From an uncultured Mycoplasmatota bacterium (GTDB lineage: Bacteria > Bacillota_I > Bacilli_A > Izemoplasmatales > Izemoplasmataceae), in NCBI GenBank assembly GCA_913062645.1, contig CAJXVW010000002.1, positions 365,433 through 429,432 on the forward strand: 64,000 bases of DNA, read 5' to 3'. The notes under the pieces were generated by a model, which saw only the letters and a program-made list of their open reading frames with translations, was not told where the DNA came from and did not search any database. Below, in pieces: positions 1-64,000 of this stretch. Position numbers and translations under genes: made by a program. Position 1 is the first letter of the stretch, and every line of letters begins with the position of its first letter.

Positions 1-870
1 ATCGTCAATGAACAGGAATTCATCAAAGTCGAAACCGACTACTTCGAGGACTATCTCGAATACATCGACACCAACAAACGGCTCGACAAGAGTGACATGG
101 TGAAACTGCAAAACAAGTCCGGTGACATTTTACTGCTTCGTCCCGACATCACCACCAACATCATCAAGCAGGCGCTCTCGAAAGGGGCCATTGACAGAGC
201 GTTGAAACTGTACTACATCGATCCGATCTTCACTTATGACACGGATGGATCAATCAAGACCGTCAAGGAGTTCGGCGTCGAGATGATCAACACCGATGGA
301 TGGTCCAGCGATCTCGAACTGTTGCGGTTGATTCAAGCGATCTTCCAAACGGTCTCCATCGACATAACGCTCGAAATCGGAAATCAATCATTTGTCACCA
401 ATCTGGTGCGTACGCTTAATTTGTGCGATGAAGATGGAATCCGACTGCAAAACATTCTCGCTGGCAAGAACGCCCCCGAACTACGCGCCTTCCTGGCGGG
501 ATCCGACATCGCAGCTCCACTGTTGCCATTCCTGGAAAACATCTTCTCCTACCAGGGAGACTTCGACCGCATCATCGCCGATCTGCGCCAATGCGGTTAC
601 CCCGACCTACTGATCAAGATCGCCAGCGACATGCAACGACTGTCCGAAGAACTGAACGATCCCATGTTCCAATTCGATTTGTCACTTGTCATGGATTTCG
701 ATTATTACAATGGCCCGATCTATCGTGGTTATCTCAAAACAGGCAAGTCCGACATTCTCAAGGGTGGTCGTTATGATCTGATTACCAAAGAATATGGAAA
801 CGTGACATCCGCACTCGGGTTCAGCATCAAAGTCGACGATTTCATCCGCGAGGTGATCGCCAGTGAATGA
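1..870 (+). CDS. hisZ: HisZ, ATP phosphoribosyltransferase regulatory subunit (5' end cut by window)
   Basis: Partial gene; the reading frame is open from base 1, so the start lies upstream. HisZ is a class II histidyl-tRNA synthetase paralogue that has no synthetase activity and is needed by short-form HisG for the first step of histidine synthesis. Visible signs are the motif-2-like LRPDIT segment near the beginning, the D-Y-Y-N-G segment and the GGRYD segment near the end, all typical of this fold. The stop codon overlaps the start of hisG. The following 210-residue HisG is the short form that requires HisZ, which supports the call over a true HisS. Confidence 0.93.
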   Translation: MVNEQEFIKVETDYFEDYLEYIDTNKRLDKSDMVKLQNKSGDILLLRPDITTNIIKQALSKGAIDRALKLYYIDPIFTYDTDGSIKTVKEFGVEMINTDGWSSDLELLRLIQAIFQTVSIDITLEIGNQSFVTNLVRTLNLCDEDGIRLQNILAGKNAPELRAFLAGSDIAAPLLPFLENIFSYQGDFDRIIADLRQCGYPDLLIKIASDMQRLSEELNDPMFQFDLSLVMDFDYYNGPIYRGYLKTGKSDILKGGRYDLITKEYGNVTSALGFSIKVDDFIREVIASE

Positions 871-1495
871 TACGTTAACCATCGCCCTTCCCAAAGGTCG
901 ACTCGCCGAACAGACGCTCGACATTCTCGCTTCCTCCGGGTATGCGAATGAGGTCGAAGCCGACTCGCGACAACTGATCTACACCGATACCGTGAACCGC
1001 ATCACCTATCTGTTTGTCAAACCGGTTGACGTTGTCACCTACGTCAAAGAAGGCGTATGCGATCTCGGGGTCGCCGGAAAAGACACCATCGCCGAGGAGG
1101 ACGCGGACATCTATGAACTCTTCGATCTCGGCATCGGCGCATGCTACTTCGCTGTCGCCGGCCCCGCCGATCTCGACTTCCGCAGTCTCGCAACGCTCCG
1201 CATCGCAACCAAGTATCCCAAGGTTGCGACCGATTACTTCCAATCATCGGCTCAGGATCTTCAAATCATCAAACTCAACGGCAGCGTCGAACTCGCTCCG
1301 CTGATCGGTCTCTCCGATGTCATCGTCGACATCGTCGAAACCGGCAGCACGCTCCGCGCCAATAACCTCGCGGTCCTCGAACGCATGCAACCGATCACCG
1401 CACGTATCATCGCCAACAAGGCAAGTTACCGTCGTCACTACGATGCCATCAATCAACTCATCGATCGTCTCAACAGGAGGGATACCAATGATTGA
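863..1495 (+). CDS. hisG: HisG, ATP phosphoribosyltransferase catalytic subunit, short form
   Basis: Catalyses ATP + PRPP to phosphoribosyl-ATP, the committed step of histidine synthesis. At 210 residues it lacks the C-terminal regulatory domain of long HisG, so feedback control must go through HisZ. The N-terminal ALPKGRL segment and the D-I-V-E-T-G-S-T-L PRPP-binding loop are present. The chosen GTG start at 863 lies inside the end of hisZ (8-base overlap), as in a translationally coupled operon. The end overlaps hisD by 8 bases. Confidence 0.96.
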   Translation: MNDTLTIALPKGRLAEQTLDILASSGYANEVEADSRQLIYTDTVNRITYLFVKPVDVVTYVKEGVCDLGVAGKDTIAEEDADIYELFDLGIGACYFAVAGPADLDFRSLATLRIATKYPKVATDYFQSSAQDLQIIKLNGSVELAPLIGLSDVIVDIVETGSTLRANNLAVLERMQPITARIIANKASYRRHYDAINQLIDRLNRRDTND

Positions 1496-2765
1496 CATCA
1501 TCCCCGCCAACCAATTGAAGAACTTCATGTCTCGCGTCACCGACATCGACGAACAGACCGAACAAACCGTTCGGAACATCGTGAACGATGTCAAAGACCG
1601 CGGCGACAAGGCTCTATTGGATTACACCCAACGTTTCGACAACGTCGCACTGACGGCACTCCGCGTCTCCAACAAAGACATCCGTGACGCCGTCGCTTCG
1701 TTGGATCCATTGTTGCTCGAGGATCTCAAACTGGCTGCTTCGAACATCCGCCGCTATCACGAACAACAAGTACCCCGCACATTTGAAATCAATGTCGGAT
1801 CGGGCAGCAAACTCGGTCGCATCGCCAAACCGATCGCCTCCGTCGGCATTTACGTTCCCGGTGGTACCGCTGCGTATCCGTCCACGGTACTGATGAACGC
1901 CATTCCGGCCAGAATCGCCGGCGTGAAAAAACTCGTCATGATCACGCCGCCCGGCAAAAACGGACGCGTTCCCGCCAACATCCTCGCCGCCGCATCGGTG
2001 GCGGGTGTCGACGACATCTACACCGTAGGTGGCGCGCAGGGCATCGCCGCCTTAGCCTACGGAACGGAAACCATCCCCGCGGTCGACAAAATCGTCGGTC
2101 CCGGCAACATCTATGTCGCCGTTGCCAAGAAACTCGTGTTCGGTACCGTCGGCATCGACATGATCGCCGGGCCCAGTGAGATTCTCGTCATCGCCGACGA
2201 CACCGCCAATGCCCGCTTTGTCGCCAGCGATTTGCTCAGTCAGGCCGAACATGACGAGCTGGCGAGCGCCATTCTGATCACCACATCAAAACGACTCGCA
2301 TCGGCCGTTCAAGACGAAATCGTCAAACAGACCAAGACGTTATCGCGGAAGGACATCATCGCCTCGTCGCTAAAGAACTACGGTGGCATCGTCCTGACTG
2401 ACACCATCGAAGATGCCATCGACATCGCCAACACGATTGCCCCCGAACATCTCGAACTGGTTGTCGCCAATCCGGACAACTACCTCGATCTCATTGACAA
2501 CGCCGGGGCGATCTTCATCGGTTCCTACACCCCGGAATCGCTCGGCGACTACATCGCCGGACCCAATCACACCTTGCCGACCAACGCCAGCAGTCGGTTC
2601 TCCTCCCCGCTATCGGTCGAGGACTTCATCACATACACATCGGTGTTGCGTTTCACCCGGGACGACTTGGCAACATACCAACAATCGATCCGTCGCATCG
2701 CGATGAGCGAAGGCCTGGACGCCCACGCCCGCGCCGCGACGATCCGGTTCGACGATGAACGTTAA
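1488..2765 (+). CDS. hisD: HisD, histidinol dehydrogenase
   Basis: NAD-dependent, zinc-containing enzyme that oxidises L-histidinol to L-histidine in two steps. The protein is 425 residues, the normal size. The glycine-rich P-G-G-T-A-A-Y-P-S segment, the GPGNIYV segment, the SE[IL] zinc region (A-G-P-S-E-I) and Q-A-E-H-D are visible. An open frame extends upstream into hisG, but the ATG at 1488 follows a clear AGGAGG ribosome site and opens with MIDIIPA, so this start is preferred. It overlaps hisG by 8 bases and hisC by 11. Confidence 0.96.
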   Translation: MIDIIPANQLKNFMSRVTDIDEQTEQTVRNIVNDVKDRGDKALLDYTQRFDNVALTALRVSNKDIRDAVASLDPLLLEDLKLAASNIRRYHEQQVPRTFEINVGSGSKLGRIAKPIASVGIYVPGGTAAYPSTVLMNAIPARIAGVKKLVMITPPGKNGRVPANILAAASVAGVDDIYTVGGAQGIAALAYGTETIPAVDKIVGPGNIYVAVAKKLVFGTVGIDMIAGPSEILVIADDTANARFVASDLLSQAEHDELASAILITTSKRLASAVQDEIVKQTKTLSRKDIIASSLKNYGGIVLTDTIEDAIDIANTIAPEHLELVVANPDNYLDLIDNAGAIFIGSYTPESLGDYIAGPNHTLPTNASSRFSSPLSVEDFITYTSVLRFTRDDLATYQQSIRRIAMSEGLDAHARAATIRFDDER

Positions 2766-3765
2766 AAACAGCGTCCGCGACCTCATTCCCTACAAACCGT
2801 CCCCGGTCGCCGCACCCGTCAAACTGGACGCCAACGAATGTCCCAATTATCTGTTTCAAGATCCCGTCACCCTCGAACTGGACTGGAACCGGTATCCCGA
2901 CACCAACAGTGATCCGCTCCGTGACAAGCTGGCCGAAGTATATGACATGTCACGGGAGAATTTCATCATCGGCAATGGCTCGAGCGATCTCCTCGAACTG
3001 ATCGTCAAGACCTATGCGGAAGTGGGAGACATTCTGCTTACCCACATCCCATCGTTCTCGATGTATCCACTCTATGCGAAGATGCACGGCGCCAGATTCG
3101 TCGGTGTCGAAACACCGGATCTGAGTCGGATTCCAATGGCGGACATCGCCGTCGCGATTGCCAAGAACCGCCCCAAGCTTGTATTCCTCTGCACCCCCAA
3201 CAACCCAACGGGAGCGATGACGACGCGCCAAGAGATTCTCAATCTGGTCCGTCGCACCGACGCGCTGGTCGTCGTCGACGAAGCGTACATGGAATTCACC
3301 GACGGCAGCGAGTCGGTTGTCGCCGATGTCGATCGCTATCCCAATCTCGTGGTCGCGCGGACGTTCTCGAAAGCATATGGTCTCGCCGCGATGCGGCTGG
3401 GGTACCTGATCGCCAACAAGAGCGTGATCGACAATTTGTTGCGTACCAAGCCGCCCTACAACGTCAATGCTGGTACAATGACCTTGGGCATGAAAGCCCT
3501 CGCTCGTCGCAACGAAGTCTTGGCCTATGCCAATGACATCGCCAAACGACGCGACCAACTGTATGAGGAACTGGTGGCCCTGGACTTCTATGTCATTCCG
3601 TCCAACGGCAATTTTCTCTACTTCCAAGGATTTGACGACCTGGCCGACGACCTGCTCAAACAGGGTGTTCTGGTCCGTCGTTTCCCCGATGACTACATCC
3701 GTGTCACGATCGGCACGAAAGATGAAACCGATCGATTCCTAACCGCCCTCAAGGAGGTCCTCTGA
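2755..3765 (+). CDS. hisC: HisC, histidinol-phosphate aminotransferase
   Basis: PLP-dependent class I/II aminotransferase that converts imidazole-acetol phosphate to histidinol phosphate using glutamate. At 336 residues it is slightly short for the family but has all landmarks: the N-P-T-G motif (CTPNNPTGA), the VVDEAYMEF aspartate region, and the PLP lysine in T-F-S-K-A-Y-G-L. The start overlaps hisD and the stop overlaps hisB by one base, so the gene is translationally coupled within the operon. Confidence 0.95.
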   Translation: MNVKNSVRDLIPYKPSPVAAPVKLDANECPNYLFQDPVTLELDWNRYPDTNSDPLRDKLAEVYDMSRENFIIGNGSSDLLELIVKTYAEVGDILLTHIPSFSMYPLYAKMHGARFVGVETPDLSRIPMADIAVAIAKNRPKLVFLCTPNNPTGAMTTRQEILNLVRRTDALVVVDEAYMEFTDGSESVVADVDRYPNLVVARTFSKAYGLAAMRLGYLIANKSVIDNLLRTKPPYNVNAGTMTLGMKALARRNEVLAYANDIAKRRDQLYEELVALDFYVIPSNGNFLYFQGFDDLADDLLKQGVLVRRFPDDYIRVTIGTKDETDRFLTALKEVL

Positions 3766-4346
3766 TGCGCACATCCACAATGAAACGAACCACCAAGGAA
3801 ACCGCCATCACCGTCGCATTGAATCTCGATGGCAATCGTAAGATATCAATCGATACCGGCATCCCGTTTTTCGATCACATGCTGGAAGCGATGGCCTTTT
3901 ACGCCGACTTCGATCTCACCATCAAAGCCGTCGGTGATCTCGTGATCGACGATCACCACACCGTCGAAGACGTCGGCATCGTTCTCGGTCAAGCCTTCAA
4001 AGAGGCGCTTGGCGACAAGGTCGGCATCCGTCGATTCGCCGACAACGTGACGCCGATGGACGAAGCGCTCAGTCGTGTTGCGCTTGACATCTCGAACCGT
4101 CCCGTGCTCGTGTTCACCAATCCGTTCACCCGCGAGACTTTGGGAACACTGTCCACCGAAACCATCAAGGAGTTCTTCTACGCGTTCACGATCAACGCAG
4201 CCGTCACCTTGCACATCGCCAACCTCTACGGGGAGAACGATCACCACAAGGCCGAGTCGATCTTCAAAGGCGTCGGTCGCGCCTTGAACCAGGCAGTCGA
4301 ACTCGTGGACAACACATTGCCATCGACGAAAGGATCGCTCGTGTGA
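3765..4346 (+). CDS. hisB: HisB, imidazoleglycerol-phosphate dehydratase
   Basis: Manganese enzyme that dehydrates imidazoleglycerol phosphate. The 193 residues form only the dehydratase domain; the N-terminal HAD phosphatase domain of enterobacterial HisB is absent, which fits the separate PHP-type histidinol phosphatase at the end of the operon. Metal-binding motifs DHHTVED and ENDHHKAES are visible, together with the G-I-P-F-F-D-H-M segment. The end overlaps the GTG start of hisH by 4 bases. Confidence 0.96.
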   Translation: MRTSTMKRTTKETAITVALNLDGNRKISIDTGIPFFDHMLEAMAFYADFDLTIKAVGDLVIDDHHTVEDVGIVLGQAFKEALGDKVGIRRFADNVTPMDEALSRVALDISNRPVLVFTNPFTRETLGTLSTETIKEFFYAFTINAAVTLHIANLYGENDHHKAESIFKGVGRALNQAVELVDNTLPSTKGSLV

Positions 4347-4945
4347 TTGCGATCATCGACTACAAGGTCGGCAACCTCGCATCCGTCAAACGCGGCTTCG
4401 ACCGCGTCGGACTGGACACCACATTGGTGTCCGATCCACATCATCTCAAGAATGCCGACTGCGTCATTCTGCCCGGCGTCGGCGCCTTCCCCGATGCGAT
4501 GAACGACCTCGTTGAAAAAGGCTTCGTGCCCGCCATCCGGGACTTCGTCAACACCGGGAAACCTTTGATCGGCATCTGTCTCGGCATGCAGCTCCTCTTC
4601 GATTCCAGCACGGAGTTCGGTTCGACTCCCGGACTATCGTTGATTCCCGGCACCGTGGAAGAACTCGACGTCAAGCTCAAAATCCCCCACATGGGGTGGA
4701 ACGACCTGACAATCCGTCAGGACGACCCCGCCATTCGCAAGATAACGACCGGTGAATACGTCTACTTCGTTCACTCGTTCTATGCCAAGACCGACCCCAA
4801 GTACATTGTTGCCGATACGAGTTATGGTGTTTCAGTACCCGCCATCGTCCGCAACAACAACGTCATCGGGATGCAGTTCCATCCCGAAAAGAGCGGCGAC
4901 GTCGGCCTGCGCCTCTTACAAACCATCAAGGAGATGATTCGATGA
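4343..4945 (+). CDS. hisH: HisH, imidazole glycerol phosphate synthase glutaminase subunit
   Basis: Class I glutamine amidotransferase that delivers ammonia to HisF. The nucleophile cysteine lies in G-I-C-L-G-M-Q and the His/Glu of the triad in H-P-E-K-S-G near the end; the YFVHSFY segment is also typical. The protein is 200 residues, the usual size. It starts with GTG at 4343 overlapping hisB, and overlaps hisA by 4 bases. Confidence 0.96.
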   Translation: MIAIIDYKVGNLASVKRGFDRVGLDTTLVSDPHHLKNADCVILPGVGAFPDAMNDLVEKGFVPAIRDFVNTGKPLIGICLGMQLLFDSSTEFGSTPGLSLIPGTVEELDVKLKIPHMGWNDLTIRQDDPAIRKITTGEYVYFVHSFYAKTDPKYIVADTSYGVSVPAIVRNNNVIGMQFHPEKSGDVGLRLLQTIKEMIR

Positions 4946-5673
4946 TCCTCTTTCCCGCCATCGACCTCAAGAACGGACAATGCGTCCGTCTCGAACAAGG
5001 CGACTTCGCCAAACAGACCACCTTCAACGACGATCCCCTCGCCGTTGCCAAAGACTTCGAAGCGGCCGGGGCCACATGGCTCCATGTGATCGATCTCGAC
5101 GGCGCCAAGGACGGTGTCCGTGCCAACCAAGAAACCATCCGCTCCATCGTTGAACACACGTCACTCAACGTCCAAGTCGGCGGTGGCATCCGCAGCGAAG
5201 CCGACGTCAAGGCGTTGTTGGAACTCGGTGTCAACCGCGTCATCGTTGGCTCCATGGCTGTCGAGAATCTAAATCTATTGACATCACTCGCCGTCGCGTA
5301 TCCCGGCAAGATCCTCGTCTCGCTCGATGTTCGCGACGGATTCGTCACCTACAAAGGCTGGCAAAAACAAAGTCCGATCACAACGCTTGTCATGTGCCGA
5401 ACGCTCAGACGGATCGGCATCGACACGATCATCTACACTGACATCGCCACCGACGGCATGATGAGCGGACCGAATCTGTCCGCCTATGCGATGCTGAAAG
5501 AAGCGACCGATCTGAACGTGATCTCCTCCGGCGGCGTCCGCAACATCGCCGATCTGAAGCGACTTCAGGAACTTGGCTTGTCCGGCGCCATCGTCGGCAA
5601 GGCGATCTACCTTGGCCATCTCGACGTCAAGGAGGCGATTATATGCTTGCAAGACGAATCATCCCCTGCCTAG
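4942..5673 (+). CDS. hisA: HisA, ProFAR isomerase
   Basis: TIM-barrel isomerase that opens the ribose ring of ProFAR to PRFAR. The N-terminal FPAIDLKNG with the catalytic aspartate, the VGGGIRS phosphate-binding loop, the T-D-I-A-T-D-G-M catalytic loop and the SSGGV loop are all present in 243 residues. It overlaps hisF by 31 bases, the longest overlap in this operon. Confidence 0.96.
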
Positions 5674-6410
5674 ACGTCCGCAATGGCCGCGTCGTCAAAG
5701 GCCAACAGTTCCAGAACATCGTCGACGTCGACGATCCCGTCGCGCTCGGTCGACGATATAGCGCGGAAGGCGCGGACGAACTGGTTTTCTACGACATCAC
5801 CGCGTCCGCCGAAGATCGTCAGATCTCGCTCAACTTCGTCGCCGACGTGGCGCGCGAGTTGAACATTCCATTCTGTGTCGGCGGTGGCGTTCGCACGTTG
5901 GATGACATCACGACGATTCTTCGCAAGGGCGCCGACAAGGTCAGCGTCAACTCCGGAGCGATCGCCAATCCCGACTTGATCAACGCCGGAGCCAAGCGGT
6001 TCGGTTCGCAATGCATCGTGCTGTCGATCGATGTCAAGCAACAAGACGGCAAGTATTATGTCTATCAGAACGGTGGTCGCAAGAACACCGGCCTCGACGC
6101 CATCGAATGGGCCGTCGAGGGGGTCCGCCGCGGTGCCGGCGAACTCGTTATCAACTCGATGAATTTCGACGGTATGAAACAAGGCTTCGACATCGAACTG
6201 TTGAAGCTGATCACGTCCCGTGTCAACGTTCCCGTGATTGCTTCGGGCGGTGCCGGTTCGATCGAAGATTTCATCGAACTGGGACAACAGACCGACGTCG
6301 ACGGCTATCTCGCCGCATCGGTGTTTCATTACCGGACGATTGACATCGCCGATCTCAAACAAGAACTGGCCAAGAATGACATTCCCGTACGACTGGAGGT
6401 ATCCGCATGA
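5643..6410 (+). CDS. hisF: HisF, imidazole glycerol phosphate synthase cyclase subunit
   Basis: TIM-barrel cyclase that makes imidazoleglycerol phosphate and AICAR from PRFAR and the ammonia produced by HisH. The catalytic aspartates lie in I-P-C-L-D-V and in the segment before the S-M-N-F-D-G-M loop, with VGGGVRT and ASGGAG phosphate loops. Length is 255 residues. The AICAR by-product links this operon to the purine operon at 23-38 kb, where PurH consumes it. Confidence 0.96.
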
Positions 6411-7006
6411 CAACCTTTAAATTCAACTCCGATGGTCTGATCCCCGTTATCGCTCAAGAAGCATCCACCAATGAGGTGCTGATGCTTGCGTGGATGAATC
6501 AGGACGCCATCGATCAGACCCTCAAGACCAAATACGCCCACTACTACTCGCGCAGTCGGCAACAACTGTGGAAGAAGGGCGAAACCTCCGGCAACGTGCA
6601 GAGAGTCAAATCATTCTCCTACGATTGTGACGCCGATGCAATCCTGTTGAAGGTCGAACAGACCGGCGTCGCCTGCCACACCGAACACAAAACGTGTTTC
6701 TACCGGGACATTTTCAAAGACGACGTTCCCGACGCGAACATTCTCGATGTGCTGTTCAACGTCATCAAGGAGCGCAAGGCATTCCGTCCCGAAGGCTCCT
6801 ACACGACCTACCTCTTCGACAAGGGTGTCGACAAGATTCTGAAGAAGGTCGGTGAAGAAACCAGCGAAGTGATCATCGCCGCCAAGAACAACAACGACGA
6901 ACTGATCTACGAGGCGAGCGATCTGATCTATCATCTGTTGGTGCTGCTCGTCAACAACGGCGTCGAACTGTCCGACATCTACAAGGAACTCGCCAGTCGC
7001 CGATGA
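6407..7006 (+). CDS. hisIE: HisIE, fused phosphoribosyl-AMP cyclohydrolase / phosphoribosyl-ATP pyrophosphatase
   Basis: Bifunctional enzyme for the second and third steps of histidine synthesis. Residues about 1-110 form the HisI cyclohydrolase domain with [15 protein letters not shown] and the zinc-site D-C-D-A-D and C-H-T segments. Residues about 115-199 form the HisE pyrophosphatase domain with KKVGEE and YEASDLIYH, an all-alpha NTP-pyrophosphatase motif. It overlaps both neighbours by 4 bases. Confidence 0.95.
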
Positions 7007-7755
7007 TTGAATTCACCAAAGACACCCACCTGCACACCAACTGGTCGGCCGACGCCGATGCCGACGCGACGTTCGAGGCTTACGTCAAACGTGCGAAGGA
7101 ACTTGGTCTGTCGGAACTGACCTTCACCGAACATCATGACATCGATGCGGTCCATCCGCTGTTTCACGATCCCATCGATTTCGATGCGTATGTAGAAGCA
7201 TTCGAACGGGCCCGGACGGCATCACCGATACCGCTTCGCCTGGGCGTTGAAGTCGGTTATCAGTCGCATGTCGTGAAGGAGTTGAACGACTTCCTCGGTC
7301 GTTACCCGTTCGAGCATGTGATCCTGTCGATCCACTATCTGGAGCGAAAGGATTTGTACACCGGGGAATATTACGAGGGTAAAACCAAAGACGAAGCCTA
7401 CCGGATCTATTACGAAACGTGTCTTGAGGCCATTCGCACCATCGACAACTTCGACAGTTTCAGTCACCTCGACTACATCACCCGCTACAGTCCGTTCGGA
7501 CCATACGATTACGATGTTCACAAGGACATCATTGATGACATCCTGCGCTTGCTCATTGACAAGAACAAAGCTCTGGAACTCAACACCTCCGGCTACAAGT
7601 ACGAAGGTCGCCTCTATCCCGACGAACCGGTGATTCGCCGCTACCTTGAACTGGGCGGCACCAAGTTCACGCTCGGCAGCGACGCCCATCGCCCCAGCGA
7701 ACTGGCCGGCGCCTACGATCAAGTCCAAGCATTGTTCCAACGGATACATGGATGA
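7003..7755 (+). CDS. hisK: Histidinol-phosphatase, PHP family (HisJ/HisK type)
   Basis: Removes phosphate from histidinol phosphate and so fills the gap left by the single-domain HisB. PHP metal motifs are visible: T-H-L-H-T-N near the start, T-E-H-H-D, the G-V-E-V-G segment, S-I-H-Y, SHLDY, and G-S-D-A-H-R near the end. It is the last gene of the operon. Its stop codon lies inside the left arm of the operon terminator. Confidence 0.92.
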
Positions 7756-7780
7756 ACGCTCTCATCCATGTTTTGTTTTC
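7746..7780 (+). terminator. Histidine operon terminator
   Basis: A perfect 10-base stem ACATGGATGA / TCATCCATGT with a 6-base loop is followed by a T-rich run. The left arm contains the hisK stop codon. Confidence 0.85.
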
Positions 7781-7849
7781 ACGGAATGTTCAGGCAAGCA
7801 TCAAGGGCATCATCTCGTCCTCCAACCGATAATTTGTCTTACAAACTGT

Positions 7850-7878
7850 TTGAAGTGGACGTCAAAAGGGATTATAAT
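7850..7878 (+). promoter_or_regulatory. Sigma-A type promoter of the AlkC-like gene
   Basis: TTGAAG and TATAAT separated by 17 bases, about 25 bases before the start codon of the next gene. Confidence 0.7.
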
Positions 7879-7904
7879 GGTAATGGAGACGAAAGAGGTG
7901 CACG

Positions 7905-9005
7905 ATGACACTCAAGCAACAGCTCTTCAATCGGGACACGGTCCTGACCCTTGCGCGTCGGATCCACGTTGCGGATCCGTCTTTTCCTGTGGAGGAGTTC
8001 ACCTTGCGTGCCCTCAAACGCTTCCCTCCCTTGGAACTCAAACAACGGATGACGGCGCTCTCGGAGCTACTGGAGGACTACTTGCCCGATGACTTTGAAG
8101 AAGCCGTTGCCATCTTCCGGAGTGCATTGCATCACAACGCTGGCGAACATTTCGTCTATGGCGCGATCCAGGAATATGTGATGCGCCATGGCAATACCGA
8201 CGAACACGTCGATCTGGCGCTTGCAGCAATCGGCGAGTTCACGTCCGCCTTCAGTGGTGAGTTCGCGATCCGTCCCTTCCTCAACGACTACCCGGCCAAA
8301 ACCATGGCCATCGCCATGACTTGGGCGGAGTCGGCCGATCTGCATCAACGTCGGCTGGCATCCGAAGGCCTTCGCCCGAGCCTGCCCTGGGCTCCGGCAA
8401 TCACCCTTGATTACAAGATCGCCGCGACTCCGCTTGATCACCTGTACCATGATCCCGTACGGTACGTGACACGGAGCGTCGCCAATCATCTCAACGACAT
8501 CTCCAAATTCGATCCCGACTTCGTTCTGAACACCCTCAAACGCTGGCAGAACGAAGACAAACAGGACACCGCGGAGTTTGATTACATCGTTCGTCATTCC
8601 TTGCGAACACTCATCAAACAAGGTCATCCGGGGGCCCTCGCGATGCGCGGGTTCGACCTCGATCCCGACATCACAGATCACGGACTTCACCTGTCTGCTG
8701 ATACGATCGCGATTGGGGATGCGCTCGAGATGACACTGACGATCGCAGCCAATGAATCCTGTCGGTTGGTGATCGATTACATCATCACCTACCAGACCAA
8801 ATCCGGGCGGCTCTCCGACAAGACCTACAAATGGACCACGCTCGATCTCGCCGCGAAGGACACCAAAACAATCACCGCGAAACGTCCGTTCGTTCATCGC
8901 TCGACGCGGACGCTCTACCCTGGACCGCACGTCGTCACCGTTCAAATCAACGGCGTCCGTTCCCATCAGGCCACGGTGATGTTGGTGGAGGGCCAACGAG
9001 AATGA
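7905..9005 (+). CDS. AlkC-like DNA alkylation repair protein (HEAT-like repeats plus Ig-like domain)
   Basis: The first about 250 residues are alpha-helical HEAT-like repeats in the arrangement of AlkC/AlkD DNA glycosylases (R-A-L-K-R-F-P-P-L-E-L-K, then a repeat carrying Y-V-T-R-S-V-A-N-H-L-N-D-I-S-K, the hallmark of this family). The last about 90 residues are beta-rich and match the immunoglobulin-like domain found at the C-terminus of AlkC but not AlkD. The expected job is flipping-independent removal of alkylated bases such as 3-methyladenine. It has its own promoter and stands as the first gene of a small stress group with a glutathione peroxidase downstream. Substrate range is inferred from the family. 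Confidence 0.82.
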   Translation: MTLKQQLFNRDTVLTLARRIHVADPSFPVEEFTLRALKRFPPLELKQRMTALSELLEDYLPDDFEEAVAIFRSALHHNAGEHFVYGAIQEYVMRHGNTDEHVDLALAAIGEFTSAFSGEFAIRPFLNDYPAKTMAIAMTWAESADLHQRRLASEGLRPSLPWAPAITLDYKIAATPLDHLYHDPVRYVTRSVANHLNDISKFDPDFVLNTLKRWQNEDKQDTAEFDYIVRHSLRTLIKQGHPGALAMRGFDLDPDITDHGLHLSADTIAIGDALEMTLTIAANESCRLVIDYIITYQTKSGRLSDKTYKWTTLDLAAKDTKTITAKRPFVHRSTRTLYPGPHVVTVQINGVRSHQATVMLVEGQRE

Positions 9006-9094
9006 ACGCCCCCTCAAGAACCCAATTGAATCAACAATGTCATACCCCATACGCACCGACGCAACGAAATCAAAGAGGAGATTGATGGATTAGC

Positions 9095-9253
9095 ATGAGC
9101 AAGAAAAAGCCGAGCAAACACCGCAAATTCGATGACTTTGACGACTTCGAATTCGAACGCCGGCAAAAAGAACGCGACTTGTCCCGCAAGAAACAAAAAC
9201 AGGACAAGGAACAACTCAGGCAGATTCAATCCAAGACGACCAAACGGTCTTAA
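9095..9253 (+). CDS. Small highly charged protein, 52 residues, unknown
   Basis: Short frame starting MSKKKPSKH and running into a D/F-rich patch (FDDFDDFEFE), then a Lys/Arg/Gln-rich helix. An AGAGGAG motif lies upstream, though about 14 bases from the ATG, longer than usual; the ATG at 9084 stops after two codons. No family is recognised. The composition (basic start, acidic middle, basic helical end) suggests a nucleic-acid- or ribosome-binding small protein, but that is only inference. Confidence 0.55.
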   Translation: MSKKKPSKHRKFDDFDDFEFERRQKERDLSRKKQKQDKEQLRQIQSKTTKRS

Positions 9254-9267
9254 GAAAGGAGCTCTAC

Positions 9268-9747
9268 ATGAGCAAACTCTACGAATTCACGGTCCTCGAC
9301 GCCGCCGGTAAAGAGGTCCCTTTGGCCAATTATCAGGGACAAGTCCTCGTGCTTGTCAACGTCGCCAGCAAATGCGGCTTCACGCCGCAGTACGGCGAAC
9401 TCCAGGAACTGTATGACGAATGGAAGGAACAGGGACTCGAGATTCTCGGTTTCCCGTGCAACCAGTTCGCCAACCAGGAACCCGGATCCAACGAAGAAAT
9501 CCAATCGTTTTGTCAGCTCAACTACGGCGTGACCTTCCCGGTCTTCGGCAAAATCGATGTCAACGGGGAGAACGAACATCCGCTGTACACCTATCTGAAA
9601 TCCGAGCAAAACGGTCTCTTCGGCAACAACATCAAATGGAACTTCACCAAGTTCCTTGTGGATCGCGACGGCAACGTCGTCAAACGCTACGCCCCCAACA
9701 CCAGTCCGAAGAAGATGAAGAAAGACATTCAGAAACTGCTCGGGTGA
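9268..9747 (+). CDS. Glutathione peroxidase family thiol peroxidase
   Basis: Thioredoxin-fold peroxidase of 159 residues. The catalytic cysteine lies in N-V-A-S-K-C-G-F-T, followed by the family motifs L-G-F-P-C-N-Q-F and W-N-F-T-K-F, which give the Gln and Trp of the active site. A cysteine, not selenocysteine, is used. In bacteria such proteins usually take electrons from thioredoxin, so the name glutathione peroxidase describes the family. It follows the small charged ORF by 14 bases with a good ribosome site (AAGAAAGGAG). Confidence 0.93.
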   Translation: MSKLYEFTVLDAAGKEVPLANYQGQVLVLVNVASKCGFTPQYGELQELYDEWKEQGLEILGFPCNQFANQEPGSNEEIQSFCQLNYGVTFPVFGKIDVNGENEHPLYTYLKSEQNGLFGNNIKWNFTKFLVDRDGNVVKRYAPNTSPKKMKKDIQKLLG

Positions 9748-9760
9748 TCTTCCTGTTATT

Positions 9761-9786
9761 CTGATGGCAATCGCCATCAGACTTCT
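9761..9786 (+). terminator. Possible weak terminator after the peroxidase gene
   Basis: An 8-base stem CTGATGGC / GCCATCAG with a 4-base loop lies just after the gene, but the following tail is only mildly T-rich. It may act as a partial terminator or an mRNA stabiliser. Confidence 0.35.
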
Positions 9787-9818
9787 CATCGGTACGACCA
9801 ACGGAAAGGAGCAACATC

Positions 9819-10802
9819 ATGATACAGACCATCAACAACATCTGCACGGAATACGGGTTCAGCGGTCAAGTTCTGCTGGCCAAAGGCGGCATGATTCTCT
9901 ATCATCGCGCCTATGGTCTCGCCGATCTCGACAAGGAGACGACCCTGACGGCCGCAAGCCGCCTGCGACTCGCCTCAATCTCGAAACAGATCACGGCCGG
10001 TGCCATCCTGCGTCTCGTGCAAGAAGAGAAACTGTCGCTCGACGATACACTCACGCGGTTCTTTCCCGATGTTCCGGCGGTTGCCGATGTCACCATTCAT
10101 CATCTGCTCTCGAATACCTCCGGTCTGGCTGATTTCCCAATCGAAGGGGATTATTCGTCCTACTTCGCATCTGGTGACTACCGCACATTCATCGAGAACG
10201 TCATTCTGTCCCAACCGCTGAAGTTCACGCCGGGTGAGAAGTTCGAGTACAATGGATCCAGCTATGTCATTCTCACCCACATCATCGAAGACATCAGTGG
10301 GCTGTCCTTTCCCGAGTATTTGAACCAAACCATCTTCGAACCGCTCGAGATGTTCGATAGCGGTTTTCTGATGCCCGGTGCGGACATCGACAATCTCGCC
10401 TGCGCCTACAATCCCAGCGACGACGGTCTCACGGTGGCCCCAGAGATCGACATGCGCATCGCCGGTGGCGGTGGCGCGCTGTACGGCAACGCGATGGATC
10501 TGTTCCGCTGGAACACCGCTCTCCATCAGAAATCCTTCTTGAGCGACGAGCTGTATCAGAACATGACAACTCCACAAGTCGCCCTCACCGAAGACACCAA
10601 GTATGGCTACGGGTTCTTCCTTCAGGAGTCCGGTGACGACATCCTCTGCTATCACCCTGGTGGCGGACCGGGCGTCCGCACCATCAACGTCGTCTATTTG
10701 AAATCCGGATACCAGCTGGTGCTGCTCTCCAACGTCAACGACAAGGACGTGTTCCACGCCGTCCAGAACACCTTGCTGCATCTCATCCAAGAAAAACTAT
10801 GA
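9819..10802 (+). CDS. Serine hydrolase of the beta-lactamase / penicillin-binding-protein-like (class C fold) family
   Basis: Residues about 10-320 form the beta-lactamase domain of the large AmpC/DD-peptidase-like family. The nucleophile motif is S-I-S-K in L-A-S-I-S-K-Q; the second motif is a Tyr in F-E-Y-N-G-S-S-Y, with N directly after Y rather than two positions later; the third is H-P-G-G near residue 285. No signal peptide is seen, so the enzyme is probably cytoplasmic. These proteins are more often esterases or peptidases than antibiotic-resistance enzymes. Start chosen at an ATG preceded by GGAAAGGAG. Confidence 0.88.
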   Translation: MIQTINNICTEYGFSGQVLLAKGGMILYHRAYGLADLDKETTLTAASRLRLASISKQITAGAILRLVQEEKLSLDDTLTRFFPDVPAVADVTIHHLLSNTSGLADFPIEGDYSSYFASGDYRTFIENVILSQPLKFTPGEKFEYNGSSYVILTHIIEDISGLSFPEYLNQTIFEPLEMFDSGFLMPGADIDNLACAYNPSDDGLTVAPEIDMRIAGGGGALYGNAMDLFRWNTALHQKSFLSDELYQNMTTPQVALTEDTKYGYGFFLQESGDDILCYHPGGGPGVRTINVVYLKSGYQLVLLSNVNDKDVFHAVQNTLLHLIQEKL

Positions 10803-10832
10803 CGACCGAACGACCCCGTTCGGTCGTTTTTT
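10802..10832 (+). terminator. Terminator of the serine hydrolase gene
   Basis: Stem ACGACCGAACG / CGTTCGGTCGT with a 4-base loop followed by a run of T. It starts at the stop codon. Confidence 0.88.
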
Positions 10833-10845
10833 CTAAACAAGTCCG

Positions 10846-10861
10846 ATGTAAGCGCATCTAA
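10846..10861 (+). promoter_or_regulatory. cre-like CcpA operator candidate
   Basis: The 16 bases from 10846 match the catabolite-responsive element consensus WTGNAANCGNWNNCWW at all but one fixed position. It lies about 70 bases before the start of the AhpD-like gene. No CcpA gene is in the window, so the regulator is inferred. Confidence 0.35.
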
Positions 10862-10906
10862 TTAGAAATGGTTTCATATTGGAACTATATGGATCGAAAA
10901 TGTGAT

Positions 10907-10930
10907 ATGGTATCAATGAGGTGATACCAT
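10907..10930 (+). promoter_or_regulatory. Inverted repeat covering the ribosome site of the AhpD-like gene
   Basis: Perfect arms ATGGTATC and GATACCAT with 8 bases between them enclose the AGGTG ribosome site and reach the ATG. It could be an operator or an mRNA hairpin that limits translation. Confidence 0.45.
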
Positions 10931-11543
10931 GACACAACATTCATCGCGCGTATTTCGCATCAAGGAACAACTCCGCCACATCCATCGTGCCGCCAAGGCA
11001 TTCGTGCTCCTGCGGACATCACGCAAAACGAAGCTCATGAACAAAGCTCTCAAGGAACGCATCATGCTGGCCGTGACCCAGGTCAACGGCTGTGCGATGT
11101 GCTCGTTCGTGCATAGTCGCATCGCCCTGGACAGCGGCATGGACCGCGAGCAGATCAAGGAGCTCCTGGCCGGTGATTTCTCCAATGTCCCGACCGACGA
11201 AGCGGTCGCCGTATTGTTCGGACAACACTTCGCCGACAGCCGCGAAACTCCCTCCGAAGAAGCAACCAGACGATTGGTTCGCGAGTATGGGTTCCAAAAA
11301 GCGGAACTGATCATCGCCGCTTGCAACATGATCACGATGACCAACGGCATGGGAACGTCGATGGACTATCTGTATCAACGACTTCGCTTCCGTCGGAACC
11401 ACGCATCGAATCTGTTGCTCGAAGTCTTCAACCCAGCGTTGACGATGCTGCTCTTCCCGGTTCTGACAATATGGTTCCGCATTGCCAAAATCTTTACAGA
11501 TGTACATCTGTTGCAGCCTCGATTCGAGCTTGCAAACGACTGA
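10929..11543 (+). CDS. Carboxymuconolactone decarboxylase (AhpD-like) family protein with C-terminal extension
   Basis: Residues about 40-150 form a CMD/AhpD helical domain with the redox pair C-A-M-C followed by S-F-V-H, the usual C-x-x-C-x-x-x-H active site of alkylhydroperoxidase-like proteins. The C-terminal about 45 residues add a hydrophobic segment (L-T-M-L-L-F-P-V-L-T-I-W) that could touch the membrane. A disulfide-reductase or peroxidase-partner role is inferred from the family; the natural substrate is unknown. Confidence 0.85.
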   Translation: MTQHSSRVFRIKEQLRHIHRAAKAFVLLRTSRKTKLMNKALKERIMLAVTQVNGCAMCSFVHSRIALDSGMDREQIKELLAGDFSNVPTDEAVAVLFGQHFADSRETPSEEATRRLVREYGFQKAELIIAACNMITMTNGMGTSMDYLYQRLRFRRNHASNLLLEVFNPALTMLLFPVLTIWFRIAKIFTDVHLLQPRFELAND

Positions 11544-11570
11544 AAAGCAAGGACATTCCTTGCTTTTTTT
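11543..11570 (+). terminator. Terminator of the AhpD-like gene
   Basis: Stem AAAAGCAAGGA / TCCTTGCTTTT with a 3-base loop, then T residues; it begins at the last base of the stop codon. Confidence 0.88.
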
Positions 11571-11619
11571 ATGCAAACTCTTACATCAAGATTTGCAAAC
11601 AGTTTCATGAGAATTTCCG

Positions 11620-11647
11620 TTTACTTTCGCGCTCATAGGTGTATACT
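11620..11647 (+). promoter_or_regulatory. Promoter of the 42-residue ORF
   Basis: TTTACT and TATACT spaced by 16 bases, about 45 bases before the start codon. Confidence 0.55.
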
Positions 11648-11694
11648 GAAGGTGCTTTTCAATGAAAGGCAATCTGCGAAAGGAGGACTTTAGG

Positions 11695-11823
11695 ATGAAC
11701 CCGTATGATTACGATAGTTTTTACAAACAGACACCGTATGTGGATGCGTATACCCAGTCCATGAAAGATGTCAACCGCATCATCAGTTCGATGCTCGACA
11801 TGATCACTAAAGTGTTCCGCTGA
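11695..11823 (+). CDS. Small hypothetical protein, 42 residues
   Basis: Too short for most gene finders but well supported: it has its own promoter-like sequence, a strong AAAGGAGG ribosome site 8 bases before ATG, and a terminator after its stop. The sequence begins MNPYDYDSFYKQTPY, rich in tyrosine, and ends in an amphipathic helix (I-I-S-S-M-L-D-M-I-T-K-V-F). No family is recognised and no signal peptide is seen. Confidence 0.65.
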   Translation: MNPYDYDSFYKQTPYVDAYTQSMKDVNRIISSMLDMITKVFR

Positions 11824-11849
11824 TGCATCAAACGGAACCCGAACGATAG

Positions 11850-11896
11850 CCGCACCTGTCAATCAGCTCAATTAGCAGGTGCGGTTTGTATTTTTC
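11850..11896 (+). terminator. Terminator of the 42-residue ORF
   Basis: Stem CCGCACCTG / CAGGTGCGG with a 17-base loop and a T-rich tail. Confidence 0.75.
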
Positions 11897-11897
11897 A

Positions 11898-11926
11898 TTG
11901 CATTCGGCAGGTTCTCTCGATATAAT
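11898..11926 (+). promoter_or_regulatory. Promoter of the P-loop kinase-like gene
   Basis: TTGCAT and TATAAT with 17-base spacing, overlapping the tail of the preceding terminator. Confidence 0.65.
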
Positions 11927-11963
11927 GAAACTGATGTCAACACGACGGAAAGGGGAGATTCTC

Positions 11964-12779
11964 ATGGCTCGCATCATCTTCATCGAAGGATTGCCGGGGA
12001 GCGGCAAGACAACCTTTGCCAAGCGTCTCAGCGAGGACTTGAAAGGCGATGTTCGTTTGTTCATCGAAGGCGATCTGCATCCGATCGACCTCGCTTGGTG
12101 CAGTTATACCGACGATACCACCTATCATCGTCTGCTTGAGCGGTTCCCCGAACAAGCCGCACAAATCCAATCGCACAGTCGCTTTGAAGACGGCCACTGG
12201 ATCACTGCCTACACGCAGGTACGGCCTGCCCCAAAACGCTTCTATGACGCGTTCGAAATGCATGAAGTCTACCGTTACCAAGATCTCGAACCATTTCACA
12301 AGATTCACGTTGCACGGTATCAAACATTCGCCGAGACGGCCGATGCGGCGACATACATTTTCGAATGCGTATTGCTTCAGAATCACATCAACGAACTGAT
12401 TCTCAAGCATGATCTCAGCCAATCGGCGATGATCGCATATTTTCAGGCACTACTCGAACCCTTGCGACAACACGACATTCAGTTGATCCACTTGGTTCAA
12501 AGTGATGTGGAAACCACGCTCAGACGTGTTGTCGAAGAACGACGCAGTGACAATCCGGAATGGCCGGACTGGATCGATCTGGTTGTCGCTTACATCGAAC
12601 GCCTGCCTCATGCGAAGCCCAAGGGCTATCTCGGAACCGATGGCGCGTTGCGCTACTTCAAGGATCGTCAAGCCACCGAACAAGCCCTTCTTCCCAAGCT
12701 GGACATACCGTACAAGACCATAGTTGTAAACGACGATTATGACCCCGCGTACGAACGTCTCCTGGATCATTTGAGATAA
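11964..12779 (+). CDS. P-loop NTPase, kinase-like, unknown substrate
   Basis: The protein starts MARIIFIEGLPGSGKTT; the Walker A motif G-L-P-G-S-G-K-T-T is at residues 9-17. The rest (271 residues in total) is helical, with an F-E-C-V-L-L-Q-N segment that resembles the second strand region of small-molecule kinases, and an R-R-V-V-E-E-R-R lid-like arginine stretch. An upstream in-frame extension exists but lacks a ribosome site, while this ATG has GGGGAG. Nucleoside or sugar kinase, or an antibiotic-modifying phosphotransferase, are all possible. Confidence 0.75.
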   Translation: MARIIFIEGLPGSGKTTFAKRLSEDLKGDVRLFIEGDLHPIDLAWCSYTDDTTYHRLLERFPEQAAQIQSHSRFEDGHWITAYTQVRPAPKRFYDAFEMHEVYRYQDLEPFHKIHVARYQTFAETADAATYIFECVLLQNHINELILKHDLSQSAMIAYFQALLEPLRQHDIQLIHLVQSDVETTLRRVVEERRSDNPEWPDWIDLVVAYIERLPHAKPKGYLGTDGALRYFKDRQATEQALLPKLDIPYKTIVVNDDYDPAYERLLDHLR

Positions 12780-12803
12780 GAATGCCGACGGGCATTCTTT
12801 TTC
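12778..12803 (+). terminator. Terminator of the P-loop kinase-like gene
   Basis: Stem AAGAATGCC / GGCATTCTT with a 4-base loop followed by T residues. Confidence 0.85.
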
Positions 12804-12889
12804 ATTTTTCCTATCATTTGCGGAACATTCGTCCTATAATGAAGGTGCAAGGAACGTATTGTTTGTCTTCGATCGAAGGAGGTTAACCG

Positions 12890-13873
12890 ATGAAACCGAC
12901 TCATTTGGTTTTGGTTGACAACGACGAATACAACATCGCCGTGTTGGACGGCATCGCCCGTAAGATGAATCTCGATTTGACGGTCATCAACAGTCGCGAC
13001 GACTGCGACCCGAAGATGCGGGCAAACGACATCGACATCATCATTCTGAACATCAAACTGATGAGCGAGGAATGCAACGAGATCATCCGCACCATTCAGG
13101 ATGGCAGGACGAAACCGATCCTGCCGATGATCATCCTGACACCCACCAATCGCGTGTCCGAAGCGATCCGCACCTACGGCATCTATACGATCGATGTCGT
13201 CTATGAGCCAGTGAAAACGGAGATTCTCCAGTTGAAGCTGCGCATGCTGCTCGACCTGATTGCCGCCGAGCATCGCCTCGCCGAACAGGTGCGTCAATTG
13301 CAGTCGCTCGATGAACTGAACAAGAAGATGCGCCGCAAGATTCAGGAGATCGCCTTGTTCGACGACCTCACCGGCATTCCCAACCGCCGTCATCTCAATC
13401 AGGAACTGCACAAATACTGTCGCCACGCTCACCGCGACAAGGAACCACTGTCGGTTCTAATGGTCGACCTCGACAATTTCAAGGGATTCAACGATTATCA
13501 CGGTCACATCGCCGGCGACCACGCCCTCACGGATGTCGCCCGGACGATCGTATCGTGTTGTCGTCGCCCACTCGATTTCGTCGGACGCTATGGCGGCGAG
13601 GAATTCCTCGTGCTTTTGCCCAAAACAGACCACAACGGGGCGATGGAGATCGCCAAGGCGATTCTGGAAGGGGTGTGGAAGATGGGCATCCCTCACTGTC
13701 CGAAGTGTGGATTCCAATATCTGAGCGTCTCAATCGGACTTGTAACAAACGTACCAAGCACTTCCTTACAGTCCGAACAACTGATCGATTGGGCCGATCA
13801 GGCGATGTACGAGGCGAAACGAAACGGACGAAATCAGATACATACGTATCAAAATGCCGACAACTCTTTGTAG
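12890..13873 (+). CDS. Diguanylate cyclase with degenerate receiver domain
   Basis: Residues 1-120 have the receiver fold with an acidic pair D10/D12, but the phosphate-accepting aspartate position is Asn54 (I-I-I-L-N-I-K) and the conserved Lys-Pro lysine is replaced by Glu106 (Y-E-P). A coiled-coil linker follows (about 125-155). Residues 156-320 form a GGDEF domain: G-G-E-E-F at 235-239 is an active-site signature, and R226-P-L-D229, five residues upstream, is a product-inhibition I-site. A C-P-K-C pair sits in a late loop. It should make cyclic di-GMP, controlled by something other than aspartyl phosphorylation. Confidence 0.92.
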   Translation: MKPTHLVLVDNDEYNIAVLDGIARKMNLDLTVINSRDDCDPKMRANDIDIIILNIKLMSEECNEIIRTIQDGRTKPILPMIILTPTNRVSEAIRTYGIYTIDVVYEPVKTEILQLKLRMLLDLIAAEHRLAEQVRQLQSLDELNKKMRRKIQEIALFDDLTGIPNRRHLNQELHKYCRHAHRDKEPLSVLMVDLDNFKGFNDYHGHIAGDHALTDVARTIVSCCRRPLDFVGRYGGEEFLVLLPKTDHNGAMEIAKAILEGVWKMGIPHCPKCGFQYLSVSIGLVTNVPSTSLQSEQLIDWADQAMYEAKRNGRNQIHTYQNADNSL

Positions 13874-13889
13874 TTGCGGCATTTTTTTG
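13851..13889 (+). terminator. Terminator overlapping the end of the diguanylate cyclase gene
   Basis: AATGCCG-A-CAACT pairs with AGTTG-CGGCATT (one bulged A), followed by seven T. The stop codon is in the loop. Confidence 0.8.
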
Positions 13890-13895
13890 TATAAT
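13867..13895 (+). promoter_or_regulatory. Promoter of the DUF1295 gene
   Basis: TTTGTA and TATAAT with 17-base spacing; it overlaps the terminator of the previous gene. Confidence 0.55.
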
Positions 13896-13922
13896 GGTGA
13901 TATCATTGTTTCGGAGGTTGCC

Positions 13923-14780
13923 ATGAACAAGAAGAAATCGATATACCTTACCATTGCCGCCTATGTGCTGACGCTCGCCGTCGGCTTCGGCGTCTATCTG
14001 CTCGCACGAGATCGATTCGACGTGCTGTATGCGACACTGATCGCCGACGTCGCCATGACGCTCGTCATTTTCGCCTTCAGCATCTACTTCGACAACTCCA
14101 GTCTCTACGACCCGTACTGGAGCGTCATTCCGATCTTCATCGTGCTGTTGTGGATGATCGAACTGAACAACACCGGATTCCTTGCCGCGCTGATGTTCGT
14201 CGGTGTGTTGATCTGGGGATTGCGACTGACCTTGAACTGGTATCTCAACTTCACGGGTTTTCATCATGAGGATTTCCGTTACGTCGATTTTCGTAACACG
14301 TTCAAGAAATGGTACTGGTTGATCAGTTTGCTCGGGATCCACATGTTCCCGACCCTGATCGTCTTCGTATCGCTCTATCCGATCTACTACGTGCTGGATG
14401 GCAAGGTCCTGTTCGAGACCTTCGTGTTGTTCGGTACCTTGATCATGATTGGCGGTGCGTGGATCAGTTTCGTGGCCGACAATCAGCTTAGACTGCACAA
14501 ATCGAATGCCCCCGGTGAGGCGATTAAGACCGGTCTGTGGCGGTATTCACGACATCCCAACTACTTCGGGGAAGTGCTGTTCTGGTTCGGTGTGTATGTC
14601 GCCAGTCTGAGTGCTGGCGTCAGTCCGTATCCGGCCATCGGTATCCTCGGCATGCTGGCGTTGTTCAACTTCTACAGCGTACCGAAAATGGAACAGAAAC
14701 TGCTAAACAACAAATCCGATTACCAACTCGTCATCGACACCGTCCCCCGATTCTTCCTGCGCAAACCAAAAGCGGACTGA
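13923..14780 (+). CDS. DUF1295 family membrane protein (steroid 5-alpha-reductase / isoprenylcysteine methyltransferase fold)
   Basis: A 285-residue protein with about seven hydrophobic segments. The signature G-L-W-R-Y-S-R-H-P-N-Y-F-G-E near residue 200, shared by the DUF1295 and ICMT-like families, is intact. Members are NADPH- or SAM-linked membrane enzymes; the substrate here is unknown. The start follows TCGGAGG at the right spacing; upstream codons in frame belong to the preceding terminator. Confidence 0.88.
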   Translation: MNKKKSIYLTIAAYVLTLAVGFGVYLLARDRFDVLYATLIADVAMTLVIFAFSIYFDNSSLYDPYWSVIPIFIVLLWMIELNNTGFLAALMFVGVLIWGLRLTLNWYLNFTGFHHEDFRYVDFRNTFKKWYWLISLLGIHMFPTLIVFVSLYPIYYVLDGKVLFETFVLFGTLIMIGGAWISFVADNQLRLHKSNAPGEAIKTGLWRYSRHPNYFGEVLFWFGVYVASLSAGVSPYPAIGILGMLALFNFYSVPKMEQKLLNNKSDYQLVIDTVPRFFLRKPKAD

Positions 14781-14803
14781 CATGCAGTCCGCTTTTCTTT
14801 TTT
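14768..14803 (+). terminator. Terminator of the DUF1295 gene
   Basis: Stem AAAAGCGGACTG / CAGTCCGCTTTT with a 5-base loop followed by T residues. The opposite gene ends at 14802, so the same hairpin may serve both strands, though its tail on the minus strand is weaker. Confidence 0.85.
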
Positions 14804-15779
14804 ACCGTTTGTAGTCGACGTTCGACAAATCGATTTCGAAGCGACAGAGCAAATCACCGTCAAGCGGTGTTTCAAGCAGCTTGACGTCCAGTTCCTGACC
14901 AAGGATCGTCTCGAACGGGAACTTGGCGAATCCACCGCTGCAGTAGCACCATTCCTTGGGGATGTCTTCCTTGCCGTCGAGGATGTTTTCCCGTACGAAG
15001 CTGCAGTGACAGGCATAATATCGTTTCCACGTGTCATCTTCGGCGCGCAGGAAACGATTGATGTCGTAGGGAATCTTGGTGATGTAGAGCTTGTCGTTCT
15101 CAATGACACCGGACAAGATTTCCGGATTGGCGCGGACGAATTCGATCACGTCGGGCGTGATCACCTGTTCGAACCAAATTCGATTCTCGTCGTAATACTC
15201 CTGCAGTTCGGCGACCTTGCGGATATGGCGATAGCGCAGGTACTCGGCGAACGAGTCGGATTGTTCGTAGAACTCCTTCTCCTTTTCAAACGACGATTCG
15301 GGAATGCGGTGGTTGTTGCCGGCAAGGATCTTGTTGCACGAGGTTTCGGACAATTTACTCCGCATCACGTCCATGAACTTCTTCGCATACCGTGGCAGAT
15401 CGGTCGAATCGGTGCCGAACGGTGGCAATTCAAGGTCCTTGACGACATCTTCCTTGAGTTCTTCTGATTCGTACATCGCAATGCGGTCGACGATGTGTTC
15501 GAGCACCCCCAGCGAGTTGAAGTACTTGGTCATCTGGATGTAATGTTCCTTCATGTCGACATAGTAATAATACCGCGCAATGTGGATGACATTGTTGTAA
15601 CGGTTGCTTTTGGTGGCGATGAGATGTTCCATGTAGTCGCGAATGTTGTCGATGGTGGTTTGTTCGATGTCTTTGTCGATGTATTCCTCGAACGCGAGAA
15701 TCGTGTTCATCGACAACTGAATCGCTTCGTCTTCTTCGTTGAACCGCTTGTAACGATCCATAAACAGCTTCTGGTTCAT
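14802..15779 (-). CDS. Conserved hypothetical protein with C-terminal cysteine-rich V4R-like region
   Basis: 325 residues. The N-terminal about 200 residues are helical with many Tyr and charged residues; the C-terminal about 110 residues contain Y-A-C-H-C-S, then W-C-Y-C-S-G-G, then a strand ending G-D-L-L-C-R-F. This cysteine arrangement resembles the DUF6144 / 4-vinyl-reductase-like domains that may bind a metal or small ligand. Assignment is by pattern only. It converges with the DUF1295 gene and starts after AGGAGGG. Confidence 0.6.
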   Translation of the reverse strand: MNQKLFMDRYKRFNEEDEAIQLSMNTILAFEEYIDKDIEQTTIDNIRDYMEHLIATKSNRYNNVIHIARYYYYVDMKEHYIQMTKYFNSLGVLEHIVDRIAMYESEELKEDVVKDLELPPFGTDSTDLPRYAKKFMDVMRSKLSETSCNKILAGNNHRIPESSFEKEKEFYEQSDSFAEYLRYRHIRKVAELQEYYDENRIWFEQVITPDVIEFVRANPEILSGVIENDKLYITKIPYDINRFLRAEDDTWKRYYACHCSFVRENILDGKEDIPKEWCYCSGGFAKFPFETILGQELDVKLLETPLDGDLLCRFEIDLSNVDYKR

Positions 15780-15903
15780 GGCATCCCTCCTATCTGTCTA
15801 CATTATAACAAATTCCAAACAGCAAGGAAATAGACAACCCGCAAAAACCTGTCACGATAAAAGGTTCTATGATATAATGGGACCAGCCCAGGGAGGTGAC
15901 GCC

Positions 15904-16287
15904 ATGCGCGCCAACATCAAACTCACACCCATCCTGCCGATCGTGTTCGTCGCCGTGACGGTATTGTTTCTGCTTGGCGGCCTCGATCCCCTCGATTACG
16001 TGATGATTCTCGGCACGATCGTCATTCTCGCCTATTTCCTGCTCGGGTACTTCCGACGCAAGGATGCGTTGGTCATCGAAGATTCGTCGATCACCATCAA
16101 GACCCCCTTCTTCCAACGCCAGTACACATTCTCCGAACTGAGCGACCTCACCCTTCATACCAAAAGTGGAAAGGTCATCAAGGCGACCCACGACGACCGT
16201 CAAATCAACCTCATCAACGACATCTACGATGTTCCCATCGAAACCATCTACAACTATCTGATCGAACACATGGATCATCCAGAATAA
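15904..16287 (+). CDS. Small membrane protein with two transmembrane segments and a PH-like tail
   Basis: 127 residues. Two hydrophobic helices (about 9-27 and 32-50) form a hairpin; the rest is a short beta-rich segment (A-L-V-I-E-D-S-S-I-T-I-K-T-P-F-F) ending in a helix, as in bacterial PH-like membrane proteins. The ATG at 15904 follows GGGAGGTG; the longer upstream frame lacks a ribosome site. Function unknown. Confidence 0.7.
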   Translation: MRANIKLTPILPIVFVAVTVLFLLGGLDPLDYVMILGTIVILAYFLLGYFRRKDALVIEDSSITIKTPFFQRQYTFSELSDLTLHTKSGKVIKATHDDRQINLINDIYDVPIETIYNYLIEHMDHPE

Positions 16288-16288
16288 A

Positions 16289-16314
16289 AAAAGCGATTCC
16301 GCGGAATCGCTTTT
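16289..16314. terminator. Bidirectional terminator between converging genes
   Basis: A 26-base perfect palindrome with A-run on one side and T-run on the other, so it can stop transcription from both directions. It overlaps the end of the minus-strand gene by two bases. Confidence 0.88.
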
Positions 16315-17920
16315 ATGTTGCGTCGTTTGAGATGTCGCCCGTGAACCCCGGCAACGAATACGTGAACTCGCGGTAATCGGCGTAGCGCAGATTGCCGCCG
16401 ATGACAACCTCGGCGAGCACCGCCACAACATTGTCCCCCGGTTCGATGTCGAGTTCGATCACGAAATAGGTGCCGTCGCTGGGGAGGATGTCGGTGCGGT
16501 AAAACTGATCGTTGAGGAATATCGTATAGACGACAGTGTTTTCGTCGATCGTGCCGCGCAGGCGCAATTTGTTCTGAAACGCCGGCGGCAGGGAGGCATT
16601 GTAGCCGGCCGGCAGGGCGAACGTGTCATCGATCGAACTCCATACGATGTCGTCATCGACATAACTGAACCCGGACATGTAGTCGAGTTCCAACGACGGC
16701 ATCCGGAATTGTCCGATCGTTCCGTCGAGAACTCTGGCATACTGTTCGTCGAGATCGTCGAAGTCGACGAGGGCCGATAATCCGATGAAGAAGAACGTGT
16801 CATAATCGATCGTGCCGATCGCGTCAATTGTCGCCGCGTTGTCGCCGCTTTGGTAGATGCCGAACATATTGGCGTCGACGCCGTAGGGGATGTAACGCTC
16901 ATCATCCGCCGGGAAATTCGGGTCGGCGACATAGATGCGACCTTCTTCCACCTTGTAGACAAGGATCGCATGACCGCTGATGATGGTCGGACCGAAGTAG
17001 GAATAAATCCCGACGAGTTGCGGATCACCGGTCACGTACATGGCATATTTGAACGCGTAGTAGGTACGTGCGTCGTTCATGAACAGCGTGTCGACCATCG
17101 ATCGATAGGCGTCACTCGTGAAATCGATGGCACTTTGAATCACCGAGGCGTAGCGGATACCAACGGCGTCATCGTACCAGATGTCGGGTGTGCCGTTGTC
17201 AAAGCGTTCGTTCAAGGAGGGTTCGCCCTCGGTCGCATGACGAACGTAGTAGTAGGCGCTGGTGAGGGCCATGCCGGCGCAGTGGCCACCTGGCGCGAGC
17301 GCACTTCCATAGTTGGGGAACGACCAGTCGTCGACTCCCGGTTGATATCCGGTGTCGATGGCGTTGCCGTCGGTCGTCATCGCATGAAGCTCGGCGAGGG
17401 AAATCTTACTGACGAACAGCGACGTGTAATAGCGACTTTGGATGATCAGACGACGATCGGTGAGACCGATCATCGGGATTGCTTCCAAGTCACCGGAATC
17501 TTCATCATAGAAGAACGCCATCGCGAACTCCGTGTCGGTGTCGATGTCGATCGGAATCGACATCACCAGCGACTGATCGGAGTAGCCGGAGGGATGTTCG
17601 ATGGTGATCAGCGGGGTGATGGGTGAGACGATGTCGCCGATCGCATCGCGATCCAGTGGCTGAGAGCGTATGACGATCTCGGCTTCACGGGTAAAGGCAT
17701 TTTCGGGGATGGTGAGTTCGAGGCCATCGAGCACGCTGTTGGCATCCACTTCTAAAACGGTGCCGCTGCGGGGTACGACCGCTTGCAAGACGATGTCGTT
17801 GTAGACGATCAAAGAACCGAAAACGATGACAAGCAACGTCAGGATCGTCAGTCCCAGTCCGCCCAAAAGAATCGCCGTGCGGCGTTCCTGCGAAGACCAT
17901 TTCTTCCAGCGTTCGAGCAT
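16313..17920 (-). CDS. Membrane-anchored papain-like (C39-like) cysteine protease, unknown substrate
   Basis: 535 residues. A single transmembrane helix at about 16-40 follows a positively charged start, so the rest is outside the cell. Residues about 50-170 form a beta-rich domain. Then come the expected papain-fold residues: Cys214 in G-G-H-C-A-G-M, His317 in S-G-H-A-I-L-V-Y and Asp333 in Y-V-A-D-P-N. A further beta-rich C-terminal part (about 390-535) could be an Ig-like or carbohydrate-binding domain. No ABC transporter is adjacent, unlike bacteriocin-type C39 peptidases. Biological role unknown. Confidence 0.75.
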   Translation of the reverse strand: MLERWKKWSSQERRTAILLGGLGLTILTLLVIVFGSLIVYNDIVLQAVVPRSGTVLEVDANSVLDGLELTIPENAFTREAEIVIRSQPLDRDAIGDIVSPITPLITIEHPSGYSDQSLVMSIPIDIDTDTEFAMAFFYDEDSGDLEAIPMIGLTDRRLIIQSRYYTSLFVSKISLAELHAMTTDGNAIDTGYQPGVDDWSFPNYGSALAPGGHCAGMALTSAYYYVRHATEGEPSLNERFDNGTPDIWYDDAVGIRYASVIQSAIDFTSDAYRSMVDTLFMNDARTYYAFKYAMYVTGDPQLVGIYSYFGPTIISGHAILVYKVEEGRIYVADPNFPADDERYIPYGVDANMFGIYQSGDNAATIDAIGTIDYDTFFFIGLSALVDFDDLDEQYARVLDGTIGQFRMPSLELDYMSGFSYVDDDIVWSSIDDTFALPAGYNASLPPAFQNKLRLRGTIDENTVVYTIFLNDQFYRTDILPSDGTYFVIELDIEPGDNVVAVLAEVVIGGNLRYADYREFTYSLPGFTGDISNDAT

Positions 17921-17974
17921 CTTCTACACCTCCCAACCGGTTGTGTTATAAACTAATTTTAATCGAGTTTCCCC

Positions 17975-18003
17975 TTACAGTCAAATGGAATAAGTGGTAT
18001 AAT
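17975..18003 (+). promoter_or_regulatory. Promoter of the PspC-domain gene
   Basis: TTACAG and TATAAT with 17-base spacing and an extended -10 TGG before TATAAT. Confidence 0.7.
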
Positions 18004-18035
18004 GATGTACGGACCATATGAAAGGATGATACCCC

Positions 18036-18302
18036 ATGGCTGAAAACAAGACGCTCTACAAAACCAAACAAGGCGCCCTCGTCGGTGGCGTGTGCGCCGG
18101 ATTCGCCGAAGTGTACGATTGGGACGTGACGATGGTTCGCATCGTCTACGCGCTGATTCTCGTGTTCGGCGTCGGTTCGCCGGTGCTCCTATATCTGTTG
18201 CTCTACATCATACTGCCCGATAAGGAGAATGTCATCCGCACCATCAACAAAGACTCCTTGTCGGATGATTTCAACATCAACGAAGACGACTACAAGTATT
18301 GA
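18036..18302 (+). CDS. PspC-domain membrane protein
   Basis: 88 residues. The PspC signature G-V-C-A-G-F-A-E-V-Y-D-W-D near residue 18 is followed by one long hydrophobic helix ending in I-L-P-D. PspC domains take part in envelope stress responses. The downstream gene overlaps by one base. Confidence 0.88.
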   Translation: MAENKTLYKTKQGALVGGVCAGFAEVYDWDVTMVRIVYALILVFGVGSPVLLYLLLYIILPDKENVIRTINKDSLSDDFNINEDDYKY

Positions 18303-19027
18303 TGAGTGACAAGTTGAAAAAAGCCCTGTTCCTGGGCTATTTTTTTCTGATTTTGTTGGACACGTTCTGGCGGGAGACCGCGTACACCATTCCTCACTAC
18401 GCCTACAATCTTCTGGTGCTGGTGTTGTCGACGGCGATCATCCTGCGTCACACATCGGGCAACGCCAAGCTGTATCTGTTGCCGGTTGTCGGCGCATTGT
18501 TCGGAGGTTTGTTGTTCATTGCAATGGGGTTGACGCAGTACAGCGACGAGTTCACCGGCGGAATCCTGTTCATCATCGGGTTCGCGCTGTTCGTCTGCGG
18601 CATCATCGGCTATCTTCTGCGCAAGGTCATCGAAGACCATCTGTTTCGGACCAAGGCCGGTTTGCATCCGACGGTGGCGTTGGTTCTGACCTTCCTGCTG
18701 TTCGCCGCCTACTTCTCCTGGGCGTCGCCAAGTCTGATCTCATTTCTCAGCCTTGCCGCCTTCCGTGGCATGCTCGTGCTCGTCGCCTTGCTGGCCATCT
18801 ACTTGTTTGTCGACTGGCTCTTGCGCCGGTTCGTACGCAACTTCCAGTACGGCTACGTCGCCCTTGGTCTGATGATTGGCGTGATTCTCTACATCAAAAT
18901 CACGGGACCGGACGATACGTCTCTTGCCAATCTGCAAAGTCTCTCAATCATCGGCCTTACCAACAATCTCTATCTGTGTCTGTTGTTGATCGCCGACATA
19001 TATCAAAACATCAATCAGAAAAAGTAG
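18302..19027 (+). CDS. Polytopic membrane protein, unknown, co-transcribed with pspC-like gene
   Basis: About 241 residues with seven hydrophobic segments and short loops, ending in a charged tail. The ATG at 18302 overlaps the previous stop codon as TGATG; a TTG one codon upstream is also possible. No family is recognised. The pairing with a PspC-domain protein suggests an envelope role, by context only. Confidence 0.7.
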   Translation: MSDKLKKALFLGYFFLILLDTFWRETAYTIPHYAYNLLVLVLSTAIILRHTSGNAKLYLLPVVGALFGGLLFIAMGLTQYSDEFTGGILFIIGFALFVCGIIGYLLRKVIEDHLFRTKAGLHPTVALVLTFLLFAAYFSWASPSLISFLSLAAFRGMLVLVALLAIYLFVDWLLRRFVRNFQYGYVALGLMIGVILYIKITGPDDTSLANLQSLSIIGLTNNLYLCLLLIADIYQNINQKK

Positions 19028-19054
19028 AACCGCGACCACGGTTCTACTTTTCAT
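19020..19054 (+). terminator. Terminator of the PspC unit
   Basis: Stem AAAAGTAGAACCG / CGGTTCTACTTTT with a 6-base loop and T tail. The converging iorB ends at 19062. Confidence 0.85.
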
Positions 19055-19061
19055 TAGGAGG

Positions 19062-19640
19062 TTAAGAATGAAGTGAATGCTGGAGGCCGATGTCGAAGGC
19101 CTTCAGATTGAGATCAACGTATTTCGGTTTGACGTTTTCCCGGATCGCCGCGGCGAAATCCAGATCGGTGAGACCCATGACCTGGGCGAGAGCCCCGACC
19201 ATGATCACGTTCATGGCTTTGGCGTTACCGAGTTGTTCGGCCAGTTTGGTGCCCTTGAGGACAACGGTTTTGACCTGTTGAGAGAGTGTTTCGATGATGC
19301 CTTGGGGATAGGGTTGCTTCCCGGACAGCGTCAACATTGAGTTGATTTTATGGTCGTTGAGCAACAATGTTCCATCCGGTTTCAGATAATCGATGTAACG
19401 GGCCGCCTCCATCTGTTCGAACGCGACGATGACATCGGCGTGGCCTTTTTCGATGACGGGAGAATACACCTTGTCGCCATACCGGATTTCCGAGGAGACA
19501 CTGCCGCCGCGTTGGCTCATGCCGTGGATTTCCGACATTTTGACGTCATATCCGGCTTGAATCAGCGCCGTGCTGATCAGTTTCGCAGCAAGGATCGTGC
19601 CCTGGCCGCCGACGCCGACGAGTTTGATCGACTGGTTCAT
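19062..19640 (-). CDS. iorB: IorB, indolepyruvate:ferredoxin oxidoreductase beta subunit
   Basis: Gamma-type domain of 2-oxoacid:ferredoxin oxidoreductases, 192 residues. It starts M-N-Q-S-I-K-L-V-G-V-G-G-Q-G-T and holds the E-I-H-G-M-S-Q-R-G-G-S-V motif typical of IorB. A longer frame reaches into iorA, but the ATG at 19640 overlaps the iorA stop by 4 bases and gives the family length. With IorA it oxidatively decarboxylates aryl-2-oxoacids from aromatic amino acid breakdown, reducing ferredoxin. Confidence 0.94.
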   Translation of the reverse strand: MNQSIKLVGVGGQGTILAAKLISTALIQAGYDVKMSEIHGMSQRGGSVSSEIRYGDKVYSPVIEKGHADVIVAFEQMEAARYIDYLKPDGTLLLNDHKINSMLTLSGKQPYPQGIIETLSQQVKTVVLKGTKLAEQLGNAKAMNVIMVGALAQVMGLTDLDFAAAIRENVKPKYVDLNLKAFDIGLQHSLHS

Positions 19641-21427
19641 GCCGTCTCCTCCTTCACGATCGCGTCGTAGGGACAGATTTGGAGACAGACATCGCAACCG
19701 ACACAAGTGTTCGGATCGATCCGGACTTTTTTCTTGTCGGGATCGAACACGAGCGACGGACATCCGCTGCGGAGGCAGGCCTTGCAGCCGGTGCACTTGT
19801 CTTCGAGGACGGCATCTTTGGTCTTCCACATGTCCTGATAGGCCGCATAGTCTTCTTCTTTGAATTTCTTCTTGAGAACGCAGGGCCAGTTGGTGATGAT
19901 GACACTGGTTTCATCGAGGTCGAGAGCCCAGTTGATGGTCTCTTTTACAAGTTTCAGATTGTTGGGATCGATCGAGCGCACATGGTTCACGCCCAGCGCC
20001 CGACAAATCGCTTCGATGTCACCGATCGCGGCGTCGTCTTCCTGCAGTTTGAAGCCACTGCCGGGGTTGTCCTGTTGGCCGGTCATGCCGGTGATGCGAT
20101 TGTCGAGGATGATGTTGATGGTGTTGCCGCCGTTGTAGATGGTGTTGAGCAATGAGTTGATGCCGGTATGGAAGAACGTGCTGTCTCCCATGACCGCGAC
20201 GAGACGGCGGTTGTCGTCGTCCTTCATGTCGATGATGCGCTGCGCACCATGGGCGGTCGAGTAGGCCGCACCCATGCAGATCAGCCATTCCATCATCCGG
20301 TACGGTTCACCAACGGCGAGGCTGTAACAGCCGATGTCTCCGGCCACGATGATCTTCTTGCGCTTCTTGCCGAGTTCGTAGAAGAATCCGCGATGCGGGC
20401 ACCCGCTGCAGAACGTCGGCGGCCGGTTGACAAGCAGTTCGGGATGAATGTCGACGCCTTCGGTTTCGTGACCGAGGACGCAACGTTTGATGACGTCGGG
20501 TGTCATTTCACCGGTATAGGGAAACAGTTCGCTGCCGATGACGCGTTTGCCGAGGGTCATCGCGAACTCTTCGATGTAAGGATCATTTTCTTCGATGACA
20601 TAGACGGTGTCATGGTTGTCACAAAAATCAGCAATCATCTGTTTCGGAAGCGGATTGGTGAATCCGAGTTTCAGATAGTCGACGGTCTCACCGAGCGCTT
20701 CCCAAGCGAACTCGTAGCTCATGCCGCTGGCGATGACGCCAATCTTGGCGCCATTGTCAACCACATGATTCCACTTGGACGTTTCGGTATAGTCCTTCAG
20801 CCGGTTCATACGCGCCTCGACGGCGTGCCGGCGTTGGCGGCCGTTGGCGGGAACGCTGACGTATTTCGCCAAATCCGGTTCATAGGGTCTGGGTTCGACG
20901 GCATGTCGTTCGCCAAGCTCGACGAGGCTTTTCGAATGACAGACCCTTGTCGTCATCCGCACCATCACGACACTGTCGTAGGTTTCGCTCAAATCGAACG
21001 CGTCCACCAGCATGTCTTTGGCTTCCTGGCTGTTCGATGGCTCCAACATCGGAATCTTCGCCGCTTTGGCGTAGTTGCGGTTGTCCTGTTCGTTCTGACT
21101 CGAGTACATGCCCGGTTCATCGGCACTGATCAATACACTGCCGCCATTGACGCCGGTGTAGCTGAAGGTGAACAGCGGATCGGCGGCGACGTTGACACCG
21201 ACATGCTTCATCGCGGCAAGACTGCGTCCACCAGCGATACTGGCACCGATGACGGCTTCAAGTGCGACTTTTTCATTGGGTGCCCACTCGGCGACGATCT
21301 CCTTGTACTGAGCAACGTTCTCGAGAATTTCCGTCGAGGGTGTGCCCGGATAGGCACTGGCGAAGTGGACCCCCGCCTCAAAGGCTCCGCGTGCGATCGC
21401 CTCGTTGCCGGTCATTAGTTTTTTCAT
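19637..21427 (-). CDS. iorA: IorA, indolepyruvate:ferredoxin oxidoreductase alpha subunit
   Basis: 596 residues, the usual length. N-terminal pyrimidine-binding domain begins with A-Y-P-G-T-P-S-T-E-I-L; the thiamine diphosphate domain has G-D-S-T-F-F-H and N-I-I-L-D-N; the C-terminal about 55 residues carry two [4Fe-4S] motifs, C-T-G-C-K-A-C-L-R-S-G-C-P and C-V-G-C-D-V-C-L-Q-I-C-P, the first with a longer spacing before the last cysteine. It forms ferredoxin-reducing power from indolepyruvate and related acids. Confidence 0.95.
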   Translation of the reverse strand: MKKLMTGNEAIARGAFEAGVHFASAYPGTPSTEILENVAQYKEIVAEWAPNEKVALEAVIGASIAGGRSLAAMKHVGVNVAADPLFTFSYTGVNGGSVLISADEPGMYSSQNEQDNRNYAKAAKIPMLEPSNSQEAKDMLVDAFDLSETYDSVVMVRMTTRVCHSKSLVELGERHAVEPRPYEPDLAKYVSVPANGRQRRHAVEARMNRLKDYTETSKWNHVVDNGAKIGVIASGMSYEFAWEALGETVDYLKLGFTNPLPKQMIADFCDNHDTVYVIEENDPYIEEFAMTLGKRVIGSELFPYTGEMTPDVIKRCVLGHETEGVDIHPELLVNRPPTFCSGCPHRGFFYELGKKRKKIIVAGDIGCYSLAVGEPYRMMEWLICMGAAYSTAHGAQRIIDMKDDDNRRLVAVMGDSTFFHTGINSLLNTIYNGGNTINIILDNRITGMTGQQDNPGSGFKLQEDDAAIGDIEAICRALGVNHVRSIDPNNLKLVKETINWALDLDETSVIITNWPCVLKKKFKEEDYAAYQDMWKTKDAVLEDKCTGCKACLRSGCPSLVFDPDKKKVRIDPNTCVGCDVCLQICPYDAIVKEETA

Positions 21428-21443
21428 AGCATCACTCCTTGTG

Positions 21444-21459
21444 AAGTAAGCGTTTTCTT
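21444..21459 (-). promoter_or_regulatory. cre-like CcpA operator candidate before iorA
   Basis: On the minus strand the 16 bases match the catabolite-responsive element consensus except at one fixed position. It lies between the promoter and the start codon, where binding would block transcription when preferred sugars are present. Confidence 0.4.
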
Positions 21460-21473
21460 TTTCTCACAATGCC

Positions 21474-21502
21474 ATTATAGCAAACATTCAAAATGACCTC
21501 AA
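21474..21502 (-). promoter_or_regulatory. iorAB promoter
   Basis: TTGAGG and TATAAT on the minus strand with exactly 17 bases between them. Confidence 0.72.
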
Positions 21503-21540
21503 TACTTGCCGGACAGTTTGAGCACTTTATTGTGTTAAAG

Positions 21541-21568
21541 CAAAGAAAAAGAGACCCTAGGGGGTCTC
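21541..21568 (-). terminator. Terminator of the phosphatase gene
   Basis: Stem GAGACCC / GGGTCTC with a 4-base loop, followed by T-rich sequence on the minus strand; it covers the stop codon. Confidence 0.85.
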
Positions 21569-22276
21569 GATGTCCAGCTCGAGGACGTTGATTTCATCCG
21601 ACACTTCTACGTAGCGATCGATCAAAATCTTGCCGTCGAGATGGAGAATGTCAAAGTATTCGGGACTGTGCAAAAACAGCATCTTGTAATCATCGGTCCG
21701 CTTGCGGATCGTCGGCACCCTGGTGTGACCGGCGACCACCGTCTTGCCGGGGATGCCCGGCAGTTCATGCTGGCGGCTCCAGATGAAATCACGCCGGCTC
21801 GACATCTGACGCCAGTCGAGTTTGCTGCCGTCGATGCCCCCGTGAACGAACACATAATCCCCGATCTCCAGGTAATACGGCAATGATTTAAGCCAGTTCA
21901 AAAGGTAAGGATGACGTTCATCGATGACATTGCGCAAGTCATCAATGTTCTCCGCCTTCGGCTCGATGCCCGACAGCGACCACAGTGTCTGACCGAATCC
22001 ATTGAACATGATATTGAACATCACGCGACTGTCGTCGCCTTTCAGAAAGTCCAGAAGAAAGCTGTCATGGTTGCCCAGCAGGACCGTGCACTTATCCTGT
22101 AGCGTCAACGGATACAAGTACTCCAACACCTCATTGGACTGTGTCCCGCGGTCGAACATGTCGCCCAGCACCAACAGATGATGATCGTCCTTGGTCGGAT
22201 CAAAGCCGTGATCCGCCAGTGCTTCGCGCAGGGCCCGATAATGTCCGTGGATGTCACTAACGACAAAATAACGCAT
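21557..22276 (-). CDS. PPP-family metallophosphoesterase (serine/threonine phosphatase or ApaH-like)
   Basis: 239 residues with the calcineurin-like metal motifs D-I-H-G-H, G-D-M-F-D-R-G and G-N-H-D in order, then V-H-G-G and a late G-H-T. This is the layout of bacteriophage lambda phosphatase-like PPP enzymes, which act on phosphoproteins or on diadenosine polyphosphates. Which one applies cannot be told from sequence alone. Confidence 0.88.
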   Translation of the reverse strand: MRYFVVSDIHGHYRALREALADHGFDPTKDDHHLLVLGDMFDRGTQSNEVLEYLYPLTLQDKCTVLLGNHDSFLLDFLKGDDSRVMFNIMFNGFGQTLWSLSGIEPKAENIDDLRNVIDERHPYLLNWLKSLPYYLEIGDYVFVHGGIDGSKLDWRQMSSRRDFIWSRQHELPGIPGKTVVAGHTRVPTIRKRTDDYKMLFLHSPEYFDILHLDGKILIDRYVEVSDEINVLELDIETP

Positions 22277-22442
22277 TGCTCGTCCTCCTCGATGTTGATG
22301 GTTTCCTGTTTATAACTCCCAGTTGTTCACCCTTCATCACTACCATTATACCAACAATTGATCGCAATGGCCATACGATCCGACTCAGGCGGTGCAAGGA
22401 ATACATCTGGACCATTCTGTCCGAGTTCCATTCCGCATGTCC

Positions 22443-22471
22443 ACAAAAAAAGTCTACGCTCGGTAGACTTT
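22443..22471 (-). terminator. surE terminator
   Basis: Stem AAAGTCTAC / GTAGACTTT with a 5-base loop followed by T residues on the minus strand. Confidence 0.88.
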
Positions 22472-22473
22472 GT

Positions 22474-23142
22474 TTACAGCTTGATTTTGGTGATCGAGGT
22501 ATACCCATAAGCGTATGCCCAGGTATCCGTTCCCTCCGGAAGATCATTCTCGTGTATGTAGGTCCGGTTGGGATGGAATCGATTGCCTTCGATCTTCGGA
22601 AAATACTGAAACACGTGGTGATGGATGTCGGTCATCAGAATGCCCTTGCTGTGTTCGAACTTCTCACGGGGAAAGTTGACATTGAGCGTGTGATCGGTAC
22701 CAATCAGATCTTCCTCGAAGATGTAGTCGAGCGTTCGTTTCAACTCTTCTTCCAGAATGCGGTTACCGCGACGGTCCGCCGACAGGGCGATCGAAGGGAA
22801 GCCGTGATACTGAGCCTGCAAAGCCGCTCCCACCGTTCCGGAATAGCGGGTGTCGATGCCGAGATTGTACCCGTTGTTGGTTCCGGACACAACGAGATCG
22901 GGACGGACGTCCAACCCCGCATAAGCGAAGTTGACGCAATCGACGGGGGTCCCATGAATCGCATAGGTCTTCTCATCGATCTGTTCAAACTCGAACGAAC
23001 CGATCGACAAGCTCATGCTTTTGGCCGACTGTTCGAACTTGGGGGCGACGACGTACACGTCGCCGTAATGGCTCAGAATCTCTTTGGTATACTTGAGTTT
23101 CGGCGATTCGATGCCGTCGTCGTTGGTTAACAGAATTCTCAT
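22474..23142 (-). CDS. surE: SurE, 5'/3'-nucleotidase
   Basis: Begins M-R-I-L-L-T-N-D-D-G-I, the SurE metal-binding start, then P-D-L-V-V-S-G-T-N-N-G and Y-S-G-T-V-G-A-A, both family motifs. About 222 residues. The start at 23142 is chosen because GAGGAAG is 8 bases away; an ATG two codons earlier sits too close to it. Removes phosphate from nucleoside monophosphates; it lies just downstream of guaA. Confidence 0.92.
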   Translation of the reverse strand: MRILLTNDDGIESPKLKYTKEILSHYGDVYVVAPKFEQSAKSMSLSIGSFEFEQIDEKTYAIHGTPVDCVNFAYAGLDVRPDLVVSGTNNGYNLGIDTRYSGTVGAALQAQYHGFPSIALSADRRGNRILEEELKRTLDYIFEEDLIGTDHTLNVNFPREKFEHSKGILMTDIHHHVFQYFPKIEGNRFHPNRTYIHENDLPEGTDTWAYAYGYTSITKIKL

Positions 23143-23216
23143 GTTCATCACTTCCTCAGCTGTTCCATTGTACCACAAGTCGATGTTGTTTTCGTGATGA
23201 AATGATTAAAAATGCG

Positions 23217-24746
23217 TCATTCCCACTCGATCGTACCCGGTGGTTTCGAGGTGATGTCGTACACCACACGGTTGATGCCGCGGACTTCGTTGATGATCCG
23301 CGACGCGACATGATCGAGGAACTCGAACGGCAGCCGACTGAACGTCGCCGTCATGAAATCCACGGTGTCGGCGCTGCGAATTACGGCCACGTACTCGTAA
23401 GTTCGTTTGTCACCCATGACGCCGACCGACTTCACCGGCAACAAGACGACGAACGCCTGTGACACTTCATCGTAGTAATCCTGTGCATAGAGCTCTTCGA
23501 TGAAGATGGCATCGGCTTCCTGAAGAATGGCGACCTTGCGTTCGCTGATCGCGCCGAGAATGCGGATGCCGAGTCCCGGTCCCGGGAACGGATGACGCAT
23601 GATCATGTGCTTGGGAATGCCGAGGGCGAGTCCGACTTTGCGCACTTCGTCCTTGAACAGTTCGCGCAGCGGCTCCAATAGTTCAAAATCGACTTCTTCG
23701 GGAAGACCGCCGACATTATGGTGCGACTTGATGGTCTCACTCGGTCCTTTGATCGAGACGCTTTCGATGACATCGGGATAGATGGTTCCCTGCGCCAGAT
23801 ACTTCGCGTCCTTGTGATCGGCTTTGAACTGTTCGAAGACCCGGATGAATTCACGACCGATGATCTTGCGTTTCTCCTCCGGATCGGAAACCCCGTTCAA
23901 CGCCGACAGGAACTGATCCTTGGCATTGATGCGAATGACATGGATGTGGAAGTGATCACGGTAGGTCGCCATCACCTTGTCGCCTTCGTCCTTGCGCAAC
24001 AGTCCGGTGTCGACGAACACGCACGTCAGCTGATCGCCGATCGCCTTGTGGATCAAGGTCGCGGCGACGCTGCTGTCGACGCCACCGGAGAGGGCGAGGA
24101 TGACCAGGTCGTCACCGACTTTGTCACGAATGAGTGCGGTCGTCTGATCGATGTAATCGTCGAGACTCCACGATGCCACGGCGTGACACACCGAAAACAC
24201 GAAGTTGCGGAGAATCTGTTTGCCATAGTCGGTATGAGTCACTTCGGGATGGAACTGGAGAGTGTAGATGTCCTTGGTCTTGTGCTTGGCCATCGCCAGC
24301 GAGGAGGGCGTCGTGCCAAGCAGCTCGAATGAGCTCGACAATGCTTCAACATGGTCGCCATGCGACATCCATACCGTCGAGGTGTCCGGCAATCCTTCAC
24401 TCAAGGGCGAAGCGGTCGTGATCGTCAATTCGCTCTTGCCATACTCGCGTTTGTCACTCGGCGTCACAACGCCGTCGAACAGATACTGCGTGATTTGCAT
24501 CCCGTAACAGATGCCGAGAATCGGTACGTCCAAATCAAAGAGATCTCTTGTGACATGCGGGGCATGTTCGTCGTAGACGCTGTTGGGTCCCCCCGATAGA
24601 ATGATGCCTTTGATGTGGGGTTGACGCAATTCTTCAAGATCGTGGTAAAACGGCACAATCTCGGAATATACGCCCAATTCACGAACACGACGGGCGATGA
24701 GTTGATTGTACTGACTTCCGAAATCCAGAACGATGATGGTATCCAT
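23217..24746 (-). CDS. guaA: GuaA, GMP synthase (glutamine-hydrolysing)
   Basis: 509 residues. Class I glutamine amidotransferase domain (about 1-190) with the nucleophile in G-I-C-Y-G-M-Q and the H-P-E-V triad part; ATP pyrophosphatase domain with the P-loop S-G-G-V-D-S-S; C-terminal dimerisation domain ending in K-P-P-G-T-I-E-W-E. Start at M-D-T-I-I-V-L-D-F-G-S-Q with an AGAGGTGA ribosome site. It is the last gene of the purine operon, turning XMP made by GuaB into GMP. Confidence 0.97.
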   Translation of the reverse strand: MDTIIVLDFGSQYNQLIARRVRELGVYSEIVPFYHDLEELRQPHIKGIILSGGPNSVYDEHAPHVTRDLFDLDVPILGICYGMQITQYLFDGVVTPSDKREYGKSELTITTASPLSEGLPDTSTVWMSHGDHVEALSSSFELLGTTPSSLAMAKHKTKDIYTLQFHPEVTHTDYGKQILRNFVFSVCHAVASWSLDDYIDQTTALIRDKVGDDLVILALSGGVDSSVAATLIHKAIGDQLTCVFVDTGLLRKDEGDKVMATYRDHFHIHVIRINAKDQFLSALNGVSDPEEKRKIIGREFIRVFEQFKADHKDAKYLAQGTIYPDVIESVSIKGPSETIKSHHNVGGLPEEVDFELLEPLRELFKDEVRKVGLALGIPKHMIMRHPFPGPGLGIRILGAISERKVAILQEADAIFIEELYAQDYYDEVSQAFVVLLPVKSVGVMGDKRTYEYVAVIRSADTVDFMTATFSRLPFEFLDHVASRIINEVRGINRVVYDITSKPPGTIEWE

Positions 24747-24751
24747 GTAAG

Positions 24752-26002
24752 TCACCTCTTGAGGGATTGATGCGCGATGTCGCGCCGGTACATGAGCGAA
24801 TCGCATTTGATGCTCGCCACGTTGGCATACGCTTGGTGAACGGCTTCTGCCAATGTCTCAGCCTGACCGACAACCAACAGAACCCGCCCACCATTGGTCA
24901 CGAGTTGTCCACTCTGGATTGTGGTTCCCATGTGGTAGACCGAGCCTTCGATCTTGTCAAGCCCGTGAATCGGAACTAGTTTTCGATAGGTACCCGGATA
25001 GCCGTTCGATGCCATCACGACACCGACGGTGTAGGAAGAACTCCAACGAACCTCGGGTACTCGTCCCGATGTGACCGCAAGAATCACATCGATGAGATCC
25101 GATTTCAGACGCGGCAGAATGACCTCCGCTTCGGGGTCGCCGAACCGGGCATTGAACTCGATCACCTTCGGTCCGTCGGTTGTGTGCATCAGACCGCCAT
25201 ACAGAAATCCCACGTAGGGACGTCCATCGTCCGCAAGCGCCTTGACGATTGGTTCCATGATGGTTGTCATGGCCTGATCAACCACCTCGTCGGGAATGAT
25301 CGGTACGCCGCTGTAGATGCCCATGCCACCCGTATTCGGGCCCTGATCGCCATCCAGTAGACGTTTGTGATCTTGTGCGATCGGCATCGGAATCAGTATA
25401 TCACCGACGACGAAGCACATCAAGGAAAATTCCGGTCCTTCCAGATATTCTTCGATGACGACACCATCCGTTCCGTATGTGCGCTCACGGAGCATCTTGT
25501 CCAAGGCGGCGATGGCTTCCTCTTTGTCTGTTGCGACCACCACGCCTTTGCCTCCGGCAAGACCGTCGTACTTGACTACGATCGGCGTGCCCTGTTGTTC
25601 GACATAAGCAACCGCCTTGTCGTAATCCGTAAACACGGCGTACTGTGCCGTCGGTATCGCATGTCGCCGCATCAAATCCTTGGCGTAACGTTTCGACGAT
25701 TCGATTTCCGCCGCTTGGCGGGTCGGTCCGAAGACGATCAAATCTAGATCCTGAAGCGCATCGGCGATGCCGTTTCGGAGGTAGACTTCGCTACCGGGAA
25801 TCACCAGTTCAATGTGGTGTTCGATGACAAACGAACGAACAACGTCATTGTTCATTGGGTCGTCATCGATCAACGTGGCGATGGCCGCCATCCCCGGATT
25901 GCCGGGCATGACGAACAATCGATCGAGACGATTCGACCGGTGGATGGCATCGGCGAGCGCGTGTTCGCGACCGCCGCTTCCGAGAATCAGAACATTCACC
26001 AC
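24752..26002 (-). CDS. purD: PurD, phosphoribosylamine-glycine ligase
   Basis: ATP-grasp enzyme, 416 residues, forming GAR. Begins V-N-V-L-I-L-G-S-G-G-R-E-H-A; the ATP-grasp strands V-V-K-Y-D-G-L-A-G-G-K-G-V and the metal residues in E-F-N-A-R-F-G-D-P-E are clear. It starts with one of two tandem GTG codons and lies 6 bases downstream of purH and 5 bases upstream of guaA. Confidence 0.96.
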   Translation of the reverse strand: MVNVLILGSGGREHALADAIHRSNRLDRLFVMPGNPGMAAIATLIDDDPMNNDVVRSFVIEHHIELVIPGSEVYLRNGIADALQDLDLIVFGPTRQAAEIESSKRYAKDLMRRHAIPTAQYAVFTDYDKAVAYVEQQGTPIVVKYDGLAGGKGVVVATDKEEAIAALDKMLRERTYGTDGVVIEEYLEGPEFSLMCFVVGDILIPMPIAQDHKRLLDGDQGPNTGGMGIYSGVPIIPDEVVDQAMTTIMEPIVKALADDGRPYVGFLYGGLMHTTDGPKVIEFNARFGDPEAEVILPRLKSDLIDVILAVTSGRVPEVRWSSSYTVGVVMASNGYPGTYRKLVPIHGLDKIEGSVYHMGTTIQSGQLVTNGGRVLLVVGQAETLAEAVHQAYANVASIKCDSLMYRRDIAHQSLKR

Positions 26003-26008
26003 GATCGC

Positions 26009-27544
26009 CTAATGTTTGAAGTGGCGGTTGCCGGTGAACACCATCATGATCCCCAACTCGTCGCACGCATCGATCGAGTCCTGGTCGCGGATGCTGCCGC
26101 CGGGTTGAATGATCTTGGTGACACCGTACTCGTGAGCGAGTTTGACAACGTCATCAAATGGAAAGAACGCATCGCTTGCGAGTGTAAGATCCTTCTCGTG
26201 ACCATGATCCTTGGCCCAGCGAAGGGCGATTTCGGCCGCGCCGACACGGTTCATCTGACCGGCACCAATACCGATTGTGCGGGTTCCTTTGGTGACGACG
26301 ATGGCATTCGATTTGACGTGTTTGACGACCTTCCATGCGAAGTGCAGATCGGCAAGATCTTGCGCGGATGGTCTCGTTTTCGTCACACATTTGAGATCCG
26401 CGATGGCAGCGATGTGGTTGTCCGTTTCCTGGACAAGCAGGCCGCCGTTGACGCTGACAAACTGATATCGATCGCTGTTCTTGGCATTGGTATCCAGTTC
26501 GAGCACACGCAGATTCTTCTTCTTGGCGAGGGTTGCCAGCCCATCCACGGTATAAGATGGGGCGATGATGATTTCGAGAAAGATCTTGTTCATCGCCTTG
26601 GCAAGCTCGCTGTCGACTTCGCGATTGACGGCCACGATGCCGCCAAAAATCGATACCGGATCACTCTCGTAAGCCGTTTTGAACGCATCGTGAATGGTGG
26701 CGGCGCTGCCGACACCACAGGGATTCATGTGTTTGAGGGCAACCGCGGTCGGTTCATCATGTTCGGCGAGAATGTTGATGGCGGCGTTGGCGTCCTGAAT
26801 GTTATTGTACGACAGCGGTTTGCCGTTTTTGATGGTTGCGTTCAACAGCGAATACGGGTTTTCCGAAGCTTTGTAAAGTGCCGCCTCCTGATGGGGGTTC
26901 TCCCCATATCGCAACGCCTGATGATAATCGAAGGTGCGCGTCAGGATGGGTGGGAAAGCGTCACCCAATTGCTCATTCAGATACGAGGCGATGTAAGTAT
27001 CGTATTGTGCCGTCCGTTGAAACACTTTGGCGCTGAGTCGTCGTTTCGATGCCGGCAATGTGTCGCCATGTTCATCCAGTTCGGCAATGACCGTCCGGTA
27101 ATCGGCAATGTCGGTGACAACCGTGACGAACTGATAGTTTTTGGCCGCACTGCGGAGCATCGATGGCCCGCCGATGTCAATTTTTTCGATCGCCTCGTCA
27201 AAGGAGACATCCTCTTTGGCGATGGTCGCTTTGAACGGATAGAGATTGACGCAGACAAGATCGATGTAGTCGATCTCCAGGCGTTTGACATCGACGACAT
27301 GGTGTTCATTGTCGCGCAGACTGAGCAATCCGGCATGCACCTTAGGATGAAGCGTCTTGACTCGTCCATCGAGAATTTCCGGGAACCCTGTCACGTCTTC
27401 GATGGCGATGGTCGGCACTCCCTCTTGTTCCAAATGACGTCGGGTTCCGCCGGTGGATATGATTTCAAAATCGTGACGGACCAGTTCTTTGGCGAACCAG
27501 ACGATGTCGGTCTTGTCGCTGACGCTGATCAATGCTCGTTTCAT
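26009..27544 (-). CDS. purH: PurH, AICAR transformylase / IMP cyclohydrolase
   Basis: 511 residues carrying both activities. The N-terminal MGS-like cyclohydrolase domain starts A-L-I-S-V-S-D-K-T and has S-T-G-G-T; the transformylase domain contains the conserved K-H-M-N-P-C-G-V-G motif and ends in R-D-Q-D-S-I. It also recycles AICAR made by HisF. Its start overlaps purN by 4 bases. Confidence 0.97.
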   Translation of the reverse strand: MKRALISVSDKTDIVWFAKELVRHDFEIISTGGTRRHLEQEGVPTIAIEDVTGFPEILDGRVKTLHPKVHAGLLSLRDNEHHVVDVKRLEIDYIDLVCVNLYPFKATIAKEDVSFDEAIEKIDIGGPSMLRSAAKNYQFVTVVTDIADYRTVIAELDEHGDTLPASKRRLSAKVFQRTAQYDTYIASYLNEQLGDAFPPILTRTFDYHQALRYGENPHQEAALYKASENPYSLLNATIKNGKPLSYNNIQDANAAINILAEHDEPTAVALKHMNPCGVGSAATIHDAFKTAYESDPVSIFGGIVAVNREVDSELAKAMNKIFLEIIIAPSYTVDGLATLAKKKNLRVLELDTNAKNSDRYQFVSVNGGLLVQETDNHIAAIADLKCVTKTRPSAQDLADLHFAWKVVKHVKSNAIVVTKGTRTIGIGAGQMNRVGAAEIALRWAKDHGHEKDLTLASDAFFPFDDVVKLAHEYGVTKIIQPGGSIRDQDSIDACDELGIMMVFTGNRHFKH

Positions 27545-28113
27545 GATATCTCCTCCAATAACTGATGTAATGTGGATGGATACAGTTCGTGTTCAATGGC
27601 ATGGATTCGTTGTTCAATCTCATCGCGTGAATGAAGGTTGGACAGGTCCAGTTCGCGCTGGGCGATCACCTCACCGGTGTCCATACCGGCATCGACGTAA
27701 TGGATCGTCACACCGGTCGTTTGCGCGCCATCGGCCATTGCTTGGCCGATTGCGTCAAGTCCTTTGTATTTCGGCAGGAGCGACGGATGGATGTTGACGA
27801 TGCGGCGCGGAAAGGCCGTCAGAATCGTCGGTCCGATCAAGCGCATGTATCCGGCCAGGGCGATGAAATCGACGGCGAAGAGATGCAGTTGATCCAGAAT
27901 CGCCTGTTCATAGGATGCCTTGTCCACATGATTGCGGGCTTGAAATGTGAACGTCGGTATACCTCTAGCTTTGGCTTTTGCTACGACTGCGGCGCGGGGA
28001 CGATCGGACACCAATAGAACCAGTTTGGCCTTGAGATGACCCGTTTGAATCGCATCTGCGATAGCTTCGAAGTTGCTGCCGGTTCCGGAGGCGAATACGG
28101 CCAGGCGCTTCAT
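27541..28113 (-). CDS. purN: PurN, GAR transformylase
   Basis: 190 residues, folate-dependent formyl transfer to GAR. Motifs F-A-S-G-T-G-S-N-F at the start, the I-N-I-H-P-S-L-L-P-K-Y-K-G catalytic stretch with its His, and V-H-Y-V-D-A-G-M-D-T-G in the expected place. Four-base overlaps with purM and purH. Confidence 0.96.
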   Translation of the reverse strand: MKRLAVFASGTGSNFEAIADAIQTGHLKAKLVLLVSDRPRAAVVAKAKARGIPTFTFQARNHVDKASYEQAILDQLHLFAVDFIALAGYMRLIGPTILTAFPRRIVNIHPSLLPKYKGLDAIGQAMADGAQTTGVTIHYVDAGMDTGEVIAQRELDLSNLHSRDEIEQRIHAIEHELYPSTLHQLLEEIS

Positions 28114-29135
28114 CGGATCGTCACGCCCGGATGATTGGTGACAACACCAATCGTGCGTGCCTCGAGATCATGCTTGGACAATGTATGAAGTACTTCCTCA
28201 TATGCATCACCCGGAACAATCAACACCATGCTGATCCCCATGTTGAACACATGGTACATCTCATCTTCATCGATGTTTCCGCGTTCTTGCAAGAGTTCAA
28301 AGACCGGCAGTTGCGGCAAACGGTCCTTTCGGATCGTCACGCCCATGTTGTGCGGTAGGGCACGGGGAATGTTCTCGTGGAACCCCCCGCCGGTGATGTG
28401 GGCAATGGCATGCACCTTATGATGCGCCAACACATCCAAAACCGGCTTGACATAAATGCGCGTGGGCTTCAACAGTTCGTCTTCAAGCGGTACCGTCAAT
28501 GGCGACACCACATCATCCAGACCGAAGTCATGGTCCTTGAAGAGAATCTTGCGAACAAGACTGAAGCCGTTGGCATGGAGTCCGCTGGACGGCAACCCAA
28601 TGACAACGTCATCAAGTCGAACATTCTGCTTGTCCAGCATCTTCGCTTTTTCAACGACGCCAGTGGCGTAGCCGGCGAGATCGTAATGGCCATCTTCATA
28701 CAAATCCGGCATTTCCGCCGTCTCACCGCCAACCAGGGCACAACCAGCTGTTTGACAGCCGTCCGCCACACCCTTGACGATTTCTTCGACGATGTCAGGA
28801 TCGATCACACCGCTCGCGATGTAGTCCAAAAAGAAGAGTGGTCGGGCACCGCTGGTGACAATGTCGTTGACGCACATCGCAACCAGATCGATCCCGATCG
28901 TGTCGTGTCGGTCCGCCGCTTGTGCGATCAGCAGTTTGGTACCGACACCGTCCGTGCCGGAAACGAGCACCGGCTCCTTGATGTCGTACGATGACAAGTC
29001 AAAAGCCCCGCCAAAGTCACCGAATGCTCCCATCGCACCGCGGATGACGGTGCGTTTGACATGGGACTTGATGCGTTGGACGGAGTCGTATCCCCGTGTC
29101 AGCGACACGCCTGCTTGTTCGTATGCCTTGCTCAT
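28110..29135 (-). CDS. purM: PurM, AIR synthetase
   Basis: 341 residues of the PurM/ThiL superfamily. Segments G-T-D-G-V-G-T-K, the A-M-C-V-N-D-I-V-T-S-G-A metal/ATP region and H-I-T-G-G-G-F are visible. Makes aminoimidazole ribonucleotide from FGAM. Strong AGGAGG ribosome site before the ATG. Confidence 0.96.
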   Translation of the reverse strand: MSKAYEQAGVSLTRGYDSVQRIKSHVKRTVIRGAMGAFGDFGGAFDLSSYDIKEPVLVSGTDGVGTKLLIAQAADRHDTIGIDLVAMCVNDIVTSGARPLFFLDYIASGVIDPDIVEEIVKGVADGCQTAGCALVGGETAEMPDLYEDGHYDLAGYATGVVEKAKMLDKQNVRLDDVVIGLPSSGLHANGFSLVRKILFKDHDFGLDDVVSPLTVPLEDELLKPTRIYVKPVLDVLAHHKVHAIAHITGGGFHENIPRALPHNMGVTIRKDRLPQLPVFELLQERGNIDEDEMYHVFNMGISMVLIVPGDAYEEVLHTLSKHDLEARTIGVVTNHPGVTIR

Positions 29136-29144
29136 GACAGCCTC

Positions 29145-30560
29145 CTAGAATTTTCCATCTTTGTTGGCGTCTTCGAGATTCTTGTACGTATAGGTAGGAT
29201 ATGTACCGGTGAAACAGGAAATGCACATCTTCTTGCGGCCAACGGCTTTGAGAACACCGTCAATCGACAGGAATTGAAGCGAATCCGCATCGATCATCGC
29301 CCGCACGTCTTCGACGCTGTGGTGGGCACTGATCAGTTCCTCGTACGTCGACGTGTCCACCCCGTAGAAACACGGATGGGTAATCGGGGGTGCGGCAATG
29401 CGCATGTGAACTTCCTTGGCACCGGACTGACGCAATAGTTGGATGATTTTTTTCGATGTCGTGCCGCGCACGATCGAATCATCCACCAATACGACACGTT
29501 TGTCTTTTACCAATGAACGGACCGGTGACAGTTTCATTTTGACACCCTTCTCCCGCAACTCTTGTGACGGTTGAATGAACGTTCGACCGACATAGCGGTT
29601 CTTGATCAATCCCATTTCAAGGGGGATGCCGGACGCTTCGGAATAGCCGAGCGCGGCCGAGGTCGAACTGTCGGGTACAAACACGACGACATCGGCATCC
29701 ACAGGTGCTTCCTCGAACAGGATGCGGCCCATCTCTTTTCGGGACGCGTGCACGTTGACGCCTTCGATGTCGGAGTCGGGACGCGAAAAATAAATGTATT
29801 CCATCGCGCACATGTTGGGATAAGTCTTCGCTGCGTAACGGTCGGACGTGATGGATCCGTCCTGATGCAGGATGAGGATTTCCGCAGGTTCGATGTCGCG
29901 TACGAACGTTGCCCCGACGGCCTCGAGCGCACACGTTTCACTGGCGACGACGTATCCGCCGTTGAGTCGCCCGAGGGACAGCGGACGCAGTGAATTCTTG
30001 TCGCGCATGATGTAGAGTTTGTCGATGGACAGCGCGAGAAATGCAAAGGCCCCTTCGATCTGATTCAACGCATGCTTGATCGCCTGGGTGCGGTTCGTCT
30101 GTGTGTCCTTCTTGATCAGATGGGCAAAGATTTCGGTGTCGGACGTCGACTGAAAAATCGACCCCTGCATCTCCAGATAATTGCGGATCTCGTGGGAGTT
30201 GACGATGTTTCCGTTGTGACACAGTCCGAAATCCCCGGTATGATGGCGAAACAGAAACGGCTGAACGTTGGCGATCCCGCCACCTCCGCTCGTGGAATAA
30301 CGGACATGGCCGATGGCGGCCGTCCCCGGGGTGCTTTTCAGAGCAGCTTCGGTGAAGACTTCGGTGACGAGTCCTTCGCCCTTGAGCATGTAGAAATCCT
30401 CATGATCGGTGGAGACGATGCCGCAGCCTTCCTGGCCGCGGTGCTGAAGCGCGTGCAGACCGTAGTACATGACTTCCGCGGCGTTCTTGACATTGATGAC
30501 GCCGAAGACACCACATTCTTCGTTCATCTTGTCGGATAGAAAGTAATCCAGTTCGTTCAT
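29145..30560 (-). CDS. purF: PurF, amidophosphoribosyltransferase
   Basis: First committed step of purine synthesis. The N-terminal nucleophile glutaminase domain has C-G-V-F-G with a short propeptide of about 15 residues to be removed, as in the Bacillus enzyme. The phosphoribosyltransferase domain has the PRPP loop V-L-V-D-D-S-I-V-R-G-T-T. Cysteines in the C-terminal part (G-R-K-K-M-C-I-S-C-F) resemble those of [4Fe-4S]-type PurF. The ATG at 30560 follows GGGGTG; an ATG at 30578 overlapping purC as ATGA is an alternative. Confidence 0.95.
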   Translation of the reverse strand: MNELDYFLSDKMNEECGVFGVINVKNAAEVMYYGLHALQHRGQEGCGIVSTDHEDFYMLKGEGLVTEVFTEAALKSTPGTAAIGHVRYSTSGGGGIANVQPFLFRHHTGDFGLCHNGNIVNSHEIRNYLEMQGSIFQSTSDTEIFAHLIKKDTQTNRTQAIKHALNQIEGAFAFLALSIDKLYIMRDKNSLRPLSLGRLNGGYVVASETCALEAVGATFVRDIEPAEILILHQDGSITSDRYAAKTYPNMCAMEYIYFSRPDSDIEGVNVHASRKEMGRILFEEAPVDADVVVFVPDSSTSAALGYSEASGIPLEMGLIKNRYVGRTFIQPSQELREKGVKMKLSPVRSLVKDKRVVLVDDSIVRGTTSKKIIQLLRQSGAKEVHMRIAAPPITHPCFYGVDTSTYEELISAHHSVEDVRAMIDADSLQFLSIDGVLKAVGRKKMCISCFTGTYPTYTYKNLEDANKDGKF

Positions 30561-30574
30561 GTCGTCACCCCATT

Positions 30575-31273
30575 TCATTCGATTCGTTTGAGTATTTCGA
30601 TGTACGCTTCTTCGATGCTGCCGAGATCTCGGCGGAAGCGGTCTTTGTCGAGTTTTTCAAGGGTGTCCTTGTCCCACAGGCGACACGTATCGGGACTGAT
30701 TTCATCGGCGAGCACGATCGAGCCGTCCTCGGTTTTGCCGAACTCGATTTTGAAATCAACCAGAAGGATGTTCTCTTTGGCGAACACTTCGGACAGAATC
30801 GTGTTGATCTTAGCCGTCAATTCGTACATCCGCTTCAGCTCTTCATAGGTGCACAGACCAAGCGCGACCGCGTGATGATCGTTGATCAGCGGATCCCCGA
30901 GTTCGTCCTTCTTGTAACAGATTTCGTAAATGGTGTTTGAAGCCGGCGTTCCCTCCGCAATCCGCAGTCGTTTCGCCATGCTGCCGGCAATGACGTTGCG
31001 AACGATGAACTCAAGCGGCACGATGTCGACCTTCCGGCACAACTGCGAACGATCGTCGAGGCGTTCGATGAAATGCGTCGGGATCCCTTGCTCCTCCAGT
31101 TTCGTGAAGAGAATTTCGGTAATCCGATTGTTCAGTATGCCCTTGTTGGTGATCGATGCTTTCTTGACGCCGTTGAACGCCGTGGCATCGTCCTTGTAAT
31201 GAATGATTACCCGGTCCGGATGATCGGTGGCGAAGACCTTCTTGGCCTTGCCTTCATATAGCAGTTCCTTCAT
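30575..31273 (-). CDS. purC: PurC, SAICAR synthase
   Basis: 232 residues. Begins [11 protein letters not shown] and has the S-G/F-I-V-R-N segment (P-L-E-F-I-V-R-N-V), L-V-D-F-K-I-E-F-G and D-E-I-S-P-D-T-C-R, all SAICAR synthetase signatures. Four-base overlap with the upstream purL. Confidence 0.96.
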
Positions 31274-34200
31274 TGCTTGTCGCCTCCCTTGAAATAGCGC
31301 ACCGCGGATTGAAACAGATCTTGTTGTTTGTTGCCATGAATGTTTTGAAACAGCCCATCGTCATGGCGCTCGGAATGCGCCATCTTGCCCAAAATCAGCC
31401 CATCTTTGGACAAAATGCCTTCGATCGCATGAGACGAACCATTGGGATTGTGGGTGGGATCGTACGTGGGGTTGCCGGCATCATCGACATACTGGAATGC
31501 GATCTGGCCATTCTTTGCCATGTCGCGATACGACTCGTCATCAAGGATGAAGCGTCCCTCGCCATGTGACACGGGAACCGTGTGGACATCGCCGAACGCA
31601 AACCCGGACAACCACGGTGAGGCCACCGAGGACACGCGGGTACGGACGAACTTGGCGACATGACGATTGATCGCGTTCTTGAAGAGCGTCGGATCCTCCT
31701 CGGCGATCGATCGTACATCACCATGCGGCAGAAGTCCCGATTTGACAAGCGCTTGGAATCCGTTGCAGATGCCCAGGATCAGATGACGCTTGGCGAGAAA
31801 TCTGCGAATGGCTTGGGAAATCTCATCCTGACGGAGCACATTGGCAATGAACTTGCCGCTGCCGTCCGGCTCGTCGCCACTGGAAAATCCGCCGCTCAGA
31901 AACAAGATGTGGGAGCGTTCGATGGCATCGGCCAAGGTTCGGATCGAGTTGGCGATGGATTGCTCGTTTTGGTTGTTGAAGACAATGATTTCAGTCGTGG
32001 CTCCCGCCTGACGGAAGGCATCTTCCGAATCGTATTCACAGTTGGTTCCCGGAAACACCGGAATCAGAACGCGCACCTCATCGACCGGATCAGGATAAGT
32101 TGGATGCGGATTGTCAAGGACCGGAACGATGATGTCATCCAGGACCCGGTGCTCGGGATGGGTGATGGGATAGACATCTTCGAAGGTACGGCGATTCCAT
32201 GTCAGCGCATCCGCGATAGATATCGTGGTATCGTTGATGCGAATGTACGGTTGATCGGTCGTGTGACCGAGAAACATTGCAAAGTCATCGTCGATCGTCG
32301 TTGTCGTTTCGACGACAATCGCACCACCACGCAGATCAAACAGGGCCAGATCGGTAACGATGTCAATGCCGATGCGATTGCCGAAGGTGCTCTTGATCAA
32401 CGCCGCGGCGAGTCCACCGTGGGTGATGGCAACCGCGCTCTTGATGCGATCCTGAATGATGTGCTCGTGAATACGCGTGAAGTTGTTGGCCAACGCATTG
32501 AAATCGGGGCGATCAACCGCATCACGAGGGACATCGTACAGATACAAATGCGATCCGGACTGTTTCCACTCCGGTGACACGATATGAAGGATGTCGGCGG
32601 TTGTGACGGCGAATGAGATCAGGGTTGGTGGAACGTCGAGATCATGGTAGCTGCCACTCATCGAGTCCTTGCCGCCAATTGCCGCAAGTCCGAACGCCTT
32701 CAGTGTCTGATAGGCTCCAAGCAACGCGGAAAACGGCTTGCCCCACCGGGTAGGATCATTGCCAAGTCGTTCAAAATATTCCTGAAACGTGAACCGTATC
32801 ATTTGATGATCGCCACCGGTGGCGACAATGCGCGCCATCGATTCGACGACGGCGTGAATCGCACCATGATAAGGACTGGCCAAAGCCAGATCGGGATGGT
32901 ACCCGTATGCCATGAGCGACACGGTGTTGGTGTGGTTGCTCCGAGTCGGAATACGATGGACGCTCGCTTGCGCCTTTGTCGCGAGATGACGACCGCCGTA
33001 TGGCGACAACACCGTCGTGCGTCCGATCGATGCATCGAACATTTCTTCAAGTCCTTGTTTGGATGCAACATTATGATCGCTGAGAACAGACTCTATCGTA
33101 TCGGCAAGCGTTCCTTCGAAACTGGGAGATGCGACCGATTTGACATCGCCTCCGACCACATGAACCGAAGCCTTCTGACGAACACCCGCAGTATCGATGA
33201 AATCACGGCATACATCGCAAATGATTTGGTTGTTCCAGATCATCACGAGACGTCGATTTGCCGTGACGGTGGCGACCGGTGTAGCTTCCAGGTTTTCTTC
33301 ATCGCAGAGTCGGATCATCGCAGTAACATCTGTGGCATCGACAACCACGGCCATCCGTTCCTGCGATTCACTGATCGCAAGTTCGGTTCCGTCGATGCCG
33401 TCGTACTTGGTTGGAACCTTGTTCAAGTCGATGTACAGACCATCGGCCAATTCGCCGATTGCGACGCTGACGCCACCGGCACCGAAGTCGTTGGATTTCT
33501 TGATGCGACGACTGACATCCGGGTTGCGGAATAAGCGTTGGATCTTGCGTTCTTCCGGTGCATTCCCTTTCTGGACCTCGGTCGCCGCCTCGTCGATGGA
33601 CGACGACGTATGGGCTTTGGATGAGCCCGTGGCACCTCCGATGCCATCACGGCCGGTCCGACCGCCAATCAACAATACGACATCGCCGGGAGTGGGCGAT
33701 TCGCGACGTACGTGTGATCGGGGTGCGGCCCCAATGACAGCTCCCACTTCCATGCGTTTGGCACGGAATCCGGCATGATGGACTTCCTCGACAAACGTCG
33801 TGGCAAGTCCGATTTGATTTCCGTAGGAGGAGTACCCGCGAGCGGCTTCTTTGGAAATCACGCGTTGGGGAAGTTTGCCTTCCATCGTTGACGATTCCGC
33901 TTCGGTGATGTCCGCGGCACCGGTGATACGCATCGCTCCATAGACGTAACTGCGCCCGCTCAGAGGATCGCGAATCGCGCCGCCGATGCAGGTCGATGCG
34001 CCGCCGAACGGTTCAATTTCGGTGGGATGATTGTGTGTTTCATTTTTAAACATCAACAGCCAGGGCTCCGACTTACCATCCACGTCGACATCGATATGGA
34101 TGCTGGCGGCATTGATTTCCTCGCTGATTTCAAGATTCTCGAGATTGCCTTGGGACCGTTCGTAACGACTGTTGATGGTGGCAAGATCCATCAATGTCAC

Positions 34201-34983
34201 CGGACGCTGATCGCGCCCCAGTTCTGCCTTAGTTTGGAGATAATCCTGGTATGTTGTTCGGATCTCGTTTCCAAGCATGGAATCTTCAAATGTTATTTCG
34301 TTCAGTTCGGTCTCAAACGTCGTATGGCGGCAATGATCGGACCAATAGGTGTCGAGGACACGCAGTTCCGTCTCCGTGGGATCACGACGTTCCATCTGGA
34401 AATAGTCTTGAACAAACATCAAATCGTCGATGGACATCGCCAATCCGAAGTTCCGATGCAAGTTCAGTAGAGTTTGCTCATCATATTGAATGAACCCGTC
34501 CAGAATGGGAATCGGTTTTGGATCCGCTGCTTGCGGCAACGCCAGTACGGACAAGTCTTTCTCGCGTGCTTCCACCGTGTTGATCAGATGGTGCTTGAGC
34601 GTGGATCGTTCTTTCTTGCTCAGCGGTCGTCCAAATCCGATCAGGATCCCGCTGCGAACGGTGACGGTCGTGGACGGGTCGAGAAGACGCAGGCATTGTT
34701 CCGCGGAATTCGCACGCTGGTCAAACTGTCCGGGAAGGAACTCATATGCTATGAAATCTGACAAATCCGGTTGTTCAAAATGAACGATATCGCGGTTGAT
34801 TTCCGCAAAAACGTTGGGAATCGATTGTTCGAATAAGGAAGTGTTGATGTCAAACAGGTCGTAACTGATGAACCATCGTAGTTCCGCTGTGTCAATGCCA
34901 AGTTGATGGTAGAAATCTGATCGTAACTCATCTGCCTCAATGCGGTAACCAGGTCGTCGTTCGATGAAGATTCGGCGGTTCAT
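31270..34983 (-). CDS. purL: PurL, single-chain FGAM synthase (clade II type, with fused glutaminase)
   Basis: 1237 residues in one chain. The N-terminal and central PurM-like synthase domains contain [14 protein letters not shown] and G-G-A-S-T-C-I-G-G; the C-terminal about 270 residues are the PurQ-like glutaminase with G-T-N-C-E-Y-D, the nucleophile in G-I-C-N-G-F-Q, and the final G-K-M-A-H-S-E-R. The length and sequence style match the Firmicute single-chain type, so separate purS and purQ are not expected. The start at 34983 overlaps purK; the longer upstream frame belongs to purK. Confidence 0.96.
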
Positions 34984-36041
34984 GATCGATCCTCGACAAC
35001 CGCACTGATCCAGACATCCAAATCTTCCGGTGTTGGAGCAAGATACGTGATATGACCCATCTTGCGATCTTGTCTCAACTCGTTTTTTCGGTAATCGTGG
35101 ATATGACACGAATATCCGTTTGAACGTTTATAGTAAGCCACATTCTTACCTATCACATTGATCATTGCTGTTGGGCTTTTGAGCCTTGGAGAGAGAACCT
35201 CATCCCCAGTGATGGCACGAATGTGATTTCGGAATTGTGACACGTCACAGCCTTCAATCGAATAGTGTCCGGAGTTGTGCGGACGTGGTGCGAACTCATT
35301 GAAGAGGACCTCGTTACCACGCACGAAATACTCCACTGCGAGGGTACCGACATAATCGAGATTGGTAATGATTCGAACAGTATAATCAACGGCATTTTGA
35401 TTGGCTTCTGAGCGAATGTCACCAGCAATTTTCGATATATGAAGGATGCCATCGCGATGTTCGTTGATCGGAATCGGATATGTCACCACATGACCGAACC
35501 GATCTCTTGTGGCAATCACACTGATCTCGTAATCGAAGTCAATCCACTCTTCGATAATGTATTCAACATTGCTACCAAATGAAAAGTGGTCAATGTCCGA
35601 ATTGGCGACCAGTCGATGTTGTCCTTTCCCATCGTATCCGCCCATTGTCGTTTTGATGATTGACGGTACAAAGAGATCCGCTTTGGTCTTGGCGAATCCG
35701 AAATGTGGCGTTGGTATCCGCAAATAACGAGCGAATTCCTTTTCGCGCACACGGTGTTTGGACAAGATCAGTCCACGACTCTTCTGCGGAATCATGTGTT
35801 CAAAGCGATGCACCAACGTCAGATCGACATTCTCAAATTCATACGTCAAGACATCCGACTTCACGACAAGTCGTTCGAAGGCGATCTCATCATCGTATGG
35901 AGCGATGATCATGTCATCGGCTTCATGGTGAAGTGGGCACCCCGGTGTGGGATCAAGGCCGATCACGTGATGACCCAGCTGGTGGGCGGCTTCGGCCATC
36001 ATCAGACCGAGCTGGCCGCCACCGATGATTCCAATCCGCAT
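34980..36041 (-). CDS. purK: PurK, N5-carboxyaminoimidazole ribonucleotide synthase
   Basis: 353-residue ATP-grasp enzyme. Begins M-R-I-G-I-I-G-G-G-Q-L-G-L-M-M; contains the K-T-T-M-G-G-Y-D-G-K-G loop and F-N-E-F-A-P-R-P-H-N-S-G-H. Carboxylates AIR using bicarbonate and ATP. Its start overlaps the purE stop. Confidence 0.96.
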   Translation of the reverse strand: MRIGIIGGGQLGLMMAEAAHQLGHHVIGLDPTPGCPLHHEADDMIIAPYDDEIAFERLVVKSDVLTYEFENVDLTLVHRFEHMIPQKSRGLILSKHRVREKEFARYLRIPTPHFGFAKTKADLFVPSIIKTTMGGYDGKGQHRLVANSDIDHFSFGSNVEYIIEEWIDFDYEISVIATRDRFGHVVTYPIPINEHRDGILHISKIAGDIRSEANQNAVDYTVRIITNLDYVGTLAVEYFVRGNEVLFNEFAPRPHNSGHYSIEGCDVSQFRNHIRAITGDEVLSPRLKSPTAMINVIGKNVAYYKRSNGYSCHIHDYRKNELRQDRKMGHITYLAPTPEDLDVWISAVVEDRS

Positions 36042-36520
36042 CAGATGACGAGCTTGCGGTTGTTCATGACCGCATCCGTCTGTCGCTGGCGGTACTCCTT
36101 GAGTTTGTGCTTGATGTCGTCATCGGAGAGAGCCAAAATCGACAGCGCCAACAACGCGGCGTTCTTAGCGCCGTTGATTGCCATTGTAGCTACGGGTACA
36201 CCCGGTGGCATCTGAACGATCGACAACATGGAGTCGAGTCCGCTCAGTTTTGAGGTCTTGATCGGGACACCGATTACCGGCAAAGTTGTCAACGATGCGA
36301 CCATGCCGGGCAGATGCGCCGCCCCGCCGGCACCGGCGATGATGACCTTGCGACCGAGTTCCTCCGCTTTTTTGGCGAAATCATAGAGATGATCGGGCGT
36401 ACGATGAGCGCTCACGACATCCCGTGAATAGGGAACGTTCAACTCTTCCAGCAACAGACAAGCTTCTTTCATGATCGGCCAGTCGCTTTGTGATCCCATG
36501 ACGATAGCGATAGTGTGCAT
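36041..36520 (-). CDS. purE: PurE, N5-CAIR mutase
   Basis: 159 residues. The family signature M-G-S-Q-S-D-W appears near the start, with S-A-H-R-T-P and A-G-A-G-G-A-A-H-L-P-G. Because PurK is present this is the class I mutase type. The ATG at 36520 has an AGGAGGTA ribosome site; codons upstream in frame lie in the riboswitch leader. Confidence 0.96.
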   Translation of the reverse strand: MHTIAIVMGSQSDWPIMKEACLLLEELNVPYSRDVVSAHRTPDHLYDFAKKAEELGRKVIIAGAGGAAHLPGMVASLTTLPVIGVPIKTSKLSGLDSMLSIVQMPPGVPVATMAINGAKNAALLALSILALSDDDIKHKLKEYRQRQTDAVMNNRKLVI

Positions 36521-36540
36521 GCAAATACCTCCTGAATATG

Positions 36541-36576
36541 AGAAAATGAGATTTTTCACAAAGAAAAATCTCATTC
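36541..36576 (-). terminator. Riboswitch-controlled terminator before purE
   Basis: On the minus strand AATGAGATTTTTC pairs with GAAAAATCTCATT over a 5-base loop and is followed by T-rich sequence. The stretch just after the aptamer (GCAAAGAAAAAATC) can pair instead with GATTTTTCTTTGTG, which gives an antiterminator. Ligand binding should favour the terminator. Confidence 0.75.
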
Positions 36577-36595
36577 GTGTGAACGATTTTTTCTT

Positions 36596-36660
36596 TGCGT
36601 AGTCCTGAATTTACGGTTCAGGGTAGAGACTTGCTTTCCGTATCAAAGCGATTATACGCA
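36596..36660 (-). promoter_or_regulatory. Guanine-class purine riboswitch before purE
   Basis: The minus strand has the purine aptamer core: P1 arms TGCGTA and TACGCA, the TATAA at its start, the P2 loop region ending in AAGTCTCTACC, the P3 segment TGAACCGTAAATTCAGG and the closing GGACTACG. The C in GACTACG is at the specificity position, which indicates guanine rather than adenine. The aptamer begins directly after the guaB stop codon. Confidence 0.92.
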
Positions 36661-38276
<1,616 letters not shown>

Positions 38277-38288
38277 AATGGATGTCTT

Positions 38289-38317
38289 ATTATAACAAAT
38301 GATGGTGGCTAGTTCAA
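38289..38317 (-). promoter_or_regulatory. guaB-pur operon promoter
   Basis: TTGAAC and TATAAT on the minus strand with 17-base spacing. The predicted start of transcription is only a few bases before the aptamer. Confidence 0.75.
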
Positions 38318-38328
38318 TGCCAGTTTGG

Positions 38329-39981
38329 TTATTTTTTACGGTTGATGTAGAGCAGGATTGAAAGCAGAATAGCGGAGTAGGCAATCGGGATCACGAAGAC
38401 CAGCACATTCCAAATGTTATTGCCGCTGGTAATTGCCAATCCGGGGAACATCAACAGTGCGAACAGCGGCAATGCCATCGAGATGGCGGTTCCGCTGCCG
38501 ACAACCATTTCTTCGGCGATCGGTGACTCGAAATCACGGTCGACACCTTTGAGCAAAGCCAGTCCGGTCGAAGCCGTTCCCGTCAGCATGCCGAACATGC
38601 CGAGGAAGTAGTGAACCTCATACTTGCCACCGTAGATCTTGCGGCTGATCCATTTCAAGAACAGATAGGTGAAGATCGTTCCGAAGACGGCGAAGACGAT
38701 GACAAGGAGATAGTATTCCTGAATCGACTTGATCGTGATCGTCAATACCGCAGCAGCGATCATGAAGTTGAAGGCAAGACTGCTGATGTTGGAGAGAACA
38801 TAGTTGTTTGTGAGGAAGTTGACGTTCTTTCCTTTGCTTTCAGCGTACTTCAGAATACGACGATAGGCGAGTGCGTAGAGAATCCCGATCAGGAAGTTAA
38901 ACCCGTGGAACACACCAGCAAAGGTTTCGCCCAAGTCACCCATGGTCGGTAAAATGTAATTTTCCAGTGCCACCAATGTCAGATAGACCAACGAATAGAT
39001 GACAAAAATGATGACAATCTGCATCGTGAACGAGTCGAACACCCGGATTTCCTGTATGGTTTCGAACTCGAATGTCTGTTTGATCGAAGGATTTTCCGTG
39101 TGGATGCGATCGGCCTGCAAGTTGTGTTTGCGGGCCAGATAGTTCAGTGCAATAACACCGATCGTACCGCCGACGAGGAACCCGATCGAGGCGATGGTCG
39201 CGCCAAGTGCGCCACCTTCAACAAGAACACCGACGCCTTCGGCATATCCTTGTCCGATTGACGTTGCCAATCCGGGTCCTTGTCCGAACCCAAGCGGTAA
39301 CAACAAACCAGCACCCAGGAATACGTCCGAGAACAGGAAGAAGACAATTGCCGCACCAATGACGGCTTGCATCAGGTACGACAGTACGATGACCATGCCG
39401 GTCGACCAGACTTTCTTATTGGTCTCACCCTTTTCACGACGGAGAGTCAAGGCGATGAAACCGATTGCCAGCGCGTGATATACGGTGTTATAAATGATGT
39501 CCATGCGTTTGGTATCGTCACCGGGAACAATCACCAGCGGTGCCGTGTCGAGATCATTACTCACCATCTCATAATCACCGTCAGCGTAGCGATAGACGTT
39601 GCCATTTCCCAGAGCCACATAGAATGTCGTTTCTACTCCATCAGCGGGGAAATCGGCGACAGCATCGTACTCTTCCACGATGATGTGCACGCCCATCTTG
39701 TCCGCTTCGGCGAACGACAGGTATTCATACGTTTCAATATCTTCATCAACGACTTCCGCAGCGGTGCCTTCGTAGACTTCGTACACCGGTTCGGAAATGT
39801 TGATGACGTTCAGGAATCCATCGGACAGAATCAAACCAATGAACCCGGCGATTAGTGCGGAAGGAATGATGATTTTGTTCAGAAACGGCAGTTTCTCCTT
39901 GAGAATCTTTGCCAGGAACAGAAGTAACCCGACATAAATGAAAAAGTTCATCATTTCCCAGTTTTCGACAAGATCAAACAT
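38329..39981 (-). CDS. GltS-like sodium:glutamate symporter family protein with an extra outside domain
   Basis: 550 residues with about ten transmembrane helices. GltS-family motifs G-F-G-Q-G-P-G-L-A-T and G-T-A-S-T-G-L-A-L-L are present in the two repeats. Between the first helices and the rest is an acidic, soluble stretch of about 90-100 residues (about 60-150), not found in ordinary GltS. ATG at 39981 follows AAGGAGGTAA. Likely takes up glutamate or a similar acid with sodium; substrate unproved. Confidence 0.82.
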   Translation of the reverse strand: MFDLVENWEMMNFFIYVGLLLFLAKILKEKLPFLNKIIIPSALIAGFIGLILSDGFLNVINISEPVYEVYEGTAAEVVDEDIETYEYLSFAEADKMGVHIIVEEYDAVADFPADGVETTFYVALGNGNVYRYADGDYEMVSNDLDTAPLVIVPGDDTKRMDIIYNTVYHALAIGFIALTLRREKGETNKKVWSTGMVIVLSYLMQAVIGAAIVFFLFSDVFLGAGLLLPLGFGQGPGLATSIGQGYAEGVGVLVEGGALGATIASIGFLVGGTIGVIALNYLARKHNLQADRIHTENPSIKQTFEFETIQEIRVFDSFTMQIVIIFVIYSLVYLTLVALENYILPTMGDLGETFAGVFHGFNFLIGILYALAYRRILKYAESKGKNVNFLTNNYVLSNISSLAFNFMIAAAVLTITIKSIQEYYLLVIVFAVFGTIFTYLFLKWISRKIYGGKYEVHYFLGMFGMLTGTASTGLALLKGVDRDFESPIAEEMVVGSGTAISMALPLFALLMFPGLAITSGNNIWNVLVFVIPIAYSAILLSILLYINRKK

Positions 39982-39995
39982 GACATTACCTCCTT

Positions 39996-40042
39996 GAAAA
40001 CAAAAGAGCCAGAATGAATGTTCCATCCTCTATAGCTCCTTT
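39996..40042 (-). promoter_or_regulatory. Leader hairpin before the GltS-like gene, possible attenuator
   Basis: On the minus strand AAAGGAGC pairs with GCTCTTTT (one G-T pair) over a 25-base loop, followed by GTTTTC. It sits between the promoter region and the ribosome site, so it may be a regulated terminator; no known riboswitch class is recognised. Confidence 0.35.
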
Positions 40043-40125
40043 ATTCCCCTTATGATTATGATGCTGTTTTACTTATCACCATTATATCATAATTGTCAAA
40101 GAGATATGGTTATTTTTTTATTAAA

Positions 40126-40749
40126 TCATTCAATCAGAAACTGATTGACACAGCGCGCCAGATATTGCACCTGATTGCGATTGTATTCGATGTGCTTGGG
40201 TTTGCTGATCTTGTAATCCTGTTCAAACATACCAATGAAACCGTACAGACGAATCGTTTTGTCCTGAATGTAATTGCTCATGAGTTCCTTGTAGCACAGC
40301 AGTTCTGAAAACTTACGTTCCCAAGTCGGTCTCAGCTTTTCAAACGTATTCACCATGCGATATTCGATCAACAGCATCTTGTCACGATATAGCAAGATGT
40401 AATCGACTCTCATTTTTTTGGACATGCGAATCATGTATTCACATGAGATCTCAAGTTCATCAAAAGCGTCGTAATCCATGGTTCGCTCCAGTTCATCGAG
40501 CAATCGTTTCATCAATACCATGTTGTCTAGCCATGATACAATCTCCGGCAAAGACACTTGTCGATGATAGAAGTTCTTCTCTCGGAACAGATCACGTAAT
40601 TTCCGTGTGTAGGACCTTCCTTCAATGGCCTTGCCGCGATCGTTGTTGCTGCCCGATTGCAATCGCCATCCATTGTAAATATCCAGTTCTGTCAAGTACT
40701 CGCGAAAGTCATCCGGTTTGTCAAAATAAAGTAGTGAGTCGGTTTTCAT
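40126..40749 (-). CDS. Hypothetical protein with a possible PD-(D/E)XK nuclease core
   Basis: 207 residues, soluble, rich in Tyr, Arg and Leu. The stretch R-V-D-Y-I-L-L-Y then M-L-L-I-E-Y-R resembles the D-(x)n-E-x-K beta-hairpin of restriction-like nucleases, with Arg replacing Lys. No known family name is recognised. Neighbours do not suggest a defence role. The gene has a sensible ATG start after AGGTGA. Confidence 0.6.
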   Translation of the reverse strand: MKTDSLLYFDKPDDFREYLTELDIYNGWRLQSGSNNDRGKAIEGRSYTRKLRDLFREKNFYHRQVSLPEIVSWLDNMVLMKRLLDELERTMDYDAFDELEISCEYMIRMSKKMRVDYILLYRDKMLLIEYRMVNTFEKLRPTWERKFSELLCYKELMSNYIQDKTIRLYGFIGMFEQDYKISKPKHIEYNRNQVQYLARCVNQFLIE

Positions 40750-40853
40750 GAAATCACCTCATATGTATAATATGGATAACCTAGTAATTTTTCTTACATT
40801 TTTTTCTTTGGATTCCATCTTTTTTGATATAATGAAGATACAGGGGTGATACA

Positions 40854-41045
40854 ATGGCAAAAGACAGTAAATTTTTCAACTGCTCACAAGACCATGAAGT
40901 GGAGTATCTGGCAAGCAAATTCGTTGGCGACAAAAAAGAAATCATCGCCAAAATCAAAGAACTGTGCAAAGCCGGAAAAATCAAGTACTCGACTCACCAA
41001 GAAGCTGAGCAAGCACTCATTGATGCAGGTTACACCAAAAAATAA
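40854..41045 (+). CDS. Small hypothetical protein, 63 residues
   Basis: Basic, helical protein beginning MAKDSKFFNCSQDHE, with a repeated K-K-E-I-I-A-K-I-K-E-L-C-K-A-G-K-I-K segment and an A-L-I-D-A-G-Y end. AGGGGTGA ribosome site and TATAAT upstream, and its own terminator. No family recognised. Confidence 0.75.
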   Translation: MAKDSKFFNCSQDHEVEYLASKFVGDKKEIIAKIKELCKAGKIKYSTHQEAEQALIDAGYTKK

Positions 41046-41072
41046 GATGCCCAAACGGCATCTTATTTTTTT
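41040..41072 (+). terminator. Terminator of the 63-residue ORF
   Basis: Stem AAATAAGATGCC / GGCATCTTATTT with a 5-base loop followed by T residues. Confidence 0.88.
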
Positions 41073-41134
41073 ATCCCTTCGAAACGCAATGGTCCTTCCA
41101 ATCAGAAATCAGGTTCAATCACTTGAAAAGCGGC

Positions 41135-41162
41135 GAAAAAAAAGACGCCTGGGCAGGCGACT
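41135..41162 (-). terminator. Terminator of the tRNA operon
   Basis: On the minus strand CGCCT / AGGCG with a 4-base loop and a tail of eight T, just after tRNA-Phe. Confidence 0.8.
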
Positions 41163-41179
41163 TCATTTAATGCCACGAG

Positions 41180-41255
<76 letters not shown>

Positions 41256-41260
41256 AAAAG

Positions 41261-41336
41261 TGGCGGTCCAGACGGGACTTGAACCCGCGATCTCCGGTGT
41301 GACAGACCGGCATGTTAACCACTACACCACTGGACC
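41261..41336 (-). tRNA. tRNA-Asp (GTC)
   Basis: 76 bases with CCA. Anticodon loop CTGTCAC between CCGGT and ACCGG. Acceptor GGTCCAG with CTGGACC. Confidence 0.96.
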
Positions 41337-41337
41337 G

Positions 41338-41414
41338 TGGTTGCGGGGGAAGGATTTGAACCTACGACCTTTGGGTTATGAGCCCAATGAGCTACCAGAC
41401 TGCTCCACCCCGCG
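41338..41414 (-). tRNA. tRNA-fMet (CAT), initiator
   Basis: 77 bases with CCA. Starts CGCGGGG, with the first C not paired to the A at position 72, the initiator feature; anticodon CAT. Confidence 0.94.
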
Positions 41415-41451
41415 ATATGGGTAATGCTTTGAGACAACATAAGAAAGATTT

Positions 41452-41544
41452 TGGCGGAGGAAGAGGGATTCGAACCCCCGCGACGCTCGCGCGCCCTGTC
41501 GGTTTTCAAGACCGATCCCTTCAGCCGGACTTGGGTATTCCTCC
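41452..41544 (-). tRNA. tRNA-Ser (TGA)
   Basis: 93 bases with a long variable arm and CCA. Anticodon loop CTTGAAA gives TGA. Confidence 0.95.
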
Positions 41545-41559
41545 GAATGTAGTTTACTT

Positions 41560-41637
41560 TGGTGGACCCGGCAGGATTCGAACCTGCGACCTACCGGTTA
41601 TGAGCCGGGAGCTCTAACCAGACTGAGCTACGGGTCC
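41560..41637 (-). tRNA. tRNA-Ile2 (CAT, read as lysidine-modified)
   Basis: 78 bases with CCA. The anticodon is CAT, but the body (GGACCCG acceptor and GGCTCATAACC stem-loop) resembles tRNA-Ile2 rather than elongator Met, which is the next gene. C34 would be modified by TilS to read AUA. Confidence 0.78.
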
Positions 41638-41644
41638 ATAACAA

Positions 41645-41721
41645 TGGTAGCGGCGGAGGGAGTCGAACCCACGACCTTTCGGGTATGAACCGAATGCTCT
41701 AGCCAGCTGAGCTACACCGCC
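41645..41721 (-). tRNA. tRNA-Met (CAT), elongator
   Basis: 77 bases with CCA. GGCGGTGTAGCTCAGCTGGC start and GGTTCATACCC anticodon stem-loop match Firmicute elongator tRNA-Met. Confidence 0.88.
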
Positions 41722-41825
41722 ATGTATGTTCTTTGGTGGTGCCGGATTGGTTCTGATTGGTGTGTTTCAGTCCCATCGAGCGAGCCACTATATGAAGATG
41801 AAAACTACATTATTGTTGATTTGCG
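41722..41825 (-). other. Gap with a possible tRNA 3' remnant
   Basis: The 104 bases between tRNA-Leu and tRNA-Met hold, on the minus strand, a CCGGCACCACCA end like that of a tRNA, but no T-arm or anticodon arm that folds. It could be the remains of a deleted tRNA or just spacer. Confidence 0.25.
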
Positions 41826-41912
41826 TGGTACCTAGGGCCGGAGTCGAACCGGCACGGTATTTCTACCATTGGATTTTAAGTCCAACGCGTCTACCAATTC
41901 CGCCACCCAGGC
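41826..41912 (-). tRNA. tRNA-Leu (TAA)
   Basis: 87 bases with long variable arm and CCA. Anticodon loop CTTAAAA gives TAA. Confidence 0.95.
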
Positions 41913-41915
41913 AAG

Positions 41916-41991
41916 TGGTGACCCGCAAAGGATTCGAACCTTTGACCCTCTGATTAAAAGTCAGATGCTCTACCGACTGAGCTAGCGGGTC
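41916..41991 (-). tRNA. tRNA-Lys (TTT)
   Basis: 76 bases with CCA. Anticodon loop CTTTTAA; acceptor GACCCGC / GCGGGTC. Confidence 0.96.
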
Positions 41992-42022
41992 GAATGGGTA
42001 ATTGCATGGCTCTATAGATAAG

Positions 42023-42098
<76 letters not shown>

Positions 42099-42101
42099 AA
42101 A

Positions 42102-42177
42102 TGGTGGAGATTACTGGGCTCGAACCAGTGACCCCCTGCTTGTAAGGCAGGTGCTCTCCCAACTGAGCTAAACCTCC
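42102..42177 (-). tRNA. tRNA-Val (TAC)
   Basis: 76 bases with CCA. Anticodon loop CTTACAA between CCTGC and GCAGG. Confidence 0.96.
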
Positions 42178-42181
42178 ATAT

Positions 42182-42257
42182 TGGTGGAGCCTAGCGGACT
42201 CGAACCGCTGACCCTCTGCGTGCAAGGCAGATGCTCTCCCAGCTGAGCTAAGGCCCC
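42182..42257 (-). tRNA. tRNA-Ala (TGC)
   Basis: 76 bases with CCA. Anticodon loop CTTGCAC; acceptor stem begins GGGGCCT. Confidence 0.95.
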
Positions 42258-42300
42258 ATGGCAATTGCATCCCGGAGATGCATCTAACGCAAAAACTTTA

Positions 42301-42377
<77 letters not shown>

Positions 42378-42406
42378 CCCATCAAAAAGTCACAAGTGCG
42401 TTATTT

Positions 42407-42435
42407 ATTCTACTATTTAATTCTATTTATGTCAA
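42407..42435 (-). promoter_or_regulatory. Promoter of the tRNA-Ile to tRNA-Phe operon
   Basis: Consensus TTGACA and TAGAAT on the minus strand with 17-base spacing, in the 96-base gap between tRNA-Gln and tRNA-Ile. Confidence 0.8.
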
Positions 42436-42473
42436 CCTATAAAACTCTTTTTCTATGAGGCTAACAAGAGATG

Positions 42474-42548
42474 TGGCTGGGCTAGATGGATTCGAACCAT
42501 CGATCCCGGAGTCAAAGTCCGGTGCCTTAACCGCTTGGCCATAGCCCA
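42474..42548 (-). tRNA. tRNA-Gln (TTG)
   Basis: 75 bases with CCA. Anticodon loop CTTTGAC gives TTG; acceptor TGGGCTA / TAGCCCA. Confidence 0.95.
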
Positions 42549-42551
42549 AGA

Positions 42552-42636
42552 TGGTGGGAGGGGACGGATTTGAACCGCCGAACCCGGAGGGAGCAGATTT
42601 ACAGTCTGCCGCGTTTAACCACTTCGCTACCCGCCC
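42552..42636 (-). tRNA. tRNA-Tyr (GTA)
   Basis: 85 bases with a long variable arm and CCA. Anticodon loop CTGTAAA gives GTA. Confidence 0.95.
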
Positions 42637-42681
42637 AAACATGCAGATATTATTTTATAATATCCCCCGGAAAAAAGCAAG

Positions 42682-42966
42682 TTATTTTTTCGCCGGGTAT
42701 TTCACTGCATTTTTCGCCAGTTTTTCCTTAATGATCTTTTCAATATCGAACCCGAGATCGTGTGCCATGGCGATTGCATATATAATAACATCTGCAATCT
42801 CTTCCTTGACATTCTCGATGTTTGCGTGATCCGGTCCCCATTGGTAGTTCTCAAGAAGTTCGGCCGCCTCAATGATGATTGATTTCGCAAGATTTTCCGG
42901 TTTGTCGTTGCTTTGCCAACCCCGATCATCGCGAAACTTCATGATTTCTTCGACTAATTTACGCAT
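42682..42966 (-). CDS. MazG-like nucleotide pyrophosphohydrolase
   Basis: 94 residues. The all-alpha NTP-pyrophosphatase core is recognised by E-A-A-E-L-L-E and later E-E-I-A-D-V-I-I-Y, the E-x-x-E and E-x-x-D metal-binding pairs of MazG / dCTP pyrophosphatase proteins. Cleans non-canonical or excess (d)NTPs. Confidence 0.88.
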   Translation of the reverse strand: MRKLVEEIMKFRDDRGWQSNDKPENLAKSIIIEAAELLENYQWGPDHANIENVKEEIADVIIYAIAMAHDLGFDIEKIIKEKLAKNAVKYPAKK

Positions 42967-42983
42967 CGTATCATCTCCATTCT

Positions 42984-43175
42984 CTACTCGTCCTCACTCA
43001 TGATGCGTTTGATACGTTTATACAAAGTGGGGCGATCAATCATGACGATTCGATCGCACCCCATGCATTGCAGTTTGACATCCGCACCGGTACGAATCAC
43101 TTTCCATTTGTTCGCACCGCACGGGTGTTGCTTCTTTAATACCAGGATGTCCCCGATATCAATTGTCTTTTGCAT
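42984..43175 (-). CDS. DUF951 family protein
   Basis: 63 residues with the family pattern I-G-D-I-L-V-L-K-K-Q-H-P-C-G, W-K-V-I-R-T-G-A-D-V and a later C-M-G-C. The three cysteines and histidine may hold a metal. Overlaps the end of mscS, an arrangement frequent beside parB in Firmicutes. Confidence 0.9.
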   Translation of the reverse strand: MQKTIDIGDILVLKKQHPCGANKWKVIRTGADVKLQCMGCDRIVMIDRPTLYKRIKRIMSEDE

Positions 43176-44007
43176 TGTGAACCACTACTTGCGGGAACGG
43201 AATTTCGATGTCGTGTTTATTGAGATAGATTACCAGATCACGACGGATGTCTCGCTCGACTTGGAAATGCTGCATCGCTTTGGTCTTAGCGATGATCCGC
43301 ATGTTGATCGACGAGTCCGCCAGTTCCGTCACGCCGAGAAAACTAGGCCATTCGGTGATGTTTTCATACTTGTTGTTGGTTTCTTCCAAAAACGCCGGCA
43401 TCAGTTCCGTCAACCGCATCAAATCAGTATCGTAAGCAACACCAAAATCAACGATGGCGATGCTGTTGTTGCGAGAGAAGTTGATCAAACTGCCGATGTT
43501 CCCATTGTTGACGATGAGACGTTCACCTTTCCAGTTCTCAATGACGGTCGTACGCAAGCCGATTGTCAAAACAGTTCCTTTGAAGCCGTTCACTTCGACG
43601 ACTTCACCAACTTCGAACTCACTGTCGAAGATGATGAAGAAGCCGCTCATGAAATCACGCACGATTTCCTGTGCACCAAAACCGATTGCCAAACCGACAA
43701 CCCCAGCCGATGCAATGAACGGTGTCAGATCGACACCAAGATTCGACAGGACGACCATCAAAACGATGAACCAGACAAGATAGCGCACCAGACTTCGCAA
43801 GAGATTCGCAACCGTAAGGGCCTTGGGTCCTTTTTTCTTGACGCGCAGTATCTTGAAAATCACGAATTTGCTGATGCGATTGGTCACGATACCGATTAGA
43901 ATCCACAACGCAACATTCACGATGATCAGTATCAAATCGGAGAGATTCGCATTGAGATTCAGCGTTTCATTCAAAAATGTATAGATGATTTCTCCTAGTC
44001 CGTTCAC
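43159..44007 (-). CDS. Small-conductance mechanosensitive channel (MscS family)
   Basis: 282 residues. Three transmembrane helices; the pore-lining helix has A-S-A-G-V-V-G-L-A-I-G-F-G-A-Q, followed by the MscS beta domain with F-E-V-G-E-V-V-E-V and an alpha/beta C-terminus. Opens under membrane tension to release osmolytes. Overlaps parB by 4 bases. Confidence 0.94.
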   Translation of the reverse strand: MNGLGEIIYTFLNETLNLNANLSDLILIIVNVALWILIGIVTNRISKFVIFKILRVKKKGPKALTVANLLRSLVRYLVWFIVLMVVLSNLGVDLTPFIASAGVVGLAIGFGAQEIVRDFMSGFFIIFDSEFEVGEVVEVNGFKGTVLTIGLRTTVIENWKGERLIVNNGNIGSLINFSRNNSIAIVDFGVAYDTDLMRLTELMPAFLEETNNKYENITEWPSFLGVTELADSSINMRIIAKTKAMQHFQVERDIRRDLVIYLNKHDIEIPFPQVVVHNAKDN

Positions 44008-44846
44008 TTTTTACTACCTCCCGTGATTAGTTCGATGATGCGGTCCAGTTCTTCCTTATTGTCAAAGGGAAACACCAGCTGTGCTTTGCCAAGTTTGAAC
44101 TTGACATCGCTAGAAATACCTTGGCTGAGCATTTCCTTTTTCGTTTGCAGATATTCTTTGCTGATCGTTGTGGTCTTCGTGTTGATGTTGCGGATGATCC
44201 GCTCGATGTCGCGCACCGTAAGGTCCTCGGCAATGATCCGATCATGCAATGTCAGACAAAGCTGATGATCGCGAATCTTGCTGAGTGCCCGGGCATGTCC
44301 CATTGAGACGGTCCCTTGATTCACACTTTGTATGACGGTCGCCGGCAGGTTCAACAACCCGATTATGTTCGTGACATAGACACGGCTCTTACCAATCTTT
44401 TTGGCCAACTCGGCGTGGGTGATGCCGAGGTCAAACAATGCTTTCTGGAAGGCGATTGCTTCTTCAATCGGGGTGAGATCTTCGCGCTGCAGATTCTCGA
44501 GGATCGCCAGTTCGGACAAGTAAATCGAGTTGTAGTCACGAACAATCGCCGGTACCGTCTTCAGTCCAGCCAGCTCCGCTGCTTTGACACGTCGTTCGCC
44601 TGCCACCAGCATATAACCGTTGCTGACGGGTTTGAGGATGACTGGTTGGAACACGCCATGCTCACGAATCGATTGTGCCAATTCGTTCAGACTCTGTTCG
44701 TCGAAGATCGTGCGTGGCTGATTTGGATTCGGTCGAATTTGGCCAAGCTCGACTTCCATGACTTCTTCATTGTCATTGAACTCGGTCTTGTTTTCCTCTG
44801 CCAGTTCGGCAAAGCCGCGACCCAGTTTGTCTTTAGACTCGTTCAT
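44004..44846 (-). CDS. parB: ParB/Spo0J chromosome partitioning protein
   Basis: 280 residues. N-terminal CTPase domain with P-N-P-N-Q-P-R and G-E-R-R-V-K-A-A; then L-E-N-L-Q-R-E-D-L-T-P-I-E-E-A; helix-turn-helix near 130-155 (T-H-A-E-L-A-K-K-I-G-K-S-R-V-Y-V). Binds parS sites and loads condensin. No confident parS site was found by eye in the window. Confidence 0.95.
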   Translation of the reverse strand: MNESKDKLGRGFAELAEENKTEFNDNEEVMEVELGQIRPNPNQPRTIFDEQSLNELAQSIREHGVFQPVILKPVSNGYMLVAGERRVKAAELAGLKTVPAIVRDYNSIYLSELAILENLQREDLTPIEEAIAFQKALFDLGITHAELAKKIGKSRVYVTNIIGLLNLPATVIQSVNQGTVSMGHARALSKIRDHQLCLTLHDRIIAEDLTVRDIERIIRNINTKTTTISKEYLQTKKEMLSQGISSDVKFKLGKAQLVFPFDNKEELDRIIELITGGSKK

Positions 44847-45612
44847 TGATTTCCACCATTTCCTTTGCCAGGTTTTGGTAACTGAGCGATCCCTTGGAGC
44901 GTGGCGAATATTCGGTCACCGGCAGACCATGAGACGGCGCGACTGAGACCTTTACATTGCGCGGGATGATCGTCTTGAAGACTTTCTCCTTGAAGTACGT
45001 GCGGACTTCGTTGATGACTTCATACCCGATGTTGCTGCGAGTGTCAAGCATCGTCAACAACACACCTTCGATGGTGAGTGTCCGTTGGTTGTACTTCTGC
45101 TTGTTCTGAATCATGCGGATCGTGTTCAACAACTGCGTCAGCCCGTCCAGCGCGAGAAACTCGCATTGGACCGGAATGAGAACACTGTCCGATGCCGTCA
45201 GGGCGTTGATCGTGACGATGCCCAGCGACGGCGGACAATCGATGATGATGAAGTCGTAATCATCACGGACCCGTTCGAGCGCGTTCGACAATATGAAGTC
45301 CTTGTTGTCGTGGGCGATCAGATTGTCCTCGATGTGCCCTAGTTCATAACGCGCAGGAAGGATGTCGACATCAACACTTTCGACTTTCAGAATGATGTTT
45401 TCAATGCTCGTATTCTCATTGAAAATGTCGGCCACGGTATGGATCAGGTTGGCGCGATTGATCCCCATGTAGGTCGTCGCGTTGGCCTGGTGGTCGACAT
45501 CTACCAATAACACTTTCTTGCCCAAATAAGACAGTGAACTGGCAAGATTGACGCTCGTCGTCGTCTTGCCGACACCACCCTTTTGGTTGGTTACAGCTAA
45601 TATTTTACCCAT
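44833..45612 (-). CDS. parA: ParA/Soj chromosome partitioning ATPase
   Basis: 259 residues. Deviant Walker A K-G-G-V-G-K-T-T near the start, D-V-D-H-Q-A-N Walker A' region and D-C-P-P-S-L-G Walker B. Overlaps parB by 14 bases. Acts with ParB in segregation and control of initiation. Confidence 0.96.
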   Translation of the reverse strand: MGKILAVTNQKGGVGKTTTSVNLASSLSYLGKKVLLVDVDHQANATTYMGINRANLIHTVADIFNENTSIENIILKVESVDVDILPARYELGHIEDNLIAHDNKDFILSNALERVRDDYDFIIIDCPPSLGIVTINALTASDSVLIPVQCEFLALDGLTQLLNTIRMIQNKQKYNQRTLTIEGVLLTMLDTRSNIGYEVINEVRTYFKEKVFKTIIPRNVKVSVAPSHGLPVTEYSPRSKGSLSYQNLAKEMVEINERV

Positions 45613-45652
45613 ATGATACCCACCTCATAGGCTGTTTGAAGCAAATGAAAAG

Positions 45653-45729
45653 TATATATATTTTATCATATATATACCCCATTTAACATATCAATCACCG
45701 GAAAGTTTTCCACAAATTTTTGTGGATAT
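45653..45729. promoter_or_regulatory. AT-rich dyad and paired DnaA-box-like sequences before parA
   Basis: The parA leader has an A/T dyad (eight bases TATATATA repeated about eight bases apart) and, at 45706-45729, TTTTCCACA facing TGTGGATAT, two near matches to the DnaA box TTATCCACA in opposite orientation. Together they also form a TCCACAAA / TTTGTGGA hairpin. Confidence 0.35.
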
Positions 45730-45730
45730 G

Positions 45731-46912
45731 TTACAGGTGCTCGCGGAATAAATCCTCGTTGTCAAGGTAGAAGTTCACCTGTTCGTATGAGATGAACTCA
45801 CGAAACTCCTTGGACAGGAACAACTCGGTAATCTGTTCGTGCGTCAAGGTATCTTTGATGTTGCCCCATTTGTCGAACTGGGTCACTTCGGTCTTCAGAT
45901 AACGATAGAGAATCGCCAGTGACAAGAGTTTGTCAATACGGTCATGAAGGAGTTCGTCCAGATTGTAATTGTATCGATTTTCTTCGTACGCATCACTCGG
46001 TTTGAACAACGTCGCGAAATCAAACAGGATCGACGTCAGCTCGCTGCGGCGATCGAGCAAGTATTTTTCGAGTTGTAGTGCGTAACGACGTGCGGTGACC
46101 GAAGCGTTCTTGTTGCCGACGATCTCCTCGATCTCCTGACCATGCAGGAAGAAGTAATACTCCACGACTTCGGTGATCTTGGCGGCGTCTTCTTCGAAGA
46201 ACTCGTTGATGAAGATGCACAATTCACCAATTGTCTGTTGGAATTTGTTGTCGCGATAGAGCGGTGTTTCATCGTGCTCTTCGAGCATCTCCATCAAATG
46301 GCGCTGGCTGAAGTCCTGATAGCGGCCGAGGATCTTGTTCATCCGCACCCATTCGTTGTTCATCTTTTCATAGATGTTGTCGGAAATGAGGAACTGAATG
46401 AGGAAGACGACATAGAATCCGGCAAGGATGATGATGTAGGTCTGCATCGAGACATCGGCGTTGATCGAGTTGGTGCCGATGATCGAGCCGCCCTTGTCGA
46501 TGATGTACCAGATGCCGTAGCCGGCGGTCGCACCGCCATACAGCAGATAGGTGACGATGTCCTGGTAGAAGATGACGACCGTGAGGGTTACGAAGAACAT
46601 GATGTAACCATAGAAGTGATTCGTTGTTGACGTGTAATACAGTGTCAGAATGATGATTGTGATGATCGAGGTGTGCATCGCGAAGCGGTTGAAGTTGACA
46701 ATCGTGAACAAAATCGTCAAAACGATCAACAGCGCCAGTGCAAGCGGGATGAACACGTCGATGTCGACGGTGAATTGGTTGATGCTGGAAATGGGAATGG
46801 TAAGCAAAATGAAAATGGTCTGAAACAGCGTAACGATCGCAACCTTGAGTCGAAGCACCTCACTGAAGGTCAGGAACTCGCTGTTGCGGATGCGCTCAAC
46901 GATGCGGTTCAT
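45731..46912 (-). CDS. Polytopic membrane protein of unknown function, first of a related pair
   Basis: 393 residues. Six hydrophobic segments fill residues about 20-190, then a long cytoplasmic, mainly helical, acidic domain (about 195-393) that includes R-R-Y-A-L-Q-L-E-K-Y-L-L-D. No family is recognised. Its end F-Y-L-D-N-E-D-L-F resembles the end of the upstream neighbour, D-V-Y-L-N-N-N-E-V-F, so the two are probably divergent paralogues. They sit between rsmG and parA, positioned as an operon. Confidence 0.75.
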   Translation of the reverse strand: MNRIVERIRNSEFLTFSEVLRLKVAIVTLFQTIFILLTIPISSINQFTVDIDVFIPLALALLIVLTILFTIVNFNRFAMHTSIITIIILTLYYTSTTNHFYGYIMFFVTLTVVIFYQDIVTYLLYGGATAGYGIWYIIDKGGSIIGTNSINADVSMQTYIIILAGFYVVFLIQFLISDNIYEKMNNEWVRMNKILGRYQDFSQRHLMEMLEEHDETPLYRDNKFQQTIGELCIFINEFFEEDAAKITEVVEYYFFLHGQEIEEIVGNKNASVTARRYALQLEKYLLDRRSELTSILFDFATLFKPSDAYEENRYNYNLDELLHDRIDKLLSLAILYRYLKTEVTQFDKWGNIKDTLTHEQITELFLSKEFREFISYEQVNFYLDNEDLFREHL

Positions 46913-48107
46913 AGTTCCATTCCTCCTTCAACAGATCGCTGACGACGGTGTCGAACACCTCGTTGTTGTTGAGGTAGACGTCAATCACATCACGATCGAT
47001 CAGATAGAAGTATTCCGAATACTGCAGCATGTCCTTGATCTGGTCCTCGTCCATCTCCTTGAGATAGGGTTTGTCGGTCTTGAGCATCACGTAAAATACA
47101 ACGAACGCAATGATCTTGACGTAGGTGTCGTCGGTTGTATGTTTGAATGACTTAAACTGCGACTCGGAGAAGATCTCCTTGCGACTGACTTCGATGTCCT
47201 TGGTTTTGCTCGCCTTGATGCCAATGTTGCGCATTTTGGTGTTGACGGCGAGCTCCATGTTCTTGATTTCATTGATCTGTTCGATGGTGTATTCCGGATA
47301 CTTTTCCAACAGATCCCCGATGTTGGTTTTCTTGAGATCCCGCAACAACTGGATTTTGCGAGCGAAGACATTCTCGATGCCGATTTTCTTTGACAACTCG
47401 GAGCTGAATCGTTCCAACGCCTTGTAGTAGGATTCACTGTTGAGTTTCTGTTTGGTCCGGATGTGTTCGATCTCCATCAGCAGATCCATGTTGCGAACTT
47501 CCGACTCCTTGATTTGCGCAAGGTGGTTGTAGAAGAAGGATTTTCGTTTGATGAGGATGTAGGACGACAATGTGAGAAGCATGACGAACAACAGCAAAAA
47601 GATGATGATGAACATGTTCTGAATGGCCGTATTGCCAGGTATGGAAAAGATTTGATCAAAACTCAGTGCGAGCAGGAACCCGCTGATGAACAGCGAGAAG
47701 TTGCTGATCAGCATGACCTTGTTTTCCTGATAGATCGACGTGATCGCATAGGCCAGAAACAGTGACGTGAAGATGCTTGGCGTCTGGAACAGAATGATCA
47801 GCGTCGTGGCGATGATGTATTCACCGATGGTGGTGACGTACATCGCCAATTTGAGGTTGTTGTACAGATCATCGGCCAGGGCGTAAAGACCAACGTTGAT
47901 GAGCAACAGCATCAGGAACATGAAGGACACGCCGAAGATGGTGCGTGACTCGACGTCCAAACGGAATAAGAAAAACGCCACGACAACCGCAAACACGACG
48001 TTGAGCACGTTGACAACGAGGGTTTTGGTTTTGATGTGGCGCAACTCCAGACTTTCCTTGTAGATTTCGAGTTGCTTGTACTTGTACTGTTCGTTGATCT
48101 GTCTCAT
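46896..48107 (-). CDS. Polytopic membrane protein of unknown function, second of a related pair
   Basis: About 403 residues. Six hydrophobic segments in residues about 25-190 and a helical cytoplasmic domain of about 200 residues. ATG at 48107 follows AAGGA at reasonable spacing; a GTG nine bases earlier is possible. It overlaps the downstream neighbour by 17 bases. Topology and size match that neighbour; see there. Confidence 0.75.
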   Translation of the reverse strand: MRQINEQYKYKQLEIYKESLELRHIKTKTLVVNVLNVVFAVVVAFFLFRLDVESRTIFGVSFMFLMLLLINVGLYALADDLYNNLKLAMYVTTIGEYIIATTLIILFQTPSIFTSLFLAYAITSIYQENKVMLISNFSLFISGFLLALSFDQIFSIPGNTAIQNMFIIIFLLLFVMLLTLSSYILIKRKSFFYNHLAQIKESEVRNMDLLMEIEHIRTKQKLNSESYYKALERFSSELSKKIGIENVFARKIQLLRDLKKTNIGDLLEKYPEYTIEQINEIKNMELAVNTKMRNIGIKASKTKDIEVSRKEIFSESQFKSFKHTTDDTYVKIIAFVVFYVMLKTDKPYLKEMDEDQIKDMLQYSEYFYLIDRDVIDVYLNNNEVFDTVVSDLLKEEWNYEPHR

Positions 48108-48123
48108 GCAAGGCACATCCTTG

Positions 48124-48810
48124 TCAGAGTGGTTTAGATTTTATTTTGCTGAATTTCCGTGGATACTTACCAGAAGACGGGGCGATTTTACGAACCATGA
48201 TGATCGATCGTGCATAATCCCCGACCTCATATTCCAATACCCCTTTCAACTCGGCGTTCATCAGATCCAAGCCGTGTTTCATGAGTTTGATCTCATCTTG
48301 GTAATTGGGGCCTTTCATGGCGAGGAAAGAACCTCCGGGGCGTACGAATGGGACACAAAGTTCCGACAACACCGGCAACGCGGCGACGGCTCGGGCAGTG
48401 ACCAGATCGTAATGATTCTTGCGCGGGTGTTCCTCGGCCCGGCCGTGAATCAGTTCGACGTCGATGTCGAGTCGATCAACCAATGTCTCGAGGAACCGGA
48501 TTCGTTTCTGAAGGGCGTCGATGATCGTCACCCGCAACGCAGGAAACATGATTTTGAGCGGCACCGACGGGAACCCGGCGCCACTACCGACATCAAGAAG
48601 CGTCTGATCGGACAGGGGTCGCGCCTTCAGCAGGCACAAACTGTCGTAGAAATGTTTCAAGAACACTTCGTCCTGATCGGTGATCGATGTCAGATTCATC
48701 TGCGCATTCCATTCCAACAACAAGTCGTAGTAGGTGTGAAACTGATTCCACTGCCGTTCGGACAGTTCCAAATCAAGATCGTGAAGCAGTGAAATGAAAT
48801 ATTCGTTCAT
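48124..48810 (-). CDS. rsmG: RsmG (GidB), 16S rRNA G527 methyltransferase
   Basis: 228 residues, SAM-dependent. Motif L-L-D-V-G-S-G-A-G-F-P-S-V-P-L is the SAM-binding loop; the R-A-V-A-A-L-P-V-L-S segment follows. Start at M-N-E-Y-F-I-S with an AGGTGATA site. Next to mnmG, as in many bacteria. Confidence 0.95.
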   Translation of the reverse strand: MNEYFISLLHDLDLELSERQWNQFHTYYDLLLEWNAQMNLTSITDQDEVFLKHFYDSLCLLKARPLSDQTLLDVGSGAGFPSVPLKIMFPALRVTIIDALQKRIRFLETLVDRLDIDVELIHGRAEEHPRKNHYDLVTARAVAALPVLSELCVPFVRPGGSFLAMKGPNYQDEIKLMKHGLDLMNAELKGVLEYEVGDYARSIIMVRKIAPSSGKYPRKFSKIKSKPL

Positions 48811-48859
48811 GGTATCACCTAGAATATATTTTACCATAGAACCCATGGTTTTCGAAACA

Positions 48860-48891
48860 TTATAAAAAATAATAGACCCCATCAGGGTCTA
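48860..48891 (-). terminator. mnmG terminator
   Basis: TAGACCC / GGGTCTA with a 5-base loop and a T-rich tail on the minus strand; the mnmG stop codon is in the loop. Confidence 0.85.
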
Positions 48892-50744
48892 TCATTCAAG
48901 GTCTTCAAGTGGATCAAGAGAATCGATATGTCAGCCGGATTGACGCCACTGATGCGAGATGCCTGGCCAATCGTCAGCGGTTTGATTTTGCGAAGTTTCT
49001 CTCTTGCTTCCAGCGCCAGATTGGAAATGGATTGATAGTCGATCGTTGCGGGGATCTTGTAATCTTCCATTTTGAGCATCTTGTCCGCCTGTTTGAGGGA
49101 CTTCTCGATGTAACCTTCGTATTTGACATCAATCTCCACCTGTTCGATTTCCACGTCTTGGAAGGGGGTGAGATCGATCCATTGAACAAAGTCACGGAGG
49201 GACAATTCGGGACGGCGCAACAGTGCATAGAGTGATGTCTTGTCCTTGAGATCCGTACTGCCGAGCGCACGAACTTGGGCGTTGGTTTCGTCATTCGGAT
49301 AGAGCATCGTTTCCGCCAGCATCGTCTTCAAAATCGCAATGTTGTTGCATTTGCGCTGGAACGCCAGATAGCGCGTCTCATCAACCAACCCGATGTCGTG
49401 TCCGTACGCACGGAGTCGGATATCGGCATTGTCGTGACGCAGCAACAGACGGTATTCGGCGCGGGATGTCAAGAGTCGATAGGGATCGTTGACGCCCTTG
49501 GTGACGAGATCATCGATGAGAACACCAATGTAGGCTTCGCTGCGCTTGAGCACGAAGGGGTCTTTGCCTTCGAGCTTACGGCATGCGTTGATGCTGGCCA
49601 TGAGTCCCTGACAGGCGGCTTCTTCGTAGCCGCTGGTGCCATTTACCTGACCTGCGAAATAGAGGTTCGGGTAAGTTTTGCTCTCTAGTGTGGGATACAA
49701 ATCACGTGGGTCGATCGCATCGTACTCGATGGCATAGGCGTAGCGTGCGATCTCCGCGTTTTCGAGTCCGGGAATGGACTTGATCATGCGTTCTTGAACA
49801 TCGTGCGGCATGGACGTCGAAAATCCTTGAACGTACGTCTCATCAAGGAATTTGCTTTCCGGTTCGAGGAACAACTGGTGACGAGGTTTGTCAGCGAACC
49901 GCACGAGTTTGTCCTCGATCGAAGGACAATAGCGGGGTCCCACGCCTTCGACGGCGCCACTATACATCGATGATTTCTCGAGGTTGCGGTTGATGACGCC
50001 ATGGGTCGCATCGGTCGTATACGTGAGGTAGCATGGTTCCTGGTTATCGACATCGTAGTAGGTGACATTGTCGTAACTGAAATGTTGAACGTTCGGATCG
50101 CCGTCGTGGCGCTCGGTCTTGGTAAAATCGATCGTTGCCGTTTTGATGCGCGGCGGTGTGCCGGTTTTGAGTCGTGAAGTCTTGAATCCCATCTCGCGAA
50201 GTTGTGGGGACAACCCAAGCGATGCCTTTTGTTTGTCAGGGCCGCTTTTGGTGACCGAGTCGCCGACGAGAATCTTGGCCTGCATGTAGGTGCCGGTCGT
50301 GACGATGACCGTCTTGCCGTAGTGCAAATCGCCATTCTCGAGGCGAACGCCCTTGATTTCGCCATCTTCGACATGAAGTTTGTCAACGTAGGCTTCGATG
50401 ACATCCAAATGGGGTTGATGAAATATGGTTTTCTTCATCTCCTGGGGATACCGTACTTTGTCGTTTTGAGACCGCAAGGCGCGAACGGCGGGGCCTTTGG
50501 ATACGTTCAAAAACCGCATCTGCAGGGTCGTCTTGTCGGCGTTTCTCGCCATCTCCCCGCCCAATGCGTCGATTTCGCGGACCACGATCCCCTTCGCCGG
50601 TCCACCAATCGATGGATTACACGGCATGGAGGCAATCATGTCGACATTGCCCGTTACGAGCAGTGTCTTGTGGCCCAGTCTTGCGGCGGCCAGACACGCT
50701 TCACTACCGGCGTGTCCGCCCCCGATGACAATCACATCATACAT
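48882..50744 (-). CDS. mnmG: MnmG (GidA), tRNA U34 carboxymethylaminomethyl synthesis enzyme
   Basis: 620 residues. Begins [16 protein letters not shown], the FAD-binding loop; [13 protein letters not shown] follows, then G-T-Y-M and the cysteine-containing [10 protein letters not shown]. With MnmE it modifies the wobble U. MnmE is not in the window. Start at 50744 is preferred because AAAGGTG is six bases upstream; codons before it are open but not needed. Confidence 0.96.
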
Positions 50745-50862
50745 GGGCATCACCTTTTCGTCCTTATTGTATTACGTCCCCTCGCATTAGTAAAGCATAT
50801 AACAGTTCAAATTCTTTAAATATTCACAAGTTCATATTATAATGATACCAAGAGGTGATACC

Positions 50863-51561
50863 ATGGAGAATGCCACGGTCCTGATCATCGAAGACGAACC
50901 CACCATCAATCGCATCGTCTCGAATTACTTTCTAAAGGAAAAATTCACGGTTTTGAGCGCTTTGGACGGGTTCAAAGGGCTGCAACTCTTCAGCCAGAAC
51001 AAAGTCGATCTGGTGTGTCTTGACATCATGATGCCCAACGTCAACGGATGGGACGTCGCCAAGACGATTCGCGAATCGTCGAATGTTCCGATCATCATGA
51101 TGAGTGCATTGTCCGAGGAAGAAGACATCCTCAAGGGGTACTCGCTCAAAGTCGACGACTACATCACCAAGCCATTCAATCCGAAGATCCTCGTAGCCAA
51201 GGTCCGCAACCTGTTAGAGCGGATGCAGAGCCAGGATTTTGCGTCCCAAACATCCGGCATTCTCGAAGTGCCTGGTATTCGCATGGATTTGGACACGCAC
51301 AAAATCTATCTGGACGATGAGGAAATCGACTTGTCGAAAACCGAATTTGATCTCTTGAAGTATTTCATGAAACACGAGAGCAAGATCTGCTCCCGGAACT
51401 TGTTGTTGGACGAAGTCTGGGGCATCGATGTCTATGTGGAAGACCGCATCGTCGACACATACGTGAAGAAACTGCGCAAATATCTCGGTCCGAGGTCGCA
51501 TTACATCAAAACCGTGTTCGGCGTCGGATATCGATTCGAGGTGCATGATGAAACGGTTTGA
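50863..51561 (+). CDS. OmpR/PhoB-family response regulator
   Basis: 232 residues. Receiver domain with E10/D11, phospho-acceptor D54 in C-L-D-I-M-M-P and the T-K-P lysine; winged-helix DNA-binding domain from about 130 with S-K-T-E-F-D-L-L and the final G-V-G-Y-R-F. Start chosen after AGAGGTGA. Coupled by 17-base overlap to its sensor kinase. Confidence 0.95.
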   Translation: MENATVLIIEDEPTINRIVSNYFLKEKFTVLSALDGFKGLQLFSQNKVDLVCLDIMMPNVNGWDVAKTIRESSNVPIIMMSALSEEEDILKGYSLKVDDYITKPFNPKILVAKVRNLLERMQSQDFASQTSGILEVPGIRMDLDTHKIYLDDEEIDLSKTEFDLLKYFMKHESKICSRNLLLDEVWGIDVYVEDRIVDTYVKKLRKYLGPRSHYIKTVFGVGYRFEVHDETV

Positions 51562-53350
51562 GCGCATCGGCGAAGTGTTCAAGAAACTGTTCGCCTTCCT
51601 GACGCGTTCGTTCAAGGCCCGTTCGATCTCAACCCAGCTGATCATCACGATCATTCTCATCTTCAGCTCGTTCTTCGTTCTCCAAAGCATCCTCAACAGT
51701 GCATTCTTCCGCAACTACTACACGGAACAGGAGTTCGACCGCGTTCATTCGAACCTGATGACCTACATCAACTCAATGAATGAGAACAACAACGATTACT
51801 ACGATGAAATGTACGAATACACCACCGAGAACAATGCCTACAGCGTCATCGTCACCGGCCAATACCGGGTGTTGAACTCATCGTTCACCGATTACACCGT
51901 ATCCGTGCGGGATACGACCAATGATACCCTCTATACGTTTTTGGTTCCCAACAACGACCATGAATACGTCGTTGGGGACACGCTTACTTTGACTCTCTAT
52001 GATTACAATGATACGCTTTATTCTCCGGCTTTGATCCGGGAAAACAGCACCACGCTGTTCAACTCCAACATCAACTGTGACGAGGAAACCTGTCTGACGC
52101 TCACCGGCGAGGTCACCGAGGTGCACAAGCCGAACAATCTCAACTATTTGTTTGATGACAACCTCCTGGTTCAGCGGGAAATATCGAAAATCTACAATCT
52201 TTGGCTCAACGACGAACTGGATGATTATGGCTACGATTCGGGCTCGGTAGAAGGATTCTGGTACCGTTCGTCCGACGGTCCGGTCGACACCCTTGTCTTC
52301 GTTCACAATCTGAAGACCTGGAACTGGATCGTCACCGTCATTCCGATTGTTGACACCAACGACATCATCGACATCGTCGGCAATTACAACTATTACGTCT
52401 ATGCAACGGCCATCGTCATCATCGCCATCTGGAGTTTCCGTCTCTCAGGCATCATCTCCAAACCAATCAAGAACATTGAACTTGTCGCCCGCGAGATCGC
52501 CCAACTGAACTTCAACGTGGAGGCGCACGAATACAACAACAGGGAGAACGAATCGCTCTCTAAGTCGATCAACCTGATCGCCAAAAACCTTCGGGAGACG
52601 CTGGAGACGATCAATCGCAAGAACAAGGAGCTGACCGAGCTCTACGAGGAACAATCCAAACAGGTCACATTGAAGAAACAGCTCGTATCCTCCATCTCGC
52701 ACGAACTCAAAACGCCCCTCATGATCATGCAGGTGACGATTCAGGGTATCCTCGATGACATCATCGCAGCGGGTGATCGTGACAAGGAACTGCACAACGT
52801 GCTTGATGAGATCAACAAGTCCTCGATGATGATTCAGGACATGCTGCAAATCTACCGTTTGGACGATGCCAACAGCGAGCTTGAAATCAGTGAGTTCGAT
52901 CTGGCGCAAACGGTCCGCTTCTTCGTCAATGATTTCGACAACGCGATCCGCAAATACAATCTAGAGGTCGATATCAACTGTCAGGACGACGTACGCGTCG
53001 AAGCGGATGAGAAACTGATCAAACGAGTGTTGTCGAATTTCTTCACCAATGCCATCAAATACACTCCTGTCGGCGGTTCGCTCTATCTTGAAGTGTCGGA
53101 ACAGGACGATCAGGTCTATTTTGAACTGACGAACTACGGAGCAACCATCCACGAAGAAGAGATCGACAAGATCTGGCTCCCGTTCTACCGCATCGATCGG
53201 GATGATCCGAATCCTCTGAAGACCAAAGGCAGCGGGATTGGACTCTATCTGGTGAGCGAGATTCTCAAGGCCCACAACGCTGAATTCGGCATACACAATG
53301 TCACCAACGGCGTCAAGGCATACTTCCGCATGAATAAAAAAACGGAGTAG
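51545..53350 (+). CDS. Sensor histidine kinase, membrane-bound
   Basis: 601 residues. Transmembrane helix at about 31-49; external sensor domain about 50-282, rich in Asn, Asp and Tyr, no known fold recognised; second helix about 283-300; HAMP-like linker; phosphorylated His386 in S-I-S-H-E-L-K-T-P-L; HATPase N box (N-F-F-T-N-A-I-K-Y) and G-S-G-I-G-L-Y. Partner of the preceding regulator. Signal sensed is unknown; no obvious target operon adjoins it. Confidence 0.93.
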   Translation: MMKRFERIGEVFKKLFAFLTRSFKARSISTQLIITIILIFSSFFVLQSILNSAFFRNYYTEQEFDRVHSNLMTYINSMNENNNDYYDEMYEYTTENNAYSVIVTGQYRVLNSSFTDYTVSVRDTTNDTLYTFLVPNNDHEYVVGDTLTLTLYDYNDTLYSPALIRENSTTLFNSNINCDEETCLTLTGEVTEVHKPNNLNYLFDDNLLVQREISKIYNLWLNDELDDYGYDSGSVEGFWYRSSDGPVDTLVFVHNLKTWNWIVTVIPIVDTNDIIDIVGNYNYYVYATAIVIIAIWSFRLSGIISKPIKNIELVAREIAQLNFNVEAHEYNNRENESLSKSINLIAKNLRETLETINRKNKELTELYEEQSKQVTLKKQLVSSISHELKTPLMIMQVTIQGILDDIIAAGDRDKELHNVLDEINKSSMMIQDMLQIYRLDDANSELEISEFDLAQTVRFFVNDFDNAIRKYNLEVDINCQDDVRVEADEKLIKRVLSNFFTNAIKYTPVGGSLYLEVSEQDDQVYFELTNYGATIHEEEIDKIWLPFYRIDRDDPNPLKTKGSGIGLYLVSEILKAHNAEFGIHNVTNGVKAYFRMNKKTE

Positions 53351-53372
53351 CGCGAGCTACTCCTTTTTTTGT
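53336..53372. terminator. Bidirectional terminator between kinase and HAD gene
   Basis: GGAGTAGC / GCTACTCC with a 4-base loop, T-run on the plus side and A-run on the other, so both converging genes can end here. The hairpin contains both stop codons or lies beside them. Confidence 0.88.
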
Positions 53373-54145
53373 ATCAATCCAAGTTGTTCAAATGCTTTGT
53401 ACAAGCCATCCTTGTCAATGTGATCGGTCACCATTCGAGCGTGTTTTCGAACGTCTTCATGGGCATTGCCCATGGCCACCGAATTCGGTGTGAACCGCAA
53501 CATGGATATGTCATTGAAGCCATCCCCGATGGCAATGACGTCGTTGATATCAATGTCCTTGTATCGCATGATTTCGCGTATCCCTATTTCTTTGAACCCT
53601 CCGCCGGTGTTGACATCGATGCCATACGGGCAAGAATATTCGAAGGTGAGTTCGGGTATCAAGGATTCAAAGCGTTTAAAATCGTCTTTGTCATAGAACA
53701 GATTCACCTGGTAGACATGGTGTCGTTTGTAATATCCGGGTTCCAAGCGCGGATAGCGAAGATTGAAATGATCGCAGAATGTTTTGTACAGGTCGCCATA
53801 ACTGGATTCCAATACAAAGTCATCCATGCTTTCATAAGCAATGTCCAAGCGTTCTGCGGCAGCGATATTGCGGAGACGATCCAAGATATCCTCCGGAATC
53901 GCACGCTCGAATACGATGTTCCCCTTGTAGACCGCAACACGGCCATTTGCAGCGATGAACGAGTCGATTCCAAGCTGCTTGTCAATCTCATAAAAGAGCG
54001 CCGGTGGGCGTCCGGTCGTAAGGATAATCTCATGACCATTGTCTTGCGCCATTTTCAGAGCTTTTACAGCACTAGGCGGAACCTGATTGGTCTTGTGATC
54101 CAACAGCGTTCCATCGAGATCGACAAACACATATTGTTTTCGCAT
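53357..54145 (-). CDS. HAD superfamily phosphatase, Cof type
   Basis: 262 residues from ATG at 54145 (a GTG three codons earlier is open). Motif I D-L-D-G-T-L-L-D; motif II T-T-G-R; motif III K and G-D-G-F-N-D-I motif IV; a C2-type cap lies between. Such enzymes act on sugar phosphates, FMN or other small phosphates. The converging terminator is shared. Confidence 0.92.
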   Translation of the reverse strand: MRKQYVFVDLDGTLLDHKTNQVPPSAVKALKMAQDNGHEIILTTGRPPALFYEIDKQLGIDSFIAANGRVAVYKGNIVFERAIPEDILDRLRNIAAAERLDIAYESMDDFVLESSYGDLYKTFCDHFNLRYPRLEPGYYKRHHVYQVNLFYDKDDFKRFESLIPELTFEYSCPYGIDVNTGGGFKEIGIREIMRYKDIDINDVIAIGDGFNDISMLRFTPNSVAMGNAHEDVRKHARMVTDHIDKDGLYKAFEQLGLIQKKE

Positions 54146-54169
54146 GGTAATCACTCTTTCGCTTGATTG

Positions 54170-54433
54170 TCAGAGAAACAGATAACGAACCAATGTCTCA
54201 TGATCCTTGAGGAATTCAGCGGTAACATGATAATATACCACATTGCCGTCTCGATTGGAATCAATGAGTCCGAAATCTTTCATTTTTCGCAAGTGTTTCG
54301 AGGTGTTCGCCTGCTTGGTTCCAAGCAGGTTCTCAATCTCGCTAACGCACAACTGGTCAAAATCGAGAAGCGTTCGAAAGATGTTGTATCGTGTTTGATC
54401 AGCCAGCATCTTGATGACATCAAACTTATCCAT
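54170..54433 (-). CDS. ArsR-family winged-helix regulator
   Basis: 87 residues: L-A-D-Q-T-R-Y-N-I-F-R-T-L-L start, helix-turn-helix T-K-Q-A-N-T-S-K-H-L-R-K-M, wing N-R-D-G-N-V-V-Y-Y. Only one cysteine (D-Q-L-C-V) is visible, so a classical two-cysteine metal site is not evident. Three phased repeats in its promoter suggest self-regulation. Confidence 0.9.
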   Translation of the reverse strand: MDKFDVIKMLADQTRYNIFRTLLDFDQLCVSEIENLLGTKQANTSKHLRKMKDFGLIDSNRDGNVVYYHVTAEFLKDHETLVRYLFL

Positions 54434-54456
54434 GAATCATACCTCCATAACTATTC

Positions 54457-54498
54457 GGTAATATTATTATAAGGTAATATTACTATATGGCAATATGA
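54457..54498 (-). promoter_or_regulatory. Promoter and three phased operator repeats of the ArsR-family gene
   Basis: GGTAATATTA, GGTAATATTA and GGCAATATGA start at 54457, 54473 and 54489, exactly 16 bases apart. They overlap a minus-strand promoter (TTGCCA, 16 bases, TATAAT). The middle copy continues into the palindrome GTAATATTAC. Confidence 0.65.
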
Positions 54499-54517
54499 AT
54501 GTCAAGGCATAAAAAAA

Positions 54518-54631
54518 CATCTCTTATCAAGCATCCCCACCCACATAGATTGAAAACTTAAGGCTGCTTCGTTCCCGATCTGACCTGGTTCGTCACGACC
54601 TATTGAGTGAGGATGATTCATAAGAGATGTT
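54518..54631 (-). ncRNA. ffs: Signal recognition particle RNA, small bacterial (4.5S-like) type
   Basis: The minus strand carries the conserved apical loop GGTCAGATCGGGAACGAAGC and long closing arms CATCTCTTATGAATCATCC and GGATGCTTGATAAGAGATG, followed by a run of T as terminator. About 114 bases. The location just after tadA is usual in Firmicutes. Confidence 0.95.
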
Positions 54632-54638
54632 TGACGGT

Positions 54639-55127
54639 TCATTTTCTTTTTCGCATTTTTTTAAAGAAATCAGAGATGATTGAGCTGCATTCCTGCTCGA
54701 GGATTCCGGGTGACACCTCGACTTTATGGTTATACCCTTGCTCAAACAAATTCACAACGCTCTGATGCGAGCCGTTTTTACGCTCCAAAGCGCCATAAAC
54801 GACTTCTTTGATGCGGGATTGCATGATGGCGCCGGCGCACATCGGGCAGGGTTCTATTGTAACATAAATGGTGCAACTGTCAAGCCGCCAGCTTTTCAGC
54901 TTCTTGTTGGCTTTCTCGATGGCGATGATTTCCGCATGGGCAATGGCCCGATTGGTCTTTTCGCGCAGATTGTGCCCAGCACCGACAATCTGTCCGTCGC
55001 GCACGATGACGCAACCGACCGGCACTTCACCTTTTTTGTAGGCTTTCTTGGCTTCTTTCAGAGCCTTCTTCATAAACTTTTCGTGATGACTGTTGTCTAC
55101 TTTCTTGCGTTTTTTTCGTCCAAACAT
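54639..55127 (-). CDS. tadA: TadA, tRNA(Arg) adenosine-34 deaminase
   Basis: 162 residues. Zinc deaminase motif H64-A-E66 and P93-C94-x-x-C97; basic N-terminus. Converts A34 to inosine in tRNA-Arg(ACG). One base separates its start from the tdk stop. Confidence 0.94.
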   Translation of the reverse strand: MFGRKKRKKVDNSHHEKFMKKALKEAKKAYKKGEVPVGCVIVRDGQIVGAGHNLREKTNRAIAHAEIIAIEKANKKLKSWRLDSCTIYVTIEPCPMCAGAIMQSRIKEVVYGALERKNGSHQSVVNLFEQGYNHKVEVSPGILEQECSSIISDFFKKMRKRK

Positions 55128-55736
55128 TTAGCTCAACTTCTTATTCCGATAGGGATTTGGTTTGCGATACACTTTGTGACACGTGCGACAACGTGCTTCA
55201 TAGCTTTCTTCTGCTCCAATGAGAACGATGGGATCGTCGTATCGAGCGGGTCGGCCATTGACGATGCGTTGCGTGCGCGTTGCGGGAATGCCGCATTTCA
55301 CACAAATGGCGGTTAGTTTCGTGACGTACTCGGCAATCGCCAACAATTTCGGCATGAAACTGAACGGCTCACCACGGAAGTCGCGATCAAGTCCGCTGAC
55401 GATGACACGAATGCCTTTCTCCGCCAGAAACTCACAGATGGGTACCGCTTCCTCGTCAAGAAACTGGACTTCATCGATGGCAACGACATCGGTGTTGGAG
55501 TCGACGTGATCAAAAATCTGGCGGGCATGCGTGATGTTGACGGAGCGCGTACGGTTGTTGTTGTGTGAAACAACCTCATTGTCGGCGTAACGATTGTCGA
55601 TGTTCGGTTTGAACACGACAATGTTCTTGCGCGCGTACTCGAGCCGTTTGACGCGCCGCAGCAGTTCTTCGGTCTTACCGGCAAACATCGGGCCGCATAT
55701 GACTTCGATCCATCCGTCTTTCTGATTCAGATACAT
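55128..55736 (-). CDS. tdk: Thymidine kinase
   Basis: 202 residues. Walker A G15-P-M-F-A-G-K21-T, Walker B A-I-D-E-V-Q-F, and the zinc-binding C-V-K-C and C-R-T-C pairs; the lid contains the R-I-V-N-G-R segment. Salvages thymidine. Promoter is in the AT-rich region upstream. Confidence 0.95.
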   Translation of the reverse strand: MYLNQKDGWIEVICGPMFAGKTEELLRRVKRLEYARKNIVVFKPNIDNRYADNEVVSHNNNRTRSVNITHARQIFDHVDSNTDVVAIDEVQFLDEEAVPICEFLAEKGIRVIVSGLDRDFRGEPFSFMPKLLAIAEYVTKLTAICVKCGIPATRTQRIVNGRPARYDDPIVLIGAEESYEARCRTCHKVYRKPNPYRNKKLS

Positions 55737-56027
55737 TGTCCCACCTCTTTTTCACTATAATTATAATACAATAGGACCGGTTCAAACTCAATGGTTTTTT
55801 CCAAATCCGCCAAATATAACTATATATTATTTATAATTATTATTTATACATAGCATTTCTTTCCGAACATGTGATATCCAATTCCATCGTGCGCCTAGTT
55901 TAGCGGTTTTTACTTATTTGAAAACATCCTGATTTGGTTTCCGAAATCCCTGAAAAGTCTTTTCATAACATAACAATTATGTTATAATTGTTTGGAATAT
56001 AAATCATACAAACGTAAGGAGAAGATT
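55737..56027. other. AT-rich intergenic region between tdk and the Hyd-like operon
   Basis: 291 bases with no ORF. It contains the minus-strand promoter of tdk (a TATAAT about 20 bases from the gene) and the plus-strand promoter of the Hyd operon near 55980, with an inverted repeat around it. The A/T content is clearly higher than the flanking genes. Nothing else was recognised. Confidence 0.8.
55966..55990 (+). promoter_or_regulatory. Dyad overlapping the -10 of the Hyd-like operon
   Basis: ATAACATAA and TTATGTTAT arms spaced by three bases lie across a TATAAT; positions are approximate within two or three bases. It may be the binding site of a redox regulator such as Rex, but the sequence is not a close match to a Rex box. 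Confidence 0.4.
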
Positions 56028-56513
56028 ATGGGTAAACATTTCGAGATCACGGAGGAACAGAAGAAAGAACTTCTTCAAGAAATCAAGCATCACAAGAAGA
56101 ATCCTGGTCCTCTGATGCCGATACTTCATGAAGCTCAGCGAATCTTCAGTTGCATTCCTCTGGAAGTCCAGAAAATCGTATCCGAAGAAACCGGTGTACC
56201 GATTGCGGAGATCAATGGCGTAGTTACCTTTTACTCCAGTTTCTCACTGCACCCGAAAGGTAAGCACATCATTGGTGTCTGTCTGGGTACGCCTTGTTAT
56301 GTCCGAGGCGCTCAGACGATTCTCGATGCCGTCAAGACCGAACTTGGCATCGATGTCGGACAAACCACCGAGGACGGATATTACACACTCGACGCCATTC
56401 GCTGCATCGGCACCTGCGGCATGGCCCCCGTCATGGCGTTCGACGAAGAAGTTTATGGTGAAATCAACGTGACCAAAGCAAAACGATTGATAAAGGAGCA
56501 TCGTGGTAAATAA
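56028..56513 (+). CDS. hydC: HydC/NuoE-like [2Fe-2S] subunit
   Basis: 161 residues, NuoE-type thioredoxin-like ferredoxin. Ligands C85 and C90 (V-C-L-G-T-P-C) and C126 and C130 (C-I-G-T-C-G-M-A-P) are intact. In electron-bifurcating hydrogenases this small subunit passes electrons to the flavin subunit. Start at M-G-K-H-F-E-I with AAGGAGAAG. First gene of the operon; ends by overlapping the next gene one base (TAATG). Confidence 0.93.
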   Translation: MGKHFEITEEQKKELLQEIKHHKKNPGPLMPILHEAQRIFSCIPLEVQKIVSEETGVPIAEINGVVTFYSSFSLHPKGKHIIGVCLGTPCYVRGAQTILDAVKTELGIDVGQTTEDGYYTLDAIRCIGTCGMAPVMAFDEEVYGEINVTKAKRLIKEHRGK

Positions 56514-56914
56514 TGGAACTCAACGACGTATTGGAATTATTGAATGCCAAACAGTACAACCTAGAATGCCCAAGATGTGTGAAAGAAATCAATTACGCCT
56601 TTGTTTGTGACCTGATGAGCGACGCCTTGATGTTGCTCAAGAAAATGCCCAGTCACATCGGTGCACATGGTGCGCTTGTGACCGGACTTGTCACCAACCA
56701 AGCCCTCCGCACCGCCGAAATCCTCGACTTGGAAACGATCATTTTCGTTCGTGGCAAAACGCCTTCACAGTCCGTCATCGACCTGGCCGATGAAATCGGC
56801 ATCACCCTGATCGGCACGGATCTGACGATGTACCGAACCAGCGGACTGCTCTTCATGAAGGGAGTCAAAAGCTACGAATCGGTGCTCGAGGAAAGCCAAG
56901 GAGCAGCGGAATAA
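56513..56914 (+). CDS. DRTGG-like domain protein, first copy
   Basis: 133 residues. N-terminal about 25 residues include C-P-R-C; the rest is an alpha/beta DRTGG/CBS-neighbour type domain with V-T-G-L-V-T-N-Q-A-L-R-T and V-R-G-K-T-P-S. DRTGG domains bind nucleotides or act as sensors in several families. Recurrent beside Fe-hydrogenase genes in Clostridia. Here it is the second gene and likely a regulatory partner. Confidence 0.72.
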   Translation: MELNDVLELLNAKQYNLECPRCVKEINYAFVCDLMSDALMLLKKMPSHIGAHGALVTGLVTNQALRTAEILDLETIIFVRGKTPSQSVIDLADEIGITLIGTDLTMYRTSGLLFMKGVKSYESVLEESQGAAE

Positions 56915-57352
56915 GTGGACCCCTACATCAGGGAACACAACATCGAACGAAATGACATCGCCAACGCCGGTACCGTTGCGAGTCTGACCAAGCGAGCATT
57001 GAAACAACGAGGATTGTCTCGTGAGTTCATCAAACAGGTTACCATCGGGGTCTACGAAGCGGAAATCAACGTGGTGATCCACTCCTATGGTGGAACGGCG
57101 AACGTCGCCATCGATGACGACTTCGTCGAAATCACGTTCCAGGACAAAGGTCCCGGCATCGAAAACATCGAACAGGCCTTGCAGGCCGGATACTCAACCG
57201 CCAGTTCCTATGCCATCGAAAATGGCTTTGGCGCTGGCATGGGACTCCCCAACATTCAGGCCGTCAGCGATGAAATGGATCTGCAGTCCTCGGAAAACGG
57301 AACGTACCTCCGCATCAAGTTCAACATCAAGGAGGACAGTTATGAACATTGA
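56915..57352 (+). CDS. Anti-sigma-factor-like serine kinase, HATPase domain
   Basis: 145 residues of the RsbW/SpoIIAB type: E-A-E-I-N-V-V-I-H-S-Y is the N box with Asn, then D-K-G-P-G-I and G-F-G-A-G-M-G-L-P. GTG start directly after the previous stop. A sole HATPase domain with no sensor part suggests it phosphorylates or sequesters a partner, maybe the DRTGG proteins. No anti-anti-sigma factor is in the operon. Confidence 0.85.
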   Translation: MDPYIREHNIERNDIANAGTVASLTKRALKQRGLSREFIKQVTIGVYEAEINVVIHSYGGTANVAIDDDFVEITFQDKGPGIENIEQALQAGYSTASSYAIENGFGAGMGLPNIQAVSDEMDLQSSENGTYLRIKFNIKEDSYEH

Positions 57353-57671
57353 TGTTCTAACCACCGATTCCCGATTCAAGGCAATCAACGACAGCGCTCC
57401 GGATGCCGTCATAAGCGGCATCTTCGCATGTGACATGCTCAGTCACGTCATGGGTCACGCCGCCGAAGGCAACGTGCTCGTCACCGTCCTGAGCAACATC
57501 AACGTGCTCGGTGTCGCCAGTCTTCTGGACCTGCCCGCGATCGTGTATCCGCACAAGATCGTCCCCAATGAAACTGTCATCGCCAAGGCCAACGAGCTGG
57601 GCATCGCCCTGTTCAGCACAAGCCTGACGACCGCAGAAACCGTCATCCTGTTGCACGAACTGGGTGTCTGA
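57342..57671 (+). CDS. DRTGG-like domain protein, second copy
   Basis: 109 residues, starting at ATG 57342 after GGAGGACAG; overlaps the previous gene by 11 bases. Contains F-A-C-D-M-L-S-H-V-M-G-H and S-T-S-L-T-T-A-E-T, a pattern like the first copy. Same inferred role. Confidence 0.7.
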   Translation: MNIDVLTTDSRFKAINDSAPDAVISGIFACDMLSHVMGHAAEGNVLVTVLSNINVLGVASLLDLPAIVYPHKIVPNETVIAKANELGIALFSTSLTTAETVILLHELGV

Positions 57672-58374
57672 CATCAAGTTCTACTACGATCTTCATATCC
57701 ACAGCGTGCTGTCGCCCGACGGCGACGAACTGATGACCCCCAACAACATCCTCAACATGGCAATGCTCAAGAACTTGGACTTCGTGGCCATCACCGACCA
57801 CAACAGTACCAAGCAATTACGTACCGTGGAACAAATCGAAAACGCCTATGACTTCATTTTCATTCCGGGCATCGAAGTCACCGTCAAGGAAGGCTTCGAC
57901 GTGCTCTGTTACTTTCCCAGCTACGAAGCGGCTCATGATTTCGACGCAGTCGTGGAAACGCATCTGAATCAGGACGACTGGGGGCCCTTCTCGGCCGCGG
58001 ATCAAGTTCTCACCGATGTCTACGACGTCGAACTGGAGACCTTTCCCAAGTCGTTGCGCAGCACCTCGCTGCCTTACGACGAGCTATACCACCAGGTTCA
58101 TGAACGCGGTGGCATTGCGATTCTTGCCCACGTCGAACGCGCCAGCAAGTCGGCGATGAACCATCACCGCCTGGAGGATTTGTCGTTTGACGGCATCGAA
58201 ATCCAAGCCTATCGCAAAACGGAGTTCCTAAACGAACATCCCGAACTTCGCGAGTACAAGATTCTAACCAACTCCGATTCCCATTCGCTGCTTACGATTC
58301 TAGAGCGGGAACAGAGTCTCGACCTGAGCGAAAAAAGCATCGATGCCTTTTTCGCCCATTTCCAGAGGGAGTGA
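57664..58374 (+). CDS. PHP domain phosphoesterase
   Basis: 236 residues. PHP metal motifs D-L-H-I-H-S, T-D-H-N, G-I-E-V, H-V-E-R and T-N-S-D-S-H in order. GTG start overlaps the previous gene by 8 bases. Family members act on phosphoesters of nucleotides or nucleic acids. Within this operon the job may be breakdown of a signal nucleotide, an inference from context. Confidence 0.88.
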   Translation: MSDIKFYYDLHIHSVLSPDGDELMTPNNILNMAMLKNLDFVAITDHNSTKQLRTVEQIENAYDFIFIPGIEVTVKEGFDVLCYFPSYEAAHDFDAVVETHLNQDDWGPFSAADQVLTDVYDVELETFPKSLRSTSLPYDELYHQVHERGGIAILAHVERASKSAMNHHRLEDLSFDGIEIQAYRKTEFLNEHPELREYKILTNSDSHSLLTILEREQSLDLSEKSIDAFFAHFQRE

Positions 58375-58378
58375 GACG

Positions 58379-58933
58379 ATGAACGAACTATCGCTGCACA
58401 TCCTCGACATCTGCCAGAACTCGATTCAGGCCAATGCAACCCTGATCGAGATCCTGATCGACGAACAACCGGCCAGCAATCGGTTTTCCATCACCATCCG
58501 CGACAACGGTCACGGCATGGATGAGAAAACCTTGAGTGAGGTCGCCGATCCGTTTTACACGACACGCACGACCCGCAAAGTCGGGATGGGCGTCTCGCTG
58601 TTCAAAATGGCCGCCGAACAGGCCGGTGGCAGTTTCACCATCACCTCCAAGCCCAACCAGGGCACCCAGGTCGTCGCGACATTTGCACACGACCATCTCG
58701 ACCGCGCACCGCTCGGTGCCATCGAGGACACGCTGTTGATCCTGATTTTGAATGAAGCCGGGATCGACATCCGCTACGAACACGTGGTGAACGATCGTAC
58801 CTACGTCTTCGACACGCGGGACGTCAAACAAATACTAAACGGCATTCCTCTCACGGATTCGGACGTAATCATGTGGGTAAAGAACAATATAACAGAAGGA
58901 ATAACATCGATTCATAAGGAGGAATCATTGTGA
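58379..58933 (+). CDS. HATPase domain protein, second copy
   Basis: 184 residues starting M-N-E-L-S-L-H-I-L-D-I-C-Q-N-S-I-Q-A; N box Asn, D-N-G-H-G-M and R-K-V-G-M-G-V-S-L are those of histidine-kinase-type ATPase domains. A further about 60-residue C-terminal region has no match. No dimerisation/His domain, so it is not a complete kinase. Confidence 0.85.
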   Translation: MNELSLHILDICQNSIQANATLIEILIDEQPASNRFSITIRDNGHGMDEKTLSEVADPFYTTRTTRKVGMGVSLFKMAAEQAGGSFTITSKPNQGTQVVATFAHDHLDRAPLGAIEDTLLILILNEAGIDIRYEHVVNDRTYVFDTRDVKQILNGIPLTDSDVIMWVKNNITEGITSIHKEESL

Positions 58934-59295
58934 AATCACTGGAAGATTTGAAGCGCATCCGCGATGCCGCGCAGCGCAAAGTAACGATGCGGGGCAAGAA
59001 CGACTTCACGCGCATCCTGGTCGGCATGGCCACCTGCGGTATCTCCGCCGGCGCCCGCCCGGTCATGAACAAGATCGTGGAAGAAATCGCTGAAAAGGAT
59101 CTGCAGAATGTCACCGTGACCCCCGTCGGATGCATCGGCGAATGTGCCATCGAGCCCATCGTCGAAGTCCTCGAGGGTGAAAAACGGACGACGTACTGCC
59201 GTGTCGACGTCGACGTCGCGGAGCGGATCATCAACGAACATATAATCGGCGGCAAAGTCGTCGAAGACAATCTCATCGGCAAATATAGACTCTAG
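58930..59295 (+). CDS. HydB-associated [2Fe-2S] thioredoxin-like ferredoxin
   Basis: 121 residues. The motifs A-T-C-G-I-S-A-G-A and V-G-C-I-G-E-C with C36, C68 and C72 match the small ferredoxin commonly placed before hydB. The 4-base overlap with its neighbour and the GTG start suggest coupling. Only three cysteines are visible in the usual positions. Confidence 0.88.
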   Translation: MKSLEDLKRIRDAAQRKVTMRGKNDFTRILVGMATCGISAGARPVMNKIVEEIAEKDLQNVTVTPVGCIGECAIEPIVEVLEGEKRTTYCRVDVDVAERIINEHIIGGKVVEDNLIGKYRL

Positions 59296-59306
59296 GTGGT
59301 GAAGGC

Positions 59307-61097
59307 ATGATAGAAAGAGCACATGTCCTGATCTGTAGTGGTTCGATGTGCGTGAGTCGGGGAGCCAAATCCCTGCGCGCCGAGTTTGAAGAACATTTGA
59401 CAAGATTGGGCATACGAGAAGAGATCAAACTGGTAAACACCGGGTGCGTCGGACTGTGCGAACAAGGACCGTTCGTCATCGTCTATCCCGAAGGCGTATT
59501 CTACGCCCTCGTCAAGAACAAGGACATCAAGACGATTTGCGAAGAGCATCTGTACAAAGGTCGCATCGTCGAAAAACTCGTCTTTGATGAGACGCTGACC
59601 CCGGAGAAGGACATACTTGCCTTCGATGAAATCAAATTTTACTCCAAACAGACCCGTGTTGCGCTCCGCAACTGTGGTCTGATCAACCCCGATGACATCG
59701 AGGAGTACATCGCCCGTGACGGCTACCGTGGTCTCGGCAAGGCACTCCTCGAAATGACCCCGCTCGAAGTCATCGAAGAAATGCAGAAATCGGGCTTGCG
59801 CGGCCGTGGCGGCGGCGGATTCCCGACCGGACGAAAATGGAAGTTCGCCTACGACCAGGAGAGCGACCAGAAGTTCGTCATCTGCAACGCCGACGAAGGC
59901 GACCCTGGTGCGTTCATGGACCGGGCCTTGCTCGAAGGCGATCCCCATTCGGTGCTCGAGGGCTTGATGATTGCCGGATATGCTATCGGCGCGGACAAAG
60001 GTTACATCTATGTCCGGATAGAATATCCGACCGCCATCGAAAAGCTCAAGACCGCCATCGCGCAGGCCAAAGAACTGGGCCTGCTCGGCAAGAACATCTT
60101 CGGCAGCGGCTTCGACTTCGACATCGAGATCCGTCTCGGTGCCGGTGCCTTTGTCTGTGGCGAAGAAACCGCATTGATCGCCTCGATCGAAGGCGGGCGC
60201 GGGATGTCCCGCAACAAGCCGCCGTATCCGGCGATTCGCGGCCTATGGGGCAAACCGACGATCATCAACAACGTCGAAAGTCTCGCCAATGTCTCGGCAA
60301 TCATGTACATGGGTGCCGAGGAATTCGCCAAAATCGGCACCGAACGTTCCAAGGGAACCAAGGTCTTCAGTCTTGGTGGAAACATCAAGAACGCCGGACT
60401 TGTCGAAGTCCCGATGGGTACCACGTTGCGTGAAGTCATCTATGAAATCGGCGGCGGGATCCCCGGCAACAAACAACTGAAGGCGGTTCAGACGGGTGGT
60501 CCGTCCGGCGGCGCCATCCCCGAAAGCATGCTGGACATGCCGATCGAGTATGAAACACTCGTGGAAGCTGGTTCGATGATGGGATCGGGCGGTATGGTCG
60601 TCATCGACGAACACAACTGCATGGTCGACATCTGTCGGTTCTACCTCGAATTCACCGTCGACGAATCCTGCGGCAAATGTACGCCATGCCGCGAAGGCAC
60701 CAAGAAAATGTATGAGATGCTCGAAATCATCTCATCGGGCACCGGTACGCTCGAAGACATCGACAAACTCGAACAACTCGCCAAGATGGTAAAGAATTCG
60801 TCACTGTGCGGCCTCGGCCAGTCGGCCCCCAATCCGATTCTGTCGATGCTGGAACACTTCCGTGAAGAGTTCGAAGCCCATGTCGTTGAAAAGCGCTGCC
60901 CCGGCGGCGTCTGCAAACCGCTGATCCATTACGAGATCACCAAGGATTGCATCGGCTGTACCAAGTGCGCCACCAACTGCCCCGTCGACTGCATCGACGG
61001 TGCCATCAAACAACTACATGAAATCGACACATCGGTCTGCATCAAGTGCGGTGTTTGCAAGAACATCTGCCCGGTCGATGCGATCATTACGGTTTAG
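59307..61097 (+). CDS. hydB: HydB/NuoF-like NADH-dehydrogenase (flavin) subunit with extra clusters
   Basis: 596 residues. Residues 1-90: thioredoxin-like [2Fe-2S] domain (C10, C15, C47, C51). Middle: NADH/FMN domain with G-R-G-G-G-G-F-P-T-G, C-N-A-D-E-G-D-P-G-A and the E-E-T-A-L-I flavin region; then S-C-G-K-C-T-P-C-R-E-G for the NuoF cluster. C-terminus: two [4Fe-4S] motifs C-I-G-C-T-K-C-A-T-N-C-P and C-I-K-C-G-V-C-K-N-I-C-P. All cofactor ligands appear complete, so NAD(H) exchange and electron bifurcation are possible. Confidence 0.95.
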   Translation: MIERAHVLICSGSMCVSRGAKSLRAEFEEHLTRLGIREEIKLVNTGCVGLCEQGPFVIVYPEGVFYALVKNKDIKTICEEHLYKGRIVEKLVFDETLTPEKDILAFDEIKFYSKQTRVALRNCGLINPDDIEEYIARDGYRGLGKALLEMTPLEVIEEMQKSGLRGRGGGGFPTGRKWKFAYDQESDQKFVICNADEGDPGAFMDRALLEGDPHSVLEGLMIAGYAIGADKGYIYVRIEYPTAIEKLKTAIAQAKELGLLGKNIFGSGFDFDIEIRLGAGAFVCGEETALIASIEGGRGMSRNKPPYPAIRGLWGKPTIINNVESLANVSAIMYMGAEEFAKIGTERSKGTKVFSLGGNIKNAGLVEVPMGTTLREVIYEIGGGIPGNKQLKAVQTGGPSGGAIPESMLDMPIEYETLVEAGSMMGSGGMVVIDEHNCMVDICRFYLEFTVDESCGKCTPCREGTKKMYEMLEIISSGTGTLEDIDKLEQLAKMVKNSSLCGLGQSAPNPILSMLEHFREEFEAHVVEKRCPGGVCKPLIHYEITKDCIGCTKCATNCPVDCIDGAIKQLHEIDTSVCIKCGVCKNICPVDAIITV

Positions 61098-61108
61098 GAG
61101 GTATGCGA

Positions 61109-62851
61109 ATGGACAAAGTCACCATCACCATCAACGGCCAGCAAGTCACCGTCCCCAAAGACTACAGTGTCATGCGTGCCGCCGAAGAACTCGGCATTGA
61201 CGTCCCCCGCCTGTGCTTCCTCAAAGACATCAACGAGACCTCCGCCTGTCGCCTCTGCGTCGTCGACGTCAAGGACATGAAGGGTCTCATCAACTCCTGC
61301 ACGCTCGCTGTTCGCGACGGCATGGAAATCGAGACGGACAACGAAGCCATTCAAGAATCAATCGTCGCCAATTTGCAGTTGCTCGCCAGCAACCATATCT
61401 TCGAATGCTGGGCCTGCGCTCGCGAACACAACTGCGAATTGCTTGATCTGATGCGCCGTTACAACGTGGACAACGTGTTCGGTGAAAACGACTTCTTCCA
61501 TAAGAAGGATCGGATGATCAACGACAGTTCGCCCTCCATCGTGCTCGACAGTGGCAAATGCATTCTGTGCGGTCGCTGCGTCTCGGCCTGTCAGAAACAC
61601 ACCGGCCTTGGCATTCTGGACTTCAACGAACGCGGCAACATCACCTACGTCGGCCCGGCGCTGATGCACGGCATGGAAGATTCCGGCTGCATCAGTTGTG
61701 GCAAATGCATCGACGTCTGCCCGACCGCTGCCATCAAAGAGCAAACTCACGTCGATCTCGTACTCGATGCGCTTCGCAACGAGAACAAGACCGTCATCGC
61801 CGTTCCCGATTCCGCCACGCGCGTGACGCTTGGTGAAGAGTTCGGCGGCGACATCGGTTCCGACGTGTCCGGCAAGTTTTATCGTTCGCTGCAGTTGGTC
61901 GGATTCCACGACATGATGGATCTCGACTTCGCAACGCATCTGACCATCGCCGAATCGGCCGCAGAATTCGTCGAACGGATCAAAACCGACGGTCCGTTCC
62001 CGATGTTTTCATCTTCCGCAGCAGGTTGGACGAGTTATCTCGAACAACACGGTTCTCATCAACTCGATAACATCGCGCGTGCCAAATCGCCGCAACAGAT
62101 GGCCGGCACCCTGATCAAACATCACTACGCCGACAAACTCGGCTTACGCAAAGAAGATGTCGTGGTCGTCGCGATCGCTCCCGGCATCGACCGCAAGGAA
62201 GAAGCCGCCCGGAGCGCCAATGTCTATCAAGGGATTCCTGATGTCGACTACGTGCTTACCACTCGCGAATACGCCCGCTTGCTGAAACGCAAAGGTATCC
62301 ATTTCATGCGCCTCGCCGATGGCGAACCCTTCGGTCAGTTGGCGGAATACACAGCTCCGACACGAGGCTTCGCAGCTGGTGTCACCGAAGCGCTCCTGCA
62401 CACCGTCAGTGACCTTCTGGAAGAGCCGAAACAAGCGCTCGAGTTCAAAAGTGCGCGTGGCCAGAAAGGTGTTCAGGAAGCCACTTACAAAGCGGCCGGT
62501 GTCGACCTCAGCGTCGCCATCGTGGCCGATGACATCTCCATTCAGGAGTTTTTCGACCGCATGGGTCGCACCAAAAAACAGTACCACTTTGTTGAATTCC
62601 TGCCCGGCGGTGGAACCGCATTCGAAGCAGGAGGTCTACCGATCCACGAAGCCCGCATCCAGGACAACGTGGCCGTCGGCAAACTTCGTCAGGATGCGCT
62701 TCAAGCGTTGTACGAGACAACTGAGGACACAACCTCGGCACTGAATGTGGCGATCAAGGATCTCTATGCCACGGTGCTCGACGCTCCCAATTCGAAACTC
62801 GCACAAGGCATGTTGCACACCAGTTACGAAGTGCGATCGTTCTACAAATAA
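61109..62851 (+). CDS. HydA-like [FeFe]-hydrogenase large subunit homologue lacking all H-cluster cysteines
   Basis: 580 residues. Intact electron-transfer part: [2Fe-2S] C36, C47, C50, C64; His-ligated [4Fe-4S] H96, C100, C103, C109; two [4Fe-4S] C151/154/157/161 and C194/197/200/204. The rest aligns with the hydrogenase domain without gaps at the motifs, but L1 T-S-C-C-P-G-W is S-S-S303-A304-A-G-W; L2 M-P-C-T-A-K-K is A-P-G359-I-D-R-K; L3 M-A-C-P-G-G-C is L-P-G500-G-G-T-A504. No cysteine occurs after residue 204. Hydrogenase activity by the standard H-cluster is thus not expected. Start at ATG 61109 after AGGAGG. Confidence 0.93.
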   Translation: MDKVTITINGQQVTVPKDYSVMRAAEELGIDVPRLCFLKDINETSACRLCVVDVKDMKGLINSCTLAVRDGMEIETDNEAIQESIVANLQLLASNHIFECWACAREHNCELLDLMRRYNVDNVFGENDFFHKKDRMINDSSPSIVLDSGKCILCGRCVSACQKHTGLGILDFNERGNITYVGPALMHGMEDSGCISCGKCIDVCPTAAIKEQTHVDLVLDALRNENKTVIAVPDSATRVTLGEEFGGDIGSDVSGKFYRSLQLVGFHDMMDLDFATHLTIAESAAEFVERIKTDGPFPMFSSSAAGWTSYLEQHGSHQLDNIARAKSPQQMAGTLIKHHYADKLGLRKEDVVVVAIAPGIDRKEEAARSANVYQGIPDVDYVLTTREYARLLKRKGIHFMRLADGEPFGQLAEYTAPTRGFAAGVTEALLHTVSDLLEEPKQALEFKSARGQKGVQEATYKAAGVDLSVAIVADDISIQEFFDRMGRTKKQYHFVEFLPGGGTAFEAGGLPIHEARIQDNVAVGKLRQDALQALYETTEDTTSALNVAIKDLYATVLDAPNSKLAQGMLHTSYEVRSFYK

Positions 62852-62854
62852 CAC

Positions 62855-62885
62855 AAAACCCAGTCAGCCGACTGGGTTTTCTTCT
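62855..62885. terminator. Terminator of the Hyd-like operon
   Basis: AAAACCCAGTC / GACTGGGTTTT with a 4-base loop and a T-rich tail; the converging HTH gene ends inside it. Confidence 0.85.
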
Positions 62886-63085
62886 GTTTCATATTCGAGC
62901 AAGTCACCGGGTTGACACTCCAGCACCTCACATATCTTCTCCAGGGTGGAAAAGCGAATCGCACGCACCTTGCCCGTTTTCAGATTGGACAGATTGGCGA
63001 TCGAGATGCCGACGGCATCGGCAAGTTCCTGAAGCTGCATTTTGCGATCGGCGAGAACACGATCAAGACGAGTGATGATCGGCAT
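62864..63085 (-). CDS. XRE/Cro-type HTH regulator (YozG-like)
   Basis: 73 residues, almost all helix-turn-helix: Q-E-L-A-D-A-V-G-I-S-I-A-N-L-S-N-L-K-T-G. Regularly found with a DUF2975 membrane protein in Firmicutes, as here. Confidence 0.92.
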   Translation of the reverse strand: MPIITRLDRVLADRKMQLQELADAVGISIANLSNLKTGKVRAIRFSTLEKICEVLECQPGDLLEYETEENPVG

Positions 63086-63088
63086 CGA

Positions 63089-63691
63089 TCACACCGTCAT
63101 GTCATGGTCTTCCTGCAGGTACGCCCCATAATCGAAGACATAGGCGAGAATCAGGATGATCAGACCCATGAAGACCGACTGGAAGCGAATCATGAAGTTC
63201 GCATTGGCTTCAAACAGATCAAGCAGATTGATCAAATGCAGTAAGAACATCGAGTTGGCGAAGGGCAGCACCACGGCCGCCACGAGATAGGCGATACCGA
63301 TCCATTTGAGACGTCTGATGTTGGCTTCGGAGAACGGCTGTTTGGCTTCGACATCGCGAACGACGTTGCGCAGCAATGTCAATATGTATTGAAGGAACCC
63401 AATATTGACAAGACCGACGAGACTGCCGATCACGAGCAACCATTTGACATTGACGACGCCACTGAAGATGGACTCGTCGATTTCATAGATGACGTTGGAG
63501 AACTGGATGTTGATGTTTTCGAGGTTGGATAGGTCGAAATCCAGCAGACCTTTGGGCAGCACGAGGAACACGATCAATGCGATGCCAAGGAGGCCAATCA
63601 GGATGTACAGACCGAGGGTGAACCAGCTGAGAAACAGATGCGTTCCCTGAATCAGGGATTTGAAACGGTTTTGATTGAAAGATCGACTCAT
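63089..63691 (-). CDS. DUF2975 membrane protein
   Basis: 200 residues with four hydrophobic helices and the D-V-E-A-K-Q-P-F-S-E-A-N-I-R-R-L-K-W-I-G motif that marks DUF2975. Partner of the adjacent HTH protein; together they probably sense and control something in the membrane, unknown. Start after GGAGGGATCGTC. Confidence 0.9.
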   Translation of the reverse strand: MSRSFNQNRFKSLIQGTHLFLSWFTLGLYILIGLLGIALIVFLVLPKGLLDFDLSNLENINIQFSNVIYEIDESIFSGVVNVKWLLVIGSLVGLVNIGFLQYILTLLRNVVRDVEAKQPFSEANIRRLKWIGIAYLVAAVVLPFANSMFLLHLINLLDLFEANANFMIRFQSVFMGLIILILAYVFDYGAYLQEDHDMTV

Positions 63692-63715
63692 GACGATCCC
63701 TCCTTTCACACCTAC

Positions 63716-63768
63716 ATCATATCGCATCATTTTATGTTTGTCAACAGTTATTTATTGTTTATCGATAA
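63716..63768 (-). promoter_or_regulatory. Promoter and palindrome of the DUF2975-HTH pair
   Basis: TTGACA (63744-63739) and TATGAT (63721-63716) on the minus strand with 17-base spacing; the palindrome TTATCGATAA lies just upstream at 63759-63768 and may be an operator. Confidence 0.7.
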
Positions 63769-63800
63769 TTTTTTATTGTTATACATCACAGTGAGTGAAA

Positions 63801-63822
63801 TAAAAAAGCCGCTGGGCGGCTT
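63801..63822 (-). terminator. rpmE terminator
   Basis: AAGCCGC / GCGGCTT with a 3-base loop and T tail on the minus strand. Confidence 0.85.
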
Positions 63823-63824
63823 GA

Positions 63825-64000
63825 TTATTCTTCTTCGTTCTTACGACCGTAACGTTTGTTGAATCGTTCAACGCGACCGGCAGCTTTACCGAATTTCTGT
63901 TGTCCGGTGTAGAAGGGATGACAGTTGGAACAAGTGTCCACGCGAATCTCCTCTTTCACACTTCCGGCTGTGAACGTGTTGCCACACGTCGTACAGGTAA
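63825..64000 (-). CDS. rpmE: Ribosomal protein L31 (partial; 5' end beyond window)
   Basis: The minus-strand frame reads C-T-T-C-G-N-T-F-T, then [15 protein letters not shown] and R-V-E-R-F-N-K-R-Y. The C-x-x-C pairs show the zinc-binding type. The gene stops at 63825; its N-terminal end lies past the window. Confidence 0.93.

Follow-up and report, generated by a model that had tools for sequence, protein, structure and literature searches.

A duplicated membrane protein, likely of degenerate HD-GYP type, fixed beside parA in Izemoplasmatales

To our knowledge, integral membrane proteins that partner chromosomal ParABS systems are few. In Bacillus, Noc is encoded between rsmG and parA, and the two proteins considered here, MemB and MemA, are likewise membrane-linked factors encoded between these genes; unlike Noc, they are integral membrane proteins in which no DNA-binding family was found. 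Noc, a ParB paralogue, attaches to the membrane through an amphipathic helix (PMC4331003). Among membrane cyclases, ImcA is a homodimer whose six membrane helices are needed for its activity (PMC10904736). For HD-GYP proteins, PMC4159591 lists the eight metal ligands of an active enzyme, describes the inactive protein Bd1817, in which the Tyr of GYP is missing, as binding two irons, and hints that HD-GYP proteins that have no activity may serve in binding and/or protein interaction. What is new here is what the pair is likely to be: a degenerate HD-GYP membrane protein that was duplicated and has a fixed place next to parA.

The whole stretch of DNA that was analysed, 64,000 nucleotides in length (G000:C2:365433-429432, G000 being the window's own Izemoplasmatales genome), is called the window. 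The genes of the locus are as follows.

48882-50753, minus strand: mnmG (Pfam GIDA, E 3.1e-161)
48124-48804, minus strand: rsmG (Pfam GidB, E 3.3e-51), upstream of memB with a gap of 16 nt
46896-48107, minus strand: memB, first gene of the pair, 403 aa with the ATG at 48107, present in 48 of 61 genomes (its own included)
45731-46912, minus strand: memA, second gene of the pair, 393 aa
44833-45612, minus strand: parA (Soj; Pfam AAA_31, E 2e-64)
44004-44846, minus strand: parB (Spo0J; Pfam ParB_N and HTH_ParB)
43159-44007, after parB: gene for an MscS-type channel (Pfam)

An in-frame GTG at 48116 is an alternative start for memB. As the ORFs of the window stand, the last 17 nt of memB are shared with the start of memA, and the two genes overlap in 37 of 40 loci, most commonly by four bases, with starts chosen by script.

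That memB and memA are paralogues which arose by duplication, as the earlier note had supposed, is well supported by comparison of their sequences. The memA-family and memB-family profiles aligned with each other over 353 columns (E 3.9e-16), and significant alignments were obtained with the N-terminal halves alone (E 7e-6) and with the C-terminal halves (E 6.2e-8). The memB family file excluded rows of 320 aa or less (one row). Plain BLASTP of the window proteins against the relatives gave no memA/memB cross-hit at E 1e-4. In a tree sampled from 16 of 26 memA rows and 16 of 26 memB rows, memA and memB grouped together with a support of 89/75 (not starred), at a point where long branches meet; an AU test did not reject the grouping of memA or of memB with the single copy found in family f10, described below (p 0.165 and 0.225). 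The ending Y-L-x-N-x-x-x-F, previously noticed as shared, occurs once in each protein (residue 382 of MemA, residue 378 of MemB). Among the relatives and the window together, its strict form was retained in 11 of 41 MemA and 12 of 40 MemB proteins and a looser form, [FY]xxNxxxF, in 28 of 41 and 31 of 40, the MemB set leaving out one truncated row (L088).

At the sequence level, no characterised family was found to hold the two proteins. Searches of Pfam (both proteins and the aligned relatives of both), of NCBIfam (MemB relatives, MemA) and, with profiles, of PDB sequences gave weak, scattered matches only, and the Pfam and NCBIfam scans of MemA and MemB pointed to no membrane-sensor family and no DNA-binding family. 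The lowest E value, 0.00016 for CENP-B_N in 2 of 23 MemB rows, was judged to be chance, as were matches at E 0.0015 and 0.0016 in one row each. Identification as a transporter or channel was rejected because no family search pointed to it. Among the open-access papers searched, no description of such a membrane pair was recognised. A second weak match to memA in its own genome (E 4.9e-4) lay on the opposite strand of a metal-binding-lipoprotein-like ORF and was also attributed to chance.

The membrane parts were placed as follows.

47547-48050, minus strand: six-helix membrane domain of MemB, about residues 20-187 (AlphaFold2, hydropathy, loop charges)
46370-46867, minus strand: six-helix membrane domain of MemA, about residues 16-181 (AlphaFold2, hydropathy)

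For both proteins AlphaFold2 predicted six membrane helices followed by a helical C-terminal domain, with a sixth helix of about 60 residues that extends from the membrane into the cytoplasm. The ORFs and models agree with the earlier description of two adjoining genes for proteins of this build. The models were moderate (pLDDT 80.1 and 77.3, pTM 0.49 and 0.52, for MemA and MemB in that order), the fifth helix of MemA was weakly hydrophobic (best 17-residue mean 0.98), and counts of K and R in the loops roughly fitted a cytoplasmic placement of both ends of each protein.

By fold only, the predicted membrane part resembles that of membrane adenylyl or diguanylate cyclases, which we treat as a lead that falls below proof. 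With VIA-align, which ranked only chains that Foldseek offered, the top five rows for MemB and the top two for MemA were such cyclases. For MemB these were AC9 (7pd4, Z 14.4, rmsd 2.9 over 174; 9u3q, 13.8), ImcA (8wcn, 13.4), AC8 (8buz, 12.2) and Rv1625c (7yzk, 9.6), followed by an unrelated protein at 8.6; for MemA they were ImcA (Z 12.2, rmsd 5.2 over 163) and Rv1625c (10.2), followed by a value of 8.8. A best Z of about 14 is typical of mostly helical models that have no true relative. The argument for the likeness is therefore that the top rows agree, not the size of Z. In Foldseek searches against the PDB, neither model matched at E 0.001 or better, the best E values being 0.15 and 0.46, to other proteins. 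Like ImcA, Rv1625c/Cya and mammalian AC8 and AC9, MemA and MemB are predicted to have six membrane helices of which the sixth enters the cytoplasm; unlike these cyclases, they carry no cyclase domain after it, and identity in the aligned part was 5-13%.

The C-terminal domains carry the main finding.

46923-47447, minus strand: predicted degenerate HD-GYP domain of MemB, about residues 221-395 (hhalign to HD-GYP, E 5.7e-6)
45737-46249, minus strand: C-terminal domain of MemA, about residues 222-392, paralogous to that of MemB and more diverged from HD-GYP

The HD-GYP identity was first suggested by reading the sequence against the HD-GYP consensus; this decayed likeness was absent from the earlier note. 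The HD-GYP profile used for comparison consisted of 32 domains from loci L133-L170, found by searching the window's own genome and 12 relatives; the domains were picked for intact HD.GK and HHE..[DN]G.GYP motifs, so their motif counts are given by construction. The C-terminal profile of MemB aligned with it over 153 columns at E 5.7e-6 and a raw score of 42.4 (hhalign). For comparison, the highest score was 17.7 among 40 versions of the HD-GYP profile with shuffled columns and 21.6 among five unrelated neighbour families. The corresponding domain of the f10 copy reached E 4e-5, and that of a further set of proteins, family C, E 5e-18. MemA alone gave no significant direct match (E 0.13; its score of 15.8 was within its own shuffle range, which extended up to 21.8), and its domain aligned with those of the f10 copy (4e-12), MemB (6.2e-8) and family C (3e-4). 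MemB and the f10 copy matched each other at E 1.6e-10. The alignment of MemB runs along the HD-GYP domain, and the two are alike in the turn that follows the HD place, in a K-P-Y preceding the L..E.I helix and in the final D..V..F helix; in the joint alignment, the Y-L-x-N-x-x-x-F ending starts in that final HD-GYP helix and extends just past it. Descent of the MemB domain from HD-GYP domains is thus well supported by profile comparison, and the MemA domain would join them by way of its paralogues, solely through MemB and the f10 copy.

Proteins intermediate between the pair and HD-GYP domains were also found. Class-wide, the memB profile had matches in 52 of 395 genomes; of these, the match in G260 looks like chance and that in G180 is an ordinary HD-GYP protein. 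Phylum-wide it matched in 16 of 392 genomes, each inside this class. In f10, another family of the same class, there is a single copy at the par genes, to which both profiles matched, that of memB at 2e-18 to 7e-29 and that of memA at 4e-8 to 1e-18. Family C consists of ORFs of 414-544 aa in families f1, f3, f10, f12, f16 and f22, in which a matching membrane part is joined to a degenerate HD-GYP domain. These have the same domain order as MemB and MemA and were matched by the memB or f10 profile together with the HD-GYP profile, but their HD-GYP part, unlike that of the pair, is still directly recognised (2e-7 to 6e-17). Two f10 members, L202 and L203, matched both the memB profile (8.7e-15 and 2.5e-14) and the HD-GYP profile (2.6e-9 and 1.4e-8); they are the two with long flanks and, unlike memB and memA, lie away from par genes. 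L208 and L209 matched the HD-GYP and memB profiles, memB more weakly (about 1.5e-5), and L246-L253, from f12, f16 and f22, matched the HD-GYP (2e-7 to 2e-14) and f10 profiles. The window's own genome has a family C ORF of 544 aa on another contig than the window (L225, G000:C1:560710-562341), which matched the HD-GYP profile at 6.6e-15, also matched the f10 profile and, at 27.5 bits, narrowly exceeded the Pfam HD_5 cut-off of 27.2. An HD-GYP line that has lost its catalytic motifs and retained its domains is spread over several families of the class.

The position of the pair was examined in flanked loci from 40 of the 47 other genomes with memB, leaving out G008, G023, G034, G035, G036, G048 and G059. 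The order mnmG-rsmG-memB-memA-parA-parB was found wherever the contig reached. rsmG adjoins memB in 39 of 39 testable loci and parA adjoins memA in 38 of 39, all but G018; the place of the pair, which the earlier note had asked of relatives, is thus conserved and constantly beside parA. Together with the single copy of f10, which sits in the order mnmG-rsmG-copy-parB-like gene-parA in 8 of 8 loci (all eight sampled f10 genomes listed with parA), this is the constant linkage expected of a ParABS accessory. mnmG and rsmG were separated by about 1.2 kb in two loci (L074 and L092). A contig scan with memB alone gave no match, and the same scan with the memA profile gave 27 loci, partly from the same genomes: memB and memA were both present in all 27, and parA stood beside the pair in 24 of the 25 in which the contig continues, the exception (L122) being contig C4 of G018.

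At E 0.001, the threshold also used for memB, memA was found in 49 of 61 genomes, a count that includes a short, weak match in G043 of family f2 that we regard as chance. Six f1 genomes appeared to have no pair. Four of them (G005, G030, G031 and G032) also gave no rsmG, and in the other two (G011 and G014) the contig stops within or just after rsmG, so these absences are read as assembly gaps. In G040 (L093) rsmG, and in G044 (L095) parA, was split into two ORFs, for which frameshift, sequencing error or decay are all possible.

The reading that we prefer, to which we would give about an even chance, is that memB and memA encode a translationally coupled membrane receptor or scaffold pair of pseudo-enzymes that acts on ParA/ParB. 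An action on chromosome segregation is plausible from the location. The overlap of the paralogous genes and the long sixth helices suggest a heterodimer, in which the two chains would lie side by side and pair through the sixth helix. The six-helix domain would sense the membrane or a ligand, and the dead HD-GYP domains would relay its state by touching other proteins; a six-helix receptor whose output domain is dead points to a contact-based role in signalling or scaffolding. The partners would probably be ParA and/or ParB at the membrane, as the location beside the par genes suggests. These last two steps, contact signalling or scaffolding and the choice of partners, are the weakest. If the reading holds, a conserved pseudo-enzyme pair beside parA would be a candidate route from membrane state to segregation in wall-less bacteria.

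It is possible, if somewhat unlikely, that the pair signals something else, such as envelope or osmotic state or c-di-GMP, and merely shares an old par block through operon inertia. In G018 (96% complete; L098), memB, memA and parB are retained and parA is missing from between memA and parB, with no strong parA elsewhere in the whole genome (best E 2e-4). Because the pair is kept there without parA, it is not simply a ParA accessory. This genome suggests either a function independent of ParA or one directed at ParB or DNA. With starts chosen by script, 37 of 38 loci have 3-21 nt between rsmG and memB, and the gap from memA to parA ranges from 3 to 184 nt (38 loci); in part of f1 this second gap contains two further elements.

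45706-45729, minus strand: inverted repeat just after memA, degenerate in the window, with DnaA-box arms in relatives
45659-45670, minus strand: promoter-like TATGATAAAATA before parA, seen by eye in the window and in the gaps of relatives

In f1 loci L062-L071 the arms of the hairpin are facing DnaA boxes, GTTATCCACA...TGTGGATAAC, and in 8 of these 10 relatives, which were picked after the hairpin had been noticed, both arms are perfect or nearly perfect copies of the DnaA box TTATCCACA. Sixteen of the 18 perfect TTATCCACA sites in the 132,907 bases of these loci fall in the hairpin, with two per hairpin in seven loci, one in two and none in L062. On its own strand the hairpin was predicted at -9 to -17 kcal/mol, and in most of the ten it is followed by T's and then by the promoter-like stretch. 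The copies in the window, L084, L100 and L101 are variants, and no hairpin was seen by eye in other f1 loci (e.g. L072 and L081) or in short-gapped f3 loci. From its sequence the hairpin may act in termination, in DnaA binding or in both roles; with the promoter-like stretch between memA and parA, co-transcription is doubtful in that part of f1, in line with inertia. The MscS-type channel after parB in 13 of the 40 loci (some contigs end earlier) likewise illustrates that unrelated membrane genes can live here. Against mere inertia, the linkage has been kept in f1, f3 and, as a single copy, f10, and f2 lacks the pair and parA alike: rsmG was found in five of the seven f2 genomes, all five being without pair and strong parA, and none of the seven has a strong parA or a credible pair. 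As f2 is one genus, this joint loss was probably one event. At f2 loci L219, L221, L222 and L224, mnmG and rsmG are present, with no parA, parB or pair within 3-8 kb beyond rsmG; at L220 the contig ends beyond rsmG.

The fate of the catalytic residues bears both on the preferred receptor or scaffold pair and on a rather doubtful alternative, that the pair is a receptor for a second messenger, its C-terminal domain being still able to bind c-di-GMP or some other nucleotide but not to cut it. None of 40 MemB, 41 MemA, 8 f10 and 13 family C proteins carries HD.GK or HHE; GYP occurs in one of the 40 MemB and in none of the other three sets. This loss of the metal and GYP motifs means that the domains probably do not cut c-di-GMP, and by their sequences MemB and MemA are probably not phosphodiesterases. 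They differ from Bd1817, which still binds two irons (PMC4159591), whereas MemB and MemA are without HD.GK and HHE and, in all but one copy, without GYP. A binding role finds some encouragement in the histidine at the HD position of MemA (residue 257), kept in 41 of 41, and in the binding and/or protein-interaction roles of inactive HD-GYP proteins at which PMC4159591 hints. The window's own genome also has eight HD_5 matches, two of them in one frame and one of them the degenerate family C protein, and one of its proteins reads as GGDEF plus HD-GYP. In the joint alignment, by contrast, the other ligand positions of the window's MemB and MemA were read as changed, the one exception being MemB's D at the HD place (as in 18 of 40 MemB proteins), and the MemB stretch that matches the GYP loop was poorly modelled by AlphaFold2.

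In a fuller version of the preferred reading, which taken whole we consider quite unlikely, a cyclase-like heterodimeric receptor with dead HD-GYP domains would link ParA/ParB to the state of the membrane or to extracellular conditions and would also reach replication control by way of the DnaA-box hairpin, replacing Noc's membrane link in these wall-less bacteria. Still less probable is a direct substitute for Noc, in which the duplicated protein would take on Noc's task in Bacillus of tethering ParB-DNA complexes to the membrane. Against such a tether, dead HD-GYP domains that bind ParB are not known to us. In its favour, f10 loci have one copy and a second parB-like gene, whereas Izemoplasmatales loci have two copies and one parB; from its position before parA, the f10 parB-like gene is possibly noc. 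Noc itself recruits DNA to the membrane (PMC4331003). Finally, it is quite improbable that the C-terminal domain is an unrelated helical fold with a chance likeness to HD-GYP, as the direct MemA match at E 0.13 and the VIA-align and Foldseek searches with both whole models, in which no HD structure was listed and the membrane part filled the lists, might suggest, since the decoy and shuffle controls and the intermediate proteins speak for descent of the MemB domain.

Despite the presence of parA and parB, the 64-kb window contained no site within three mismatches of TGTTTCACGTGAAACA, which we take to be the parS consensus. The earlier note had set the pair at the origin, of which the nearness stands and the exact position does not: the memB-memA locus is origin-proximal, with memB approximately 99 kb from the dnaA match in G000, 83 kb in G001, 92 kb in G002, 100 kb in G012, 74 kb in G040 and 70 kb in G044.
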